Positions 1 through 64,000 of a stretch of 64,000 bases of DNA are shown one piece after another. Position 1 is the stretch's first letter, and each line of letters begins with the position of its first letter. The stretch covers positions 186,001-250,000 of the forward strand of contig NZ_FNPT01000003.1 of the NCBI RefSeq assembly GCF_900107375.1, written 5' to 3'. Source of the DNA: Lysobacter sp. yr284. Its GTDB lineage: Bacteria > Pseudomonadota > Gammaproteobacteria > Xanthomonadales > Xanthomonadaceae. The notes beneath the pieces are model-generated. The model was not told where the DNA came from and did not search any database. It saw only the letters and a list, made by a program, of their open reading frames with translations. Made by a program: the position numbers and the translations under genes.

Positions 1-587
1 CGCAGGCCGCGGCCGACGCCCGCTTCGCGCTGCCCGCGGGCGCCTGGCTGCTGGCGCTGGACACCGACGCCGGCGCGCAGAGCCGCTTGCCGGCGCCGCG
101 TTTCAACGACTACCTGCGCGCCGAGGGCCTGACCCCGGCGCTGCAGGCGCGCAGCGCGCAGGGGCGAAGCGATGCCGACGGCTCGGAGCGCTACAGCCGC
201 CACAGCAAGGCGCTGGTGCGCGCGGGCGCGTCCGCGGCCGCGGCCGGCGTCGCCGCGCTGCTGGCGCAGCCGCTGGGGCTGCCGCTGGAGATCGTGCTCG
301 ACGCCGACCCGCAGGCGCGCGCACCGCGGCTGCCGCTGCGGGTGCTGTGGCAGGGACGGCCGCTGGCCGGCGCGCTGGTCAAGCTGACCCGGCTGGAAGA
401 CGACGCCCGGCCGCTGGAGCAGCGTCGTACCGATGCCCAGGGCCGCGCCGAGTTCGCCGTGCCGGGCGCCGGCACCTGGCTGTTGAACGCGATCTGGACC
501 CAGCCGCTGCCGGCCGGCGCCGAGGTCGACTTCGAAACGGCGTTCACCAGCCTGAGCTTCGACATCGTCGACGCCGCGCCGCCGTGA
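1..587 (+). CDS. DUF4198 family protein (3' part)
   Basis: Only the last ~194 residues are visible; the frame opens at base 3 and stops at 587, and the start lies left of the window. The fragment looks like the DUF4198 family, periplasmic beta-rich proteins often found near metal-uptake systems. It has a helical hydrophobic stretch (AAGVAALLAQPLGLPLEIV), then an Ig/transthyretin-like tail with VLWQGRPLAGALVKL, TDAQGRAEF and GTWLLNAIW, the usual order for this family's C-terminus. Its metal or partner cannot be told from this part. The next gene starts about 200 bases on and seems unrelated. Confidence 0.6.
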   Translation, partial: QAAADARFALPAGAWLLALDTDAGAQSRLPAPRFNDYLRAEGLTPALQARSAQGRSDADGSERYSRHSKALVRAGASAAAAGVAALLAQPLGLPLEIVLDADPQARAPRLPLRVLWQGRPLAGALVKLTRLEDDARPLEQRRTDAQGRAEFAVPGAGTWLLNAIWTQPLPAGAEVDFETAFTSLSFDIVDAAPP

Positions 588-792
588 GGGCGGCGCTACG
601 TCGCCGCGCCGCGTGCCCTGCGCCGGGGGGCGCGCCGCTGCTGCTGCTGCTGCCGGGCGCGGTGCGCAGGCGGCGGGCCGGATCGGCGTCTTCTCGCCCT
701 GGCCGTGCGCAAGCGCGCTTCGAACTCACATTTGTCACGTCCATCGGCGCCGCGCTTGCCGCACTATCGGCCTTCCTCCCGGAGAGATGCGC

Positions 793-1269
793 ATGGCCAC
801 CGCCAGCCGATCCAAGACCGTCGCCGCGAAGACCGCGGCGAAGAAACCTGCGACGAAGCAAACTGCGGCGAAGAAGCCGGCTGCGGCCAAGACCGTAGCG
901 AAGAAGGCCTCGGCCGGCGCCGCGTCCGCGGCCGGCAAGACCGCGCCGGCCAAGCCGGCCGTCGCCAAGGCCGCTGTCGCCAAGACCGCCAAGGCCAAGC
1001 CCGCGGCCGCGAAGCCCGCTGCGGCCGCCAAGCCGGCTCGCGCGAAGGCGCCGGCCGCCGCCGACAAGGTCAAGGGCCCGGCCTCTTATTTCCCCTCGAT
1101 CGAGAAGACCTACGGCAAGCCGGTCGCGCACTGGTTCGCGCTGATCGACGGCCTCGGCGCGCGCAAGCACATGGATCTGGTGGCCGAACTCAAGCGCGCG
1201 CACGGCCTCGGCCACGGCCATGCTAACGCGCTGGTGGCCTATCGCCTGGCCCAGGCCGGCAAGGCCTGA
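793..1269 (+). CDS. Lys/Ala-rich histone-like protein with DUF4287 domain
   Basis: A 158-residue protein in two parts. Residues 1-95 are a low-complexity Ala/Lys/Pro tail with repeated AAKKPA and AKTVAKKA patterns, like the histone-H1 tails of some bacterial DNA-binding proteins. The C-terminal ~60 residues (GPASYFPSIEKTYGKPVAHWF to the end) match DUF4287, a small helical domain of unknown function. The tail probably binds nucleic acid by charge; this is inference. The ATG at 793 was chosen over the ATG at 787 because GGAG at 781-784 is then 8 bases upstream. The gene stands alone and converges on the nuclease gene. Confidence 0.75.
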   Translation: MATASRSKTVAAKTAAKKPATKQTAAKKPAAAKTVAKKASAGAASAAGKTAPAKPAVAKAAVAKTAKAKPAAAKPAAAAKPARAKAPAAADKVKGPASYFPSIEKTYGKPVAHWFALIDGLGARKHMDLVAELKRAHGLGHGHANALVAYRLAQAGKA

Positions 1270-1288
1270 CCGCCGCCGGCAGCGGCGG
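1270..1288. terminator. stem-loop after the DUF4287 gene
   Basis: Perfect 7-bp GC stem (arms 1270-1276 and 1282-1288, loop CGGCA) directly after the stop codon. There is no T-run, so termination is only possible. Confidence 0.35.
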
Positions 1289-1341
1289 CGCGCGGCCGCA
1301 TCCGCCCGAGCCTGCGCGCAGGTCACGGACGCCCGATGGCT

Positions 1342-1361
1342 CAGGACGTTAATGCGTCCTG
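1342..1361. terminator. stem-loop between convergent genes
   Basis: Perfect inverted repeat CAGGACG-TTAATG-CGTCCTG between the convergent DUF4287 and nuclease genes. Its position suggests a bidirectional terminator, but it lacks a T-run on either strand. Confidence 0.4.
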
Positions 1362-1461
1362 GACGGGCCCCTCGGCGCCGGCCGGTCGCGCAGCATCGCT
1401 GCGCGCCGCGCGGGCGGCGCACGAGGGGCCGCAATGGGCGCGCGCGGCGCCCGGCCTGGGT

Positions 1462-2235
1462 TCAGGGCAGGACCAGGATGTCGGTCCAATCCGAGGCGCT
1501 CTGCGCGCGCAGCGCCGCGCCCAGGCTCGGGAACGGATCGACGAACGCGCGGCGCTTGAGCTCGTTGAGCGAGATCAGCGAGCAGGTCGGGGCGGTGCTG
1601 TTGACGCACCAGTAGGCGCCGGCGACGCCGGCCGAGGGCACGTACACCGCCTTCCAGGTCTGGGTCGGCACCACCACCGCGCCGCTGGCGATGGTGGTGT
1701 CCATGTTGTCGAAGTCCGGGCCGGTGACGATGTAGGCCGCGTCCCACTCCTTGGCCACGGTGCGCACGATGTTCTCGATCTTGGCCCAGCTGCCGCGGTT
1801 GAGCTTGCCGGTCTGCGGGACGATGTTGGCGACCGAGAAGGTCTCCTTCTGCGCCGGCGTGGTCGAGGCGTCGCCGGCCGGCATCATGTGGCCGCGGTCG
1901 TAGCCGCTGTTGGTGTAGCTGGCGTGCTTGGTCGGAAAGCCCGGCTCGCTGAAGAAGCTGGAGTCGATGCGGCTGATCGACTCGGCGCCGATCACCTTGG
2001 CCCGGGTCAGATGCTGGGCCGACCACAGGTTGGTGCCGGTGACCTTGGACGCGTACAGGTTGTAGTCCTGGTAGCAGATCGACACGGTCTGCTGGTTGAG
2101 GTCGGCGTTGCTCAGCACCGGCTTGCGGCCGCTGGGGTACTGATCGTTGTGGGCGCTGGTGCAGGTCGCGGCGAAGGCGGCCGGGGCGGCGAGGGCGAGC
2201 GCGAGCGCGGTGGCGAAGCGGGCAACCGGTTGCAT
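1462..2235 (-). CDS. secreted DNA/RNA non-specific endonuclease
   Basis: A 257-residue exported nuclease of the NUC1/Serratia (beta-beta-alpha metal) family, which cuts DNA and RNA with a bound divalent metal. The active-site signature YDRGHMMPAGD is intact, with the catalytic His in DRGH and a metal-binding Asn expected in the following NIVPQTGKLNRG segment. The N-terminus from Met at 2235 (MQPVARFATALALALAAPAAFA) is a clear signal peptide. A longer frame to 2304 would put 23 charged residues ahead of it, so the shorter start is preferred although no strong ribosome site is visible. Probable roles are nutrient scavenging or attack on extracellular nucleic acid. No XVIPCD tail is present, so it is not a type IV effector. 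Confidence 0.85.
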   Translation of the reverse strand: MQPVARFATALALALAAPAAFAATCTSAHNDQYPSGRKPVLSNADLNQQTVSICYQDYNLYASKVTGTNLWSAQHLTRAKVIGAESISRIDSSFFSEPGFPTKHASYTNSGYDRGHMMPAGDASTTPAQKETFSVANIVPQTGKLNRGSWAKIENIVRTVAKEWDAAYIVTGPDFDNMDTTIASGAVVVPTQTWKAVYVPSAGVAGAYWCVNSTAPTCSLISLNELKRRAFVDPFPSLGAALRAQSASDWTDILVLP

Positions 2236-2492
2236 GGCGGGTAATCCGATCAGGGGCGGGAGGCGGGACAAAAATTCCACGTCCAGGGAACGGATGCGTG
2301 ACAAAAGACGTGCCGCGTGTGTGTTTCGCGACGCAGTGACGGTTTTGGTTCATGCCGTGGGCGTGCCGGTTGGCGTAGGACGCCGTGGCGTATCGGCACT
2401 TCTGGTGTTCAGCCGGCTACGGAGCCGCTGGATGCGGACTCGTTGCGCGGCTGGGCGGCGGCTCGGCTTCGGGCGTGCGGCGTTGGCGCGTT

Positions 2493-2580
2493 TTCGCGGT
2501 CGCGGCTTGCGCCGCTCCTACAGTCGGATATGAAACTGCTCGCCGCCGCTTGTAGGAGCGGCGCAAGCCGCGACCGCGAA
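2493..2580. repeat. REP-like inverted doublet
   Basis: Two copies of the element TGTAGGAGCGGCGCAAGCCG (plus CGACCGCGAA) in opposite orientation: 2493-2522 reads on the minus strand and 2551-2580 on the plus strand, with identical 30-base arms and a 28-base spacer. The pair sits in a 390-base gap between the nuclease start and the nsrR end. The same element recurs at 28843-28979. This is the layout of REP/BIME repeats mobilised by REP-associated transposases; no such transposase is in the window. The rest of the gap (2236-2492) shows no gene. Confidence 0.8.
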
Positions 2581-2625
2581 CCCGCGGCTACGGCAGAAGC
2601 CCCACCATCGAAACGCCGCCCGCGC

Positions 2626-3048
2626 TCACCCCGCCTCAGCGAACAACCGCTGCAGCGAACGCTGCTTGCCCAGCAGATCCGCCACCGTGTATCCGTCGAG
2701 CACCTCGAAGAACGCGCGCATCGCCCGGCCGAGGATCGGCGGCAGGCCGCAGGCCGGCGCGATCAGGCAGTCGCCGCAGTCGACCAGATCGAAATGCGCT
2801 TCGGTATGCCGCACCACCTCGCCCAGGCCGATGCGTTCGGCCGGCCGGCCCAGGCGGATGCCGCCGTTGCGTCCGCGCACGCTCTCGACGAACCCGGCCG
2901 CGGCCAGGTCCTGCACCACCTTGGTCAGGTGGCTGTGGGAAATGCCGTAGGCCTGGGCGACCTGGGCGATGGAGACCAACTCGCCGGCGTGGGTGCCCAG
3001 GTGGATCAGCACGCGCAGGGAATAGTCGGTGTACAGGCTCAGCTTCAT
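2626..3048 (-). CDS. nsrR: NsrR-type Rrf2 nitric-oxide-sensing repressor
   Basis: A 140-residue Rrf2-family regulator. It opens with MKLSLYTDYSLRVLIHL and a winged helix-turn-helix (ISHSHLTKVVQDLAAAGFVESVRGRNGG). Three cysteines at 91, 94 and 100 (DCGDCLIAPAC) are placed to hold the Fe-S cluster that NsrR uses to sense nitric oxide; the first spacing is two residues shorter than in E. coli. The Met at 3048 was chosen because it gives the standard family N-terminus; the frame could extend to 3090. It is divergent from a truncated globin and hmp, classic NsrR targets, and two candidate operators lie in between, one of them near its own promoter, so it probably represses itself too. Confidence 0.85.
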   Translation of the reverse strand: MKLSLYTDYSLRVLIHLGTHAGELVSIAQVAQAYGISHSHLTKVVQDLAAAGFVESVRGRNGGIRLGRPAERIGLGEVVRHTEAHFDLVDCGDCLIAPACGLPPILGRAMRAFFEVLDGYTVADLLGKQRSLQRLFAEAG

Positions 3049-3106
3049 CGGCACAGTGTCGTCGGCGGACGGCGCGGCGGGGTGCGGCAACCGGTCGCAG
3101 CATGAT

Positions 3107-3129
3107 AACAGTCATTTTCTTTGCATGTT
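3107..3129. promoter_or_regulatory. candidate NsrR operator 1
   Basis: The 23-base site fits the NsrR consensus of two 11-mers around one base (AANATGCATTT-N-AAATGCATNTT). The left half AACAGTCATTT has two mismatches. The right half is CTTTGCATGTT, with TGCATGTT intact. It lies 59 bases upstream of the nsrR start. Confidence 0.6.
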
Positions 3130-3144
3130 TTAGCGGCGCGCAAT

Positions 3145-3167
3145 ATCATGCATTCGTGATGAATGTT
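3145..3167. promoter_or_regulatory. candidate NsrR operator 2
   Basis: Second 23-base match, 38 bases from the first: left half ATCATGCATTC (8 of 10 defined positions), right half TGATGAATGTT (7 of 10). It ends 27 bases before the globin start, where a bound repressor would block the globin-hmp promoter. Confidence 0.6.
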
Positions 3168-3194
3168 TAAGCCGAACGGCGGGAGGGGCGCGCG

Positions 3195-3563
3195 ATGCGC
3201 AGCTTCGAAGGACTGGACGAGGCCGCCCTGGCGGCGTTGGTCCGGCGTTTCTACACGGCGGTGCGCGCCGACGCCGAGCTCGGCCCGGTGTTCGCCGCCG
3301 CGGTCCGCGACTGGGACGAGCACGAGCGCCGGCTGGTCGATTTCTGGACCTCGCTGATGCTCGGCAGCGGCCGCTACCGCGGCAATCCGGCGCAGTCGCA
3401 CCTCGATCACGCCGGCCGCATCCGCCCTGAACTGTTCGCGCGCTGGCTGGCGCTGTGGACGCGCTGCAGCGACGAACTGCTGCCGCCGGCCCAGGCCGCC
3501 GCCGTGCAAGAACGCGCCGGCCGCATCGGCGCGCACCTGCAGCGCCTGCTGGCGCAGGCCTGA
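3195..3563 (+). CDS. group III truncated hemoglobin
   Basis: A 122-residue globin of the truncated 2-over-2 class; the FWTSLMLGSGRYRGNPAQSH segment with its downstream WLALW helix is typical of group III. The His in NPAQSH is the likely proximal heme ligand. GGGAGGGG at 3181-3188 is a strong ribosome site 6 bases before the ATG. Only 41 bases separate it from hmp, so the two are probably one operon under NsrR. Truncated globins beside hmp are thought to bind or detoxify nitric oxide or manage oxygen; the exact job here is inferred from this neighbourhood. Confidence 0.8.
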   Translation: MRSFEGLDEAALAALVRRFYTAVRADAELGPVFAAAVRDWDEHERRLVDFWTSLMLGSGRYRGNPAQSHLDHAGRIRPELFARWLALWTRCSDELLPPAQAAAVQERAGRIGAHLQRLLAQA

Positions 3564-3604
3564 GCGCGCCGCCCGAATCTTTTCCAAGCCAAGGAATCCG
3601 AACC

Positions 3605-4831
3605 ATGAGCACCCCGTTGAGCGAGGCCACCGTGGCCGTCGTCCGCGCCACCGTGCCCGCGCTGGCCGCGCACGGCCCCGCCGTCACCACCGCGATGTAC
3701 CGCCGGCTGTTCCAGGACGAGCGCATCGCCGCGCTGTTCAACCACGCCAACCAGGGCGGCGACAACCCCCAGGCGCATGCGCTGGCCGGCGCGATCCTGG
3801 CCTACGCGCAGCACATCGACGACCTCGGCGCGCTGTCGGCGGCGCTGGAGCGCATCGCCCAGAAGCACGTCGGCTACCACATCCTGCCCGAGCACTATCC
3901 GTTCGTGGCCCGCGCCTTGCTCGGCGCGATCCAGGAAGTGCTCGGCGACGCCGCCACGCCGCAGGTGCTGGCGGCGTGGGGCGAGGCCTACTGGCGGCTG
4001 GCCGACCTGCTCAAGCAGCGCGAAGCCGAACTGCGCGGCGAACTGGCGCAGGCGGTCGGCGGCTGGAGCGGCTGGCGCGAGTTCGTCGTCGCCGGCAAGC
4101 GGATCGAGAACGCCGCCGCCGCCGCGCCGATCGCCTCGTTCGAACTGCGTCCGGTCGACGGCGGCGCGGTGATCGCGCACCGGCCCGGCCAATACCTGAC
4201 CCTGCGCTACCCGGTGCCGGGGCAGGGCCGGATCAAGCGCAACTACTCGATTTCGTGCGGGCCCAATCGCGAGGCCTACCGCATCACGGTCAAGCGCGAG
4301 GCGCACGGCCACGGCGGTTCGCGCCACCTGCACGATGCGATGGGCATCGGCGAGCGCATCGAGCTGACGCCGCCGGCCGGCGATTTCTTCCTGCCCGACG
4401 CGCCGCCGCGGCCGGTGGTGCTGCTGTCCGGCGGCGTCGGCCTGACCCCGATGGTGAGCATGCTCGAAGCCATCGCCGCGCGGCATCCGCAACTGCAGGC
4501 GCACTACGTGCACGGCACCGCCGACGGCGCCAGCCACGCGATGGCCGCGCACGTGCGCGCGCTGGCGCAGGCCCACGGCGGCATCCGCGTCGATACGTTC
4601 TACGCGCAACCCGGCGCCGGCGACGCGCTCGGCCGCAGCCACCAGCGCGAGGGCCTGATCGATACCGACTGGCTGCGCGCCAACGTGCCGTTGCTGGAGG
4701 CCGACATTTATCTGTGCGGGCCGCGCCCGTTCCTGCGCGCGCTGGTGCCGGCGCTGGCGCGCGCCGGCGTGGCGGACGAACGCGTGCACTACGAGTTCTT
4801 CGGGCCCAGCGACGAACGCCTGGCGGCGTAG
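3605..4831 (+). CDS. hmp: flavohemoprotein, nitric oxide dioxygenase
   Basis: A 408-residue flavohemoglobin that uses O2 and NAD(P)H to oxidise nitric oxide to nitrate in the cytoplasm. Order: globin domain (1-140; proximal heme His expected in AQKHVGYHILPEHYP), FAD-binding barrel (about 150-260, with RNYSISCGP for flavin binding), NAD-binding domain (about 265-400, GGVGLTPMVSMLEA and YLCGPRPFLRAL). Length matches the family. AAGGAA is 9 bases before the ATG. It follows the truncated globin in an apparent operon divergent from nsrR, so induction by nitric oxide is expected. Confidence 0.95.
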   Translation: MSTPLSEATVAVVRATVPALAAHGPAVTTAMYRRLFQDERIAALFNHANQGGDNPQAHALAGAILAYAQHIDDLGALSAALERIAQKHVGYHILPEHYPFVARALLGAIQEVLGDAATPQVLAAWGEAYWRLADLLKQREAELRGELAQAVGGWSGWREFVVAGKRIENAAAAAPIASFELRPVDGGAVIAHRPGQYLTLRYPVPGQGRIKRNYSISCGPNREAYRITVKREAHGHGGSRHLHDAMGIGERIELTPPAGDFFLPDAPPRPVVLLSGGVGLTPMVSMLEAIAARHPQLQAHYVHGTADGASHAMAAHVRALAQAHGGIRVDTFYAQPGAGDALGRSHQREGLIDTDWLRANVPLLEADIYLCGPRPFLRALVPALARAGVADERVHYEFFGPSDERLAA

Positions 4832-5025
4832 CGGATCCGCACGCAGCGAGCAGGCGAACGCTGAACGAACGCGCGAACGGATTCGGCGCGGCGGTCTTTT
4901 CCTCGTCGCCGGCATCGGGTACAAGTGTCGGCGTCGGGCGCGCAGGGGGGGCGCCGCGGTCTGTCGATCGCGTCGCCGCGTCGCGGTCATGGATGTCTGT
5001 CGTCGCCTATGGATAAGGAGCTCTC

Positions 5026-6273
5026 GTGCGTCCCTGCGTTCTTGCTTCCCGCATTCTTCCTCTCGCTTTGCTGATCGCCGCGGCCGGCGGCTGCGGCCGC
5101 GGCGACGCGCCGCCCGGATCCGCCGCGGCGCCCGCCGGCGAACCGGCCGCGTCCGCGCCGGCGTCCGCGCACGATGCGGCCGACGCCGACACCGACACCG
5201 ACGCGCAGAAACAAGCCGATGCGATCGCCGCGCAGTTTCCGGCGATCCCGGTGATCGTGGTTCCGGAAATCCTCGGCGTGTCGCCGGCGCAGCGCGCGCT
5301 GGAATCGGCGATGGCGCCGGTGCTCGATCCCATCGCCGGCGTCAGCGTCTCGCCCGCGCGCTGCAGCACCGACGGCGCGTTGTTGAACGACGCCGGCATC
5401 ACCAGCGTCGATGCGCAGGGCAATGTCAGCCGCAACGGCGATCAAGGCATCTTCAAGATCGCCGCCGACGGCAGCGGCACCGCCAACTACGAAGGCGGCC
5501 TGATCACGGTCAACGCCGACGGCAGCGGCAGCATCAACGGCGATGGCGGCGACGAAGACGGCGAGGGCGGCGCGCTGGTGCGGGTGGAGGCCGACGGCTC
5601 GGGGTCCTACAACGGCCCGGCCGGCGTCATCACCCTGGACGGCAAGGGTGGCGGCACCTGGAACGGCGACAGCGGCCTGATCCGCAACAACGGCGACGGC
5701 AGCGGCAGCTGGAACGGGCCGCAGGGGCTGGTGAAGATCGACAGCGACGGCAGCGGCACCTGGAACGGCCCGCTCGGCCTGGTGGTGGTCAACGGCGACG
5801 GCACCGGCCGCATCGGCGCGCCGGCGCAGGCGGTCAAGCTGCCGCCGTTGCCGAAGGTCGCGCCGGCCGGCCGGTTCCCGCCGATGAAGAAGTTCGCGCC
5901 GCCCGGCGCGCCCTGCGGTTACCTGATCACCCTCAACGACCGGGTGCTGTTCGACTTCGACAAGTCCGACATCCGCAGCGATGCGGCCAAGGTGCTCGAT
6001 ACGCTGGCCGCCGCGCTCAAGGACGTGCGCAGCGCGGGCATGGAAGTCGGCGGCCACACCGACGCCAAGGGCAGCGACGACTACAACCAGGCGCTGTCGG
6101 ACCGGCGTGCGCAGGCGGTGGTGGCGGCCTTGCGCGAGCGCGGCGCGGCGCAGCAGGCCACGGCCAAGGGCTACGGCGAAGCGCGGCCGGTGGCGCCGAA
6201 CGAGATCGGCGGCCAGGACAATCCGGGCGGGCGCCAGCTCAACCGCCGGGTCGAGATCTTCGTGCGGACGTGA
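5026..6273 (+). CDS. OmpA-like lipoprotein with 17-residue repeats
   Basis: A 415-residue outer-membrane lipoprotein. It starts at GTG 5026, 5 bases after AAGGAG. A lipoprotein signal ends at Cys23 (LLIAAAGGC). Residues ~140-264 hold seven degenerate repeats, the last four exactly 17 residues each (pattern GL-x4-DGSGTWNGP), likely a beta-helix or beta-ladder. Residues ~298-415 form an OmpA peptidoglycan-binding domain (VLFDFDKSDIR, GGHTDAKGSDDYN, LSDRRAQAV, NRRVEIFV). The lipid anchor would hold the outer membrane while the OmpA domain grips the wall, with the repeat block between. The next gene follows after 64 bases and may be co-transcribed. Confidence 0.85.
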   Translation: MRPCVLASRILPLALLIAAAGGCGRGDAPPGSAAAPAGEPAASAPASAHDAADADTDTDAQKQADAIAAQFPAIPVIVVPEILGVSPAQRALESAMAPVLDPIAGVSVSPARCSTDGALLNDAGITSVDAQGNVSRNGDQGIFKIAADGSGTANYEGGLITVNADGSGSINGDGGDEDGEGGALVRVEADGSGSYNGPAGVITLDGKGGGTWNGDSGLIRNNGDGSGSWNGPQGLVKIDSDGSGTWNGPLGLVVVNGDGTGRIGAPAQAVKLPPLPKVAPAGRFPPMKKFAPPGAPCGYLITLNDRVLFDFDKSDIRSDAAKVLDTLAAALKDVRSAGMEVGGHTDAKGSDDYNQALSDRRAQAVVAALRERGAAQQATAKGYGEARPVAPNEIGGQDNPGGRQLNRRVEIFVRT

Positions 6274-6337
6274 GCCCCGGCGCCGTCGATCCACGGCGCA
6301 TCGCGACGACTTCCCCGCAACCAGCAACGAGGTGAGC

Positions 6338-6727
6338 ATGAAAATCGCCAGCGTATCGGTCGTGTGCATCGGCCTGGCCCTGCCGGTGAGCGGCGCGGCC
6401 GCGGATTTCAGCCTGGGCTACGACGTCGACCGGGTGCCGGCGGCGCAACTGAGCGTGCAGGCCTGCAATGCGGCGATCGGCCGCGGCGCGGCCGCGCTGG
6501 GTTACGCCGTGCGCGCCAACCAGGACCAGAAGACCCTGACCCTGCACGTGTCCGGACCGCGCCAGGAAGGCCGCTCGCTGGTGGCGTACTGCCTCGCCGC
6601 CGGGACCCAGACCGCGTGGGTGGTGCAGGCGTTCGACTACTCCGGGCCGGGCCTCAGCGAACCCGGCGTGATCGCCAGGAAGGTCGCCGGCGAGATCCGC
6701 AAGGCGGTCAAGCCCGCCGCGCGCTAG
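6338..6727 (+). CDS. small secreted protein of unknown function
   Basis: A 129-residue protein with a signal peptide (MKIASVSVVCIGLALPVSGAAA). The mature part opens with DFSLGYDVDRVPAAQLSVQAC and has two cysteines that could pair. It reads like one of the DUF-only periplasmic families common in Xanthomonadaceae (DUF6180 is a possible match from memory), and no function can be assigned. GAGG at 6329-6332 serves as ribosome site. It follows the OmpA-like lipoprotein closely and may share its transcript. Confidence 0.65.
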   Translation: MKIASVSVVCIGLALPVSGAAADFSLGYDVDRVPAAQLSVQACNAAIGRGAAALGYAVRANQDQKTLTLHVSGPRQEGRSLVAYCLAAGTQTAWVVQAFDYSGPGLSEPGVIARKVAGEIRKAVKPAAR

Positions 6728-7048
6728 TCGGCGGGCAATGCTCGGCGGCTGGGCGGGAGGGCGGGCGGTCAAGCCCGATGCCCTGCGATCGGGCGATACC
6801 GCCGAGTGGTGAGGCCCAGTGGTAAGGCCTTCAGGCCCCACGCTCTTCGAACGGATGGCCGCGTCGGCAACGGCGGATTCCCGCCGTAAACACCGTTGTC
6901 CTTGCCGGCCCGGCGCCTTCGGTCGCGACACGGCCGAATCGCGCCGGCGCTGGCCTATACTGATCGCCCGCGCCGGCCCCGCCGCGCGCCTCGTCCGCCT
7001 CAAGCCGCCGCCAGAGGAGTCCTCCTCCCTCTGCCGGAAGCGCTCGCC
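6728..7048. other. intergenic region before the TonB receptor
   Basis: No gene is convincing here. A 7-bp stem (GCCCGAT 6773-6779 with ATCGGGC 6788-6794) may end the upstream transcript. A TATACT hexamer at 6956-6961 could be a -10 box for the receptor, but no good -35 or Fur site accompanies it. Confidence 0.4.
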
Positions 7049-9256
7049 GTGCACGTCGAATCCCCCCTTGCCCCCGTGTTCCCGCCGCATGCGCGCGGCC
7101 TGCCGTGCACTGCGCTCGCCGCCGCCCTGGCCGGCGCGCTCGCGCTCGCCGCGCCCGTCGCCGTCCGCGCCCAGGACACGGCCGCCAACCGCGCGCGCGA
7201 TGCGCGCCGGCCCGATCCGACCGACCTCGATACGGTCGAAGTCAAATCCAACCAGCTCGGCAGCCTCACCGAAGGCAGCGGCTCCTACACGCCGGGCACC
7301 ATCGCCACCGCGACCCGGCTGGTGCTGACGCCGCGGCAGACGCCGCAGTCGATCAGCGTGATCGGCCGCCAGGAGATGGACGACTTCGGCCTGACCGGCA
7401 TCGACGACGTCATGCGCGTCACCCCCGGCATCAGCATCGTCACCTACGACAGCGAGCGCACCGAGTATTACGCGCGCGGCTTCGCGATCCAGAACTTCCA
7501 GTACGACGGCATCCCGATGCAGCGCGATTCGGCGTTCTCGGCCGGCAACACGCTCAGCGACACCGCGATCTACGACCGCATCGAAGTGCTCAAGGGCGCG
7601 ACCGGCCTGCTGACCGGCGTCGGCGATCCCGGCGCGACCATCAACCTGATCCGCAAGAAACCCACGCGTGCGTTCAAGGGCCAGCTCGGCCTGGGCGCGG
7701 GCTTGTGGGACGAATACCGCGGCGAGCTCGACGTGTCCGGCCCGCTCAGCGAAAGCGGGCGGGTGCGCGGGCGGGCGGTGGCGGTGCGCCAGGACAAGCA
7801 CGGCTACGGCGAGCGCTACCAGCGCAGCACCGAGGTGCTGTACGGCATCCTCGAGGCCGATCTGAGCGACGACAGCCTGCTCACGCTCGGCGCCGATTAC
7901 CAGAACAGCGACCCGCGCGGCTCCAGCTGGGGCGGCATTCCCTTGCTCGATGCCGACGGCGGGTTCTACCGGGTGCCGCGCTCGTTCAACAACGGCGCCG
8001 ACTGGAGCCGTTGGCGCCAGTACACCCGCACCGGTTTCGCCACGTTGGAGCACCGCTTCGGCGACGGCTGGGTCGCCAAGCTGCAGCTCAACCATCAGGT
8101 CAACGGCTACGACGCCGCGCTCGGCGCCGCCGCCGCCGGCCACCCGGACCCGCGCGACGGCAGCGGCGTGTCGCTGTGGCTGGGCAAGTACGTCGGCGAG
8201 ACCGTCGCCAACGCAGCCGACGCCTACCTCAGCGGCCGCTTCGGCTGGTTCGGGCGCGAACACGAGGTGGTGGTCGGCGCCAGCGTTTCGCGCAAGCACT
8301 GGACCGGCACCGGCTATTTCGCTCCGGCCGACTATCCGCAACAGGTCGCCGACTACCGGCGCTGGAACGGCGACATTCCCGAACCGGCCTGGCAACACGG
8401 CTTCGACAACGACCAGGTGACCCGCGAGAGCGGCGCCTACGTGGTCGGCCGCTTCGACCTGGCCGATCCGTTCAAGCTGATCCTCGGCAGCCGCATCGCC
8501 AACTACAAGACCTACGGCATCGACGAGAGCGGGGTGGTGGTGCCGTACGCCGGCGCGGTCTACGACCTCAATGGCTATCTGTCGGCCTACGCCAGCTACG
8601 GCACCATCTTCAAGCCGCAGGCCGAGCAGGACGAGCGCGGCCGCGCGCTCGACCCGCGCGAAGGCGAGAACTACGAGGTGGGCCTGAAAGGCGAGTTCTT
8701 CGACGGCCGGCTCAACGCCAGTGCCGCGGTGTTCCGCCTGGACCAGGACAACTACCCGGTGCCCAGCGGCGGCAAGACCCCCGCCGGCGGCGACGCCTAT
8801 CGCGCCCTGCAGGGCGTGCGCACGCAAGGCTACGAACTGGAGCTGTCCGGCGAGTTGCGGCCGGGCTGGCAGATCCAGGCCGGCTATGCGCACAAGCTCG
8901 CGCGCCAGAACGGCGCCAAGGTGTCCACGCTGGAGCCGGAAGACCAGTTCAGCGCGCACAGCAGCTACCGCTTCGACGGCGCGCTCGACGGCCTGACCGT
9001 CGGCGGCGGCGCGCGCTGGCAGAGCAGCAGCTTCGGCCCGGTCGGCGCGCCCGGCGGCGGCACCCTCGAGCATCGCACCCGGCCGTACTGGCTGCTCGAT
9101 GCGATGCTCGCCTATCGCTTCGACGAAAAGGTTTCCGCGTCGCTCAACCTCGACAACCTGCTCGACAAGCGCTACTACACGATCTTCGACGTCTACAGCA
9201 CCTACACCTGGGGCGAACCGCGCAGCGTGCGGGTGTCGGTGACGTACCGGTTCTGA
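7049..9256 (+). CDS. TonB-dependent siderophore receptor (FhuE/FpvA-like)
   Basis: A 735-residue outer-membrane receptor that brings ferric siderophores into the periplasm using TonB energy. The GTG at 7049 gives a signal peptide (ALAAALAGALALAAPVAVRAQ); upstream in-frame starts only add Arg/Pro-rich sequence. TonB-box region LDTVEVKS; plug domain about 75-220 with TPQSISVIGRQEMDDFG, ARGFAIQNFQYDGIP and IEVLKGATGLLTGVGDPGA; the rest is a 22-strand barrel ending SVRVSVTYRF with the terminal aromatic residue. The plug motifs resemble FhuE/FpvA-type hydroxamate or pyoverdine receptors, so the ligand is probably a foreign siderophore. No transport partner is adjacent. Confidence 0.9.
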   Translation: MHVESPLAPVFPPHARGLPCTALAAALAGALALAAPVAVRAQDTAANRARDARRPDPTDLDTVEVKSNQLGSLTEGSGSYTPGTIATATRLVLTPRQTPQSISVIGRQEMDDFGLTGIDDVMRVTPGISIVTYDSERTEYYARGFAIQNFQYDGIPMQRDSAFSAGNTLSDTAIYDRIEVLKGATGLLTGVGDPGATINLIRKKPTRAFKGQLGLGAGLWDEYRGELDVSGPLSESGRVRGRAVAVRQDKHGYGERYQRSTEVLYGILEADLSDDSLLTLGADYQNSDPRGSSWGGIPLLDADGGFYRVPRSFNNGADWSRWRQYTRTGFATLEHRFGDGWVAKLQLNHQVNGYDAALGAAAAGHPDPRDGSGVSLWLGKYVGETVANAADAYLSGRFGWFGREHEVVVGASVSRKHWTGTGYFAPADYPQQVADYRRWNGDIPEPAWQHGFDNDQVTRESGAYVVGRFDLADPFKLILGSRIANYKTYGIDESGVVVPYAGAVYDLNGYLSAYASYGTIFKPQAEQDERGRALDPREGENYEVGLKGEFFDGRLNASAAVFRLDQDNYPVPSGGKTPAGGDAYRALQGVRTQGYELELSGELRPGWQIQAGYAHKLARQNGAKVSTLEPEDQFSAHSSYRFDGALDGLTVGGGARWQSSSFGPVGAPGGGTLEHRTRPYWLLDAMLAYRFDEKVSASLNLDNLLDKRYYTIFDVYSTYTWGEPRSVRVSVTYRF

Positions 9257-9261
9257 GCGCA

Positions 9262-9296
9262 CACCGGCGGCGCGGGACGCGCCCGCGCCGCCGGTG
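9262..9296. terminator. 15-bp perfect hairpin between convergent genes
   Basis: Arms CACCGGCGGCGCGGG (9262-9276) and its exact complement (9282-9296), loop ACGCG, lying between the stop of the TonB receptor and the stop of the convergent gene. The symmetry and position suit a bidirectional terminator, but there is no T-run. Confidence 0.55.
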
Positions 9297-9304
9297 CGGC
9301 GCGA

Positions 9305-10048
9305 TCAGCGCGTCGGCGGCGAAAGGTCGAGCACGTCGATGAAGCCGGTTTCGGTCACGCAGGTGGTATTCATGCAGGCGCGGGTGTAGGTCGGCAAGGC
9401 GCGCACGTTCTGCTCGATGCACGTGACCAGCAGGATCACCGATTCGCTCCCGCCGGCGGGGACCGGCGTGGTCTGTTCGATCGTGCAGCGATCGTTGTCG
9501 AGCGAGGTCTTGGCCGAACCGGTGCCGCCGGTTTCGCTGGAATAGCCGGCGCCGCCCACGGCCTGGAAGTTTTCTCCGCGCGGCGCGGCGCCGCCGGGCG
9601 CGGCGGCATGGGCGAAGTCGTCGGAGGCGTCGGCGCGCGCCGCGTGTCCGGCTTGGGCGGCGGCGTTCGCCGGCGGCCGCGGGCTGGGATGGAACAGGCC
9701 GTCGACGATGACGCCGGGCGTGCCGGCCGCGGCCGCCGGCAGGGTGCAGGCCAGGCTGCCGGCGGCGTCCGCGCTGCCGAGGACGGTTTCGCCGGCCGCC
9801 GGCGCGCCGCCGACGAGTTCGCACATGCGTTCGTGGTAGCGCCGGGCCGGCGTGGCTTGGCGGTCGTAACGGTAGACCAGCGCGCCGTCGCCGCGGCGGG
9901 TCAGGAGCTGGGTCGCGACGAGACTGCGATCGTGCGCGTCGATCCAGCGCACATCGCGTTGCAACGGCGCGGCGGAGGGCGCCGCGCCGGCCTGGGCCGC
10001 GGCGAACAGCGGGAACATCACGAGCGTAGCGAATGCGAGCGTTTTCAT
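9305..10048 (-). CDS. secreted protein of unknown family (paralogue B)
   Basis: A 247-residue exported protein (signal peptide MKTLAFATLVMFPLFAAAQAGA) with GGAG before the ATG at 10048. It is a clear paralogue of the next gene on the minus strand and has the same length. Shared landmarks are WIDAHDRSLVATQLLTRR, LVYRYDRQ, the conserved block ENFQAVGGAGYSSETGGTGS, LDNDRCTIEQ, and a cysteine-rich tail (LVTCIEQNVRALPTYTRAC, TTCVTETGFIDVLDLS). The spacing of cysteines suggests disulfides in the periplasm or outside. The family is not recognised and no catalytic motif is seen. Confidence 0.7.
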   Translation of the reverse strand: MKTLAFATLVMFPLFAAAQAGAAPSAAPLQRDVRWIDAHDRSLVATQLLTRRGDGALVYRYDRQATPARRYHERMCELVGGAPAAGETVLGSADAAGSLACTLPAAAAGTPGVIVDGLFHPSPRPPANAAAQAGHAARADASDDFAHAAAPGGAAPRGENFQAVGGAGYSSETGGTGSAKTSLDNDRCTIEQTTPVPAGGSESVILLVTCIEQNVRALPTYTRACMNTTCVTETGFIDVLDLSPPTR

Positions 10049-10324
10049 GGCCCTGTCTCCTTTTGGGGCTGGGGGAGGACGTGCTGTCCGCATCGCCGCC
10101 CGTCGTCGTCGAGCGCGCGCACGATGCCGCCCGACCGTAACAGCCGCCGGCCGCGCGCAAGCGTGACTGCGGTGCGCGGCGTTGCGTGCGCCGGTCGCGA
10201 ACCCGGGCGGAGGCGGGATTCGGCAAAGTCCGCGGCGAGCCTGCGCTGCAGGCCGCGCCGCGTTGCCGCCTGTGCGGTTGCCGCCGCTGAAGCAGCCGTC
10301 CGCGCCGGGGCACGGCGGGCGGCA

Positions 10325-11068
10325 TCAACGGCTTATGTCGACCACGTCGATGGAGCCGCGCTCGGTCACGCAGGTGCCGTTGAGGCAGGCGCGGGTGTAT
10401 GTGGGCAGGGTGCGCACGGCGTTTTCGATGCACACGACCACCAGGGTCGCGGCCGTGTCCTCGCCCGGCGCGACGGCCTGGGATTGCTCCAGCGTGCAGC
10501 GATCGTTGTCGAGCGAGACCTTCAGCGAACCCGTGCCGCCGGCCTGGCTGTAGTAGCCGCCGCCGCCGACCGCGGGAAAGTTCTGTCCGGCCGGCGCCGC
10601 GCCTATCGGCGCGTGGGCATAGACGAAGTCCGGACGCGACGTGCCGGCCTTGGCCGCGCCGCTGCTGGCCTCGGCCGGCGGGTTCGGGTTCGGCAGGAAC
10701 ACGCCGTCCACGATCGTGCCGCCGCGTGCCGGCGCGCGCGCGGGCATCGCGCAGCCGACGCTGCCGATGGCGTCGACGCTGCCGACGACGGCGTCGGCAT
10801 GGGACGGCGCGCCGCCGCTGAGCTTGCACAACTGCTGGTGATAGCGTTTGGCCGCGGGCGACTGGTCTGCGTAGCGGTAGATCAACGAACCGTCGTTGCG
10901 GCGGATCAACGTCTGCACGGCGGTGAGGCGCTGGCCTTGAGCGTCGGTCCAGCTCACCGGGCCTTGCACGGTCGCGACGGATGCGGGGGACCGGGCCTGC
11001 GCGAGGGCCGAGGTCGACAGCGACAACAGCGGCATCGATAGAACGACGGCGAACGCTAGCGGTTTCAT
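10325..11068 (-). CDS. secreted protein of unknown family (paralogue A)
   Basis: A 247-residue exported protein (signal peptide MKPLAFAVVLSMPLLSLSTSALAQA), the upstream member of a tandem pair with the gene ending at 9305. It shares its domain order: a Trp/Asp-Ala N-terminal segment (SWTDAQGQRLTAVQTLIRR), a low-complexity middle, AGQNFPAVGGGGYYSQAGGTGS, LDNDRCTLEQ, and the tail CIENAVRTLPTYTRACLNGTC. The middle third diverges most between the two. Function unknown; the duplication and the 276-base gap suggest each copy has its own promoter. Confidence 0.7.
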   Translation of the reverse strand: MKPLAFAVVLSMPLLSLSTSALAQARSPASVATVQGPVSWTDAQGQRLTAVQTLIRRNDGSLIYRYADQSPAAKRYHQQLCKLSGGAPSHADAVVGSVDAIGSVGCAMPARAPARGGTIVDGVFLPNPNPPAEASSGAAKAGTSRPDFVYAHAPIGAAPAGQNFPAVGGGGYYSQAGGTGSLKVSLDNDRCTLEQSQAVAPGEDTAATLVVVCIENAVRTLPTYTRACLNGTCVTERGSIDVVDISR

Positions 11069-11399
11069 ACCCCTGTCTCAGGGTCTGCGAGGGAAATTCG
11101 GACCTCGGTGCGATGGCCTCGGGTTGCAGGAGCGATGCGCTGGCGTTCCATCGCGCCGTCCGGATCGTAGTGACGGGACGCAGGCGCGGGTTGCGACGGC
11201 GGCCGGCAAAACCCGGCGGCCGTCGTCTGTCGATGGATTGGGCAAAGAGATTGTGCGCGGGCGATACCCGCGGCGACCCTGGGCTTGCTGGGCGCGCGTT
11301 TCGGCGACGCGCCGCAGCGGGATCGCGGCCTGCCGCTGCCGGCGGATCAGCGCCGCCGAACCTGCGGCCGTTTCGAGTCGATGCCGACGGCGCCGTCGT
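11069..11399. other. intergenic region with one strong stem-loop
   Basis: No gene is supported. A stem-loop at 11194-11225 (13 pairs, one mismatch, 6-base loop) lies downstream of the MBL-fold gene and may end its transcript or act on the promoter of paralogue A. Nothing else stands out. Confidence 0.4.
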
Positions 11400-12296
11400 T
11401 CAAGGCTGCGGCGCCGGCCACTGCATCTCGCCCTTGACCACCTTGGCGCTGAGTTCCAGCGACGCGGCCTCGCCGAGCTTGGGGTAGGCGGCCTGCATCG
11501 CCGCGATCAACTGCTTGGAATCGCTGGCCTTGGCCGCCTCGCGCTCGAAGCGTTCGACATACGCGGCGGTGAAGTCGACCGCGTCCAGGCCCTTGGGCAT
11601 CGGGCCGAGGAAGTGGCCGGGGATCACCTTGGCCGGCTTGAGCGCGCGGATGCCGCGCAGGGTCTGCAACCAGGCCGCGCGCGAAGCGGCGGTGGCGGTG
11701 TCGGCCATGAACACGTGGCCGCCGCTGGACACCACCACGCCGCCGGCGACGGTCTTGAGCGAGGGAATCCACAGGTAGGTGCGCGCCGGGTCGGGGCCGC
11801 GCAGGCCTTCGATCTTGAGCGTGCGGCCTTCCAGCGTCAGCGTATCGCCGTGCAGCGGTTCGGGCGCGACCAGGCGCTTGGGCGCGTTGTCCTTGAGCAC
11901 CGGTCCCCAGTACGCGAGCTTGCCGTCCATGGTCTTGCGGATCGCCGCCACCGTCTGCGGCGTGGCGAGGATGCGCGCGTCGGGGAACGCGTCGCGGATC
12001 ACGTCCAGGCCGAAGTAATAGTCCGGATCGCTCTGGCTGATGTAGACGGCGGTGAGCTTCTTGCCGGTGGCGCGGATCTTCTCGACCAGCGCCTGCGCGT
12101 CGGCGCGCTGGAACTGGGCGTCGATCAACAGCGCTTCGCGCTCGCCGATCACCAGTTCCGACGACACCGGGAACACGCCTTTCTCGCCGGGGTTGTAGAC
12201 CTCGATGCGCAGCGGCGCGGCCGCCGCCGCGGGGCCGCCGAGAGCGGCGACGACGCCGAGTGCGAGCAGCAGGCGCAGGGTAGGGAAGGCGGACAT
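11400..12296 (-). CDS. MBL-fold protein with degenerate metal-binding motif
   Basis: A 298-residue exported protein (signal peptide to about residue 26) of the metallo-beta-lactamase fold, nearest to the secreted Vmh/quorum-quenching-like branch. The fold signs are present: VSSELVIGEREALLIDAQF, an AVYIS strand, GHVFMADTAT, and VIPGHFLGP. The normal metal motif HxHxDH is replaced by SQSDPDYYFG, so two or three histidine ligands are missing while one later His (PGH) remains. It may bind metal differently, or be a binding protein rather than an enzyme. It stands alone, on the same strand as the paralogue pair and mqo. Confidence 0.75.
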   Translation of the reverse strand: MSAFPTLRLLLALGVVAALGGPAAAAAPLRIEVYNPGEKGVFPVSSELVIGEREALLIDAQFQRADAQALVEKIRATGKKLTAVYISQSDPDYYFGLDVIRDAFPDARILATPQTVAAIRKTMDGKLAYWGPVLKDNAPKRLVAPEPLHGDTLTLEGRTLKIEGLRGPDPARTYLWIPSLKTVAGGVVVSSGGHVFMADTATAASRAAWLQTLRGIRALKPAKVIPGHFLGPMPKGLDAVDFTAAYVERFEREAAKASDSKQLIAAMQAAYPKLGEAASLELSAKVVKGEMQWPAPQP

Positions 12297-12442
12297 GGCA
12301 AAACTCCAGGCAGGGGCGGCATCAGGCTAGGCCGGCGGCGGTGGCGGGCATAGCCCGTGCGGCGAACAGGTTTGTTGCGCGAACCGGTCGAATCGGCGGC
12401 GCGGGGCTTGGGCGAGCCGCAGACGCCGCACCGGGGCGGGTT

Positions 12443-14137
12443 TCACATCGCCTGCAGTTCGGCGTTCTGGTTCTTGTTTGCGGGCACCGGCACGGGCGGC
12501 GCGACGGCCGGCGGCGGCAAGCCCGGCGGGACGCCGTCGACCGGCACCTCCAGGTACGGCAGTTGCAGGGTCTGGCTGGTCATGCGCCGGATCTCGTTGG
12601 TCAGCGCCGCGCTGTCGTTGAGCTTGCGCCCATACGAGGGCACGATCTGCTTGAGCTTCTCGCCCCAGCCGCCGGCGACCTGTTGCGGGAAGGCCTTGGC
12701 CATCAGGTCGAGCATGATCGGCGGCGAGGTCGAAGCGCCCGGCGAGGCGCCGAGCAGCGCGGCGATGCTGCGGTCCTGGTCGATGACGATCTCGGTGCCG
12801 AACTGCAGCACCGGGCCCTTGACCGGATCGCGCTTGATCACCTGCACGCGCTGGCCGGCGGTGACCAGGGTCCAGTCGCTGCGCTTGGCGGTGGGGAAAT
12901 ACTTCAACAGCTCGGCGTGGCGGTCGTCGTCGTTCAACTGCGCCTGGCTCATCAGGTACTTCACCAGGTCCAGGTTCTCCGAGCCGACGCTGAGCATCTC
13001 GCCGACGTTGTCGTGGTTGACCGAGGAATACAGGTCGAACCAGGAACCGTGCTTGAGGAACTTGGTGCTGTACAGCGCGAACGGGCCGAACAGGATCACC
13101 GGCTTGCCGTCGAGCTTGCGCGCGTCCAGGTGCGGCACCGACATCGGCGGCGAACCGGTCTCGGCCATGCCGTAGGCCTTGACCCGATGGCGGTCGGCGA
13201 TGGCCGGCGCGGTGAAGGCCAGGAACTGGCCGCCGACCGGGAAGCCGGCGTAGTTTTCCGCTTCGGCGATGCCCGACAGCTGCAGCAGCTTGAGCGCGGC
13301 GCCGCCGGCGCCGATGAACACGAAGCGGCTCTTGACCGTGTTTTCCTTGCCGGACTTGAGGTCCTTGACGGTGACGTTCCAGGTCTTGTCGGCGTTGCGG
13401 CGCAGCGCGGTGACTTCGTGGCCGAGGCTCAGGCCGAAGTTCGGGCTGCGCTGCAGGCCCTGGGTCAGCTGGCGGGTGATCACGCCGAAATTGACGTCGG
13501 TGCCCAGCGGCATGTAGGTGGCGGCGACGTGCTGCTTGGGGTCGCGGCCTTCCATCAGCAGCGGCGCCCAGGCCTTGATCTGGGCCGCGTCGTCGGAGAA
13601 CTGCATGCCGTAGAACAGCGGGTTCTTGACCAGCGCGTCGCGGCGCTTGCGCAGGTAGTCGATGTTGTCCTCGCCCCAGACGAAGCTCATGTGCGGGGTC
13701 GCGTTGATGAACTCGCCCGGCGCGCCGAGCCGGCCTTCGCGCACCTGGTGCGACCAGAACTGGCGCGCGACCTCGAATTGTTCGGCGATCTCCACCGCGC
13801 GCTTGGTCTCGACGCTGCCGTCGGGCAGCTGCGGGGTGTAGTTGAGTTCGGCGAAGCCCGAATGGCCGGTGCCGGCGTTGTTCCAACCGTCGGAGCTTTC
13901 CTCGGCCACGCCGTCGCGGCGCTCGTACATCTGCAGCGTCCAATCCGGCTGCAGCTCCTGCAGGTAGGTGGCCAGGGTCACGCTCATGATGCCGGCGCCG
14001 ACCAGAACCACATCGACCGGCTTGTCGTTCGCGGCCGCGGGCACCGAGCGTTGCCACAGCGGCCAGTACAGGAACAGGCCGCCGCCGACGGCGAGCGCGA
14101 CGACCAGCAGCAACAGGGTTTTGCGGAATTTCTTCAT
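12443..14137 (-). CDS. mqo: malate:quinone oxidoreductase
   Basis: A 564-residue FAD-dependent malate dehydrogenase of the membrane-associated Mqo family, passing electrons from malate to the quinone pool in the TCA cycle. Visible: FAD-binding [19 protein letters not shown], the family block [19 protein letters not shown], and C-terminal [17 protein letters not shown]. It has an N-terminal transmembrane helix ([22 protein letters not shown]), which many Mqo proteins lack and which would anchor it. The tail after the catalytic domain is a Pro-rich extension ([20 protein letters not shown]). Confidence 0.93.
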
Positions 14138-14344
14138 GAGCGTGGCACGCGCGGGGGAGGGGGCGGCCGCTCGCGGCGCGCCTGGGTCGGCGCGCGCGAA
14201 CGGCCCCCCGTAGATGATCCCAGCACCGTCATGGCTGCGTGAAAGCGCGGGCAGGCCGCAACCGGTTGCGCACTATCGCAACGCAGGCTTTGCCGCGATG
14301 GTCGCTATCTCTGATTTGCGGGCTGCGGCGACCGCACCGGCGCG

Positions 14345-15538
14345 CTACAGGGTTTCCAGGAACGCGGTGATCGCTTCGAGTTCGGTGCGATGCAGATCCA
14401 GCGGATGCAACAGCGGGTCGGGCTGCGGGAACAACGGGTCGCCGACCTGCTGCGGCGTGGGTTGCGGGCGCGGCATCCCGGCGTTGTAGAGATTGACCAC
14501 GCCGCGCAGCGTGGCGAAACGGCCGTTGTGCATCCACGGCCCGGTCTTGGCGACGTTGCGCAGCGAGGGCGTCTTGAACTTGCCGGCGTCGGCCGGGTCG
14601 GCGGTGACTTCGTAGCGGCCCAGGTCCTGCAGCTTGCGCCCGTAGAAATGCAGGCCGAGGTTGTGGAAGCCGTCGTCGCTGAGGGTCGCGCCGCTGTGGC
14701 AGTTCATGCAGCGCGCGCGGGTGCGGAACAGGTGCAGCCCCCACAGTTGCCGGTCGTCAAGCGCGCGGCGGTCGCCTTCCAGGAAACGGTCGAAACGGTT
14801 GAAGCGCGGCACCAGGCTGCGCTGGAAGCTGGCCAGCGCCCGGGCGGTGCGGGCCAGGTCGATGCCGGGCGAACCGAAGGCCTGCGCGTAGTCGCGGCGG
14901 TAGCTCTCGTCGCGGCGCAGGGCGCGCAGCGCCGCGGCCGGGCGCGCGGCCATCTCGCGCGGATCGGTCAGCGGATGCAGCACCTGTTGTTCCAGCGTGG
15001 ACGCGCGCCCGTCCCAGAACAGGTGGGCGGCGAAGCCGCTCATCGCCACCGACGGCGCGTTGCGGCGGCCGCGCTGGCGGTCGTGGCCGAACGGCACGCT
15101 GCGGCCGTCGCCCCAGCCCAGTTCGGAATCGTGGCAGTTGGCGCAGGCGATCTGGCCCGAGCCGGACAGGCGCGGGTCCTCGAACAAGCGCTTGCCCAGC
15201 GCGATCCGGGCCGGGTCCGGCGGATCGCCGGGCGGGTGCGGCGCCTGCCGGGGCAACGGCGCCAGCTCCGACCAGCGCGCGCCCGGATCGGTCAGCGGCC
15301 GCGGCCATTGTTCGATCGGCAGGGCGTAGACGCGGCGCAGGCAGTCGCGGTCGATCTGCGCGCCGCCGGCGTCCAGGCGCCGGCGGCACAGATCGAGATC
15401 GAGGTCGGCGGCCTCGCCGGTCGGCGTGGTTTGTGCCGCGCTCGCGCCGGCCCACAGCAGGCCGGCGAACGCGGCGGCGAACAGCAGCGCGGACGCCGCC
15501 GCCACCGCCAGGTTCGCCAGCCAACGCTTGCTGCGCAT
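14345..15538 (-). CDS. di-heme cytochrome c peroxidase-like protein (MauG/MbnH type)
   Basis: A 397-residue exported protein with two covalent heme-c sites, CANCH (132-136) and CMNCH (277-281), and an N-terminal membrane/signal segment. Flanking motifs (LGKRLFEDPRLSGSGQIACANCHD, cut here at 24 would be longer: key parts are LGKRLFEDPRLS and RNAPSVAMSGF, LFWDGRASTLEQQVLHP, TPSLRNVAKTGPWMHNGRF) fit bacterial peroxidases and MbnH-like enzymes. It begins 5 bases after the stop of a TonB receptor, so the two are almost surely translated from one message; such pairs are known for metal or cofactor uptake in which the heme protein oxidises the cargo. The actual substrate is unknown. Confidence 0.8.
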   Translation of the reverse strand: MRSKRWLANLAVAAASALLFAAAFAGLLWAGASAAQTTPTGEAADLDLDLCRRRLDAGGAQIDRDCLRRVYALPIEQWPRPLTDPGARWSELAPLPRQAPHPPGDPPDPARIALGKRLFEDPRLSGSGQIACANCHDSELGWGDGRSVPFGHDRQRGRRNAPSVAMSGFAAHLFWDGRASTLEQQVLHPLTDPREMAARPAAALRALRRDESYRRDYAQAFGSPGIDLARTARALASFQRSLVPRFNRFDRFLEGDRRALDDRQLWGLHLFRTRARCMNCHSGATLSDDGFHNLGLHFYGRKLQDLGRYEVTADPADAGKFKTPSLRNVAKTGPWMHNGRFATLRGVVNLYNAGMPRPQPTPQQVGDPLFPQPDPLLHPLDLHRTELEAITAFLETL

Positions 15539-15543
15539 CGCGC

Positions 15544-18090
15544 TCAGAACCGGTAGCCCAGTTCCAGCCAGTACGAGCGTCCGGGTTCGTACACGGTGGT
15601 GGTGGCGGTCGCGCTGCTGATCAGGTTGGAGCGGTTGGTGAGGTTCTGCGCCTCCACCCGCGCGTAGGCCTGTTGTTCGTGCGGCAGGCGCAGGGTCCAT
15701 TCCACGCTGCTGTCCCAGGTCCAGGTGTCGGGATAGGCGACTTCGTCGAGCACCGAGATGCTCTTGCCCTCGAACACTTCGCGGCCGAGCGACTGGCGCC
15801 CGCGGTAGCCGCTGCGGTAGCGCAGGAAGTTGCTCCACAGCAGCCCGATCGATTCGAACCGGGTCTGGCTGGCCAGGCGCGCGCTCCACGGCCGGTTGAA
15901 CGAGGTCGCCGGCAGTTCGTTGGCGCGCAGCAGCTTGCCCTGGTAGCGCACCCAGTCCTCGAGGGCTTCGGTGTAGGCGGTTTCGTAGTCGCTGTAGTTG
16001 CGGCGCACGTCGGTGTAGTCCAGCGCGGCCTCGGCGGTGGTGGTCACGCTGCCCCAGCGCAGCGGCCGGGTCGGCGACGCGCTGGCGGTGTAGGTCTGGC
16101 TGCGGCTGCGGCCGCGGTTGGTATAGCGGTTGACGCGGGTGTCGTAGAAGCCGCTGTCGTCGAGGTTGAGCACGGTCTCGCGCAGCACTTCGTCGCGGTT
16201 CTCGCGGCGCACGTACTTCAGGCTCAGGTCCAATCCGGCCCAGCGCTGGTTCCAGCCCAGCGCCAGTTCGTCGCTGTAGGGCACGCGCAAGCGGTCGAAG
16301 CGGTAATCGGCGGGCGAGGTGCGCACGTCGCGCCAGACCAGGTCGGCGCCGCGCCGCTGTTCCAGCTGCAGGCGTTCGCGGCCCTCGCGCAGTTTGTAGG
16401 CGAACAGGTTGCGGCCGTAGTAGCGGTTGACGCCGGCGGTGAGCAGGGTGTCGCGGTCGCCGAACACGTCCCAGGAGGTCGCCAGGCGCGGGGCGACGGT
16501 GGTGCGGCCCATCAGGCTGTCGCCGTCCACGCGCACGCCCGGACGCAGGCTCCAGCGGCCCAGGCGGATGTCGTCCTGGGCGAACAGCGCCCACTCGCGG
16601 TTGTCGACGCTGAATGCGCCCTCGCGATAGACGTTGCGGCGGGTGAAGTACTGGCCGCGGCCCTTGATCACGCCGCTGCCGGTGGCGTCCACCGGCGCCA
16701 GCGAGCAGCCGTCGCGGTCCAGGGTGCCGTCGCGCGCGGTGCAAGTGGTGATGGCGGCCGGGCTGAGGTAGCTGTAGTGGTCGTTGAGGCGGTGGTAGTC
16801 GGCGCTGCGGTCGCGGTACTCCAGGCCGAATTGCAGGCGGTGCTCGCTGCGGCCCAGCCGCGCCGGCTCGCGGTCGAGCATCAGCTTGTAGCCGAGGTTG
16901 CGGTTGCGCTGGTCGATGTTGCCCCAGCTGCCTTCGCCGCTGAGCGTGGTCACGCCCCAGTCCATCTCGCTCGAGCGCGCCCAGGACTTCCAATAGTCGG
17001 TCTGGCTGCGGCGCGAGCTGTCCAGGTCGCTGTAGCTCAGGGTGTTGCGCCAGGTCCAGTCGCCGCGCTGGTAATTGACCCGCAGGCTGGCGACCGGGCC
17101 GCCCTGTTCCAGGTCGTAGTAGCCGTCCTTGGCGTTGACGATGAAATAGCGCTCGTCGGTGGGCGCGTAGTTGACGCTGGCGCTCAGCTCCAGGCCTTCG
17201 CCGTCGCTCCAGTCCGCGCGCAGGCTGGCGCTGGTGTTCTCGCGCACCTGCTCTTTTTCGTTCTCGTCGCTGGCGCTGTTGCGGCCGGAGGTATAGCCGC
17301 GCAACGGGATCACCGAGCGCAGCCGCGACACCGTGCCCGACAGGCCCAGGCCGTTGCGGGTGCGGCCTTCCAGGGTGGCGCGCAGTTGGTACTTGTCGTA
17401 GCGCGGCTGCAGCGATTCGGTCGAGGACTCCTCGAAGTTCTGCTGCGCCGGCGCGGCGATGTGCATCTCGTTCCAGACCGAGCGCTGCATGCGCATGACC
17501 ACGCTGCCGGAGAACGCGTCGCGCGCGCGCCGGCTCTCGGCCTCGACCACGCCGCCGTTGAAGCCGCCGTAGGAGGCCGGCACGTTGCTGTCGTAGACGG
17601 TCAGCGTGCCGATCTGGCTGGCGTCCAGGGCGATGCCCTGGGTGTGGCTGGGGACGTCGATGATGCTCGCCGGCAGGGTCGAGCCGCCGGGCGCGGTGTC
17701 GTTGTTGAAGCCGGCGCCGTCGAGCACGAACGCGTTCTGGTAGTACAGGCCGCCGTTGATGCTGATGTCGGCCGGGCGGATCTCGCCCATGTTGCGCGAG
17801 GTCGTCGCGGTTTCGTCGAACTGCACGCTGGGGTTGATCCGCAGCAAGGTGCCGATGTCGCCGTTGCCGCGGATCTGCTCGTCGATGTAGCGGCGGTCCA
17901 TGGTCATGCCTTCCTGGTACGGGAACAGGCGCTGGCCGATGACCTTGAGCGGGTCGTAGGTGTAGATCGACGGCGCCGCGGCGGCGGATGCGTCGGCGGT
18001 AGCGGAGGGCGGAGCGGCGGCGGAGCGTTCTTCGGCGTGCAGCGATCCAGCCGACAGGGCCAGGCCGATGGCCAGGGTCAGGCGATTCAT
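15544..18090 (-). CDS. TonB-dependent receptor coupled to a di-heme enzyme
   Basis: An 848-residue outer-membrane receptor with signal peptide MNRLTLAIGLALSAGSLHA. The plug spans about 50-190 (DPLKVIGQRLFPYQ, GDIGTLLRINPSVQFDE, NAFVLDGAGFNND, IGTLTVYDSNVPASYGGF); a long barrel follows and ends SYWLELGYRF with a terminal Phe. It is larger than the siderophore receptors in the window and lacks their plug signature, so its cargo is likely not a common siderophore. A Cys pair in an extracellular loop (TTCTARDGTLDRDGCS) may close a disulfide. The di-heme gene follows 5 bases after its stop. Its 5' region has an 8-bp inverted repeat and a Fur-like half-site. Confidence 0.85.
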   Translation of the reverse strand: MNRLTLAIGLALSAGSLHAEERSAAAPPSATADASAAAAPSIYTYDPLKVIGQRLFPYQEGMTMDRRYIDEQIRGNGDIGTLLRINPSVQFDETATTSRNMGEIRPADISINGGLYYQNAFVLDGAGFNNDTAPGGSTLPASIIDVPSHTQGIALDASQIGTLTVYDSNVPASYGGFNGGVVEAESRRARDAFSGSVVMRMQRSVWNEMHIAAPAQQNFEESSTESLQPRYDKYQLRATLEGRTRNGLGLSGTVSRLRSVIPLRGYTSGRNSASDENEKEQVRENTSASLRADWSDGEGLELSASVNYAPTDERYFIVNAKDGYYDLEQGGPVASLRVNYQRGDWTWRNTLSYSDLDSSRRSQTDYWKSWARSSEMDWGVTTLSGEGSWGNIDQRNRNLGYKLMLDREPARLGRSEHRLQFGLEYRDRSADYHRLNDHYSYLSPAAITTCTARDGTLDRDGCSLAPVDATGSGVIKGRGQYFTRRNVYREGAFSVDNREWALFAQDDIRLGRWSLRPGVRVDGDSLMGRTTVAPRLATSWDVFGDRDTLLTAGVNRYYGRNLFAYKLREGRERLQLEQRRGADLVWRDVRTSPADYRFDRLRVPYSDELALGWNQRWAGLDLSLKYVRRENRDEVLRETVLNLDDSGFYDTRVNRYTNRGRSRSQTYTASASPTRPLRWGSVTTTAEAALDYTDVRRNYSDYETAYTEALEDWVRYQGKLLRANELPATSFNRPWSARLASQTRFESIGLLWSNFLRYRSGYRGRQSLGREVFEGKSISVLDEVAYPDTWTWDSSVEWTLRLPHEQQAYARVEAQNLTNRSNLISSATATTTVYEPGRSYWLELGYRF

Positions 18091-18093
18091 CGA

Positions 18094-18184
18094 GTTCTCA
18101 CGGTGGAGTTGCCGGCTTCCGGTCGGAAGTCGGTGCCGCTGGCGTGAGAACTGCGAAAGCCCCTTGTTGCTCGCTGTGATTATC
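18094..18184. promoter_or_regulatory. leader of the TonB receptor: inverted repeat and Fur-like core
   Basis: An inverted repeat GTTCTCAC (18094-18101) / GTGAGAAC (18144-18151) lies directly before the receptor start. Further up, TGATTATC (18177-18184), read on the minus strand as GATAATCA, equals the core of the Fur box, but its flanks fit poorly (9 of 19 overall). Iron control is possible, not shown. Confidence 0.35.
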
Positions 18185-18254
18185 GTCTCAGTCGAAGATG
18201 AACGAGTCAACCTGTGTTCATGCGGCGACTGATCGCAACCGCCGCCGCGCAGCC

Positions 18255-19469
18255 TCAGTCGATCGGCCGCTCGAACGAGAACAGTCGCGCCAGCGGATGC
18301 GCGCGCCGCTCGATCCGCGCCCGCAGCAACTGCGCGCCGATCATGCTGTAGGTGATGCCGTTGCCGCCGTAGGCCATCGCGAACAGCACGCGCGGGCCGT
18401 GCTGCGGGTGCGGGCCGAACCAGGGCAGGCCGTCGGCGGTCTCGGCGAAGGTGCCGGCCCAGGCGAAGGCCGGCTGCAGGCGCAGGCGCGGGAAACGCTG
18501 CTGCACCTGCCGGACCAGGCGCTGCGCGCGCGATTGCACGCGGCGGTCGCGCCGCGCCGGCAGGTCGATGGCGTCGTCGCAACCGCCGACCACCAGGCGT
18601 CCGTCGCCGGTGCTGCGCAGGTACAGATACGGCCGCGCGGATTCCCACACCAGGGTCTGGCGCAAGGCCTGCAGCTCGTCCGGATCGAGCGGATCGGTGA
18701 CGAACGCATAGCTGCTGCGGTTGCGCGCCAGGCGCTGGTCGATCCAGTGCTGGCCGGCATAGCCGGCGGCGACGACGACGCGGTCGGCGCGCACGCGCAG
18801 GCCCTCGGCGGTGCGCAGCTCGACCTTGCGCGAGGTCGCGTGCAGCGCCTGGACGCGGGTGCGGTCGTAGACGCCGGCGCCGCGCCGGCGCAGGCGCGCG
18901 AGCAGGCGCGAGGTCATCCGGTAGGGATCGACCGCGGCGGCGCAGTCGCTGAGGATCGCGCCGGGCGCGCGCAGGCCGTAGTCCGCGGCCAGTTCGTCCG
19001 CTTCGAGCCAGCGCAGTTTCAGCCCGTGGCGCGCGCGCAGCGCGGCTTCCTCGCGCAACAGCGGTACGTGGCCGGCGCGGCTGGCGTAGTAGAGGCTGCG
19101 CTGGCGGCGGAAGTCGACCTCGCGCAAGCCCGCGGCGACCTCGCCCAGCCGCTCCACCGCCGCGGCGCAGGCGCGGTACGCCAGCGCCGCGCGGCGCTCG
19201 CCGTACCTGCGGCTGAGCTCGACCAGGTGGGTGTCGATCTCGTACTGCAGCAAGGCGGTGCTGGCCGCGGTGCTGCCCCAGGCGATGTCGCGTTGCTCCA
19301 GCACCGCCACGTCGTGGCCGTGCGCGGCCAACTCGTCGGCGATCAGCGCGCCGCTGATGCCGCCGCCGATCACCGCGACCTCGCAGTCCAGGTCCTCGCC
19401 CAGGCGCGGGAAGGCGTGCATCAGGCCGTTGCGGATCGCCCAGAACGGATAGCCGCTTTTGAGATCCAT
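18255..19469 (-). CDS. FAD-dependent oxidoreductase (DAO family)
   Basis: A 404-residue flavoprotein of the glycine/D-amino-acid oxidase superfamily. FAD-binding VAVIGGGISGALIADELAAHG at 30-50, the ribose-binding LEQRDIAWGSTAASTALLQY stretch, and the C-terminal FAD contact FAMAYGGNGITYSMIGA are all seen. It resembles the stand-alone FAD oxidoreductases often linked to amine or opine use, but no Rieske domain is attached. Substrate unknown. The start used gives MDLKSGYPFWAIRNGL, typical for this family. It is upstream of the receptor/di-heme pair on the same strand, separated by 164 bases. Confidence 0.8.
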   Translation of the reverse strand: MDLKSGYPFWAIRNGLMHAFPRLGEDLDCEVAVIGGGISGALIADELAAHGHDVAVLEQRDIAWGSTAASTALLQYEIDTHLVELSRRYGERRAALAYRACAAAVERLGEVAAGLREVDFRRQRSLYYASRAGHVPLLREEAALRARHGLKLRWLEADELAADYGLRAPGAILSDCAAAVDPYRMTSRLLARLRRRGAGVYDRTRVQALHATSRKVELRTAEGLRVRADRVVVAAGYAGQHWIDQRLARNRSSYAFVTDPLDPDELQALRQTLVWESARPYLYLRSTGDGRLVVGGCDDAIDLPARRDRRVQSRAQRLVRQVQQRFPRLRLQPAFAWAGTFAETADGLPWFGPHPQHGPRVLFAMAYGGNGITYSMIGAQLLRARIERRAHPLARLFSFERPID

Positions 19470-19625
19470 GGCGTAGCGAACGAAGGGGGGAGCGGCCAGC
19501 TAAACCGCCGCGGCGTTCACGCGAGGTGACGCGCACGCGGCGATCCGGCGGCAGGCCGCGCGCGCGCCGGCGATTCTGCGATGATCGGCGCGCGCACGCG
19601 TTGCGACGGGCGCAGGAGGACACCG

Positions 19626-20255
19626 ATGAAACTGCTGCTGGCCGGCGCGACCGGATTGGTCGGACGCCATGCGCTGCGGCTGGCGCTAGCCGATCCGGCG
19701 ATCGAGCAGGTGATCGCGCCGACGCGCAGCGCGTTGCCGCCGCATCCGCGGCTGCAGGCGCCGCAGGTGGACTGGGACGCGTTGCCGGCCGATGCGCCGT
19801 GGTGGCGGGTCGATGCGGTGGTCTGCGCGCTCGGCACCACGATGCGCGCGGCCGGTTCGCGCGAGGCCTTCCGCAAGGTCGACTTCGATTACCCGCTGGC
19901 GCTCGCGCGCGCCGCGCACCGCGCCGGCGCGCGCGCCTATGCGCTCAATTCCGCGCTCGGCGCCGACGCCGGCTCGCGCGTGTTCTACAACCGGGTCAAG
20001 GGCGAGCTGGAGCAGGCGCTGGCCGGCGTCGGCTTCGACTCGCTGACCTATGTGCGCCCGGGGCTGATCGGCGGCGAGCGGCAGCAGTCGCGTCCCGGCG
20101 AGGCCGCCGCGACCGTGCTGCTGCGCGCGCTCGGGCCGGCGCTGCCGCGGCGCTGGCGGATCAATCCCGCCCCGCGCATCGCCCAGGCCTTGCTCGATGC
20201 GGCGCTGGGCGCGGCGCCCGGCGTGCACGCGATCGGCTCCGAACGCTTGATTTGA
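19626..20255 (+). CDS. NAD(P)-binding Rossmann oxidoreductase (atypical SDR)
   Basis: A 209-residue protein of the atypical short-chain dehydrogenase group (TIP30/HTATIP2-like). Nucleotide-binding LLLAGATGLVGRHALRLAL is at the N-terminus; the VCALGTT strand and the YNRVKGELEQAL helix (Tyr and Lys as in SDR active sites) follow. GGAGGA is 6 bases before the ATG. Substrate unknown. A flavin-reductase-like gene follows 74 bases downstream and may share the transcript. Confidence 0.75.
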   Translation: MKLLLAGATGLVGRHALRLALADPAIEQVIAPTRSALPPHPRLQAPQVDWDALPADAPWWRVDAVVCALGTTMRAAGSREAFRKVDFDYPLALARAAHRAGARAYALNSALGADAGSRVFYNRVKGELEQALAGVGFDSLTYVRPGLIGGERQQSRPGEAAATVLLRALGPALPRRWRINPAPRIAQALLDAALGAAPGVHAIGSERLI

Positions 20256-20329
20256 GCGCGCGCCGCTCCGATCCTGCGTGGTCCGGCGCGCGCCGGCCCG
20301 ATCCGTCCGACAGCCAACGCGGAGCCCGC

Positions 20330-20920
20330 ATGTCCCCCATCCTCGCACCGGTCGCCCTGGCCAAGGCCTCGCGCCTGATCAACCACGGCCCGACCGTGCT
20401 GGTCTCGGCCCGCCACGGCGGCGTCGACAACGTTATGGCCGCGGCCTGGGCCTGCGCGCTGGACTACGACCCGCCCAAGCTGACCGTGGTGATCGACAAG
20501 GCCACCCGCACGCGCGGCCTGATCGAGCGCAGCGGCGCGTTCGCGGTGCAGGTGCCGACCGCGGCGCAGGCGGCGATGACCCACCGCGTCGGCACCCACA
20601 GTGGCTCGGACGAGCCCGACAAGCTGGCCCGCGCCGGCGTCGGCCTGTTCGCCATCGACGGCCACGATTTGCCGTTCGTGGCCGGTTGCTCGGCGTGGAT
20701 GGCCTGCCGGCTGATTCGCGAACCGCACAACCAGGACACCTACGATCTGTTCATCGGCGAGATCGTCGGCGCCTGGTCCGATCCGCGCGCGTTCGCCGAC
20801 GGGCACTGGCGCTTCGAGCACGCCGATCCCGCATTGCGCAGCCTGCACTACATCGCCGGCGGGCACTTCTACGCGATCGGCGAGGCGATCGACGTGGCCG
20901 CCGAGGACGCGCCGGGCTGA
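20330..20920 (+). CDS. flavin reductase-like FMN-binding split-barrel protein
   Basis: A 196-residue protein of the flavin reductase-like family, which binds FMN and reduces free flavin or acts as an oxygenase partner. NHGPTVLVSARHGGVDNVMAAAW and PPKLTVVIDKATRTRGLIERS are family landmarks, and the C-terminal LHYIAGGHFYAIGE segment closes the barrel. No monooxygenase is adjacent, so it may supply reduced flavin generally. The ATG at 20330 is preceded by GGAG 6 bases upstream. Confidence 0.8.
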   Translation: MSPILAPVALAKASRLINHGPTVLVSARHGGVDNVMAAAWACALDYDPPKLTVVIDKATRTRGLIERSGAFAVQVPTAAQAAMTHRVGTHSGSDEPDKLARAGVGLFAIDGHDLPFVAGCSAWMACRLIREPHNQDTYDLFIGEIVGAWSDPRAFADGHWRFEHADPALRSLHYIAGGHFYAIGEAIDVAAEDAPG

Positions 20921-20921
20921 C

Positions 20922-20967
20922 TTGCGCGCGCGAACGCAGCGCCGGCGCGGCGATCCGCTGCGCGCAA
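20922..20967. terminator. imperfect hairpin between convergent genes
   Basis: Outer arms TTGCGC/GCGCAA and inner arms GCAGCG/CGCTGC surround a GC loop between the flavin reductase and LysR stop codons. There is no T-run. Confidence 0.35.
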
Positions 20968-21016
20968 CGGCGTTGCGGCGCGGCAGGTTCGGCCAGGCCG
21001 CCGCGGCAAGGCCGGC

Positions 21017-21913
21017 TCAGCGCGGCAACCGGCGCACCAGTTCGACGAAGTTGCGCGCCGGCGCCGAATCCAGCTCCGGCAACTGCGCCAGCGCCAGCCG
21101 CGCGATCGGCTGCAACCCGGCGATGTCGCGGTAAACGATGCCGGGCAGGGCGAAGCGGCGCATCGCCTCGGGCACGATCGCCACGCCCAGTTCGGCCGCC
21201 ACCAGCGCCAGCGACGAGGCCAACTGCGGCGCGTGCTGGCCGATGCGCGGCTCGAAACCGGCGCGGCGGCAGGCGCCGAGGATGGCTTCGTGCAGGGTCG
21301 GGCCGACGTTGCGCGGGGTCAGGATCAGCGCGTCGTCGCGCAGTTCCTCCAACCGCACCGATTTGCGCCGGCCGTCGCGCACCGCGGCATGGCCGAGCGG
21401 CAGCGCCGCGATCATCGGTTCCTCCAGCAGCGCGTGCAGCAGCACGCCCTCGTTCTCGCTGCCGTCGTGGCGCAGGAAGGCGAGGTCGAGGCTGCCGTCG
21501 CGCAGCTTGGCCGACAGATGCGCGCTGTTGCTCTCTTCCAGGGTCAGCTCGACCTCGGCATAACGGCGGCGGAACTCGCGGATGGCCTGGGTGGTGAGCG
21601 GGGTGAGGATGGCCGAGGAGGTGAAGCCCAGGCGCAGCGCGCCGGTCTCGCCGCGGGCGGCGCGCTGGGCCTGGCGCACCGCCGCGCCGGCCTGCTCGGG
21701 CAGGCTGCGCACGCGCTCGCGGAAGGCGCGGCCGGCTTCGGTGAGCTCGGCCCCATGCGGCACGCGGTGGAACAGGCGCGCGCCGATCTCGTTCTCGAGG
21801 TCGCGGATTTGCTGGCTCAGCGGCGGTTGGGCGATGCCCAGGCGCTGCGCGGCGCGGGTGAAGTTGGCTTCCTCGGCGACGGCGAGGAAGTAGCGGATGT
21901 GGCGCAGCTCCAT
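21017..21913 (-). CDS. LysR-family transcriptional regulator
   Basis: A 298-residue LysR regulator: N-terminal winged helix (MELRHIRYFLAVAEEANFTRAAQRLG and QPPLSQQIRDLENEIG, within 1-60) and an effector-binding domain (90-295). It is divergent from an MFS exporter with 106 bases between the starts, the usual layout for a regulator controlling its neighbour. Several palindromes in that gap fit LysR binding. The inducer is unknown. Confidence 0.9.
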   Translation of the reverse strand: MELRHIRYFLAVAEEANFTRAAQRLGIAQPPLSQQIRDLENEIGARLFHRVPHGAELTEAGRAFRERVRSLPEQAGAAVRQAQRAARGETGALRLGFTSSAILTPLTTQAIREFRRRYAEVELTLEESNSAHLSAKLRDGSLDLAFLRHDGSENEGVLLHALLEEPMIAALPLGHAAVRDGRRKSVRLEELRDDALILTPRNVGPTLHEAILGACRRAGFEPRIGQHAPQLASSLALVAAELGVAIVPEAMRRFALPGIVYRDIAGLQPIARLALAQLPELDSAPARNFVELVRRLPR

Positions 21914-21946
21914 GGCGGCCTCCGGATCGGCGCGGCGTGCCGCCGT

Positions 21947-21997
21947 TATCCTTAAAAGATATGGATGGCTATCGTTTCATATATTGGACGAATGAAA
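21947..21997. promoter_or_regulatory. LysR-type operator region with nested palindromes
   Basis: Three perfect inverted repeats overlap in the divergent gap: TATC-N7-GATA (21947-21961), ATATG-N14-CATAT (21959-21982) and TTTCAT-N11-ATGAAA (21975-21997). The last has the N11 spacing typical of LysR sites. The region is also the AT-richest part of the gap, fitting promoters on both strands. Confidence 0.55.
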
Positions 21998-22019
21998 TCG
22001 GCGGCGCCATGCTGGCGCC

Positions 22020-23261
22020 ATGAACGCTGCTTCCGCCCTGGCCGCCGCCGCACCGTCCGAACGCGGCCTGGAGCGCGGCACCGCGGCCTATCGCCGCGCC
22101 AACCTGGCTCTGTTCCTGGCCGGCTGCTCGACCTTCTCGCTGCTGTACTGCGTGCAGCCGTTGCTGCCGGAGTTCGCCCGCGACTTCCGCCTGAGCCCGG
22201 CTTCGGCCTCGCTGGCGCTGTCGCTGAGCACCGCCGCGCTGGCGCTGGCGATCTTCGCCGCCGGCGCGCTGTCGCAACAGGTCTCGCGGCGCCGGTTGAT
22301 GTTCGGCTCGATGGCGCTGGCCGCGGCCTGCAACCTGCTGGCCGCGGTCGCGCCGAGCTGGCCCTGGCTGCTGCTGGCGCGGTTGGCCGAAGGCGCCTTG
22401 CTCGGCGGCGTGCCGGCGGTGGCGATGGCCTACCTGGCCGAGGAAATGGACCTGCGCCATCTCAGCGGCGCGATGGGCCTGTACGTGGCCGGCACCGCGT
22501 TCGGCGGAATGATGGGGCGGGTCGGCATGGGCCTGCTGGTGGAGATCGGCGACTGGCGCACGGCGATGGCGATCATCGGCGGCACCGGCCTGATGGCGGC
22601 GTTCGGCTTCGCCGCGCTGCTGCCGCCGTCGCGCCGGTTCGCGCCGCAGCCCGGCTTCGTGCTGCAGCGCCACCTGCGCGCGTGGGCCGCGCACCTGCGC
22701 CATCCGGGGCTGCTGCGGCTGTTCGCGATCGGCTTCGTGCTGACCAGCGTGTTCGTGGCCTTGTTCAACTATGTCGGTTTCCGTCTCGCCGGCGCGCCCT
22801 ACGACCTGGGCCCGGCGCAGATCAGCCTGATCTTCCTGACCTATGTATTTGGCATGTTCGCTTCGCCGCTGGCCGGGCGCCTGGCCGACCGCTTCGGCGG
22901 GCGCTGGCCGTTGGCGGCGGGGCTGGCGCTGATGGCGGTGGGCGCGCTGGCGACCCTGGCGCAATCGCTGGCGGCGATCGTGGTCGGCATCAGCCTGATC
23001 ACCTTCGGCTATTTCGTCGGCCACTCGGTCGCCAGCGCCTGGGTCGGGCGGCTGGCGCGCAGCGACAAGGGCCATGCCTCGTCGCTGTACCTGCTGTTCT
23101 ACTACTTCGGTTCCAGCATCACCGGCGCGCTCGGCGGCTGGGCCTGGCAGCACGGCGGCTGGGGCGGCGAAGTGGCCTTGACCGCGAGCCTGGCCGCGGC
23201 GGGCGTCGTGCTGGCCTTGCAGGTGGACCGCGGCGCGGCGCCGCCGGAGCCGCGCGCATGA
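22020..23261 (+). CDS. MFS transporter (YnfM-like)
   Basis: A 413-residue major facilitator with twelve predicted membrane helices. The loop-2 motif is degraded (QQVSRRRLMFGSMAL) but the mid-protein LAGRLADRFGGR motif is clear. The N-terminus (LERGTAAYRRANLALFLAGCSTFSLLYCVQPLLPEF) is typical of the YnfM/arabinose-efflux branch. Probably a drug or metabolite exporter controlled by the divergent LysR gene. Its stop overlaps the start of the next gene (ATGA), so they are translationally coupled. Confidence 0.87.
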   Translation: MNAASALAAAAPSERGLERGTAAYRRANLALFLAGCSTFSLLYCVQPLLPEFARDFRLSPASASLALSLSTAALALAIFAAGALSQQVSRRRLMFGSMALAAACNLLAAVAPSWPWLLLARLAEGALLGGVPAVAMAYLAEEMDLRHLSGAMGLYVAGTAFGGMMGRVGMGLLVEIGDWRTAMAIIGGTGLMAAFGFAALLPPSRRFAPQPGFVLQRHLRAWAAHLRHPGLLRLFAIGFVLTSVFVALFNYVGFRLAGAPYDLGPAQISLIFLTYVFGMFASPLAGRLADRFGGRWPLAAGLALMAVGALATLAQSLAAIVVGISLITFGYFVGHSVASAWVGRLARSDKGHASSLYLLFYYFGSSITGALGGWAWQHGGWGGEVALTASLAAAGVVLALQVDRGAAPPEPRA

Positions 23262-23950
23262 GCGACAAGCCCGCCTTGCTGTTGCTGCCGGGATTGCTGT
23301 GCGACGAGCGCCTGTGGCGCGAGCAGATCCGCGGCCTGGCCGACCTCGCCGACATCCAGGTGCCCGACCTGACTCAGGACGACAGCGTCGCCGGCATGGC
23401 CGCGCGGGTGCTGGCGCAGGCGCCGCCGCGCTTCGCCCTGGCCGGCCTGTCGATGGGCGGCTACGTCGCCTTCGAGATCCTGCGGCAACAGCCCCAACGC
23501 GTGAGCCGGCTGGCCTTGTTCGATACCAGCGCCGCCCCGGATTCGCCGCTGCGGGCGATGCAGCGCCGCGCCGGCCTGCGCCTGCTCGATCGCGGCCGTT
23601 TCGCCGGCGTCACCCAACAGCTGTTGCCGAGCCTGGTGCATGCGCAGCATGTCGATGGGCCGGTCGGCGCCGAGGTCCGGGCGATGGCGCAGCGGGTCGG
23701 CGCACAGGCGTACCGGCGCCAGCAGATCGCGATCCTGGAACGGCCGGATTCGCGCCCGCTGCTGGCGTCCATCGACGTGCCGACCCTGGTCGCGGTGGGC
23801 GAGGACGACCGGCTGACGCCGCCGGCCGCGGCCGAGGAGATGCACCGCGGCATCGCCGGCTCGGTGCTCGAACGCATCGCCCAATGCGGGCACCTGCCGA
23901 CGATGGAGCGGCCGCAGGTCGCCACCGCACTGTTGCGACGCTGGTTGTAG
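23258..23950 (+). CDS. alpha/beta hydrolase
   Basis: A 230-residue cytoplasmic alpha/beta hydrolase. Oxyanion-hole LLLLPGLLCDERLW, nucleophile elbow GLSMGGY (Ser near 71), acid in VAVGEDDRLTPP, and catalytic His in QCGHLPTMERP are all in place. The start overlaps the MFS stop by 4 bases (ATGA). As a partner of the exporter it may modify or break down the exported compound. Substrate unknown. Confidence 0.85.
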   Translation: MSDKPALLLLPGLLCDERLWREQIRGLADLADIQVPDLTQDDSVAGMAARVLAQAPPRFALAGLSMGGYVAFEILRQQPQRVSRLALFDTSAAPDSPLRAMQRRAGLRLLDRGRFAGVTQQLLPSLVHAQHVDGPVGAEVRAMAQRVGAQAYRRQQIAILERPDSRPLLASIDVPTLVAVGEDDRLTPPAAAEEMHRGIAGSVLERIAQCGHLPTMERPQVATALLRRWL

Positions 23951-24036
23951 CGGCCAGGCAAGTCGCGGCCGCGCCAAGGCACGCGCGCAAACCCGCGATC
24001 GCGGCGCAGCCGCGCCGAGCGAACCCATGAACGAGA

Positions 24037-24058
24037 ACGCCGGCTGCGAAGCCGGCGT
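24037..24058. terminator. stem-loop between convergent genes
   Basis: Perfect ACGCCGGC-TGCGAA-GCCGGCGT hairpin between the hydrolase and the convergent DUF2383 gene; suits a bidirectional terminator but lacks a T-run. Confidence 0.45.
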
Positions 24059-24092
24059 CCTCGTCGTCCCGCCTGGCGCGATGCGCCAGGGA

Positions 24093-24539
24093 TCAGTGCT
24101 TCATCGCGTGCTTGCGCTGGCTCATCTCGCGGTGGCTCTCGCGTACCTGCGGCATCAGCCGTTCCACCGCCGCGCGCGCGGACGGCGCGACGTTGGGATC
24201 GCCCTGGACCTCGTTGAACGCCTTGAGCAGGCGATCCTCGGATTCCTCCAACTCGGCCACGTAGCCGTAGCGGGTGTCGCCGAGCGCGGCGCGCACGCGG
24301 CCGTAGACTTCCTGCATGGTGCCGACGAAGGTGCCGCTCTCGGCCGGCTTGCCGCCGGCGGCGGCGACTTCGGCGCTGAGCTGGGACACGATCGCGCCCT
24401 TGGCGGTGGACATGCGCAGGAACGCGCCGGCCAGTTCGGTGTCGCCGACCTTCTTGGCCGCTTCGGAATAGAAATGCTCGCCGTCGCGGGCGATCTGGAT
24501 CAGGTCGTTGAGGCTGTGCTCGGTCTTCTTGTCGGTCAT
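24093..24539 (-). CDS. PA2169-family four-helix-bundle protein (DUF2383)
   Basis: A 148-residue all-helical protein of the DUF2383/PA2169 family, ferritin-like bundles found in stress or stationary-phase contexts. HSLNDLIQIARDGEHFYSEAAKKV at the N-terminus and EESEDRLLKAFNEVQ later carry Glu/His residues at heptad positions that could bind metal. A GGAG ribosome site precedes the ATG. It is a lone gene; the role is known only at family level. Confidence 0.8.
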   Translation of the reverse strand: MTDKKTEHSLNDLIQIARDGEHFYSEAAKKVGDTELAGAFLRMSTAKGAIVSQLSAEVAAAGGKPAESGTFVGTMQEVYGRVRAALGDTRYGYVAELEESEDRLLKAFNEVQGDPNVAPSARAAVERLMPQVRESHREMSQRKHAMKH

Positions 24540-24790
24540 TGCCGTCTCCTGGATGACGATGGGGAAGGTAGGCCGACGCTGCGCGCATCGGTTGACCCGA
24601 CTATCGCGGCCTCGCCATTAAACAGCCGTGACCTGCGGGTGAGGACGGCGCGGACGCAATCGCCTCGCGCTCACCGCGCGCTAACGCGTTGTTTACCGCG
24701 CATCGACTTGGCTGCACGGGCGGCGCGCATCACCGGCGGATTACGCGTCGCCGGTTACACGTAATGAAAAGGACCGAAAGGAACCGACGC

Positions 24791-25306
24791 ATGGACTGGA
24801 ACGAGCAACTGTGGGTGGTCGGCGGTGCGGCCTATGCGATGCTGCTCGGCGGCGCGATCGGATTCGAACGCGAGTTGAAGAACCGGCCCGCGGGATTCCG
24901 CACCCACATGCTGGTGGCCGGCGCGTCCTCGCTGCTGATCGGCATGGGCCTGCTGGCGCTGAACGATCCGCGCTTTCGCGCGCCGTTCCTGGTCAACATG
25001 GACCCGATGCGCCTGGTCGAGGCGGTGGTGGCGGGGGTGTCGTTCATCGGCGCCGGCACCATCTTCGCCTGGCGCGGCGGTCGCGACATCGCCGGCATCA
25101 CCACCGCCGCCTCCCTGCTGATGGCGGCGGTGATCGGCGCCTGCGCCGGATTGCGTTACCACGTGCTGGCGCTGGCGGCGACCGCGTTGACCCTGTTGGT
25201 GCTGGTTGCGCTCAAGCGCGCCGAGCGCGGACCCGGTCTCAAGTCCAAGATTGCGGCCGAATCCGAATCCGAATCTCGATCAGGGTCCGGATCGGACCCA
25301 CGCTGA
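24791..25306 (+). CDS. MgtC/SapB family membrane protein
   Basis: A 171-residue inner-membrane protein with four to five helices. The MgtC signature is present: LLGGAIGFERELKNRPAGFRTHMLV and VVAGVSFIGAGTIF. MgtC proteins help cells cope with low Mg2+ or acid, partly by inhibiting ATP synthase. AAAGGAA is 7 bases before the ATG at 24791; an upstream in-frame ATG at 24764 is possible. The C-terminus is a short Ser/Glu/Gly run (SESESESRSGSGS) from a small hexameric DNA repeat. It ends 3 bases from the stop of the convergent topoisomerase. Confidence 0.85.
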   Translation: MDWNEQLWVVGGAAYAMLLGGAIGFERELKNRPAGFRTHMLVAGASSLLIGMGLLALNDPRFRAPFLVNMDPMRLVEAVVAGVSFIGAGTIFAWRGGRDIAGITTAASLLMAAVIGACAGLRYHVLALAATALTLLVLVALKRAERGPGLKSKIAAESESESRSGSGSDPR

Positions 25307-25309
25307 GCC

Positions 25310-26359
25310 TCAGCGCCGGCGCTTGCGCAGGAACGCCAGCGCGGCGCTTTCCCATTGCCGGCCGCTCGACGGCCTGCGCGCCGGCAACGCCAGCCGGCCT
25401 TCGCGCCAGCCTTCGAGCACCGCGGGGTGGATGTAGGACTTGCGGCAGATCGCCGGGGTATTGCGCAGCAACTGCGCGACTTCGGCCACGGCCTGGTTCT
25501 CGATCCGCGCGATCGCGCGTTCGTTGCGGCGGCCGTCGCGCCGCGGCGGCGGCAGCTCGGTCAGGGCGAAGCGGCGGAACGCGGCCGCGGTCGCGCCCCA
25601 GGTGCGGAAGTCCTTGGCGGTGAAGTCCGCCCCCATCGCCTCGCGCAGGTAATCGTTGACGTCGCCGGAGTCCACCGCCTGGCGGCCGCCGTCCTCGTCG
25701 ATGTACTGGAACAACGCCTGGCCCGGCAGTTGCCGGCAACGGCGCACCAGCCGCACCAGCCGCGCGTCGTCGAGCGCTATCTGCTGGCGCAGTCCGCCCT
25801 TGCCGCGGAACGCCAGCTGCGCGCGGCCGCCGCGCAGCAGCTGCAGATGGCGCTTGCGCAGCGTGGTCAGGCCGAACGAGCCGTTGCTGCGCTGGTATTC
25901 GTCGTTGCCGACCCGCACCAGCGTGTGCGCCATCACCGCCACCACGATCGCCAGCACCTTGGTCCGCGGCAGCCCGGATTGGGCGAGGTCGGCGCGCACC
26001 CGCCGGCGCAGCGCGGGCAGGGCGGCGGCGAAGGCGACGGTGCGGTCGAACTTGCCGCGATCGCGCAACGCGCGCCAGCGCGGGTGATAGCGGTACTGCT
26101 TGCGCCCGCGCGCATCGCGGCCGGTGGCTTGCAGGTGGCCGCGCGGATCGGCGCAGATCCACACCTCGGTGTAGGCCGGCGGGATCGCCAGCGCGCGGAT
26201 GCGCTCGAGCTGGCGCGGCGCGCGCAGCGGACGCCCGCGCGCGTCGCGGTAGGCGAAGCCGCGGCCGGCGCGGCGGCGGCTGAAACCGGGCTCGTCGTCG
26301 TCGACGTAGCGCAGGCCGGCGCCGCGGGCGTCGGGATCGGCGGGCGGGGAGGAGGTCAT
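25310..26359 (-). CDS. DNA topoisomerase IB
   Basis: A 349-residue type IB topoisomerase of the bacterial/poxvirus kind, which relaxes supercoils through a 3'-phosphotyrosyl intermediate. The N-terminal domain (YVDDDEPGFSRRRAGRGFAY, IPPAYTEVWICADPRGHLQATG) and catalytic domain are complete: the RVGNDEYQRSNGSFGLTTL motif with catalytic Arg, a Lys in FRGKGG, and the nucleophile Tyr in CRKSYIHP. Length is normal for the family. Lone gene, divergent from a siderophore receptor. Confidence 0.93.
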   Translation of the reverse strand: MTSSPPADPDARGAGLRYVDDDEPGFSRRRAGRGFAYRDARGRPLRAPRQLERIRALAIPPAYTEVWICADPRGHLQATGRDARGRKQYRYHPRWRALRDRGKFDRTVAFAAALPALRRRVRADLAQSGLPRTKVLAIVVAVMAHTLVRVGNDEYQRSNGSFGLTTLRKRHLQLLRGGRAQLAFRGKGGLRQQIALDDARLVRLVRRCRQLPGQALFQYIDEDGGRQAVDSGDVNDYLREAMGADFTAKDFRTWGATAAAFRRFALTELPPPRRDGRRNERAIARIENQAVAEVAQLLRNTPAICRKSYIHPAVLEGWREGRLALPARRPSSGRQWESAALAFLRKRRR

Positions 26360-26487
26360 GGGTCTTTGATACGGGGTGGCGCGTCAACGCGGCAGCAAGA
26401 AACCGGAAACGGCCGCCGCGATTTGCGTCTTTCGCTCGCGCAGATGCGCAGCCGTCGAAATGCCGGCACGGCTCCGGGCCGGGCCTG

Positions 26488-26512
26488 CTATTGCGATCCG
26501 TTCTCATTTGCT
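26488..26512 (+). promoter_or_regulatory. Fur-like site upstream of the siderophore receptor
   Basis: GCGATCCGTTCTCATTTGC, starting near 26493, matches the right half of the Fur box (TCATT core) but only about 9 of 19 positions overall. Its place 60-90 bases before the receptor start and the nature of the operon make iron control likely. Confidence 0.4.
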
Positions 26513-26575
26513 ATGATGTGCCGCGTCAGCCGCTGCACCTGCAGTCAGCCAAACGATTCCATCGGGCCGACTCTC

Positions 26576-28810
26576 GTGTACGCAGAAGGATCTCTGCGCG
26601 CTTTCGCGCGCTCTCCGCTTTCCCTTTCCCTCGCCCTGGCGCTGCTGCTGCCGGTCGCCGCGCACGCGGGCGACGCCGAATCCGCCGCCGCGCCGGCGGA
26701 GGCTGCCGACGCGCAGACCCTCGACACCGTGCGGGTCAACGCCTACCGCACCGCCACCCATTCCCAGGGCGCGACCAAGACCGACGCGTCGATCGCGCAG
26801 ACGCCGCAGTCGATCGCGGTGATCGCGCGCGAGGAACTCGACGCCCGCGGCGTGCAGAGCCTCAACGACGCCATGCGCTACGTCGCCGGCGTGTCGCTGG
26901 AGAGCAGCGGCATCGACAACCGCGTCGACGACTTCCGCATCCGCGGCTACGACGCCGGCAGCTGGAGCAACAACGTCACCCTCGACGGCCTGCGCGCGCC
27001 GCAGGGCGGGCAGTGGAACCGGACCATGTTCGACACCTGGAACCTGGAGCGGGTGGAGGTGCTCAAGGGCCCGTCGGCGGTGATGTACGGCCAGGTCGCC
27101 CCCGGTGGCATGGTCAACCAGGTCAGCAAGACGCCGACGCCGGGCCAGCAGCAGGCGCTGCAGCTGGGCCTGGACGGCCACGGCCAGTACAGCGCGGCCT
27201 TCGACGTCGGCACCGGGACCGACGACGACGCCCACCTGGTGCGCCTGGTCGGCCTGTACCGCGACGGCGACACCCAGATCAAGCACACCGAGCAGAAGCA
27301 CTGGTTCCTCGCGCCCAGTTACACCTGGCAGATCGCCGAGCGCACCCGCCTGACTCTGCTCGGCCTGTACCAGAAGGACGACGGCGGCTCGACCTACCAG
27401 TTCCTGCCGATGGACGGCACCCTGCGCCCGACCCGCTACGGCCGGATGAAGAACACCACCTTCATCGGCGAGCCGGGCTGGAACACCTACGACCGCACCA
27501 TCTGGACCGCGGGCTGGCTGTTCGAGCACAGCTTCGACGAGAACTGGACCCTGAGCCAGAGCGCGCGCCGCACCCACGTCGATTCGCTGTATCGCGGCGT
27601 GATCACCCTCGGCGCGCTGAGCGCGGACGGCCGCACCCAGAATCGCCGCGCCACCTACGGCGACGGCGACTCCGACGGCGATACCGTCGACACCCGCATC
27701 CAGGGCAAGTTCGTCACCGGCGCGGTCGCGCACACGCTGCTGTTCGGCGTGGACTGGCAGAAGGCCGATTGGGTCGGCGGCCGCGGCGCGATGAGCAACC
27801 CGGCGCCGATCGACATCTTCCATCCGGTCTACACCGGCTACACCCCGGTGGTGCGTTCGGTCGGGCTGTCGCGCGGCACCAACGAGCAGACCGGCGCCTA
27901 CTTGCAGGACCAGATGGCGTTCGGCAACTGGCGCGTGCTGCTCGGCGGCCGCTACGACCGCACCGACGACGACACCGCCACCGCGACCCGAACCGTCGCC
28001 ACCGGCGTCGTCACGCCGTGGGTGCGCACGCGCTTGAAGAACGACGCCTTCACCGGCCGCGCCGGCGTGCTCTACGCCGCGCCCGGCGGCTGGTCGCCGT
28101 ACCTGAGCTACGCCGAGTCGTTCCAGCCGGCCACCACCGACATCAACCAGAGCTACACCCGCACGCCGTTCGACCCGATCACCGGCAAGCAGTGGGAGGG
28201 CGGGGTGAAGTTCCAGCCGTCGGGCTTCGACGGCCTGATCACGCTGTCGGCCTACGACCTGCGCCAGGAGAACATCCTGGTCGACGATCCCGACCCGAGC
28301 CACGTCAACTGCGGCGCCAGCGGCGCGCTGCGCTGCCAGGCGCAGAGCGGCGAAGGCCGCGTGCGCGGGCTGGAGCTGGAAGCGCGGGTGACCCCGCTGG
28401 AAGGCTTCAGCGTGATCGGCGCGGCCTCGCGCATGGATTCGGAAGTGACCAAGGGCGCGCCGGAACTGCGCGGCAAGCAATTGGCGCAGGTGCCGGAATG
28501 GACCGCGACCGCGTGGCTGGACTACACCTTCCACGCCGGCGCGCTGGAAGGCCTGGGCCTGGCCGCGGGCGTGCGCTACAACGGCGAAAGCTACGGCGAC
28601 AGCGCCAACCTCTACCGCATCGCGTCCTATACCGTGTTCGACGCCGCGATCCGCTACCGCGTCGATACCGGCACGGGCCCGGCGACCCAGTTCGCGATCA
28701 ACATCGGCAACCTCAGCGACAAGACCTACATCTCCACCTGCGGCAGCGTCGCCTCGTGCTACTACGGCACCGGCCGCACCGTGGTCGCCAGCGTGCGGTT
28801 GAGCTGGTGA
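26576..28810 (+). CDS. TonB-dependent siderophore receptor (FhuA-like)
   Basis: A 744-residue receptor for ferric siderophores. TonB-box region LDTVRVNAY; plug with TPQSIAVIAREELDARG, FRIRGYDAGSWSNNVTLDG and VEVLKGPSAVMYGQVAPGG; barrel ending GRTVVASVRLSW with a terminal aromatic. These plug motifs are those of the FhuA/ferrichrome branch. The GTG at 26576 gives a good signal peptide (SLSLALALLLPVAAHA) but no obvious ribosome site. ATG codons at 26513 and 26516 are in frame, but they abut the Fur-like site. It heads an operon with two small membrane proteins, a PepSY reductase and an esterase. Confidence 0.88.
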   Translation: MYAEGSLRAFARSPLSLSLALALLLPVAAHAGDAESAAAPAEAADAQTLDTVRVNAYRTATHSQGATKTDASIAQTPQSIAVIAREELDARGVQSLNDAMRYVAGVSLESSGIDNRVDDFRIRGYDAGSWSNNVTLDGLRAPQGGQWNRTMFDTWNLERVEVLKGPSAVMYGQVAPGGMVNQVSKTPTPGQQQALQLGLDGHGQYSAAFDVGTGTDDDAHLVRLVGLYRDGDTQIKHTEQKHWFLAPSYTWQIAERTRLTLLGLYQKDDGGSTYQFLPMDGTLRPTRYGRMKNTTFIGEPGWNTYDRTIWTAGWLFEHSFDENWTLSQSARRTHVDSLYRGVITLGALSADGRTQNRRATYGDGDSDGDTVDTRIQGKFVTGAVAHTLLFGVDWQKADWVGGRGAMSNPAPIDIFHPVYTGYTPVVRSVGLSRGTNEQTGAYLQDQMAFGNWRVLLGGRYDRTDDDTATATRTVATGVVTPWVRTRLKNDAFTGRAGVLYAAPGGWSPYLSYAESFQPATTDINQSYTRTPFDPITGKQWEGGVKFQPSGFDGLITLSAYDLRQENILVDDPDPSHVNCGASGALRCQAQSGEGRVRGLELEARVTPLEGFSVIGAASRMDSEVTKGAPELRGKQLAQVPEWTATAWLDYTFHAGALEGLGLAAGVRYNGESYGDSANLYRIASYTVFDAAIRYRVDTGTGPATQFAINIGNLSDKTYISTCGSVASCYYGTGRTVVASVRLSW

Positions 28811-28842
28811 CCGGTTTCGCCGCGAACGTTGCGGTTGCCCTC

Positions 28843-28979
28843 TGTAGGAGCGGCGCAAGCCGCGACCGCAGAGCGTCCGTTCGCGGCGAAACCTGCGGCG
28901 CAGGACGGATGGCACGGCCGCCCGCGTGCATTTCCTCGGCGCCTGTCCTTACCGCGTCGCGGCTCGCGCCGCTCCTACA
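28843..28979. repeat. REP-like inverted doublet inside the iron operon
   Basis: A plus-strand copy at 28843-28868 (TGTAGGAGCGGCGCAAGCCG then CGACCG) and an inverted copy at 28953-28979, with the arms differing at a few bases and 84 bases between. Same element as at 2493-2580. It separates the receptor from the rest of the operon and, as a large RNA hairpin, could lower expression of the downstream genes relative to the receptor or stabilise the receptor message. Confidence 0.75.
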
Positions 28980-28991
28980 GGGGGCGGCGCG

Positions 28992-29261
28992 ATGAATCCG
29001 TGGTGGGCGGCGCCGGCGATGGCGTTCGGCGTCGTCGGCGCGTGGTTGCTGTATCTCGCATCGCCGCAGCAACTTTGGCGCCCCGCGCCGTTGCGCGTGT
29101 GGCCCGGCGCCGCGTGCGCAGCGTTGTCGCTGGCGTTGCTGTGGCCGGCGATGGGCGCGGCCGCGGCGGTGGCGATGTGGCTGACCGTGCTGATGCTGGT
29201 GGCGACGCTGGCGCCGTTCCTCGGCGCGTGGCGCGCGCGTCGCCGCGAGGCGGCGCGGTGA
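28992..29261 (+). CDS. small membrane protein, DUF3325-like
   Basis: An 89-residue inner-membrane protein with about three helices, resembling DUF3325 proteins that accompany siderophore receptors and PepSY reductases. The C-terminal helix AVAMWLTVLMLVATLAPFLGA and its basic tail (WRARRREAAR) fit. No ribosome site beyond GGGGG upstream. Its stop overlaps the next start (GTGA), so they are coupled. The family's function is unknown; assistance in iron reduction is inferred from synteny. Confidence 0.65.
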   Translation: MNPWWAAPAMAFGVVGAWLLYLASPQQLWRPAPLRVWPGAACAALSLALLWPAMGAAAAVAMWLTVLMLVATLAPFLGAWRARRREAAR

Positions 29262-29557
29262 GAGGCGAGCGCCTGCAGAGCCGGCACTGGCTGGGCAAGG
29301 GCTCGGCCGGGCTGATCCTGGGTTTCGGGCTGGCCCTGGCGCTGTCGGGATGGTTCGCCTGGCTCGGCCCGGACGGCATCGACGGCGGAGGCGGCGGCAA
29401 GATCCAGTTCGTGATGTGGCTGGTCGCGCCGCTGTGGTGCGCGGTGTTCTCGCTGGTGTTCCTGTTCCGCAGCAGCCTGCGCGCGTGGCTGTGGCTGGGC
29501 GCGGCCAACGCGCTCGCGTTCGCCGCGCTGGCCGCGCTGCGGGCGCAGGCGGGCTAA
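29258..29557 (+). CDS. small membrane protein, DUF3649-like
   Basis: A 99-residue protein with three helices (AGLILGFGLALALSGWFAWL, FVMWLVAPLWCAVFSLVFLF, AWLWLGAANALAFAALAAL), like the DUF3649 iron-uptake proteins that sit between a TonB receptor and a PepSY reductase. The GTG start at 29258 overlaps the previous stop by 4 bases. The protein has little outside the membrane apart from a Gly-rich loop (GIDGGGGGK). Its role is inferred from gene order. Confidence 0.65.
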   Translation: MRGERLQSRHWLGKGSAGLILGFGLALALSGWFAWLGPDGIDGGGGGKIQFVMWLVAPLWCAVFSLVFLFRSSLRAWLWLGAANALAFAALAALRAQAG

Positions 29558-29571
29558 GGCGGGCAGGCGCG

Positions 29572-31164
29572 ATGAAGATCCGCAGCGACATCGTCAAGGT
29601 CTACAAGGACGTGCACATCTGGGTCGGCATCGTCGCCGGCCTGATGCTGTTCGTGGCGTTCTACGGCGGCGCGATCACCATGTTCGAGAAGCCGCTGGAG
29701 CGCTGGGCCACGCCGCCGGCCGCGCTGGCGCCGCCGGTGCCGCTGGCGCGCGCGGACGAACTGGTCGCGGCGACCATCGCCGCGCATCCGCAGGCGGCCA
29801 AACACTATCTGGTGATGGTCGAGACCGCGGCCGACCAGCCCGCGCGGGTGATCTGGCGCGAGCCCGGCGCGCGCCGCCGCGAATTCGTCGACCACGGCGC
29901 CAGCTTCGGTCCAGACGGCGAACTGCAGACCCAGCGCCTGGCCAAGGCGCCGGTGGCGCAGTTGATCGACACCCTGCACCAGAAGGTCGGCCTGCCGCTG
30001 CCCGATCCGGCCGCGCGCTGGATCATGGGCGCGGTGTCGCTGCTGTACGCGCTGGCTCTGGTCTCGGGACTGATCGTGCTGCTGCCGACCCTGCTCAAGG
30101 ACCTGTTCGCGCTGCGCATCGGCAAGAACATCAAGCGCCTGTGGCTGGACGTGCACAACGCGCTGGGCATCGTCAGCCTGCCGTTCCACCTGATCATGGC
30201 GCTGACCTGCGTGGTGTTCGCCTTCCACGACGAGTTCTACGACGCGCAGGACAAAGCGATTTACCCGCAGGGCATCCAGTGGGGCCGCGAAGAAGCCGCG
30301 CCGCCGCCGGCGCCCGGCGCGACGCCGCTGCCTGCGCAGGAACTGCTGCGGCGGGTCAACGCGCAACTGCCCGGCTTTCGCGTGTTCGGTTTCGGGTTCG
30401 AGCAGCGCGACGGCCGCCTGGAAGCGCAGGTGACCGGCCTGGACACGCGTTACGGCACCCGCGCGCGCACCTATGCCTCGACCCACCTGGACCCCTACAC
30501 CGGGCAGGTCGATCCGCACGACCTGCCGGGCCACCTCGGCGGCTGGGATTCGGCAGTGAATACCTTCTTCATGCTTCACTTCGGCAGCTTCGGCGGCAAC
30601 AGCGTGCGCTGGATGTATCTGCTGCTGGGCCTGGCCGGCGCGATGCTGTTCTACACCGGCAACCTGCTGTGGATCGAATCGCGGCGCAAGAAGGACCGCG
30701 GCCAGGGCGCGGCGGTGCAGACGCGCGCCTCGCGCGCGCTCGGCGCGCTCACCGTCGGGGTGAGCTTGGGCTGCGTGGCGGGCATTTCGGCCACGCTCGC
30801 GGCGACCAAGTGGCTGCCGGGCCGGGTCGGCGATCTGGCGGCGTGGCACGAAGGCATCTACTACGCGGTCTTCGTCGCCGCGGTGGCCTGGGCGTTCGCG
30901 CGCGGCGCGGCACGCTCTGCGGTCGAGCTGGCGTGGCTGTGCGCGGCGCTGACCCTGGCGATCCCGCTGTCGAGCCTGGCCGGCGTCTGCGGCCTCGGCG
31001 GCGCCTGGAACCATGCCGGCGCCGGCGTGGTGATCGACTGCGCCGCGCTGGCCGCGGTGCCGGCGTTCGCGCTGATCGCGCTGCGCACGCGCCGGCGCAT
31101 GCAGCGCGGGCATGCCGACAGCATCTGGTCGGCGCGCGAGGGCGCGCCGGTTCCGTCTTCGTAA
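29572..31164 (+). CDS. PepSY-domain ferric reductase-like membrane protein
   Basis: A 530-residue inner-membrane protein of the PepSY_TM family. N-terminal helix with VYKDVHIWVGIVAGLMLFVAF (a His likely to bind heme), periplasmic PepSY segments, a second His helix region (RLWLDVHNALGIVSLPFHLI), NTFFMLHFGSFGG, and further helices near 420-500. Family members of this type move electrons across the membrane to reduce siderophore-bound Fe3+ in the periplasm. It follows the two small membrane genes and is followed 11 bases later by a siderophore esterase. Confidence 0.8.
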   Translation: MKIRSDIVKVYKDVHIWVGIVAGLMLFVAFYGGAITMFEKPLERWATPPAALAPPVPLARADELVAATIAAHPQAAKHYLVMVETAADQPARVIWREPGARRREFVDHGASFGPDGELQTQRLAKAPVAQLIDTLHQKVGLPLPDPAARWIMGAVSLLYALALVSGLIVLLPTLLKDLFALRIGKNIKRLWLDVHNALGIVSLPFHLIMALTCVVFAFHDEFYDAQDKAIYPQGIQWGREEAAPPPAPGATPLPAQELLRRVNAQLPGFRVFGFGFEQRDGRLEAQVTGLDTRYGTRARTYASTHLDPYTGQVDPHDLPGHLGGWDSAVNTFFMLHFGSFGGNSVRWMYLLLGLAGAMLFYTGNLLWIESRRKKDRGQGAAVQTRASRALGALTVGVSLGCVAGISATLAATKWLPGRVGDLAAWHEGIYYAVFVAAVAWAFARGAARSAVELAWLCAALTLAIPLSSLAGVCGLGGAWNHAGAGVVIDCAALAAVPAFALIALRTRRRMQRGHADSIWSAREGAPVPSS

Positions 31165-31175
31165 GCGAGTCCGCC

Positions 31176-32201
31176 ATGCCTTTCCCCGAACCTGTATCGG
31201 TGCGTCGTTTTCGCGCAAGCCTGCGCGCGTTGGCCGGCATCGCCGCGCTCGCACTGTGCCTGGCCGCGCCGACGGCGGTCGCGCAGCCCGATCCGAACCA
31301 GCGCATCGGCGCGACCGTGGCCGACGCGCCGTCGCCGCACTATCGCTTCGAGCGCTTCGTGGTCGCCTCCGCCGACGGCCAGCGGCACTGGCGCATCCAG
31401 CTCGGCATTCCGCGCCAGCGCGCCGGCCGGGACGGATTCGCGGCGCTGTACATGCTCGACGGCAATGCCGCGCTGATGGAGTTCGACGCGCCGCTGCTGG
31501 CGCAACTCGCGCGCGGGCGGGCGCCGGTGCTGGTGTTCGTCGGCTACGACAACGAACTGCGCATCGACGGCGCCGCGCGCACCCGCGACTACACCCCCAG
31601 CGCGGTCGACGACGGCCTGGGGCAGGGGCCGCGCGGCGGCGGCGCGGCCGCGTTCGCGGCGGCGCTGGTCGAACGCATCGGGCCGCAGGTGCGCCGCCGC
31701 GTCCGCATCGACCGCGCGCGCGAGGCGCTGTGGGGACATTCGCTCGGCGGCCTGTTCGTGCTCGATCTGCTCTATACCCGCGCCGATGCGTTCGCGCAGT
31801 GGTTCCCGGCCAGCCCGTCGCTGTGGTGGGACAACGGCCGCGAACTCGGCGAGCCGGAGCGGCGGTTCCTGCAGGCCGAACTGCCGCGCCCGGCGAGCGT
31901 GGCGATCATGCAGGGCGGACGCGAGCGCCAGCCGCGCAGTCCCGACGCCGGCAACGACGGCGCGGGCAACCACGATCCGCGCGTGGCCGCGCACCGCGCC
32001 CGCATCGCCGCGGTGCCGGCCGATGCCGCGCAACAACTGGCGCTGCGCTTGCACGCCAAGCCGGGGCTGCACGCCTGCTATCGCGAATTCGCCGAACTGG
32101 GCCACGGCCCGATGCTGCGCGCCTCGGTGCGCGCGGCGGCGCTGGCGATGGCGGGCGATCCGGCGCGAGCCTGCGAGGCCGGGCAGGTCGAGCCGCATTG
32201 A
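31176..32201 (+). CDS. periplasmic esterase, IroE/Fes-like
   Basis: A 341-residue exported alpha/beta hydrolase (signal peptide to about residue 36, AALALCLAAPTAVAQ) of the esterase D/IroE group, which hydrolyses the ester backbone of catecholate siderophores. Elbow motif ALWGHSLGGLFVLDLLY with the catalytic Ser; PASPSLWWDNGREL follows as in IroE; catalytic His in FAELGHGPML. Placement after a receptor and a ferric reductase supports release of iron from a siderophore in the periplasm. Cleavage of another ester cannot be excluded. Confidence 0.8.
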   Translation: MPFPEPVSVRRFRASLRALAGIAALALCLAAPTAVAQPDPNQRIGATVADAPSPHYRFERFVVASADGQRHWRIQLGIPRQRAGRDGFAALYMLDGNAALMEFDAPLLAQLARGRAPVLVFVGYDNELRIDGAARTRDYTPSAVDDGLGQGPRGGGAAAFAAALVERIGPQVRRRVRIDRAREALWGHSLGGLFVLDLLYTRADAFAQWFPASPSLWWDNGRELGEPERRFLQAELPRPASVAIMQGGRERQPRSPDAGNDGAGNHDPRVAAHRARIAAVPADAAQQLALRLHAKPGLHACYREFAELGHGPMLRASVRAAALAMAGDPARACEAGQVEPH

Positions 32202-32361
32202 TCCGCCGCTTCGGCGACCTCGCGGATGCAACACCGAGGCAGGACGGGCGCCGGCTTGTTGCCTGCCGCGCCCGGGCATAAGCTCGCCGGACCCGGCGCC
32301 GCCCCCGCAGCGCGCCTGTGCATCCGGCAACCGCCGGCCGCCTACGCACACCGGAACCCCC

Positions 32362-33360
32362 ATGACCCGCCACTCGCTGTCCCTGCTCATCGCCGCCGCG
32401 CTCGCCAGCGCGGCGCTCGCGGCCTGTTCGCGCCCGCAAGCCGACGCTGCGGCGGGCGCCGCATCCGCCGAAGCGCCCGCGGCCGCCGCGCCCGCCCAAA
32501 CGCATGCGGCCGATGCCGCCTCCGCCGCTTCGGCGCAGCCCGAAGCCGGCAAGGCGTTCGTGGCGTTCAAGATCGGCCAGCTCTCGGCCGCGGCGCTCAA
32601 GGACGGCGACATCGACGTCGCCAACGACGGCAAGACCTTCGCCGTCGGCCGCCCGCCGGCCGAGGTGGCGGCGCTGCTCAGCGCCAACGGCCAGCCGACC
32701 GACGCGGTGCACCTGAGCATCCAGCCGTTGTTGGTGCGCAGCGGCGAACGCACGCTGCTGTTCGACACCGGCGCCGGCAACGCCTCCTTCGCCCGCGCCG
32801 GACGCCTGCAGGACGCGCTGCGGGCCAGCGGCAGCGAGCCGGGCCAGGTCACCGACATCTTCATCTCCCACGCCCATCCCGACCACATCGGCGGCCTGCT
32901 GACGCCTGCGGGCGCGCTGGCGTTCCCGAATGCGACCATCCACCTGTCCGCGCCGGAGTGGGCCTGGCTGCAGGCGAATAAGGACAACGCCACGCTCGTC
33001 GCCGCGATCGCGCCGAAGGTGCAGGCGTTCGCGCCGAACGCCGAACTGGTGCCGGGCACGGTCAAGGCGGTCGCGGTGGACGGGCACACGCCGGGCCACA
33101 GCGCCTACGAGATCGCCTCGGGCCAGGAACGCCTGCTGTACATCGGCGATTCCGCGCACAGCTCGATCGTTTCGGTGCAGCGCCCGCAGTGGACGATCCA
33201 GTTCGACGGCGACGCGGCCAAGGCCGAGGCCAGCCGCTACGCGCTGCTCAAGCGCATCGCCGACGGCAACCTGCACGTGTACGCCGTGCATTTCCCGTTC
33301 CCGGGGCTGGGCCGGATCAAGGCGCAGGGCGAGAGCTTCGTCTGGGTGCCGGATTTGTGA
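32362..33360 (+). CDS. MBL-fold hydrolase lipoprotein
   Basis: A 332-residue lipoprotein (lipobox LAAC, Cys near 22) with an intact metallo-beta-lactamase fold: HAHPDH in FISHAHPDHIGGLL, DGHTPGHSAYEI, LYIGDSAHSS and VYAVHFPFPGLG supply the metal ligands. An Ala-rich linker of about 45 residues follows the lipobox. It probably hydrolyses a lactone or ester in the periplasm. In contrast to the MBL gene at 11400-12296, all metal residues are present. No direct partner is apparent. Confidence 0.85.
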   Translation: MTRHSLSLLIAAALASAALAACSRPQADAAAGAASAEAPAAAAPAQTHAADAASAASAQPEAGKAFVAFKIGQLSAAALKDGDIDVANDGKTFAVGRPPAEVAALLSANGQPTDAVHLSIQPLLVRSGERTLLFDTGAGNASFARAGRLQDALRASGSEPGQVTDIFISHAHPDHIGGLLTPAGALAFPNATIHLSAPEWAWLQANKDNATLVAAIAPKVQAFAPNAELVPGTVKAVAVDGHTPGHSAYEIASGQERLLYIGDSAHSSIVSVQRPQWTIQFDGDAAKAEASRYALLKRIADGNLHVYAVHFPFPGLGRIKAQGESFVWVPDL

Positions 33361-33461
33361 GCCGCCGGCGCGGTCGGCGGCATCGCCGCGGCCGCGCAGC
33401 GACAGCGGGCTTGAGCGGCGAACGGCCGCGCCCGGGATTCGAAGGACCGCTGGAGGCGCGC

Positions 33462-33902
33462 ATGTTTCCGACCCAGGCAGGATTCGCCGCCGCGGCGATG
33501 GCCCTGGCACTGGCCGCCGCGGCCTCGTCGCCGGCGTCCGCCGTGGCGGCGGGCCCGCGCGATGGCGCGCCGGCTCGCGCCGCGGCCGCGCCGGCCGACA
33601 TCGCGCGGATGCTCGACGAGATCCACGCGTCGCCGCAACCGGCGCAGTTCGAACAGCGCGACGTCGCCGCGATCGTGCGCAGACACCTGCCGCTGGGCAG
33701 CGACCGGGCGACGGTCGCCGGCGTGTTCGAGGCCTCGCCCGGCGCCAGGATCGTCGAGGATTCGGCCGATACGCTGGTGGTGCGCGACGACCGCGGCCGG
33801 GCCATGCTCGATCCGGCCGCGCGCTCGGTGGTGATGCGTTTTTCCTTCGATGCCGCCGGCAGGCTGGCGGCGGTGTCGGCGGTGTATTTCAAGAACCAGT
33901 AG
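33462..33902 (+). CDS. secreted hypothetical protein
   Basis: A 146-residue protein with an Ala-rich signal peptide (AAAAMALALAAAASSPASA). The mature part has a helical segment (IARMLDEIHASPQPAQFEQRDVAAIVRRHLPLG) and a small beta region (VMRFSFDAAGRLAAVSAVYFK) that recalls SmpA/BamE-like beta folds, though this is only an impression. GGAGG is 5 bases before the ATG. Function unknown. Confidence 0.6.
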   Translation: MFPTQAGFAAAAMALALAAAASSPASAVAAGPRDGAPARAAAAPADIARMLDEIHASPQPAQFEQRDVAAIVRRHLPLGSDRATVAGVFEASPGARIVEDSADTLVVRDDRGRAMLDPAARSVVMRFSFDAAGRLAAVSAVYFKNQ

Positions 33903-33928
33903 CGCGCCGTCCGCGGCGCGGACCCGCA

Positions 33929-34375
33929 TCAATCCAGCGGGTTCGGGCTTGCCGCGCGCGGCGCCGGCCGCGACAGCACATACGCCGCGCTCGCGGCGAA
34001 GCCCAGGCCGACCGCCAGCAGCAGCGTCCGCGACGGGTGCGCGCCCCAGCAGAACAGCGCGAAGCCCAGCGCCATGCCGGCGCTGGCGAAACATTTGCCG
34101 CGGCGCGAGACCGCGCCTTGTTCGCGCCACAGCCGCAGCGCCGGGCCGTAGCGCGGGTGTTCCAGCAGGCGCCGTTCGAACTTCGGCGAACTGCGGGCGA
34201 AGCAGGCCACCGCGAGGATCAGGAAGATCGTGGTCGGCATCACCGGCAACAGCGCGCCGATCACGCCCAGCGCGACCATCAGCCAGCCCAGCCCGAACCA
34301 CAGCCAGCGCATCAGCCCGGCGCCGTCCGCCCGCCGCCGCGCGCGGGCGCGCTCACGCCAATTCGTCCTCGACAT
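33929..34375 (-). CDS. YbaN-family inner-membrane protein (DUF454)
   Basis: A 148-residue membrane protein of the DUF454/YbaN family: GLGWLMVALGVIGALLPVMPTT, FLILAVACFARSS and HPRYGPALRLWREQGAVSRRGK are its signature. The start overlaps the end of the heme oxygenase gene by 23 bases in another frame, so the two are one operon. DUF454 genes are commonly linked to heme-use genes, but their role is not known. Confidence 0.85.
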   Translation of the reverse strand: MSRTNWRERARARRRADGAGLMRWLWFGLGWLMVALGVIGALLPVMPTTIFLILAVACFARSSPKFERRLLEHPRYGPALRLWREQGAVSRRGKCFASAGMALGFALFCWGAHPSRTLLLAVGLGFAASAAYVLSRPAPRAASPNPLD

Positions 34376-34964
34376 GGCCGCGCACGCTGGCGAACGCGGC
34401 TTCGGCGCCGGCGACCAGTTCGCGCTCCTGCGCTGCGCTCAGCGTCGCCGAATCCAGCGCGGCGGTGAACTCGCGCCAGTGCCGGGCCACGCCGTCGGGG
34501 TGCGCGGCGAGGTGGCGGGCGCCGAAGGCGCGGTCCAGTCCCAGCTTCGCCGCCAGTTTGTACAGCACGCTGCCGCCGAGGTTGGAGCCTTCGGCGACGT
34601 ACAGCCAGCCCAGCGCCTGCGCCAGCGGCAGGGCGGCGCGCGCGCGCTGCGTTGCCTCGGCCTGCGCGGGCGCGGGCAGGGCCTGGCCGAGGTCGTGCAA
34701 GTCCAGCGCGATCTGATCCAGGCGCCGGCGGCCGGCGAGGTCGGGCAGCAGCTCGTCCAGGGCCGGGTGCGCGTACAGCGCGTCGATATCGCGATGGAAG
34801 CGGTACTGCACGCGTACGAAACGGGCGTAGCGCTCGCGGCTGGCGAAGATGTCGCCGGCCATGATGCGGCGGTCGAGCCGATCGTGGGTGGTGCGGGTCG
34901 CGGCTTTCAGGCGCTGGCTGCGCGGCAGGTCGGGGGCGTCGTCGGCGAAGTCGTGGGCGGCCAT
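34353..34964 (-). CDS. biliverdin-producing heme oxygenase
   Basis: A 203-residue bacterial heme oxygenase, which opens heme to biliverdin, Fe2+ and CO. Proximal His in LKAATRTTHDRLDRRIM; distal helix glycines in LYVAEGSNLGGSVLYKLAA. Length and motifs fit the HemO/BphO branch. No bacteriophytochrome is next to it, so iron recovery from heme fits better than chromophore supply. It leads a two-gene operon with the DUF454 gene. No Fur box was found upstream. Confidence 0.85.
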   Translation of the reverse strand: MAAHDFADDAPDLPRSQRLKAATRTTHDRLDRRIMAGDIFASRERYARFVRVQYRFHRDIDALYAHPALDELLPDLAGRRRLDQIALDLHDLGQALPAPAQAEATQRARAALPLAQALGWLYVAEGSNLGGSVLYKLAAKLGLDRAFGARHLAAHPDGVARHWREFTAALDSATLSAAQERELVAGAEAAFASVRGHVEDELA

Positions 34965-35249
34965 GGCGAGGGTCGGGCAGGGCGCCGCGTCGGCGGCGAA
35001 AAGGGGGACATACCCATCAGGACGTCGTCCGCGCCCAGGCTCCCAACCCACGCCGCCGCGCGCGGCGGTTGCCGGCCGATCCGGCAAGGTCCGCGGGCGG
35101 GCGCTCACCGCGCGCTCGTGGCCCGCTGCTACTTTCGGCCCGGTCCGCTGCTGCTTCTGGCAGGCGCTGCTGCTACTTCCGGCAGGGGCCGCGCCCCAGC
35201 GGCGGCTGCTATATGGCGGGTTGGGATCCCAAGGATACGGAGCATACGC

Positions 35250-38200
35250 ATGCGCAGTCCCGCCTTCGGCCCGGCCTGTCCGCCGCGGCCGCGCCCGCTT
35301 CCGGTGCGCGTGCGGACCGGCGCCGCGCGGCTGCTGGCCGGTTCGCTGCTGTGCGTCGCGTTCGTCGCGGGCGCCGCCGCGCCGCCGCCGTTGCTGCTGC
35401 AGGCGCCGACCGTCTCGCAGGACCGGATCGCCTTCGTCTATGCCGACGATCTGTGGATCGCCGACCGCGCCGGCGGCGATGCGCGCCTGCTGGTGCGCAC
35501 CGACCTGCGCGACGGCGGGCCGTGGCGGCGGGCGCGCGCCAGCGGCCCGCGCTTCTCGCCCGACGGCCGCCGCATCGCCTACAGCGCGGTGCGCGACGGC
35601 AATCTGGATGTCTACGTGATCGCCAGCGAAGGCGGCGAGCCCAAGCGCCTGACCGCGCATCCCGGCGACGACGCGGTGGTCGGCTGGACGCCGGACGGCA
35701 GCCGCGTGCTGTTCGTTTCGCGCCGCGACTCGGCCAACGGCACCGGCCGGCTCTATACCGTGTCCGTCGACGGCGGCCCGCAGCAGGCGCTGCCGCTTTC
35801 GCGCGCCGAGGGCGGCGCGTATTCGCCCGATGCCGCCCGCATCGCCTATGAGCCCCAATACCAATCGCAGCCGGACTGGAACGGCTACCGCGGCGGCCAG
35901 ACCGCGCCGATCTGGATCGCCGCCCTGGCCGACTCGTCGATCGTGCGCATCCCGCACGAGGATGCCACCGACCGCAACCCGATGTGGGTCGGCGACACGG
36001 TCTATTTCCTCTCCGACCGCGACGGCCCGAGCACGCTGTACGCCTACGACACCCACACCGGGCAGGTGACGCGGGCGCTGGACAACACCGGCTTCCAGAT
36101 CGATTCGGCGTCCGCCGGGCCGGGCGCGATCGTCTATTCGCAGATGGGCGCGATCCATCTGTTCGACCCGGCCAGCCGCCGCAGCCGGCGCGTGCCGCTG
36201 CGGGTGGTCGACGACGGCGCGCGCCTGCAGCCGTACTTCGAGAAGGGCGGCAAGCGCATCCTCAACGCCGCGCTGTCGCCGACCGGCGCGCGCGCGGCGT
36301 TCGAGGCGCGCGGCGACATCGTCACCGTGCCGGCGTCCAAGGGCGATCCGCGCAATCTCACCGCCACGCCCGGCGCGGCCGAGCGCGATCCGGCGTGGTC
36401 GCCGGACGGCAAATCGGTCGCGTATTTTTCCGATGCGTCCGGCGAGTACGCGCTGCACGTGCGCGACCAGGACAGGCTGGCCGCGCCGCGGGTGTTCGCC
36501 CTGGGCCAGCCGCCGTCGTTCTTCCATTCGCCGCAATGGTCGCCCGACAGCCGCCGCATCGCCTATCGCGACAAGCGCCTGAACCTGTGGCTGCTGGACC
36601 TGGCCGCGCCGACGCCGGTCAGGATCGACCGCGATCGCTTCGACACGCCGCTGCCGTCGATGGACGTGGCGTGGTCGCCGGACAGCCGTTGGATCGCCTA
36701 CACCCGGCAGTTGCCGAATCACTTGAACGCGGTGTTCGTGTACTCGCTGGCCACGCGCAAGTCGGTGCGGATCACCGACGGCGCGAGCGATTGCCGTTAT
36801 CCGCAATTCGACCGCGACGGCCGTCATCTGTACTTCGCCGCCAGCACCGACCTGGGCCTGACCCCGGGCTGGCTGGATATGAGCAGCCTGGCGCATCCGG
36901 TGACGCGCGCGGTGTACGTGGCGGTGTTGCGCCGCGACCTGCCTTCGCCGCTGGCGCCGCAAAGCGACGAAGAGCCGGCCGCCGCGGCGCCCGCCGCCGA
37001 TGCGAAGGCCGATGCGAAGGCGGCGCCGATGCGCATCGACTTCGACGGCATCGGCCAGCGCACCCTGGCGCTGCCGCTGGCGGCGGCGAACTACGTGGGC
37101 ATGAGCGCGGGCAAGAGCGGCGAATTGTTCCTGCAGCAGGCGCCGTCGGTGCTGCCCGGGATCGAGGACGATTTCGTCAAGCTGCCGGTGAAGGTGCAAA
37201 AGTTCGTCCTGGCCACGCGCAAGACCGACGAGCTGCTGGCGGACGTCGCCAGCTTCAGGCTGTCCTTCGACGGCGGCAGGATGCTGTACCGGCGCGACAA
37301 GGACTGGTTCATCGCCGCGACCGACGCGGCGCCCAAGCCGGGCGAGGGCCGGATCGGCGTCGATGCGATCTCGCTGCGGGTGGACCCGCGCCAGGAATGG
37401 GCGCAGATGTACCGCGAGGCCTGGCGGCTGCAGCGCGATTATTTCTACGACCCCGGTTATCACGGCCTCGACCTGGCCGCGGCGCAGCGCCATTTCGAGC
37501 CGTTCCTGGCCGGCATCGGCAGCCGCCACGACCTGGACGTGCTGTTCCGGCGCATGCTGAGCTATCTCTCGGTCGGGCACATGTACGTGATTCCGCTGCG
37601 CGACGCCGACGACGCCCGCGCCGGCGTCGGCCTGCTCGGCGCCGACTACGACATCGCCGCGGGACGCTACCGCTTCGCCCACATCTACGACGGCGAGAAC
37701 TGGAACCCGGAACTGCGCGCGCCGCTGACCGCGCCGGGCGTGGGCGTGCGCGTCGGCGACCATCTGCTGGCGGTGAACGGGCGCGAGTTGCGCGCCAGCG
37801 ACGACCTGTACGCCTGGTTCGAAGAGACCGCGGGCAAGCGCACGGTCCTGCGCGTGTCCGCCGACGCGTCCGGCGCCGGCGCGCGCGAGGTCGCGGTGGT
37901 GCCGGTCAAGGACGAGCAGGGCTTGCGCCGCTTGGCGTGGATCGAAGACAACCGGCGCAAGGTCGAGCGGCTCAGCGGCGGCAAGCTCGCCTACGTGCAC
38001 CTGCCCGACACCGCCGAAGCCGGCTACGCCAGCTTCAATCGTTATTTCTTCGCCCAGACCGACAAGCTCGGCGCGGTGATCGACGCGCGCTACAACCGCG
38101 GCGGCATGCTCGCCGACTACATCGTCGACTATCTTGCGCGCAAGCCGATGACCCTGGTGGTGACCCGCGAGGGAGAGCCCTCGCTGTCGCCGATGCAGGC

Positions 38201-38618
38201 GATGCCCGGGCCCAAGGCGATGCTGATCAACGAGCTATCCGGCTCCGGCGGCGACGCGCTGCCGTGGTACTTCAAGCGCCTGAGCCTGGGGCCGCTGATC
38301 GGCAAGCGTACCTGGGGCGGGCTGGTCGGCATCTACGGTTATCCGGCGATGATCGACGGCAGCACGGTCACCTCGCCGCGCCTGGCGCTGGGCGGGTTGC
38401 AGGGCAGTTGGGAGGTAGAGAACCGCGGGGTCGCGCCGGACATCGAGATCGACGACACCCCGCGCGAGGCCCGCGCCGGCGGCGATCCGCAGCTCGAGCG
38501 CGCGGTGCAGCACCTGATGCAGCAGTTGCGCGAGCGACCGCCGCAAGCGTTTCCGCCGACGCCGCCGTATCCGGATTTCCATCCGGTGCTGCCGCCGTTG
38601 CCGGAGGCTGCGCAATGA
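35250..38618 (+). CDS. tricorn-like S41 protease with beta-propeller repeats
   Basis: A 1122-residue exported protease related to tricorn. Signal segment within 1-50; then a propeller of PD40 repeats (FSPDGRRIAYS, WTPDGSRVLF, WSPDGKSVAYF, WSPDSRRIAYR, WSPDSRWIAYT); a helical core (MYREAWRLQRDYFYDPGYHG); His in LSVGHMYVIPL; a PDZ-like segment near 830-890; and the S41 catalytic domain with the nucleophile in NELSGSGGDALPWYFK. The catalytic layout matches tricorn. It probably degrades peptides outside the cytoplasm. AAGGA lies upstream of the ATG. Lone gene. Confidence 0.9.
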   Translation: MRSPAFGPACPPRPRPLPVRVRTGAARLLAGSLLCVAFVAGAAAPPPLLLQAPTVSQDRIAFVYADDLWIADRAGGDARLLVRTDLRDGGPWRRARASGPRFSPDGRRIAYSAVRDGNLDVYVIASEGGEPKRLTAHPGDDAVVGWTPDGSRVLFVSRRDSANGTGRLYTVSVDGGPQQALPLSRAEGGAYSPDAARIAYEPQYQSQPDWNGYRGGQTAPIWIAALADSSIVRIPHEDATDRNPMWVGDTVYFLSDRDGPSTLYAYDTHTGQVTRALDNTGFQIDSASAGPGAIVYSQMGAIHLFDPASRRSRRVPLRVVDDGARLQPYFEKGGKRILNAALSPTGARAAFEARGDIVTVPASKGDPRNLTATPGAAERDPAWSPDGKSVAYFSDASGEYALHVRDQDRLAAPRVFALGQPPSFFHSPQWSPDSRRIAYRDKRLNLWLLDLAAPTPVRIDRDRFDTPLPSMDVAWSPDSRWIAYTRQLPNHLNAVFVYSLATRKSVRITDGASDCRYPQFDRDGRHLYFAASTDLGLTPGWLDMSSLAHPVTRAVYVAVLRRDLPSPLAPQSDEEPAAAAPAADAKADAKAAPMRIDFDGIGQRTLALPLAAANYVGMSAGKSGELFLQQAPSVLPGIEDDFVKLPVKVQKFVLATRKTDELLADVASFRLSFDGGRMLYRRDKDWFIAATDAAPKPGEGRIGVDAISLRVDPRQEWAQMYREAWRLQRDYFYDPGYHGLDLAAAQRHFEPFLAGIGSRHDLDVLFRRMLSYLSVGHMYVIPLRDADDARAGVGLLGADYDIAAGRYRFAHIYDGENWNPELRAPLTAPGVGVRVGDHLLAVNGRELRASDDLYAWFEETAGKRTVLRVSADASGAGAREVAVVPVKDEQGLRRLAWIEDNRRKVERLSGGKLAYVHLPDTAEAGYASFNRYFFAQTDKLGAVIDARYNRGGMLADYIVDYLARKPMTLVVTREGEPSLSPMQAMPGPKAMLINELSGSGGDALPWYFKRLSLGPLIGKRTWGGLVGIYGYPAMIDGSTVTSPRLALGGLQGSWEVENRGVAPDIEIDDTPREARAGGDPQLERAVQHLMQQLRERPPQAFPPTPPYPDFHPVLPPLPEAAQ

Positions 38619-38723
38619 TGCGCAACCGGCGCCTGCGGCGGTGCGGCGAGGACGCCTGATCGCGCGCGGTCGCGCCGCGCCGCGGTCGCGCCATCGACAC
38701 TGGGTTGTGTTCGCCCGCGGCGG

Positions 38724-39080
38724 CTACAGGCCGTTGCGCGCGCGCAGATCCTCGATGCTGCCCGGCGCCAGCCACAGCAGGGTGTTGAGGTAATCCTGCA
38801 GGCAGTCGACCAAGCCCTGGCGCGGGCCCTGGCGCCAGGCCGCGGAGGAATAGAACGCCTGCTGTTGCGCGTCCAGTTGCGCGCGGTCGGCGTAGGCGCG
38901 GATGAGGTAATAGCTCTCGTGTTCGTGATCGCTGCGGCCGAACGCGATCACGTCCATGCCGCTGGCGCGCACCATCGGCAGCGCCTGCGCCATCGCCGCT
39001 TCGAAGCGGGCGGCATGCCCGGGCTTGAGCCGGTAGGTCCTGATTTCGACGAGCCTGGCGTCGGCCTGGGGAGCGGGCAT
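38724..39080 (-). CDS. NIPSNAP-family protein
   Basis: A 118-residue protein with the ferredoxin-like NIPSNAP fold: VEIRTYRLKPGHAARFEAAM at the start and a second half-repeat around YYLIRAYADRAQLDAQQQAFYSS. These are small cytoplasmic dimers of unclear function. The Met at 39080 was preferred because the upstream extension (to 39254) is Arg/Gly-rich and not family-like. Lone gene, divergent from a small Cys-rich secreted protein. Confidence 0.75.
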   Translation of the reverse strand: MPAPQADARLVEIRTYRLKPGHAARFEAAMAQALPMVRASGMDVIAFGRSDHEHESYYLIRAYADRAQLDAQQQAFYSSAAWRQGPRQGLVDCLQDYLNTLLWLAPGSIEDLRARNGL

Positions 39081-39352
39081 GGCGGGAGTCCGGGTTGGGA
39101 GCGCGGTGCCGCGACCATCCCAGACCCGCCGGTTCCCGCGCAAGTGCGGGGCGCGTGGCTCGGTCGGTCCGAGTCCGGACGCCGAACCGCCGGCCGCATG
39201 ACCGCGCGCACAGTTCATCTGCGCCGCGGTCGCGCATTCGAAACTTCGTTGCATTTTCCCGCGCTCGCGATGCCGCCTCGCGCGGCTGCGCCGACGATCG
39301 CGTTGTAAGGTTCCCGCGCGGCGAACCGCCGCGAGCCGTAGGGAGGATTGCG

Positions 39353-39565
39353 ATGCAACGACTCAAGCTGATCGTGTTGGGCGCGCTGTTGGCGGCGTCC
39401 GCCGGCACCGGCGCGGCCACTCAGACCCAGGGCTGTTTCTGCTCGACCATCTACTACGATGCCGCCGGCAACACCGTCGGCGTGCGCCAGCCCGCCAGCT
39501 GCGGCGACACCGGCTACGGGCAGGTGACCAACAAGTACAAGGTGGTCGCCGGCTGCGTCATGTAA
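39353..39565 (+). CDS. small secreted Cys-rich protein (DUF6289-like)
   Basis: A 70-residue precursor with signal peptide (LKLIVLGALLAASAGTGAA) and a mature part of about 48 residues carrying four cysteines (GCFC, SCGD, GCVM). The pattern IYYDAAGNTVGVRQPASCG resembles the small DUF6289 proteins found in Lysobacter and relatives. GGGAGG precedes the ATG at 7 bases. Two disulfides are likely. Function unknown. A strong terminator follows, so it is a separate, probably well-expressed unit. Confidence 0.7.
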   Translation: MQRLKLIVLGALLAASAGTGAATQTQGCFCSTIYYDAAGNTVGVRQPASCGDTGYGQVTNKYKVVAGCVM

Positions 39566-39587
39566 GGCCGCGGCGGATCCGCTCGCG

Positions 39588-39625
39588 ACGAAGCCGTCCG
39601 GCGCCGCCGGGCGGCTTCGTCGTTT
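39588..39625 (+). terminator. strong terminator after the Cys-rich protein gene
   Basis: A 14-bp stem (39588-39601 with 39607-39620, one G-T pair, loop CGCCG) is followed by CGTTT. This is the best hairpin of its type in the left two thirds of the window. Confidence 0.7.
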
Positions 39626-39771
39626 CCGCGCCGCGGCGCCGATCCGCGCCGCGCAGGCGGTGCGGGCCGGCGTCGGCGGGCAGGGCGCAGGGGCGGCGCG
39701 CGGCGCATGTCTGCGCGCGGGCCGGCCGGTCGATTGCAAAGGCAAAGACCTTCCTCTCGCGCAATGCTGTC

Positions 39772-42405
39772 ATGGCGGTTCCACCGATCGGCGATTCAAG
39801 CGGGCGCAGCGCCGGCGCGGGCCCGCGCCGCCCGCCGCGAAGCTGCACGCGCGGCGGCCCTGCGGCCGCGACCGCCCGGCTGGCGGCGGCGTTGAGTCCC
39901 GAACCCGAACCCGAATCCGAAACCGCGCCGGCGGCGCGCGCGCACGCCGCCGGCGAGCCGGCGCAGCGCTGGCCGCAGGCGTTCGACGGCATCGGCGACG
40001 GCGCCTGGGACTGGGACCTGCGCACCGGCGAGGTGCGTTATTCGCCGCGCTGGAGCGCCATGCTCGGCGAGCCCGACGCGGCCGTCGCCGGCGGCATCGG
40101 CCACTGGCTGGGACGCGTCCACGGCAGCGACCTGGCGGGTTGCTGGGCCGGGTTGCAGCGGCACCTGCGCGGCGCGACGGCGACGTTTTCGCTGGAACAC
40201 CGGCTGCGCACCGCCGACGGCGGCTGGCGCTGGGTCCACGCGCGCGGCCGCGCGGTCGAACGCGCCGCCGACGGCAGCGCGCTGCGGGTGCTGGCGGTAT
40301 GCGCGGACATCGACGCGCGCCAGCGCAGCCAGCGGCGCGAACGGGCGCGCCAGCGGCGCCTGCAGGCCGCGGTGGAGGCCGCCGGCGCCGGCGTCTTCAG
40401 CTTCGACCTGCGCGATCACCGCTGCGAATGGGACGCGCAGATGCACCGCCTGCACGATCTCGCCCCGGGCAGCTACGACGGCACGTTGGCGGGCTGGGCC
40501 GCGCGCATCCACCCCGACGATACCGCCGCGGTGCTGGAGCGGCTCGGCCGCGGCCTGCGCCGGCATGGCCGGATCGAACTGGAATTCCGCCTGCGCATCG
40601 AGCCGGGCCGCGCGCCGCGGCGGCTGCGCTGCGCGGTGCGCGCGGTCCGCGACGGTGCCGGCGACGTCGCGCAGATCGTCGGCCTGGGCTGGGACGTCAG
40701 CGCCGAGGCCGCGCGCCGGCAGGCGCTGGCCGCGCAGGCGCAGCGTTGGCGCGCGATCGTGCACGCCATCGGCGACGGCGTGGTCGCCACCGACGAACGC
40801 GCGTGCGTGCTGTTCCTCAATCCGGCCGCCGAGCGCATGACCGGCTGGTCCTCGGGCGAGGCGATGGGCGCGCCGGTCGCGCAGGTGTTGGCGCTGAGCG
40901 ACGAAGCCGGCGCGGTCGCGCCGCATCCGGTGCACGCGTGCCTGCGCCGGCAAGAGGGCGAGCCGGCGGACGGCGAGGCGGCGTTGCTGGAGCGCGGCGG
41001 CCGGCACCGGCACATCCGCCACTGCGTCTCGCCGATGCGCGCCGCCGACGGCGCGGTCGAAGGCGCGGTGCTCGCGTTCCAGGACGTCACCCAGGCGCGC
41101 CGGCTGCGCCAGGCGCTGGAGCACTCGGCCAGCCACGACGGCCTGACCGGCCTGGCGAACCGGGTCGCGTTCGAACGCGACTTGCGCCGCGCCATCGCCT
41201 CGGCCGACCAGGAAGGCCGCGCGCATACCCTGTGCTTCGTCGACCTGGACCGCTTCAAGCTGGTCAACGACGGCGCCGGCCATTCCGCCGGCGACGCGCT
41301 GTTGCGCGAAGTGGCCGCGCTGCTGCGGCGCAAGAGCCGCGCCCACGACACCGTCGCGCGCATCGGCGGCGACGAGTTCGCGCTGGTGCTGCTGGATTGC
41401 GCGATCGGCAGCGGCGAACACATCGCCCGCCAGATCTGCCAGGAGATGGAGCGCATGCGCTTCGTCTGGGACGGCAAGGCGTACTACGTCGGCGCCAGCA
41501 TCGGGCTGGTGCAGCTCGGGCCGCAACCGCTGGCGCCGGCCGAAGCCATCGACCGCGCCGACCTGGCCTGCTACGCGGCCAAGGCCGGCGGGCGCAACCG
41601 GGTTTCGGTCTACGCGCCCGGCGACGGCGGCCGCGCCCACGACAGCGCCGTGCGGATCGCCGCGGGCCTGCGCAACGCCATCGAGGCCGACCGTTTCTGC
41701 CTGTTCGCGCAGGAGATCCGCCGCATCGGCGGCGCTGGCGGCGACGGCGACGACGGGCGGCAACTGGAAATCCTGGTGCGGATGATCGGCGAAGGCGGCG
41801 AACTGATCGAGCCGGAGGTGTTCATTCCCGCCGCCCAGGCCTACGACCTGATGGGCGGCATCGACCGCTGGGTGATCCGCGCCGCGCTGCGCGGCCATGG
41901 CCCGCGGCTGCGCGAGGCCGGCGATGTCTCGATCCGCCTGAACCTGTCCGTCGCCTCGCTGCGCGACCCGGCGCTGTGGCCGTTCCTGCAGCAGGAACTG
42001 GCGGCCTCGGGCGTGGCCTGCGGCCGTATCCATTTCGAGATCGGCGAAGCCGCGCTGGCCCAGGACCTGGCCAGCGCGGCGCGGTTCGCCGCGGTCGCGC
42101 GCCGCGCCGGTTGCCGGGTCAGCCTCGACGATTTCGGCAAGGGCGTGGGCTCGTTCGCGTGCCTGGGCCAGTTCGAGGTCGACAGCGTCAAGATCGACGG
42201 CGGGCTGGTGCGCAGGATGGCCGGCAGCGCGGTCGGCCAGACCATCGTCGAGTCGATCGGCCGCATCTGCCGCAGCATGGGCTGCGCCGCGATCGCCGAG
42301 CAGGTCGAGGACGAGCGCAGCCTGGAGCTGCTGCGCCGGGCCGGCATCGAGTACGCGCAGGGCTATGCGGTGGCGCGGCCGCGGCCGCTGCTGGAACTGC
42401 TCTAG
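39772..42405 (+). CDS. PAS-GGDEF-EAL c-di-GMP turnover protein
   Basis: An 877-residue cytoplasmic signalling protein: three PAS/PAC domains (about 65-185, 195-325, 335-445), a GGDEF diguanylate cyclase (about 450-615, IGGDEFALVLL intact) and an EAL phosphodiesterase (about 640-875). The EAL site reads EILVRM with NLS, HFEIGE, DDFGKG, KIDGGLV and AEQVED, so the metal-binding acids are mostly kept though EAL itself is altered and TES is changed to GEA. It may both make and break c-di-GMP in response to signals read by the PAS domains. No membrane helices. The start has no good ribosome site and could lie elsewhere in the Pro/Arg-rich N-terminus. Its stop overlaps that of the convergent kinase by 4 bases. 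Confidence 0.87.
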   Translation: MAVPPIGDSSGRSAGAGPRRPPRSCTRGGPAAATARLAAALSPEPEPESETAPAARAHAAGEPAQRWPQAFDGIGDGAWDWDLRTGEVRYSPRWSAMLGEPDAAVAGGIGHWLGRVHGSDLAGCWAGLQRHLRGATATFSLEHRLRTADGGWRWVHARGRAVERAADGSALRVLAVCADIDARQRSQRRERARQRRLQAAVEAAGAGVFSFDLRDHRCEWDAQMHRLHDLAPGSYDGTLAGWAARIHPDDTAAVLERLGRGLRRHGRIELEFRLRIEPGRAPRRLRCAVRAVRDGAGDVAQIVGLGWDVSAEAARRQALAAQAQRWRAIVHAIGDGVVATDERACVLFLNPAAERMTGWSSGEAMGAPVAQVLALSDEAGAVAPHPVHACLRRQEGEPADGEAALLERGGRHRHIRHCVSPMRAADGAVEGAVLAFQDVTQARRLRQALEHSASHDGLTGLANRVAFERDLRRAIASADQEGRAHTLCFVDLDRFKLVNDGAGHSAGDALLREVAALLRRKSRAHDTVARIGGDEFALVLLDCAIGSGEHIARQICQEMERMRFVWDGKAYYVGASIGLVQLGPQPLAPAEAIDRADLACYAAKAGGRNRVSVYAPGDGGRAHDSAVRIAAGLRNAIEADRFCLFAQEIRRIGGAGGDGDDGRQLEILVRMIGEGGELIEPEVFIPAAQAYDLMGGIDRWVIRAALRGHGPRLREAGDVSIRLNLSVASLRDPALWPFLQQELAASGVACGRIHFEIGEAALAQDLASAARFAAVARRAGCRVSLDDFGKGVGSFACLGQFEVDSVKIDGGLVRRMAGSAVGQTIVESIGRICRSMGCAAIAEQVEDERSLELLRRAGIEYAQGYAVARPRPLLELL

Positions 42406-45400
42406 CGCGGGCGGTGCGCGGAAGCGGCCGGGGCCCGTCGCGGGCAGCGCCGCGCGACGGCGTTGGTCGCGGCCAGCGCGGGGTGGAGCAGGGACGAACG
42501 GTCCTGGTTGAGCAGCACGCCGTGCCGGCGCAGGCTGTCGAGGTAGGTGCGCGCGTCCTGGGTCAGGAAGTTGGCCGCGCCCATGCGCCGCAGGTCGTAG
42601 GCGTAGGCGCGTTCGAGCAGTTCCCTGGCCTGGCGCCGGTCGCAGTTCTCCAGCGCGTAGGCCGCGCGGTGCAGCAGCGCGGAGTGCACCAGCACCACGC
42701 TGACGTAGGAGCGGCGGTCGAGCTGTCGTTCGAGAATGCGCGCGAACTCGCCGGCGGCGCGGGCCTTGTCGCCGTTGAGGTAAAGGAAACTGGCCCAGGT
42801 GTCCTGGGCCAGCAGGCTGTAGCGGTCCTCGCGTGCGAAGTAGCGTTGCGCCTGCAGCCGGCTGGAGCGCAGCAGCGGTTCGGCGCGGGCCAGGCCGGCG
42901 CGGCCGCCGGAACGCATCCACGCCCGGCCCAGGTACAGGTCTTCCCATGGCGTGGGCAGGTTGGCGCGGCGCTTGAGCCGCAGGTTGTCGCGGTGCAGCG
43001 CGACGATCTCGGCGAAGTCGCCGCTGCGTTGCTGCGCGTGCGGCAGGTCGCTCAGGCGCGCGGCCAGGCGCTGCTTGGCGCCCAGGGTGCTGTCGTGGGC
43101 CGGCCCGAGCGTGCGCCGGTAGATCGCCAGCGCCTCGCGCAGGGCGGCGAGGTTGTCGCGCGAATCGCGGCTGTCGATGTACGACTGCAGGGTCAGCGCG
43201 CGCGCGTAGGCCGGGTGGTCGCGGCCGTAGGCGGCGAGGATCAGCTCGCGGCCGGTCGCGTTGCGCGCCTTGGCGCTGACGATCCGGCCGCCGGCGTATT
43301 CGGCCGATCCCAGCATGATCCAGGCCATGCCGGTCTTGGGATGGCGCTCGCCGAGGCTGCGCCGGCGGCCGGCGAGCAGGCGTTTGGCGATGGCGACGTC
43401 GACCTGGCCGCCGCGGGTCAGCAGCACGTCGAGCAGTTGCTGGCGGCCGTCGTCGGCCAGGATCGGATTGCGCCCTTCGGCCAGCGCGATCGCGCGCCGC
43501 GCGTCGTCGTCGGCGCCGGGATAACGGTAGAGCTGGGCGCGCAGGCCGCTGCGCTGGATCAGCATCTGCGCCTGCAGTTCGTCGTGCGCCGGCCCCAGCG
43601 CCCGCACCTGCGACAGCGCGGCGCCGAGCGTGTCCAGCGCCGGATACACCTCGCCCATGCCCCATTGCGCGGTCGCCAGCTGCGCCATCAGCGCCGCGCG
43701 CTCGTCGGCGTCTTCGCGCCGGTGCGGGCGCCGCAGCGATTGCCGCGCCAGCGCCGCGGCCTGGGCGTAGCGGGCCATGGTGTTGAGCAAGGACAGGCGG
43801 GTGGCGGCGACGTAGCCGCTTTCGTCGACGGTCTCGCCCAGGGCCTGGCGCGCTTGCTCGGCCAGCGCCTGGGCGCGGTCGTAGTCGCCGATCACCGCGC
43901 GGCTGCGCGCCAGCGTCGCCAGGCTGCGCGCGTACAGCGCCGGATGCCGGTGCAGGCGCAGCTCGCGCAGTTGCGCTTCGGTGTGTTGCAACAGGCGTTC
44001 GGACGAGAACGGCGCGCTGCCCAGGCCCGCCAGGGTGGCGGTGCCGAGGGTGGAGGCGAACAACTGCCCGACCGCTTCGGCGGCGCGGGCTTCCTCGGCG
44101 CGCCGGTGCTGCTGCCACGACCAGGCGCCGGCGGCGAGCGCCAGCGCCAGCAGCAAGGGCGTCGCCAGCGCCGCGGCCGAGCGGTGGCGGCGCAGGAACG
44201 TGCAGGCCCGGTACAGGCCGGCCGCGAATCGGCCGCCGCTGCGCTGGGCGTGGACCGGCCGCAGCTGCAGCCAGCGGCGCAGGTCGTCGGCGAACTCGCG
44301 CATGCTCGGGTAGCGGCATTCCGGCCGCGAGGCGACCGCCTTGCGCGCGATCGCGTCGAGGTCGCCGGCGAGCCGGCGCGCCAGCGCCGCCGGGTCGCGC
44401 TCGCCGTGCAGGCGCGCGCGCTGCGCGCTGGCGGCGAGCGCCAGCCGCGACAGCGGTCCGCGCCCGGGTCGCCGGTCGCCTGGCGATCGCGCGGCGGCCG
44501 CGGCATCGACGGCGCCCGGCCACGGCCGTGCGGCGGACGCCGGCAGCGCGCCGCACAGCAACCGGTGCATCAGCATGCCCATGGCGTAGACGTCGCCGGT
44601 CGCGCCGTGGCCGCCGCCGGCCAGCAGTTCCGGCGCGGCGTAGTCGCGCGAGAACGCGATCTGCGGCGCGCTCGCGCGCTCGCCGGTGAAGGCCGAGGCG
44701 ATGCCGAAGTCGACCAGGTGCACGCGGCCGTCGTCGTTGACCAGCAGGTTGGCGGGCTTGAGGTCGCGGTGCAGCACCCCGCGCGCATGCGCGTAGGCGA
44801 CCGCTTCGCAGGCCTGCAGCAGCAGGCGCACGCGGCCGGCGGTGTCGATGTCGCGCGCGTCGCACCACAGGTCGATGGCGGTGCCCTCGACCAGGCGCAT
44901 CGCGAACCAGGGCTGGCCGTCGGCCTCGACGCCGCCGTCGATCAGCACCGCGATGCCGGGATGGTCGAGCGCGGCGAGGTGGCCGCGTTCGGCCAGGAAC
45001 GCCTCGACCAGCACCGGCGAGCGCAGTTTCGCGCGCACGCACTTGAGCGCCACGCGCTGCTGGTAATGGCCGTCGGCGCGGCGGGCCTCGTAGACCGTGC
45101 CCATGCCGCCTTCGGCGATCACCTCGACGATGCGCCAGGGGCCGAGCTGGGCGCCGATGCGCGGGTCGGCGGCCGGCCCGTCCGCGGCCGCGGCCGGCCA
45201 ATCGCGCGGCCGCCGGCGCGCGAGGGCGTCCAGCGCCGGGACGTCCAGCGGGCTGGGCGCCTGCGCCGCCTCGGCCAGGGCGGTCAGCGCCGCCAGCAGG
45301 TCCGGGTCGCGCCGGGCCAGGTCCGTGCGCAGGCCGCTGCGCCCGGCTTCGGACAGATCCAGGTAGCGGTCGAACAGCGCCAGCGCGCGCAACCGGATCT

Positions 45401-45407
45401 CGCTCAT
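42402..45407 (-). CDS. transmembrane Ser/Thr protein kinase with TPR-like sensor
   Basis: A 1001-residue Hanks-type kinase. The kinase domain spans about 88-395: glycine loop IAEGGMGTVYEA, Lys122 in VALKC, HRDLKPANLLV (213-223), DFG (233-235), APE (258-260). A membrane helix follows near 405-425 (ALATPLLLALALAAGAW), then about 570 residues of helical TPR-like repeats outside the cytoplasm. An insert of about 25 residues rich in Arg/Pro/Gly (SPGDRRPGRGPLSR) is in the C-lobe. It follows an ECF sigma gene by 63 bases, a conserved pairing in which the kinase is thought to control the sigma factor by phosphorylation. Confidence 0.9.
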   Translation of the reverse strand: MSEIRLRALALFDRYLDLSEAGRSGLRTDLARRDPDLLAALTALAEAAQAPSPLDVPALDALARRRPRDWPAAAADGPAADPRIGAQLGPWRIVEVIAEGGMGTVYEARRADGHYQQRVALKCVRAKLRSPVLVEAFLAERGHLAALDHPGIAVLIDGGVEADGQPWFAMRLVEGTAIDLWCDARDIDTAGRVRLLLQACEAVAYAHARGVLHRDLKPANLLVNDDGRVHLVDFGIASAFTGERASAPQIAFSRDYAAPELLAGGGHGATGDVYAMGMLMHRLLCGALPASAARPWPGAVDAAAAARSPGDRRPGRGPLSRLALAASAQRARLHGERDPAALARRLAGDLDAIARKAVASRPECRYPSMREFADDLRRWLQLRPVHAQRSGGRFAAGLYRACTFLRRHRSAAALATPLLLALALAAGAWSWQQHRRAEEARAAEAVGQLFASTLGTATLAGLGSAPFSSERLLQHTEAQLRELRLHRHPALYARSLATLARSRAVIGDYDRAQALAEQARQALGETVDESGYVAATRLSLLNTMARYAQAAALARQSLRRPHRREDADERAALMAQLATAQWGMGEVYPALDTLGAALSQVRALGPAHDELQAQMLIQRSGLRAQLYRYPGADDDARRAIALAEGRNPILADDGRQQLLDVLLTRGGQVDVAIAKRLLAGRRRSLGERHPKTGMAWIMLGSAEYAGGRIVSAKARNATGRELILAAYGRDHPAYARALTLQSYIDSRDSRDNLAALREALAIYRRTLGPAHDSTLGAKQRLAARLSDLPHAQQRSGDFAEIVALHRDNLRLKRRANLPTPWEDLYLGRAWMRSGGRAGLARAEPLLRSSRLQAQRYFAREDRYSLLAQDTWASFLYLNGDKARAAGEFARILERQLDRRSYVSVVLVHSALLHRAAYALENCDRRQARELLERAYAYDLRRMGAANFLTQDARTYLDSLRRHGVLLNQDRSSLLHPALAATNAVARRCPRRAPAASAHRPR

Positions 45408-45470
45408 CGGCGCGCGCGCTCCGGCATCGTGTCGGGCGGCCTGGCGGCGGACGGCATCGGCCTGCGCCGC

Positions 45471-46247
45471 TCAGCCGTCGCCGGCCGCGGCCGCGCCGAG
45501 CGCGCTGGACAGGAACGCGCGCGCGCGCACCCAGTCGCGGTGCACGGTGCGGGTGGTAACGCCGAGCGCGTCGGCGATCTCGGCGTCGCTGAGGCCGCCG
45601 AAGTAACGCATCTCCACCACCTGCGCCAGCCGCGGCTCGTGTTCGCCGAGCGTGTCCAGGCCCTGGTGGATGGCCAGCAGCTCGGCGATGCCCGAGTCGT
45701 AGGCCGCGTCGGGGTCGGGCTCGTAGCTGACCAGCGGCTCGCGCTCGCCGCGCTGGCGGCGGGTGGAGAAGGTCCGGCGCGCTTCGTCGATCAGGGCGAA
45801 GCGCATCGCCCGCACCAGGATCGCGATCAGGTGCCGGCGGTTCTTGTAGGCCATGCCGCTCTGGTTCAAGCGCAGCCAGGTGCGGCTGAGCAGCGAGGTC
45901 GGCGAGCGCTCCGGGCCGGCCCAGTGCCGGCGGATCTGGTGCCGGGCCAGCATGTGCAGTTCCCGGTAGACCGCGGCGTAGATGCGGTCCCAGGCCTGCG
46001 GGGCGCCGCCCTGGGCGTGGGCCAGCAGTTCGGTGAGCGCCTCGGCGTCGGGGTCGTCCGGGTGGGCAGCGCCGGGCGGCGGCGCTGCTTGCGGGCAGGC
46101 CGCCGCCGCGGGCGGCCGGGGGCCTGCCGATGTGGGTTCTCGCGGGTCCGGCGCGCCGTCGTCCGCGCCGTGCAGGGGAGCCTCGCGGGCCGCGGCGTGC
46201 GCCGCGGCACTGTTTCTGGTGCGGTCCAAAGTAGTCGGTCGGCTCAA
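45471..46247 (-). CDS. ECF-type sigma factor paired with Ser/Thr kinase
   Basis: A 258-residue ECF-like sigma factor of the kinase-associated group (TIGR02999 type). After a disordered Pro/Ala-rich N-terminus of about 75 residues come sigma region 2 (AVYRELHMLARHQIRR, SRTWLRLNQ, RHLIAILVRAMRFALIDEARR) and region 4 with its helix-turn-helix (GLSDAEIADALGVTTRTVHRDWVRARAFL). No anti-sigma gene is present, fitting control by the downstream kinase. The long N-terminus is unusual and the start could be further in. A CRP/FNR-like site lies upstream. Confidence 0.87.
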   Translation of the reverse strand: MSRPTTLDRTRNSAAAHAAAREAPLHGADDGAPDPREPTSAGPRPPAAAACPQAAPPPGAAHPDDPDAEALTELLAHAQGGAPQAWDRIYAAVYRELHMLARHQIRRHWAGPERSPTSLLSRTWLRLNQSGMAYKNRRHLIAILVRAMRFALIDEARRTFSTRRQRGEREPLVSYEPDPDAAYDSGIAELLAIHQGLDTLGEHEPRLAQVVEMRYFGGLSDAEIADALGVTTRTVHRDWVRARAFLSSALGAAAAGDG

Positions 46248-46285
46248 TTTTTATGCTCAGGGGGAGCACTTTGGGCGGCATAGGC

Positions 46286-46299
46286 GTGATCTAAATCAA
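46286..46299. promoter_or_regulatory. CRP/FNR-family binding site upstream of the sigma gene
   Basis: GTGATCTAAATCAA, read on the minus strand as TTGAT-TTAG-ATCAC, matches the FNR/ANR consensus TTGAT-N4-ATCAA at 9 of 10 positions. It ends about 39 bases before the sigma start codon in an otherwise AT-rich stretch, so oxygen or Clp-type control is plausible. Confidence 0.55.
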
Positions 46300-46523
46300 C
46301 GCTTTACGTCACGTCCGGTGTGCTTTCCCAAGCTAATCGAGATTGCGGCGACTATCCGGACATGGCAGCCCGATCCTCGCGATAAATACGCAAAACATGC
46401 ACGGAAGATGCGTGGAGAAAGCGCTTCGGCGGCCGCGCCGGGAGCGCCCGGCGGCGGCCTGGGAGCACCGGCGCATGCCTGCGCGCAGGCCGCATCGCAC
46501 CCACGCCTGCGGCCCCGCCGGCC

Positions 46524-47456
46524 TCACCCCAGCGCGGTATCGAGCACCATCATCAGCACGAATCCGAGCATCAGCCCGGCGGTGGCGAAGCGCTCATGGC
46601 CCTTGCGGTGCGACTCGGGAATGATCTCGTGGCTGATCACGAACAGCATCGCGCCGGCGGCGAAGCCCAGGCCCCACGGCAGCAACGCCTGCGAGTGCCC
46701 GACCACGGCCGCGCCGAGCACTGCCCCGACCGGTTCGACCAGGCCGCTGGCCGCGCCGATGAACACCGCCAGCCCGCGTCCGTAGCCGGCCGCCAGCAAC
46801 GCCACCGCCACCACCAGGCCTTCGGGCACGTCCTGGATGGCGATGCCGATGGCCAGCGCGTTGGCCCGCACCGCGCCCTCGTTGCCGGCGTAGCCCACGC
46901 CGATGGCCAGGCCCTCGGGCAGGTTGTGCAGGGCGACGGCGAACACGAACAGCCAGGTCCGGCGCAAGGTGCCCGGCGCCTGGCCTTCGCGGCCCTTGAT
47001 GAAGTGCTCGTGCGGGACCAGCCGGTCGACCAGCATCAAGGCCGCGCCGCCCAGCAGCACCGCCGCGCCGATCACCAGGCTGGCGCCGCGCTCGCCGCCG
47101 CCGAACCAGGTCGTCGTCTGCGCCGCGGCGAGGCCGGGGATGATCAGCGAGAACGCGCACGCGGCCAGCATCACCCCGGCGCCGAAGCCGAACAGGGTGT
47201 CCTGGGTGCGTTCGGACAGGCGCTGCGAGAACCACACCGGCAACGCGCCCAGCGCGGTCGCGGCGGCGGCGACCGAGCCGCCGACGAAGGCCTCGCGCAC
47301 CGCCGGCGCGCTGCCCAGCCAGCGCCACAGGTCCGACAGCATCGCCGCCGCGCCCAGCGCCAGGATCGCCACGCCGCACCACTGCGCCGGGCTCAGCCGG
47401 CGCGGGCCGTCGCGATCGGCCGCGGCGCGCCCGTGCTCAGCGCTGCGCCGCGGCAT
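46524..47456 (-). CDS. ZIP-family metal transporter
   Basis: A 310-residue inner-membrane ZIP transporter, which brings Zn2+, Mn2+ or Fe2+ into the cytoplasm. Eight helices are predictable; the metal-path motifs are [16 protein letters not shown] in helix 4, [15 protein letters not shown] in helix 5 and [16 protein letters not shown] near the C-terminus. It is the last gene of an apparent operon with Mn-SOD, whose stop it overlaps by 20 bases, suggesting it feeds Mn2+ to that enzyme. Confidence 0.88.
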
Positions 47457-48069
47457 GACGTCTCGCCACTTCCGGCCAATGCACCACGTTGTAGAACGCG
47501 GCGATGTAGTCCGGGCGCCGGTTCTGGTACTTCAGGTAATAGGCGTGCTCCCACACGTCCAGGCCGAGGATCGGGGTGGCGCCGGAGCCGATCCCGCGCA
47601 TCAGCGGGCTGTCCTGGTTGCCGCTGCTTTCCACCGCCAGGCGTCCGCCGGCATCGACCGTCAGCCACGCCCAGCCGCTGCCGAAGCGGGTCAGCGCGGC
47701 CTTGGTGAAGGCGTCCTTGAACGCTTGCAGCCCGCCCAGTTGCGCATCGATCGCCTGCGCCAACGCGCCGTCGGGCGCGCCGCCGCCGCCGCGCTCGGGC
47801 GGCGCCATCACCGTCCAGAACAGGCTGTGGTTGGCGTGGCCGCCGCCGTTGTTGCGCACCGGCAGGCGCAGCGCTTCGGGCAGGGCGTCGATGTCGGCGA
47901 TCAAGGTCTCGGCCGGCACGTCCTGGTACTGGCCGCCTTGCACCGCGGCATTGAGGTTGGCGATGTAGGTCTGGTGGTGGCGGCTGTGGTGGATCTCCAT
48001 GGTCTGCGCGTCGATGTGCGGTTCCAGCGCGTCGTAGGCGTAGGGCAGGGCGGGAAGCTGGTGCGGCAT
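47437..48069 (-). CDS. sodA: superoxide dismutase [Mn]
   Basis: A 210-residue cytoplasmic Mn/Fe superoxide dismutase converting superoxide to O2 and H2O2. Metal ligands His27 ([12 protein letters not shown]), His81 ([10 protein letters not shown]), Asp171 and His175 ([15 protein letters not shown]) are intact. The Gln in GNQDSPLM favours manganese over iron. It begins 27 bases after the upstream gene of unknown function and overlaps the ZIP gene, so all three are likely co-transcribed. Confidence 0.95.
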
Positions 48070-48096
48070 GGTCGGTATCCGTGGGGGTGAGGGAGA

Positions 48097-48639
48097 TCAG
48101 TGCGCGGCGAGGCCGGCTTCGCTGCGCGCCAGCGCCGCCGCGCTCTCGCGCAAGGCGACCTGGGTGCGGGCGCAGACGCCGCGCGCGCTCTGCCAGTCGA
48201 GCAGGGCCAGGCGGGTGCGGCCGAGATGGCGCAGCGCGCAGCGCCGCACCGCGTCGCCGGCGCGCAGGTCGCAGGCGATGCCGGTCAGCGCCTCGTGCGC
48301 CAGGCACAGCTGTTCGCGCGCGCGCTCGGGATCGCGCTGGCGGCGATGGGTTTCGGCGAGGTTGTGGTGCGACACCACGCGCGCGGCGAGCAATTCGTCG
48401 GGCGCAGCGGCGAGCGCCGCACGCCAGGCCGGCGCATCGACGATGCGCAGGGCGTGCCGGTACAGGCGCTGGGCATGGGCGAGCTGGCGCCGGTCGAACG
48501 CGGCGTTGGCCTGGCGGGTGAGTTCGCGCCACTGCGCGAGGGCGTCGCGCGCGGCGGTGTGTTCGGTGGCGCAGGCTGGCTCTGGCGCCGGCGCGGATGG
48601 ATCGGGCGCGGGCGAGGCGGGCGGAGATCGAGTACGCAT
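48097..48639 (-). CDS. helical protein of unknown function upstream of sodA
   Basis: A 180-residue cytoplasmic protein, Ala/Arg-rich and all-helical by appearance, with a TPR-like pair (ANAAFDRRQLAHAQRLYRHALRI and HHNLAETHRRQRDPERAREQLCLAHEAL). A GAGGAG ribosome site supports Met at 48639 rather than 48714. It is 27 bases before sodA, so a link to oxidative stress is most likely. It is also the only small gene downstream of the predicted nuclease effector, so an immunity role should be kept in mind. Not a recognised family. Confidence 0.6.
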   Translation of the reverse strand: MRTRSPPASPAPDPSAPAPEPACATEHTAARDALAQWRELTRQANAAFDRRQLAHAQRLYRHALRIVDAPAWRAALAAAPDELLAARVVSHHNLAETHRRQRDPERAREQLCLAHEALTGIACDLRAGDAVRRCALRHLGRTRLALLDWQSARGVCARTQVALRESAAALARSEAGLAAH

Positions 48640-48840
48640 GGGCGGCTCCTCGGTGACAAGGGGCCCTTTGCGTGACGGACACGGTGCGTACTCAGGCGCG
48701 GGAATGATAGCCACGCCGCGCGCGCCGCGTCCAGCCGCGCGGCGGCGCCGACCCTGCGCAGGGTTTCGCAGTTCGCGCGATCCGGCGGCCAGACCGCGTT
48801 CGCGCGCGGCGCCCGCGCGGACGCGGGCGCCGCGGCGGGG

Positions 48841-50283
48841 CTATTGCATCGTCGCGTTGCGGTGCTGGTTGAGTTGCGGCCCCGACGGATTGCCTTGTTC
48901 GTGCACCAGCCGGTTCAGGTCGATCGTGCTCTGGGCCAGCGATTGCTGCTTGGCGCCCTGCGCATCGGCCCAGACGAACTGATTGTTCTTCGGATCGCCC
49001 TGGATCGCGAACACCCGGCTGCCGTCGTCGCTTTGGGCGACGTGGTCGATGGTGAGGCGATAGTGGGTCGCGGCCACCGCCAGGGTGCCGGCGACGTTGC
49101 TGCGCTCCTGCGAGGTCATCGCCTGGCCGAAGCCGGTTTGCTCCAGCTTGCCCAGCGCCTGGGTGTAGGGGCCGTAGCCGGGCTGGCCGAAGTCGCTCAT
49201 GAGCTGTTGCGGCGAAGGATAGTTGCGGCCGAGTTCGCGCAACTGCTGCTTGAGTTGCGGCGACAGCAGGCCGCCGTCCTCGCCGAGGAAGCGGTTGAAC
49301 TCGCCGCGCTTTTCCGGCGCGATCTTCTCGTCGCGGTACTCGCCGGAGGCCTGGACCTCGAAATCGTGCGAGCTGTTGACCCCGCGCGCGACCAGTCGCA
49401 GGTTGCTGGTGTCGTTGTAGCCGTCCAGCGCATCGGCCTTGCTCAGGCCGCCGCGCCCGGCGTGCTTGGCCATCTCCGGGCCCAGCAGTTCGAACGGAAT
49501 CTCGTGGTCGATGTCGAAGGCGTCGCGGGTGCACAGCTGGCCCGAGGCCTGGCAGAAGAACAGCGGCACCTTGCTCTTGTCGCCGGTGTCCGGATGGCGC
49601 ACTTCAACTTCGCCGGCATAGCACTCCTGCAGCTTGGCCTGGTACCACTTGCCCAGCACCGCCGCATCGAAGCTCAGGCCCGTGCGGCCGTCCTCGGGCT
49701 TCCACGGCTGCTCCATGGTGGTGCGCTTGCGCACGCTGCCGTCCACGTCCGGATCGAAACCGGGCCGGTTGGTCTTGGGATCGAACGCGAAGCGGTCCTC
49801 GACCCACTGCTTCCATTCCGGCGAATCCGCGCCGTGCGTATCCAGCACGCGGAACGCGGCGTCGCGCGCGCGGTTCACCGGCGCCGGCAGCAGGCGCAGG
49901 TTGTCGACGTCGTTGTAGGCCATCATCGCCTCGGCCTGGCTTTTCACCCCGCGTTCGACGAAGTGGTCCTTCCACTGCGCGACGTGGTCGATGTCGAGCG
50001 CGTCGGCGCTGTGCCAGGTGCCGGTCTGGGCGTGGTGATAGAGCATCAGCGAGCCCTTGCCGGGCAAGGTCGCGCCCTGCGGCGCCATGTGCTCGCTGGC
50101 CCAGCTGTTGTGCATGTACTCGGAGGTGGAGTCGTAGAAGCTCAAGCCCTTGCGGTTGCCGCTGCCGTCCCAGTCGCGCTCCTGCAGGGCCTTGCCGTGG
50201 CGGGTAGGCGACAGGTCTTCCCAATGCACCAGGGTGACGGTTTCGCCGCTTTTCAGCGTCTTCTCTTCGAGGGTGAAGCCCAT
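48841..50283 (-). CDS. predicted X-T4SS effector: duplicated HNH-like nuclease with XVIPCD
   Basis: A 480-residue protein without signal peptide. Two related modules of the His-metal/HNH kind occur: module 1 has DALDIDHVAQW (96-104), YNDVDNLRLL (123-132) and VNRARD (136-141); module 2 has DAFDIDHEIPF (254-264), YNDTSNLRLV (289-298) and VNSSHD (302-307). The C-terminal ~105 residues (FGQAMTSQERSNVAGTL, YRLTIDHVAQSDDGSRVFAI, Gln/Asn-rich tail) fit the XVIPCD domain that addresses toxins to the Xanthomonadales type IV secretion system for killing rival bacteria. GGGAG precedes the Met at 50283. No T4SS genes are in the window. The XVIPCD call is from motif recall, not a search. Confidence 0.75.
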   Translation of the reverse strand: MGFTLEEKTLKSGETVTLVHWEDLSPTRHGKALQERDWDGSGNRKGLSFYDSTSEYMHNSWASEHMAPQGATLPGKGSLMLYHHAQTGTWHSADALDIDHVAQWKDHFVERGVKSQAEAMMAYNDVDNLRLLPAPVNRARDAAFRVLDTHGADSPEWKQWVEDRFAFDPKTNRPGFDPDVDGSVRKRTTMEQPWKPEDGRTGLSFDAAVLGKWYQAKLQECYAGEVEVRHPDTGDKSKVPLFFCQASGQLCTRDAFDIDHEIPFELLGPEMAKHAGRGGLSKADALDGYNDTSNLRLVARGVNSSHDFEVQASGEYRDEKIAPEKRGEFNRFLGEDGGLLSPQLKQQLRELGRNYPSPQQLMSDFGQPGYGPYTQALGKLEQTGFGQAMTSQERSNVAGTLAVAATHYRLTIDHVAQSDDGSRVFAIQGDPKNNQFVWADAQGAKQQSLAQSTIDLNRLVHEQGNPSGPQLNQHRNATMQ

Positions 50284-50453
50284 GAGGTTGCTCCCGTTGA
50301 CGGCGCGCGCGGCGCCGGGCGGCGCGCGCATGCGGTCCGGCGCGGCCATCGACGTGAGGCTTTACGCGCAAAGCGCCGCCGGCCGGCCACGCAAGCGGCG
50401 GCGAGGGCGCGCAGCCGCTATCCTGTGCGCCCACGCAGGCAGGAACCGAACCG

Positions 50454-51320
50454 ATGCGCCGTCTACTCGCCATCCTCCCGTTGTCGCTCGCCGCCGCGTC
50501 GTTCGCCGCCGCCGCCGCGCAGCCGTCGGCGCCGCAGCCGGTGTTCGACGTCCACGTCCATCTGCGCGAAGGCGAGGCCTCGCTCAAGACCTACGAGAGC
50601 GAAGTCGCCGACGCCAAGCTGAAACTGGCCGGTTTCGCCGGCATGTGGTTCGGCGGCCCGCACCAGGCGCTGCAAGGCGATCCCGAGGCGATCCGCCGCG
50701 CCAACGACGCCCATCTCGCGCTCGCCGCCAAGCACCCGGAAATGCTGGCGGTGGCGACCGTGCACCCCTACGACGGCCAGGCCGCGCTCGACGAACTGGC
50801 GCGCGTCGCCGGCCTCGGGGTCAAGGTGCTCAAGCTGCATCCGCATACGCAGCAATTCGACGCCGCCGACCCGCGCGTGCTGCCGTTGGTGCGCAAGGCC
50901 GGCGAACTGGGCGTGGTGGTGCTGTTCGACAACGCCAACATCCTGCCCGGCGACAGCGAGCGCCTGTTCAACGTAGCCATCCAGGCGCCCAAGACCCGCT
51001 TCATCTTCGCCCATATCGGCGGCATGAACTTCCGCTTCTGGAACATACTGGCGCTGGCGCGCACCGCCGACGACTTCTTCGCCGACAACATCTTCTTCGA
51101 CATTTCCGCCACCGCGGTGCTGATGGCCGATTCGCCGGTCGAGAAGGAGTTCGTCTGGACCCTGCGCAACGTCGGCATCGGCCAAGTGCTGCTGGGCTCG
51201 GACTATCCGCAGCTGCCGCTGGCCAAGGCGGTCGATGCGCTCGACCGCCTGGACCTGACCGATCAGGAGAAGGAGAAGATCCGGATCGGCAACGCGCGGC
51301 GGCTGTTCGGCCTGCGCTGA
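50454..51320 (+). CDS. exported amidohydrolase (TIM-barrel) family protein
   Basis: A 288-residue exported metal-dependent hydrolase of the amidohydrolase-2 group. Signal peptide to about residue 22; metal ligands in FDVHVHLREG (HxH), KLHPHTQQF, FIFAHIGGM and LLGSDYPQLP. Amidohydrolase-2 proteins act on cyclic amides, decarboxylations or lactones; the substrate here is unknown. Start with ATG at 50454 directly after the promoter gap, divergent from the effector. Lone gene. Confidence 0.8.
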   Translation: MRRLLAILPLSLAAASFAAAAAQPSAPQPVFDVHVHLREGEASLKTYESEVADAKLKLAGFAGMWFGGPHQALQGDPEAIRRANDAHLALAAKHPEMLAVATVHPYDGQAALDELARVAGLGVKVLKLHPHTQQFDAADPRVLPLVRKAGELGVVVLFDNANILPGDSERLFNVAIQAPKTRFIFAHIGGMNFRFWNILALARTADDFFADNIFFDISATAVLMADSPVEKEFVWTLRNVGIGQVLLGSDYPQLPLAKAVDALDRLDLTDQEKEKIRIGNARRLFGLR

Positions 51321-51330
51321 GCGGCGGCGG

Positions 51331-52071
51331 TCAGTACGGGCTCGCGGTCGGACGCACGATCAGCTCGCTGACGTCCACGTGCGCGGGCTGCTCGACCGCA
51401 TAGGCCACCGTGTCGGCGATGGCCTGCGCGGGCAGGGCGACCTCGCGGAAGGCCTTCATCGCCTCGCGCGCGCCGGCGTCGGTGATGGTGTCGGCCAGTT
51501 CCGACTCGACCACGCCTGGCGAGACGATGGTGACGCGGATCGTGTCGGTCTCCTGGCGCAGGCCGTCGGAGATCGCCCGCACCGCGTACTTGGTCGCGCA
51601 ATACACCGCGGCGTTGGGCCACACCGCGTGGCCGCCAATCGAGGACACGTTGACGATCTGGCCGCGGCCGCGGGCTTCCATGCCCGGCAACACCGCGGCG
51701 ATGCCGTGCAGCACGCCGCGCACGTTGACGTCGAGCATGCGGTCCCACTCGTCGATCTTGAGCGCGCGCAGCGGCGACAGCGGCATGATGCCGGCGTTGT
51801 TGACCAGCACCTCGACCGGGCCGAAGCGTTCCTCGGCGAAGGCGACGAGGGCCTGCATGTCTTCCGGGCGGGTCACGTCGAGTTCGCGCCAGGCGACCTG
51901 GGCGCCCGCGCCAGCGAGCTCGCGGCACAGCGCGTCCAGGCGCTCGCCGCGGCGGGCGCCGACCACGACGCGGTGGCCGCGCCGGGCCAGTTCGCGTGCG
52001 GTGGCCTCGCCGATGCCGCTGCTGGCGCCGGTGACGAGTATGGTTTTCGGGGTGGCGGTAATGGAATTCAT
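51331..52071 (-). CDS. short-chain dehydrogenase/reductase
   Basis: A 246-residue classical SDR. Cofactor motif TGASSGIGEATAREL, structural NNAG in VLVNNAGIMPLSPL, and active-site Ser (VNVSSIGGHAVWPN) with Tyr-x3-Lys (AVYCATKYAVR) are all intact; an Arg pair after the second strand (GARRGERLD) favours NADP(H). It is divergent from an AraC regulator, a common pair in which the regulator controls the SDR. Substrate unknown. It converges on the amidohydrolase with 10 bases between stops. Confidence 0.87.
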   Translation of the reverse strand: MNSITATPKTILVTGASSGIGEATARELARRGHRVVVGARRGERLDALCRELAGAGAQVAWRELDVTRPEDMQALVAFAEERFGPVEVLVNNAGIMPLSPLRALKIDEWDRMLDVNVRGVLHGIAAVLPGMEARGRGQIVNVSSIGGHAVWPNAAVYCATKYAVRAISDGLRQETDTIRVTIVSPGVVESELADTITDAGAREAMKAFREVALPAQAIADTVAYAVEQPAHVDVSELIVRPTASPY

Positions 52072-52258
52072 GGCGAAAGTCCTGCGGGGGAGGCAGCAGC
52101 GCTGCGGTGACGCACATGCTAGGCAGCGGGCGAGGGCGGGCTAAGACCCGATCCTGGCCGGTCCTTGCCCATTCCTATCGAGCCGGCGCCGGCGCCCCGC
52201 GCCGGCCGGTGCGGCGGCGCTATAGTCCTTGCCTGTTCCGCATAACCTCCCGACCGCC

Positions 52259-53209
52259 ATGTCCGCACCCGATGACGCCGCGCGCCGCGCGCGCATGGTC
52301 GAACTCGTCGCCCGGCTCGCGCCCGGCGAGGGCTACACCCGCTCGCGCCTGGACGCGGTCAGCCTGATGCGCTGCGAGCGGCCGGTGCAGCGCACCCCGG
52401 CGCTGTACGAGCCGAGCATCGTGATCGTGGTGCAGGGCCGCAAGCGCGCGTTCCACAACGACCGCGCTTACGTCTACGACGCCCAGCATTACCTCGCGCT
52501 GGCGGTGCCGCTGCCGTTCGAGACCGAGACCGAGGCCAGCGCCGACGAACCGATGTTCGGCATCGCCCTGCGCATCGACCCGGCCGCGATCGCCGAACTG
52601 GCGTTGTCGCTGGACCGGATGCGCCCCGACAGCGAGGTGCCGCCGGCGACGATGGTGGCCTCGCCGATGGACGAGCGCATGAGCGACGCCGCCGTGCGCC
52701 TGCTCGAAGCGCTGTGCGATCCGGCCGAAAGCGCGCTGCTGGCGCCGGCGATCGCGCGCGAGATCGCGTTCCTGGCGCTGACTGGCGAACAGGGCGGCAG
52801 CCTGCGCGCGGCGATGGCGCAGGGCGGCCATTTCGGCCGCATCGCCCGCGCGCTGCGGCGCATCCACGACCAGTACGACCGCAAGCTCGACGTCGCCAGC
52901 CTCGCCGGCGAAGCGAGCATGAGCGTGCCGGCCTTCCATGCGCGCTTCAAGGCGGTCACCGCCGCCTCGCCGATCCAGTACATCAAGGCCATGCGCCTGC
53001 ATCAGGCGCGCCTGCTGATGATCCGCAACGGCTGCGCCGCGGCCGACGCGGCGCGCCGAGTCGGCTACGAGAGCGCGTCGCAGTTCAACCGCGAGTTCAA
53101 GCGCATGTTCGGCCGGCCGCCGCTGGAGGAAGCGCGCGAGTTGCAGCGGATCCTGCGGGTGTCCGAGCCGGTGCAGGCGACCGCCGGCCGCGCCGCGCCG
53201 CCGTCCTGA
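52259..53209 (+). CDS. AraC-family transcriptional regulator
   Basis: A 316-residue regulator with an N-terminal AraC-type cupin (PSIVIVVQGRKRAFHNDRAYVYD, LALAVPLPFETE) and two C-terminal helix-turn-helix motifs (VASLAGEASMSVPAFHARFKAVTAASPIQ split here as VASLAGEASMSVPAFHARFK, and AADAARRVGYESASQFNREF). The N-terminal part is of the cupin_6 type seen in regulators of SDR and aldo-keto reductase genes. The Met at 52259 gives a normal family start; the frame extends 10 residues further. Divergent from the SDR, its likely target. Confidence 0.87.
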   Translation: MSAPDDAARRARMVELVARLAPGEGYTRSRLDAVSLMRCERPVQRTPALYEPSIVIVVQGRKRAFHNDRAYVYDAQHYLALAVPLPFETETEASADEPMFGIALRIDPAAIAELALSLDRMRPDSEVPPATMVASPMDERMSDAAVRLLEALCDPAESALLAPAIAREIAFLALTGEQGGSLRAAMAQGGHFGRIARALRRIHDQYDRKLDVASLAGEASMSVPAFHARFKAVTAASPIQYIKAMRLHQARLLMIRNGCAAADAARRVGYESASQFNREFKRMFGRPPLEEARELQRILRVSEPVQATAGRAAPPS

Positions 53210-53221
53210 GCGCCGGCCGCG

Positions 53222-54697
53222 CTAGAACGCGACCTGCGCGCGCAGGCCGAGGGTGCGGCCCGAATCCGGGCCCTGGAACGCGCCGACCTTGTTGTCGGTC
53301 TTCCAGAACACGTAGTTGAGCATCAGCCGCGACCAGTCGTTGAGATACCAGTTCAGGCCCAGCGTCCAGGCATCGCCGTCGCCGCCGCGGGCGGCGTCGG
53401 TGAAGTCGTAGCGGTCGTAGCGCAGCGCCAGTTCGAACGCGCCGATGCCGCCCTGGTCGACCGGCTGCAGCACGCGCGTCGCGGTCCACACGCCCGAGCG
53501 GCGGCTGAAGCCGGGTTTCTCGCCGGTCAACAGCCAGCCGGCGTAGACCGAACTGGCCTTGTGCCGCACCTCGCCGACTGTATCGGACTCGATCGTGCGC
53601 AGCGTGCGTTCGCCGAACAGCCAGCCGCTGCGGTAGACCGCGCCGAGTTCCGCGCCCCAGGCGCGGTCGTTGTCGACGTTGGCGATGCTGCTGGCCGAGA
53701 CCCGCACCTGATCGTTCCAGCCCAGCGCGACCGGCGAGGTCTTGTTGATGCTGGCGACGTCGGCGCCGAGTTTCTCGTACCAATACCAACCGCCGAGATG
53801 GACGAAACCGTCGCCACCCCTGAGCGGGTTCCAGTGCGCGCGGGCGAGGTAGGCGACGGTGTCGCTGGTATCGCCCGCATTGCCGACGTCGTCGCCGGTC
53901 ACCGCCAGGCTGGCGTGCCAGCCGTCGCCGAACACCTTGGCGCTCAGGCCCAGGCCGAAGTAACCGCTCTGCATGCCGCCGACCGAGGCCACCGCGTTGC
54001 GTTCCATAAACGGGGTGGCGACGCCGCTGGTGGCGCCGTCGAGGCTGCGGTCCTTGAGCTTGTTGCCGAGATAGAACTCGACCGCGTGCCCGCCCAGGCG
54101 GGTGTCGTAGGACAGGTAAGCGTCCTTGAGCGTGACTTCGTTGCCGGCGAAGTCGGCCTCGACCTTGTAACCCAGCGGCCCGAATTCGCCTTCCGCGCCC
54201 AGGCGCGCGCTGGCCAGGTCGCTGCCGGACAGGTTGCGCGCGGCGAACGCGGAGCCGCGGGTGAAGGTCTGGTCGAGCAACAGGCGGCCGCGCGGGCGGA
54301 ACGTCATCCGGCCGTCGCCGCTGGCGAATTCCGGCGCGCCCTTGCGCCAGTTCATGCGCGCGCCGTCGCCGCTGCCGCGGCCGGTCGCCGCTTGCTGCGC
54401 GACTTGCGCCTGCAATATCGCCAGCTCGTCGTCGCGGGTATCGGCGACGGCGGCGGCGACCTGCGCCTGGACCGGATCGGCCGCGGCCGCAGCCGCGGGC
54501 GGGCGGCGTTCGAGGTCCGACAGGCGCCGGCTCAGTTCGCGGATCTGCTCGGCCTGCTGCCGCACCAGCGCGCGCAGGTCCGCGTCGTCGGTGGTGTCGG
54601 CGCTGCCGCGGCCTGCGGCATCGGCGGCGCACGCAGGCGCGGCGTACGCAGCCAGGCTCAGGGCCAGCGCGAACGCGGCCCGGTCGGTGTGGTTCAT
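53222..54697 (-). CDS. OprO/OprP-type porin
   Basis: A 491-residue outer-membrane porin of the phosphate-selective OprP family. Signal peptide MNHTDRAAFALALSLAAYAAPACA; a coiled-coil of about 40 residues (LRALVRQQAEQIRELSRRLSDLERR, shown here only in part as QQAEQIRELSRRLSDLE) that can trimerise; then a 16-strand barrel beginning FRPRGRLLLDQTF and ending GRTLGLRAQVAF with terminal Phe. The Lys/Arg ladder needed for phosphate selectivity cannot be judged by eye, so substrate is open. It is followed upstream by an esterase gene on the same strand, 69 bases apart. Confidence 0.87.
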   Translation of the reverse strand: MNHTDRAAFALALSLAAYAAPACAADAAGRGSADTTDDADLRALVRQQAEQIRELSRRLSDLERRPPAAAAAADPVQAQVAAAVADTRDDELAILQAQVAQQAATGRGSGDGARMNWRKGAPEFASGDGRMTFRPRGRLLLDQTFTRGSAFAARNLSGSDLASARLGAEGEFGPLGYKVEADFAGNEVTLKDAYLSYDTRLGGHAVEFYLGNKLKDRSLDGATSGVATPFMERNAVASVGGMQSGYFGLGLSAKVFGDGWHASLAVTGDDVGNAGDTSDTVAYLARAHWNPLRGGDGFVHLGGWYWYEKLGADVASINKTSPVALGWNDQVRVSASSIANVDNDRAWGAELGAVYRSGWLFGERTLRTIESDTVGEVRHKASSVYAGWLLTGEKPGFSRRSGVWTATRVLQPVDQGGIGAFELALRYDRYDFTDAARGGDGDAWTLGLNWYLNDWSRLMLNYVFWKTDNKVGAFQGPDSGRTLGLRAQVAF

Positions 54698-54766
54698 GGC
54701 GATGCCTCCCCAGGATCGCGGCGCGCCGCCGTCACCGCGGCGCGCCGATGGCGGTGTGGTGCGGTG

Positions 54767-55771
54767 TCAGTCCCCGTCCGCGTCGTCGCGGCGCGCGGCC
54801 GGCTTCGGTTTCGTGGCGTGGTCTTGCGCGGGCGCAGCGGCCGCCGCACCGAAGAAGCCATGGCTGCGCGCCCAGTGCGCGAACAAGCGCGGCCACTGCG
54901 CGACCAGCGTCCCCGGCGCGCCCAGTCCCCAACTGTGGCCGCCGCGCTCGAATGCGTGCAGTTCCACCGGCACGCCGATGGCGCGCGTCGCCTGGAACAT
55001 CGCCAGGCTGTGGCCGATGTCGGCGATCGGGTCGTCCGCCGCCTGGGCCAGGAACACCGGCGGCATGTCGCGGCGCACGTGCGCTTCGACCGAATACGCC
55101 TCGACCGCGTCGGCCTGTTTGCCGAGTTCGCGGCGCGAACGCGTGGTGTCCAGCGGCGGCTTCAGCGACACCACCGGATAGATCATCGCCAGGAAGTCCG
55201 GCCGCGCGGATTCGCGGTCGGCCGCGTCCAGCGGCGGGTACAGCGGCGCGTCGAAGCGGGTGCCGGTGATGCCGGCAAGATTGCCGCCGGCCGAGAACCC
55301 GACGACGCCGATACGCTGCGGGTCCACGCCCAGCTCCGCCGCGCGCGCCCGCATCAGCCGCACCGCCCGCTGTCCGTCCTGGAACGGCGACACCGGGCTC
55401 CAGCCGTCGCCGGGCAGGCGGTAATACACCACCGCCGCGGTCACGCCGATGGACTGCAGCCACAGCGCGGTCGGCCGCGCCGCGCCGCCGATCTGGATGC
55501 GGAAATAGCCGCCGCCGCCGAAGATCACCGCGGCGCTGCCGTTGGGGCGTTCGGGGCGGTAGATCTCCATGCGCGGCTGCGAAATGTTCGACACCGCGCC
55601 GCTGGCGCTGCCGTCGCGTCCGGTGCGCTCGGGGCCGCGCACCGGCGATGGCCATCGGTCGGCCGGCCACAACGGGACAACTTCGGGCGCCGGCGGCGCG
55701 GCGCGCGCAGGTCCCGCCGCGAGCGCGAGGAACACAGCGACGGCGCAAGTCCAGGCGAGCGCGGTTTTCAT
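54767..55771 (-). CDS. exported alpha/beta hydrolase (acetyl-xylan esterase-like)
   Basis: A 334-residue exported esterase of the BD-FAE/dienelactone-hydrolase type. Signal peptide ALAWTCAVAVFLALAAGPARA; oxyanion region IFGGGGYFRIQIGG (in place of HGGG); elbow VGFSAGGNLAG with the Ser; acid in AQAADDPIADI; His in FERGGHSWGLGAPG. The FERGGHSWG ending is typical of carbohydrate acetyl esterases. It is upstream of the porin on the same strand and may be co-transcribed, hinting at use of a carbohydrate ester. The last 30 residues are a charged extension. Confidence 0.83.
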   Translation of the reverse strand: MKTALAWTCAVAVFLALAAGPARAAPPAPEVVPLWPADRWPSPVRGPERTGRDGSASGAVSNISQPRMEIYRPERPNGSAAVIFGGGGYFRIQIGGAARPTALWLQSIGVTAAVVYYRLPGDGWSPVSPFQDGQRAVRLMRARAAELGVDPQRIGVVGFSAGGNLAGITGTRFDAPLYPPLDAADRESARPDFLAMIYPVVSLKPPLDTTRSRRELGKQADAVEAYSVEAHVRRDMPPVFLAQAADDPIADIGHSLAMFQATRAIGVPVELHAFERGGHSWGLGAPGTLVAQWPRLFAHWARSHGFFGAAAAAPAQDHATKPKPAARRDDADGD

Positions 55772-55909
55772 CGGGCGGCGTCTCCGGCGGGTGATCGCGA
55801 CAGCGCAGTTGTAGGCGCAGCCGGCGGCCGCGCCGATAGCCTATTGGTACTACCGGCCGCGCGCCGCGGCTCGCGATGAAGATCGTGACCGGCGTGTGCC
55901 GATATGCAT

Positions 55910-55939
55910 TTGACAGCCATCGAGAGCGCTGTCTAGAGT
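55910..55939 (+). promoter_or_regulatory. sigma-70 promoter of the lanthipeptide precursor
   Basis: A perfect -35 TTGACA (55910-55915), an 18-base spacer and TAGAGT (55934-55939) as -10, followed by a ~145-base leader to the precursor ATG. This is one of the clearest vegetative promoters in the window. The remainder of the 317-base gap holds no gene. Confidence 0.65.
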
Positions 55940-56088
55940 CGGGCGGTGGTCGTTCGCAGTAGTCCCGCCCGTGCGGGGCGCCCGCGGCACAGCGGCCACG
56001 ACGCTTGAAATCGAGGCCTGGCACGGCGGATTTCGATGCATGCGACACCGCTGTCTGGGCGACATCCAGTACTCAGGGAGGAACAGCA

Positions 56089-56274
56089 ATGCAAAGCAAC
56101 GATCTGGTGTCGGGCTGGCTCACCGGCGCCGAAACGGTCATGGGCTTCGACAACCCGGCCGGCCCGCTCTACCTGGAAGGCGAGAACGCGGTCGAAGACG
56201 CGGCGCGCGCGCCGATCACCCACTCCACCTCGATCTCGACCTGCCCGACCGGCCGCTGCTACTGCTGCATGTAA
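56089..56274 (+). CDS. lanA: class II lanthipeptide precursor peptide
   Basis: A 61-residue peptide with an acidic leader of about 41 residues (LVSGWLTGAETVMGFDNPAG, ENAVEDAARA) and a Ser/Thr/Cys-rich core, PITHSTSISTCPTGRCYCCM, containing seven Ser/Thr and four Cys with the cysteines at the C-terminus. LanM would dehydrate Ser/Thr and join the Cys into up to four thioether rings. GGGAGG at 56076-56081 is 7 bases before the ATG. The leader lacks the double-Gly site cut by LanT-type transporters. It is followed by a lanM gene on the same strand. The core has no close match that I can name. Confidence 0.85.
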   Translation: MQSNDLVSGWLTGAETVMGFDNPAGPLYLEGENAVEDAARAPITHSTSISTCPTGRCYCCM

Positions 56275-56292
56275 GCCGGATCGGAACCGGCT
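56274..56292 (+). promoter_or_regulatory. small hairpin at the precursor stop codon
   Basis: AGCCGG-N7-CCGGCT directly at the TAA of the precursor gene. A second pairing (CGGATC near 56277 with GATCCG near 56315) competes with it. Either could protect the precursor message from 3' decay. Confidence 0.4.
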
Positions 56293-56338
56293 GGGGTCCG
56301 GTCTGATCCGACGGTTCGTCCCCGCCGGTCGCTAGTTT

Positions 56339-56371
56339 CGGCGCGCAGCCTTCGCGGGCTGCGCGTCGTTT
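56339..56371 (+). terminator. intercistronic terminator between precursor and lanM
   Basis: A 12-bp stem (56339-56350 with 56357-56368, one G-T pair, loop TTCGCG) followed by TTT. Partial termination here would give more precursor than synthetase, the usual need in lanthipeptide operons. Confidence 0.6.
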
Positions 56372-56548
56372 CGGCGCCGCCTCGGCGACGAGCTCGCTTC
56401 GCGCCCGAACCCGCCACGCCGCCGCATCCGCTGCGAATCCGACATTCACCGACACCGCGCCGCGTTCACGACGCGCCGCGGCGATGCGTGTCGCGCGCAC
56501 CGCACCAACCGCAATCTTCCATACCGTCTGCCAAGGATCGTCGACACG

Positions 56549-59410
56549 ATGGCCGAACCCGAGATTCAGGAGGGCTTCGGCCCGATCATCGACCACTTCA
56601 CCGCCGCCGCGCGCGCCGCGCTCGACGCCGAACTCGCCGCGCGTTGCGGCGACCTCGATCCGCGCGAAACCGAACTGATCCGCGCCGCCGGCGCGCACGC
56701 CTTCTACGCCAGCGCGCGGCTCAAGCTCAACCGCGTGCTGCTGCTGGAACTGCACGCCGCCAAGCACCTGGGCGAACTCACCGCCGCCGACGAACCCGGC
56801 CGCTTCGCCCAGTTCGTCGCCAAGGCGCTGAGCCCGCAGTTCGCGCAGACCGTCGAACAGCGCTACCCGCCGCTGTCGCAGCGCCTGCAACGCTCGCTGC
56901 GCCAGCAAGGCGCCGCCATCGCGACCCTGGCCGCGCGCATCCACGCCGACCGCGACGCGCTCGCGGCGCTGATCGGCCGCGCGCCCGGCCGGCTGCTGTC
57001 GATCAAGCTCGGCGAGGGCGACCTGCACGCCGGCGGCCAGACCGTGGCCAAGCTCGCGTTCGAAGGCGGGCAGGCGATGTACAAGCCGCGCTCGCTGGTC
57101 ATCGATGCGATTACCGACGGCTTCCTCGGCCAAGTGTTCGAACACGACGGCCGCATCCGCGTGCCCGCCGTGCTCGACCGCGGCGACTACGGCTGGGCCG
57201 CGTTCGTGCAACACCGTTACTGCGACGGCGAGGCCGAACTGCGCAACTTCTACCGCGGTCTCGGCCACTGGCTGGCGCTGCTGCGCCTGCTCGGCGGTAC
57301 CGACATCCACCTGGAAAACCTGATCGCCGCCGGCCCGGTGCCGGTGGTGGTCGACGTCGAAAGCCTGTTCGCCCCGGAACGCCCGGCCGCGGCCTCGCGC
57401 TTCGGCCAGGCCTACGACCGCGCCCAGGACCTGATCCAGAACTCGGTGCTGCGCACCGGCATCGTCCCGTTCCGCTCGCGGGTGATGGGCGCCGGCCAGG
57501 CCGACCTGTCCGCCGCCGGCTCGCTGCCGGGCGAACAGCCGCAGCTGCAGGTCCCGGTGATCGTCGGCGACGGCACCACCGACGCGCGCGTGCAGATGGT
57601 CGAGACATCGATGGACATCTCGCAGAACCATCCCAGCCCGAACCCCGAGGTGTCGCGTTACTGGGACGAGATCAGCGACGGCTTCCTCGAAGCCTCGCAG
57701 CGCCTGCGCGAGCTCGACGCCGACGGCCGCCTCGCGCAGTGGCTGTCCGCGTTCGAAGGCTGCCAGGTGCGCGACGTGCGCCGCACCACCCAGCTCTACG
57801 TCGAAGTCGGGCGCATGCTCTGGCACCCGGCCTCGCTGCACGAAGAAGACAAGGCCATCGAACGCGCGCGCAAACTGTTCGCGGCCAGCGCCGGCGGCCC
57901 GCCGCCGACGCCCGAACAGATCGCCAGCGAAATCGACGACCTGCGCCACGGCGACATCCCGCTGTTCGTCGCCCCGCTGAGCGCCGCGCGCATCGCCCAG
58001 ACCCTCGACGGCTGGCGCCGGATGCGGATCGAACTGGAAGACATGACCATCCGCAGCTCGCTGGTGGTGACCCAGCTCAACAGCGGCGCCGACGGCCCCG
58101 GCGAACGCGACAGCCGCTCGCATTACGCCCGCAACGTCCGCCGCGACAACCTCGAACCACGCCGGCGCGCGCTCGCCGCCGACATCGTCGAACGCCTGCT
58201 ACGCGTGTCCGTGCGCGGCGACGACGGCTCGGTGACCTGGATCTCGCCGGAAAGCTTCGGCGGCTCCGGCTGGCACGTACAACCGCTCGGCGGCGACGCC
58301 TACTTCGGCCTCGGCGGCATCGCCGTCGCCCTGGCCGGCTACCGCCACGAAGTGCACGCCGGCCGCGCCGACCCCGTCGCCGGCCTCGACGAAGCGCTGG
58401 AAGGCGCGATCCACTCCTTCCACACCCTGACCGAAGTCGACACCCCGCCGACGGTCGGCGGCCTCAGCGGCGACGGCAGCCGCATCTGGGCGTGGTTGGT
58501 TCTGCACGGCCTGCTCGACCGCCCGCAACTGCTCGCCAACGCCGTAAAGAGCGCCGAAACCCTGGAACGCAAAGGCTTCGACAGCGACCCGAGCCTGGAC
58601 CTGTCCGACGGCAGCAGCGGCGCCATCGTCCCGCTGATCGAACTCGCCCGCGCCAGCGGCGACCCGCGCTGGCTGGCCCTGGCCGCGCGCGCCGGCGAAC
58701 GCCTGGAAACCCTGGCCCAACGCGACGAACACGGCTTGGTCTACTGGCGCCTTCCGGGCTACGACGACCCCATTGGCGGCTTCGCCCACGGCGCCTACGG
58801 CATCGGCTGGGCCCTGGCGCGCCTGGCGCTGAGCGACGCCGGTAGGGCCGAAGACCGCCAGCGCTGGCGAGCGCTCGCCGACGGCGCTTTCGCGTTTCAG
58901 GATTCGATGTATGACGCCGCCGTCGGCAACTGGCGCGATGTGCGTATGGTCAACACGATCAACTTTCCGACTTGGTGCAACGGCGGCGTTGGCATTGGGC
59001 TTGCCGCGGCCGATCTCTATGCCCGCACTGGCGACGCCGCTGCGTTACGAGATATGCGCCGCGCGGTGGCGGTGTCGCGGGGGCAGTGGGGATTCACCCA
59101 TACCCTGTGCCATGGCGATTTTTCGTTATGGGAGTTGTTGGCGCGTGGGGCGAAGCTCGATCCGGACGAGTGCGCGGCCGACCTCGAAGAAGCGACCGCG
59201 CAGGTGGTGTCGGCGATTGAGGAGCATGGGATCGTCGGCGGGATTACCCGGCGAGCGTTTACGCCGGGGTTGATGACCGGGCTGGCGGGGGCGATTCATG
59301 GGTTGAATCGGTTGCATCCGGGGTGTGGGGTGGTTTCGTTTTTGTTATCAGAGTTAGGGGTAAGTGATAGTTTCTTAGCTAATCAGCATGAAAAACTTGC
59401 CGAGAAATAG
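56549..59410 (+). CDS. lanM: class II lanthionine synthetase LanM
   Basis: A 953-residue bifunctional enzyme. The N-terminal dehydratase domain (about 80-560, DUF4135, kinase-like) has KLAFEGGQAMYKPRSL, the HWLALLRLLGGTDIHLENLI catalytic stretch and VVVDVESLF; it phosphorylates Ser/Thr and eliminates phosphate. The C-terminal LanC-like cyclase (about 600-953) has Cys810 (PTWCNGGVGIG) and Cys854-His855 (TLCHGDFSLWE) as zinc ligands for thioether formation. AAGGA precedes the ATG. It follows the precursor gene by 274 bases. The last 23 codons are markedly AT-rich, unlike the rest, and run into an AT-rich island. No LanT or LanP gene follows. Confidence 0.92.
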   Translation: MAEPEIQEGFGPIIDHFTAAARAALDAELAARCGDLDPRETELIRAAGAHAFYASARLKLNRVLLLELHAAKHLGELTAADEPGRFAQFVAKALSPQFAQTVEQRYPPLSQRLQRSLRQQGAAIATLAARIHADRDALAALIGRAPGRLLSIKLGEGDLHAGGQTVAKLAFEGGQAMYKPRSLVIDAITDGFLGQVFEHDGRIRVPAVLDRGDYGWAAFVQHRYCDGEAELRNFYRGLGHWLALLRLLGGTDIHLENLIAAGPVPVVVDVESLFAPERPAAASRFGQAYDRAQDLIQNSVLRTGIVPFRSRVMGAGQADLSAAGSLPGEQPQLQVPVIVGDGTTDARVQMVETSMDISQNHPSPNPEVSRYWDEISDGFLEASQRLRELDADGRLAQWLSAFEGCQVRDVRRTTQLYVEVGRMLWHPASLHEEDKAIERARKLFAASAGGPPPTPEQIASEIDDLRHGDIPLFVAPLSAARIAQTLDGWRRMRIELEDMTIRSSLVVTQLNSGADGPGERDSRSHYARNVRRDNLEPRRRALAADIVERLLRVSVRGDDGSVTWISPESFGGSGWHVQPLGGDAYFGLGGIAVALAGYRHEVHAGRADPVAGLDEALEGAIHSFHTLTEVDTPPTVGGLSGDGSRIWAWLVLHGLLDRPQLLANAVKSAETLERKGFDSDPSLDLSDGSSGAIVPLIELARASGDPRWLALAARAGERLETLAQRDEHGLVYWRLPGYDDPIGGFAHGAYGIGWALARLALSDAGRAEDRQRWRALADGAFAFQDSMYDAAVGNWRDVRMVNTINFPTWCNGGVGIGLAAADLYARTGDAAALRDMRRAVAVSRGQWGFTHTLCHGDFSLWELLARGAKLDPDECAADLEEATAQVVSAIEEHGIVGGITRRAFTPGLMTGLAGAIHGLNRLHPGCGVVSFLLSELGVSDSFLANQHEKLAEK

Positions 59411-59515
59411 CCGATGCCTGAATTGAGTTGTGCTGTCGAGCAGTGCCATTATCAATGAGTTGATGGGGTGGCTCATGTTCTAAAAGAAGTCGCGGCTATT
59501 TGATGCAAAATAATT

Positions 59516-59833
59516 TCATCGGTAGACGTATTTTCTATTTCTTCCGCCGGCGGGAACTTCGTAGTGAACGGTCGCACCTTTGCACCCCGCGATTGACTGT
59601 TCAATTCGACGCATCAGTGGTCCAATTTCACTTGGGCTTCCAAAACTCCGGTGTGATTTAGAGAAGCCAAAGCTGGATAGATCCAACGCCCGCCAAGAGC
59701 TGCCATCAAAAACAGTTGCATCTATAAAGGCAGTTCTGCCTGCGCCAGGGAGAACCGCGACGTCTCCTGTAGAGGCAAGCATGTCTTTCGCGGGGTACAC
59801 ATTGCCAGTGAGAGTAAGTTGGGGAGGGGGCAT
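59516..59833 (-). CDS. hypothetical protein in the AT-rich island
   Basis: A 105-residue protein, probably beta-rich, with two single cysteine-free halves apart from one Cys near 83 (SIAGCKGATVHYEVPAGG). No signal peptide and no recognised motif. Base composition is unlike the core genes, so it was likely acquired with its NYN-domain neighbour 203 bases upstream on the same strand. No good ribosome site is seen before the ATG at 59833, so the start is uncertain. Confidence 0.5.
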   Translation of the reverse strand: MPPPQLTLTGNVYPAKDMLASTGDVAVLPGAGRTAFIDATVFDGSSWRALDLSSFGFSKSHRSFGSPSEIGPLMRRIEQSIAGCKGATVHYEVPAGGRNRKYVYR

Positions 59834-60036
59834 GTAAGGATCTCGATTCTATGTTTGTGGTCTAAAGTCTGAGTCGAGCTGTGTCGCGACACGATGGAAG
59901 CCTAGATGGGTGCGGATCAAATCGGGGCTTTAGCTATGTCAGTGATGAGGGTTGGTTTGCAGATGAAATCATCTTGATGGATTTTTAGTGGGCTGTGAGG
60001 TCGAAAGGTAGAGGTGAATTTGGTCTGGGTTGATGG

Positions 60037-60690
60037 CTATGCGTTCTGCTTCTCTTTGACAAAGAAAGTTTCGTCAAGAAACTCATAAAGGTCTACGGCA
60101 GAGGATAAGTCTGGGTTGAGTCCGGAGGAGAATGAGCAGCACCATACTATTTTACCTTGCCGCATACACTCTTCAATGACAGGTATGTAATCGCCATCCC
60201 CGCTGTACAAGAGTAGAAGTTCAACACTATTTGTATGGGCTGCTCGCATCATATCTATCACGATGTTAATGTCGACATTTCTTGTTTTCCGGCTTTTGGA
60301 TGGCTTGTGATAGACGCGCGGGAGGATCTGCGCGGAACCTTTGGGGATTTGATGGTCGAATTCGTGTTCGAACTCGAAACTAGTGCTGGCAATTTTGGTT
60401 TTCAGTTCCCTTAGTTTTGTCTGGTCTCCAGTAGTGCTGGTGTAATAGGTGACTCGCTGTATGTCCATGCATGACCAAGTCGTAAGGCCCGGATGCCATA
60501 CAAAGGCATCTTTGATGTGGACTACCCCCTTCCGAGGTTTCCGCCCAGCCTCCAATAGAGCTTGATATCTCATGACAAGGTTCTCGCCATCTACGAATAC
60601 CTGTACTTTCGGAATCGACATGTGTGCACCAATTGCAGGGGGCAACTCTTTGAATGCTTGTAAACGTAATAAAGCCTTGAAGTCGGACAT
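60037..60690 (-). CDS. NYN-domain (PIN-like) RNase
   Basis: A 217-residue protein with a NYN domain of the LabA/DUF88 kind, a PIN-like metal-dependent RNase fold. The acidic active-site motifs are kept: VFVDGENLVMRYQALLE (first Asp), RNVDINIVIDMM (middle Asp), and LLYSGDGDYIPVIEECMRQG (SGDGDY). A basic patch (KPSKSRKTRN) precedes the middle motif. AT-rich codon use marks it as foreign to this genome. The Met at 60621 (MSIPKVQVF) is an alternative start. Stand-alone NYN proteins may act in RNA turnover or defence; neither is shown here. Confidence 0.8.
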   Translation of the reverse strand: MSDFKALLRLQAFKELPPAIGAHMSIPKVQVFVDGENLVMRYQALLEAGRKPRKGVVHIKDAFVWHPGLTTWSCMDIQRVTYYTSTTGDQTKLRELKTKIASTSFEFEHEFDHQIPKGSAQILPRVYHKPSKSRKTRNVDINIVIDMMRAAHTNSVELLLLYSGDGDYIPVIEECMRQGKIVWCCSFSSGLNPDLSSAVDLYEFLDETFFVKEKQNA

Positions 60691-60762
60691 GTCTGATTGA
60701 CACTCATAGAGAATGCCTGCAAATTTGCGTGCACGGAGCCTCTAAACTCCCCACACAGCGGC

Positions 60763-60788
60763 ACCCACCCCGTCATTGGTGGGTTTTT
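60763..60788 (+). terminator. rho-independent terminator at the island edge
   Basis: ACCCACC (60763-60769) and GGTGGGT (60778-60784) form a 7-bp stem with an 8-base loop, followed by a five-T run (60784-60788). It acts on plus-strand transcripts, yet no plus-strand gene lies upstream within the island. Confidence 0.65.
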
Positions 60789-60810
60789 CGTGCCTGACGT
60801 CTAGGCATGG

Positions 60811-60930
60811 CGACGCGTGTACCTGCGTCGGGAGGGCGGCTAATACAACACCCGCAAGGGGAATACGCCCGCCGTCTGTGTGCGGTTTAGAGCCTCCCGA
60901 CACCCCGCCGGCGCGTCCGCGTCCGGCGGG
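60811..60930 (+). ncRNA. candidate structured RNA leader
   Basis: Helices visible by eye: long-range P1 GTCGGGAGG (60827-60835) with CCTCCCGAC (60893-60901); P2 GCGG (60836-60839) with CCGC (60869-60872); P3 CCC-GCAA-GGG (60851-60860), a GNRA tetraloop; and a separate hairpin CCCGCCGG (60904-60911) with CCGGCGGG (60923-60930). A fifth hairpin, CGACGC (60811-60816) with GCGTCG (60825-60830), shares bases with P1, so the two exclude each other. The block ends 28 bases before the small gene at 60959. Layout is like a leader or riboswitch, or a small RNA of the kind carried by Xanthomonas integron cassettes. The minus strand, facing the NYN gene, is also possible. Confidence 0.55.
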
Positions 60931-60958
60931 TTCCCCGCCAAGGACAGGAGTACCGCGT

Positions 60959-61243
60959 ATGCCCCGCAAGCCCGATCTCACGCCTCCGCAGGAGGGAGTG
61001 GTGATGCCCGTTGAGGCGTTCAAAGCCCTCTCCGCCTTCCAGCAGGAACTGCAGGGCATCGTGCGAACCCTGCAGCCCGAGGTGTTGATCGAAATCGGCT
61101 ACCCGGCCGGGCAGGATCACCGTTTGTTGCGCGAGGTCTTCCAGGCGCTGGCCCGGCGCCTGGACCCGGTCATGGAGGCCTGTGTCTGGACGCCCACGGG
61201 GGATGAGGCCGCCGGGGCGGCGGGGGCGAGGCGCCTGCACTGA
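60959..61243 (+). CDS. small orphan protein downstream of the structured RNA
   Basis: A 94-residue protein, probably helical in the middle (VEAFKALSAFQQELQGIVRT and LLREVFQALARRLDPVMEAC), with a Pro-rich start and Ala/Gly-rich end. AGGAG is 8 bases before the ATG at 60959, so translation is likely. The family is not recognised. Unlike the island it follows, its codons are GC-rich. It lies between the structured block and the 21-bp repeat array, so it may be the product controlled by that leader. Confidence 0.6.
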   Translation: MPRKPDLTPPQEGVVMPVEAFKALSAFQQELQGIVRTLQPEVLIEIGYPAGQDHRLLREVFQALARRLDPVMEACVWTPTGDEAAGAAGARRLH

Positions 61244-61260
61244 GGGCGCGAGGTCCCGGT

Positions 61261-61292
61261 TTGGCGACGTCAGGGCGTCAACCGGTCGCCAA
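61261..61292 (+). terminator. hairpin after the small orphan gene
   Basis: TTGGCGAC (61261-61268) pairs with GTCGCCAA (61285-61292) around a 16-base loop, 17 bases after the stop codon. There is no T-run. Confidence 0.4.
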
Positions 61293-61805
61293 GCCCCGGA
61301 AACGGGCCGCTGGAGCCCGGTTACGGCCCGAGAAGCGCCAACCGCAAGCCAAAATGCCTTGCGCGCAAGCCGAAAAGCGTTGCGCGCAAAGCAATCTGCT
61401 TGGCGGTTGAGCCAATTTCCCTCGGTCGCGAGCCGCGCCGGCCGGGCCGCAATCCTGCGTATCCCGGCCGCAAGCCAATTTGCTTCGCGCTTGGGCCGCG
61501 AAGACTTGCGCGCCACGGTTCATTCCTTGCGTTCGCAACGCCAATCGCCTTGCGCGCGAGCCTTCTGGCTTGCGCGCAAGGCTCGGTGCTTTACGTTTGG
61601 AGCAAAACGCCTCGCGCACGAGGCATTTTGGCTTGCGAACGCAACAAGCTGAGCGTTGCACGCAAGCCGAATAGGCTGCGGCCGGTCCGCGAAGTGTTGC
61701 GGCCGGGTCTCGGCGGCTTGCGCGCAAGCCATGAAGCCTCGTTCGCGGCCCCGCACGCCTTGCGACCGGGCCGGCGCGTGTCGCGGGCGCGAGCCCAGGC
61801 CGCGG
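61280..61805. repeat. degenerate tandem array of 21-bp palindromic units
   Basis: About 22-25 head-to-tail units of 21 bases fill the gap between two convergent genes. The best units run 61343-61363, 61364-61384 and 61469-61489, with consensus CGCAAGCCNAATNGCCTTGCG; each unit is an imperfect palindrome, so TTGCG-CGCAA recurs at the joints. Phase slips of 2-7 bases occur near 61330 and 61532. As 21 is seven codons, several frames stay open and read as heptads such as LARKAFW, but no ribosome site or codon bias supports a gene. The remainder of 61244-61810 holds no other feature. Confidence 0.75.
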
Positions 61806-61810
61806 TCGAG

Positions 61811-62926
61811 TTATCGCTTGGCAGCAGGCCCCGGCGATACGTAGAACTCGGCGATCTTCGGAATGAATCGCTGCGGATTCGCCCCCGCAAGATTGGTCAA
61901 CACCACGATAGCCAAGCCGTCGTCCGGATAGACGATGAAGGCCGCACGGGCGCCGCCGATGCCGGCCACTTGCCGCGGCGGCGCGGCCTGCAGCACCGGC
62001 CAGCCGGCGCCCCAGGCGCTGTCGCTGCCGTCGTTCAACTTCTCCGGCGTCCACATGCGTTGCACGGCGTCCTTGGGGATCAGGCGGCCGTTCGACACGG
62101 CGATGAGCCAGTGCGACAGCTCTTCGGCCGTGGTCTGGATGCCGCCGCCGGCCCACAGGCTGTAGGGCATGTCGTAGATCCAGCGCGACAGGCGGTCGCT
62201 GTCGTTCTTGGCCAGGGTGCCGCGCGGGGTGTGGCTGTAGATGGTCGCGGCGTTGGGCACGAGGTCGTAGCTGTCGCCGAAGGTGGTCAGCGGCATGCCC
62301 ACCACGGCGAACTGGCGCTGCGCGAGGTATTGCTCGTAGGGCATGCCGGTCTGTTTGACGATGATCTGCGCCAGCAGGCCGTAGTTGGTCTGGTTGTAGG
62401 CGAAGCGCTCGCCGATGGGGGCGTCCAGGGGCAGGGCCTTGACGGCGTTCCATGCGGCGGCTTCGTTGCCGCCGCCGATCAGCCCGCGTTGGTCGACGAT
62501 GTCGGGCAGGCCGGAGGTGTGGCCGAGCAGTTGGCGCACGCGGATCGGCCGCCAGGCGGCGGGCAGGTCGTCGAGGTAGCGCGAGGCCGGGGCGTCGGGG
62601 TCCACGTGCCCGGCCTGCGCGAGTTGCATCAGGGCGACGCCGGTGAAGGATTTGGTCGCGGAGTTGATCGGGAACAGGGTCTTGGGCGTCGCCGGCACTT
62701 TGTTTTCGACGTTGGCGTAGCCGTAGCTCTCCGACAAAACGACCCGGCCATCCTTGACGACGGCGAGTTGCAGGCCCGGGATGCGCTGTTGCGCCATGGT
62801 TTGCTGCACGTACTTGCGGGCCTGTCGGTTGGCGTCTTGCAGCGTGGTGGCCGCAAGGGCCAGACACGGGAACGACAGTAGTGCCGCGGCGACGATCGCG
62901 GCGGCGTGGGGCTTCTTAAGCAGCAT
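61811..62926 (-). CDS. exported serine hydrolase (class C beta-lactamase family)
   Basis: A 371-residue exported protein of the AmpC/penicillin-binding family. Signal peptide ending near ALAAT (residue 26); SxxK in INSATKSFTGVAL (nucleophile Ser and base Lys); YxN-like motif in RFAYNQTNYG; and a GIGGARAAF segment in place of the KTG box. Such proteins include esterases, D-aminopeptidases and peptidases rather than antibiotic resistance enzymes, and the absence of KTG argues against a true beta-lactamase. Lone gene. Confidence 0.85.
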   Translation of the reverse strand: MLLKKPHAAAIVAAALLSFPCLALAATTLQDANRQARKYVQQTMAQQRIPGLQLAVVKDGRVVLSESYGYANVENKVPATPKTLFPINSATKSFTGVALMQLAQAGHVDPDAPASRYLDDLPAAWRPIRVRQLLGHTSGLPDIVDQRGLIGGGNEAAAWNAVKALPLDAPIGERFAYNQTNYGLLAQIIVKQTGMPYEQYLAQRQFAVVGMPLTTFGDSYDLVPNAATIYSHTPRGTLAKNDSDRLSRWIYDMPYSLWAGGGIQTTAEELSHWLIAVSNGRLIPKDAVQRMWTPEKLNDGSDSAWGAGWPVLQAAPPRQVAGIGGARAAFIVYPDDGLAIVVLTNLAGANPQRFIPKIAEFYVSPGPAAKR

Positions 62927-63183
62927 GCAGTTCCCTGTGGCGTATCCGCCGATGAGGTGATGTCCGACCCTGGCCGGGCGATGCCCGCAGCCAGCCCGGT
63001 GGGTGGATGTGCCGGGCGGGGCGAGGGTTTAAACCGCCCGTTGGCCCGGCGGGGAGGTTCGGTCCGCGGCCCCGAACTCTTACAATGCCCCGGTCCCCCC
63101 GCAAACCGGCCGCGTTCCTGCGCCGGCCGCGTGTTCCCCCGTTCCCCAGACACGGCGCCCGACCGCGCCATCGGATGTATCGC

Positions 63184-64000
63184 ATGCTTCGACTGACCGA
63201 CCTCAAATTGCCGTTGGACCACCCCGAGGCGGCGCTGCGCGAGGCGATCGTGGCGCGGCTGGGCATCGCCGCCGATGAATTGACTGGTTACACCATCGCC
63301 AAGCGCAGCTACGACGCGCGCCGGCGCGGCGCGATCGTGCTGATCTATTCGGTCGATGTGGATACCCCGCGCGAGGCCGACATCCTGCGGCGCCTGCAGC
63401 TGGACGCCGAGGCCGCGGAGTTCGCGAAGGCCGGCGACGGTGGCAAGGTGATGCGCACGCCGGACACGAGTTACAAATTCGTAGCGCGCGCGCCGAGCGA
63501 GTTGCCGCTGCGTCCGCTCGTCATCGGCATGGGGCCGTGCGGCCTGTTCGCGGGCCTGGTGCTCGCGCAGATGGGCTTTAAGCCGATCATCCTGGAGCGC
63601 GGCAAGGCCGTGCGCGAGCGGACCAAGGACACCTGGGGGCTGTGGCGCAAGAAGACGCTGAACCCGGAATCGAACGTGCAGTTCGGCGAGGGCGGGGCGG
63701 GCACGTTCTCCGACGGCAAGCTGTGGAGCCAGATCAGCGACCCGAAGCACTACGGGCGCAAGGTGATCGACGAGTTCGTCCGCGCCGGCGCGCCGGAGGA
63801 GATCGCTTACGTCAGCAAGCCGCACATCGGCACCTTCCGGCTGGTGTCGATGGTTGAGGAGATGCGCGCCACCATCGAGTCGCTGGGCGGCGAAATCCGC
63901 TTCAGCCACCGCGTCGACGATCTGCTGGTCGAAACCGACGGCGACGGCGTGCGGCATGTGCGCGGGGTGACGCTGGACAGCGGCGAGCAGCTGCGCGCCG
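63184..64000 (+). CDS. FAD-dependent dehydrogenase, COG2509 type (5' part)
   Basis: The first 272 residues of a gene that runs off the right edge. Starts MLRLTDLKLPLDHPEAALREAI with a small ferredoxin-fold N-terminal domain (to about 95); the FAD-binding motif VIGMGPCGLFAGLVLAQMG follows at about 112-130, with a Cys in the Gly-rich loop, then NPESNVQFGEGGAGTFSDGK, the signature of COG2509 uncharacterised FAD dehydrogenases. The substrate for the family is not known. The 257-base gap before it shows no other gene. Confidence 0.87.
   Translation, partial: MLRLTDLKLPLDHPEAALREAIVARLGIAADELTGYTIAKRSYDARRRGAIVLIYSVDVDTPREADILRRLQLDAEAAEFAKAGDGGKVMRTPDTSYKFVARAPSELPLRPLVIGMGPCGLFAGLVLAQMGFKPIILERGKAVRERTKDTWGLWRKKTLNPESNVQFGEGGAGTFSDGKLWSQISDPKHYGRKVIDEFVRAGAPEEIAYVSKPHIGTFRLVSMVEEMRATIESLGGEIRFSHRVDDLLVETDGDGVRHVRGVTLDSGEQLRA

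Follow-up and report, generated by a model that had tools for sequence, protein, structure and literature searches.

The window (the whole stretch of 64,000 nucleotides analysed here, from Lysobacter sp. yr284) carries a predicted lanthipeptide precursor gene, lanA, followed on the same strand and after a gap of 274 bases by a class II lanthionine synthetase gene, lanM (Table 1). LanA belongs to the Pfam family DUF6229 (PF19740, cut-off 25 bits) and has no match in an NCBIfam search. We place the leader at approximately residues 1 to 41 and the core at approximately residues 42 to 61, with the border being a prediction. From Pro42 onward there are seven Ser/Thr residues and four Cys residues, two of which are adjacent, as had been described in an earlier note on this DNA. 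The same note had stated that the leader lacks a double-Gly site, and inspection of the precursor sequence indeed reveals no Gly-Gly ahead of the core.

Table 1. Features of the lanA-lanM locus and its upstream flank, in window positions
Feature	Position	Strand	Evidence or detail
AraC-type regulator	52229-53209		
Divergent alpha/beta hydrolase, adjoining lanA on the opposite strand	54767-55771		Secondary Peptidase_S9 match, 34 bits (cut-off 22.6)
Sigma-70-like promoter, hexamers TTGACA and TAGAGT, 18-nt spacer	55909..55939	+	Consensus scan
Conserved lanA 5' leader, with ribosome-binding site AGGGAGG (56075-56081) at its 3' end	56001..56088	+	
lanA, 61-aa DUF6229 precursor	56089..56274	+	PF19740, 58.9 bits; orthologs; residues 42-61 under purifying selection
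13-pair hairpin between lanA and lanM, then a short T-rich stretch	56339..56368	+	z -5.3
lanM, class II lanthionine synthetase, 953 aa, DUF4135 dehydratase and LANC_like cyclase	56549..59410	+	

LanM matches PF13575 (DUF4135) with 305 bits and PF05147 with 113 bits, which corresponds to a dehydratase fused to a LanC-like cyclase, and it scores 507 bits against TIGR03897 (cut-off 304). The dehydratase motifs DIHLEN and DVES are present, as is the zinc site formed by Cys810, Cys854 and His855, and the DxHxEN, DxE, zinc Cys and Cys-His positions align with those of LicM2. The dehydratase and zinc-site residues are intact, in agreement with the earlier description of a complete enzyme, and the three zinc ligands named in the note are correct. 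Among solved structures, those closest in sequence are LicM2 (6st5) and CylM (5dzt), the only two matches at an E-value of 0.001.

There are 13 loci with this core type, whose pattern is THSTS[IV]STCP[TSN]GRC[YIV]CC[MI], and a search of 20 genus genomes found them in 11; two Luteimonas species have the type as well. Among these orthologs, 33 of the 61 LanA residues are invariant, and LanM is intact at every locus. The core is thus not a singleton but a conserved DUF6229 subtype, and the strain has three more DUF6229-LanM pairs. For the 11 genus orthologs among the 13 (55 pairs, no tree correction), pN/pS rises from 0.18 in residues 42-61 to 0.35 in residues 21-41 and 0.74 in residues 2-20, the last value being inflated by a low pS (0.27). 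Residues 42-61 are therefore under purifying selection. The matches to PF19740 and TIGR03897, together with the low ratio in the core, establish that lanA and lanM are real and are not chance reading frames.

The promoter TTTGACAG...TAGAGT is located upstream of lanA in 12 of the 13 orthologs, and a diverged form is present in the remaining one, L088. There is no second such site in the strain's genome at up to 2 mismatches, and a regulon shared through this promoter was set aside on that ground. A profile of the 5' leader built from the 13 orthologs matches exclusively upstream of the THSTS core type among 61 sequences searched. A defined structure for this leader was set aside (10 consensus pairs, weak covariation), as was any known RNA element, the sole Rfam match being a snoRNA whose score of 21.1 bits falls below the cut-off of 40.

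The hairpin between the two genes is strong (z -5.3). In an alignment of seven of the 13 orthologs, 98.9% of cells are paired and three pairs have changed on both sides; L071, L073 and L079 were left out as near-copies, and L063, L065 and L075 were left out with hairpins of their own that differ in sequence. The stretch TTTTT follows the hairpin in the two Luteimonas, and a consensus terminator scan made no call at the hairpin of the window. This element is likely a partial terminator that would set the lanA:lanM ratio. The promoter, 5' leader and hairpin are conserved along with the gene pair, and the cassette is delimited by the promoter on one side and the end of lanM on the other.

Flanking genes were compared at the 11 genus loci of the THSTS type, at two of which the gene caller missed lanA. 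No gene family beyond lanA and lanM occurs at more than 5 of these loci, which bears out the proposal of a locus that consists of these two genes only. The accompanying claim that accessory genes are absent nearby holds in that none is conserved with the cassette, but an AraC-type regulator and a hydrolase with a Peptidase_S9 match do lie upstream of lanA. Both were rejected as cassette parts because they are not kept at 9 of the 11 loci, the only recurrence being in the sister genome G019. Perhaps the hydrolase, which adjoins lanA and has that secondary match, removes the leader, making this a three-gene locus. We give this idea hardly any credence, since the best Pfam matches of the protein are esterase-like (Abhydrolase_3, BD-FAE) and among the 11 genus loci it recurs only at that of the sister genome. 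A SAM methyltransferase present at 5 of the 11 loci was likewise rejected, as its orientation varies and a 61% identical copy is located elsewhere in the strain's genome. A crude motif screen of the 163 called genes at the 11 loci gave no match to an ABC transporter or subtilase-like motif. An MFS transporter is located beside the L058 locus (by Pfam, with few neighbours examined), and its family is represented at 3 of the 11 loci.

A gene pair near which no gene for a transporter, a protease or immunity was recognised might also be a decaying or silent remnant that is kept by chance and yields no product. According to the available text of a 2024 preprint (PMC11451712), two cultured Lysobacter species yielded only known compounds, which would fit such a remnant. 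Nevertheless, the core pN/pS of 0.18, the intact LanM at all 13 loci and the promoter kept at 12 of them make this explanation unlikely, and we rate it as very improbable. We consider lanA-lanM to be a real, conserved and probably working class II lanthipeptide cassette.

In the whole genome of the strain, DUF6229 is matched four times over the cut-off and twice below it, and DUF4135 is matched six times over its cut-off. All four DUF6229 precursors adjoin a LanM gene, namely at the window locus and at L020, L021 and L022. These three paralogous loci have the same precursor family directly in front of LanM, but their cores are different. In L022, which is of the ACCxC type, the Ser/Thr residues likewise precede the Cys residues, except for one Ser, which is Ile in the ortholog L078. 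The remaining two DUF4135 loci lack a DUF6229 precursor. One of them, L023 (about 6928-9726, minus strand), has a LanM on a very long branch of the tree described below, and the other, L024 (matching G000:C41:47024-47416), is an 882-amino-acid open frame whose partial DUF4135 match scores 34 bits (cut-off 29).

A tree was built from 51 LanM sequences; core classes were labelled by eye, and L109, whose short contig yielded no LanM, was left out. In this tree the 13 enzymes of the THSTS type form one clade with support of 100/100. The three LanMs of the ACCxC type are its sister, with joint support of 100/99, whereas the labelled groups F and G do not form single groups (2 changes each). Tree and core labels suggest that LanM and core type evolve together.

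DUF6229 is found over the cut-off in 16 of the 20 genus genomes searched. In a family-level sample, 9 of 198 genomes match the precursor at an E-value of 1e-5, and seven of these are of the THSTS type by identity (70-100%), including two Luteimonas (L087, L088). The evidence for spread beyond the family is a scan of named genomes with a single pattern for one leader stretch, which gave 27 loci in organisms that include Lysobacter, Luteimonas, Dyella, Rhodanobacter and some actinobacteria and myxobacteria. The DUF6229-like precursors of actinobacteria and myxobacteria (L102, L103, L104, L105, L108 and L109) are mostly beside a LanM gene.

One of the closest known systems is rhodanocin, the LanII product of Dyella sp. 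333MFSha, which resembles the present system in having a DUF6229 precursor, a class II LanM and a gammaproteobacterial host. As described in the available text of PMC9576775, modification of its precursor by its own LanM in E. coli gave 4 dehydrations and 3 rings, which NMR assigned as Thr6-Cys11, Thr12-Cys23 and Cys8-Ser14, with Dhb18 left. The reverse ring from Cys8 to Ser14 and the residual Dhb indicate that the ring logic of DUF6229 peptides is not simply forward. A further resemblance is that the authors identified no native leader protease; AspN was used, and LahT150 did not cut the peptide. They note that DUF6229 spans at least two groups. Rhodanocin has three Cys residues interleaved with Ser/Thr, whereas in LanA the six conserved Ser/Thr residues all precede the four Cys residues, and so the core here lacks the arrangement that gives rise to the rhodanocin ring pattern.

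Genus and precursor family are the same as those of LanA for the peptides mined from 24 Lysobacter genomes in PMC11451712, where 21 of the 27 unique class II precursors are DUF6229 members in six sequence families and where the accessible text reports no product made from them. This set probably includes the THSTS core type, because an L. enzymogenes genome (L083) carries it. The earlier note knew of no product with this core. It had also named a close match to a known lanthipeptide family as refuting evidence; such a match does exist for the leader and LanM, but not for the core itself, five strings of which were not found in a text search of the literature. The core belongs to a family in print and its own product is apparently uncharacterised; in the literature searched we found no report of this peptide being made or tested.

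Residues T44, S46, T47, S48, S50 and T51 and residues C52, C57, C59 and C60 are invariant in all 13 LanA orthologs. Residue 54 is Ser in 7, Asn in 4 and Thr in 2, and Thr54 is the sole core Ser/Thr after the first Cys. Given the four orthologs with Asn, this seventh Ser/Thr is dispensable, and the expected loss of up to seven waters is better stated as six conserved sites. With the conserved Ser/Thr residues all ahead of the first Cys, any thioether must connect one of residues 44-51 with one of the Cys residues in 52-60, and therefore any two rings must nest or cross. Enumeration gives 360 assignments of the four Cys residues to the six Ser/Thr residues, or 240 with at least 2 residues between partners, and the sequence favours none of these over the others.

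Because the six conserved Ser/Thr residues are all N-terminal of the four conserved Cys residues, one possibility is that the product is a four-thioether lanthipeptide wherein each ring crosses or encloses all the others. A two-gene cassette that relies on export in trans would then produce a fully interlocked knot. We put this forward tentatively, as a proposal whose chances fall a little short of even. The same cassette might instead turn the four Cys residues into two or three thioethers, with any remaining Cys present as a disulfide or free thiol and part of the Dha/Dhb retained. The two adjacent Cys residues at the core end are suggestive here, as C-terminal Cys pairs could form a disulfide, which counts against a lanthionine-only structure. 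The retained Dhb of rhodanocin points the same way, as does LanII-2B, a member of a different family for which the available text of PMC9576775 describes one Cys left free. The invariance of four Cys and six Ser/Thr residues in 13 orthologs argues against such a partial outcome, which we consider quite possible while well short of an even chance.

Whatever the number of rings, we hold with high confidence that lanA and lanM form a stand-alone cassette in the DUF6229 group of class II lanthipeptides. LanM would bind the conserved leader (NPAGPL.xEG region), phosphorylate and eliminate Ser/Thr residues in THSTS[IV]ST, and use its zinc site to couple up to four Cys residues to the dehydrated positions. 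The resulting thioethers would each link the Ser/Thr block on the N-terminal side with the Cys block on the C-terminal side, and all would overlap one another. An attenuating hairpin would probably leave LanA in excess of LanM, and proteins encoded elsewhere would carry out leader removal and export. The product is probably secreted and may have antibacterial activity. Further points against this mechanism are that the hairpin drew no terminator call and that LanII-2E, with seven Ser/Thr and four Cys residues, lost only a single water in E. coli according to the available text of PMC9576775. In a genus that is studied for antibiotics, the cassette offers a target that is both defined and conserved. 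Its natural variation reveals which Ser/Thr residues are needed, such that simple co-expression could address the ring question.

The cassette also raises the question of how Lysobacter exports DUF6229 peptides and removes their leaders without a recognisable LanT. The strain's genome has a single Peptidase_C39 match, a 392-amino-acid frame without an ABC domain, and so neither a C39-peptidase ABC transporter in this genome nor a double-Gly leader in the precursor was found. Since this sole match lacks the ABC domain, the functions of export and leader removal are most likely encoded elsewhere, as the earlier note had proposed. The match is located at L082 (around 3190-7622) amid frames rich in repeated Ala/Gly/Asn motifs, an arrangement that we take to be reminiscent of functional-amyloid loci. 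A trypsin-like cut after LanA residue 40 was rejected as a general solution, this residue being Arg or Lys in 11 orthologs and Met in 2.

A gene for an M13 (neprilysin-like) metallopeptidase is found near lanM at 8 of the 20 genus DUF6229 loci whose core is of another type, which fall into two separate LanM groups, and at 0 of the 11 genus loci of the THSTS type. It is a candidate leader peptidase. The strain's genome has six M13 matches, so this proximity may be due to chance, and our literature search found no text that unites lanthipeptide, leader peptide, M13 and metallopeptidase. The M13 gene lies downstream of lanM on the same strand at L057, L060 and L070, and is convergent on the opposite strand at L021, L062, L064, L074 and L080.
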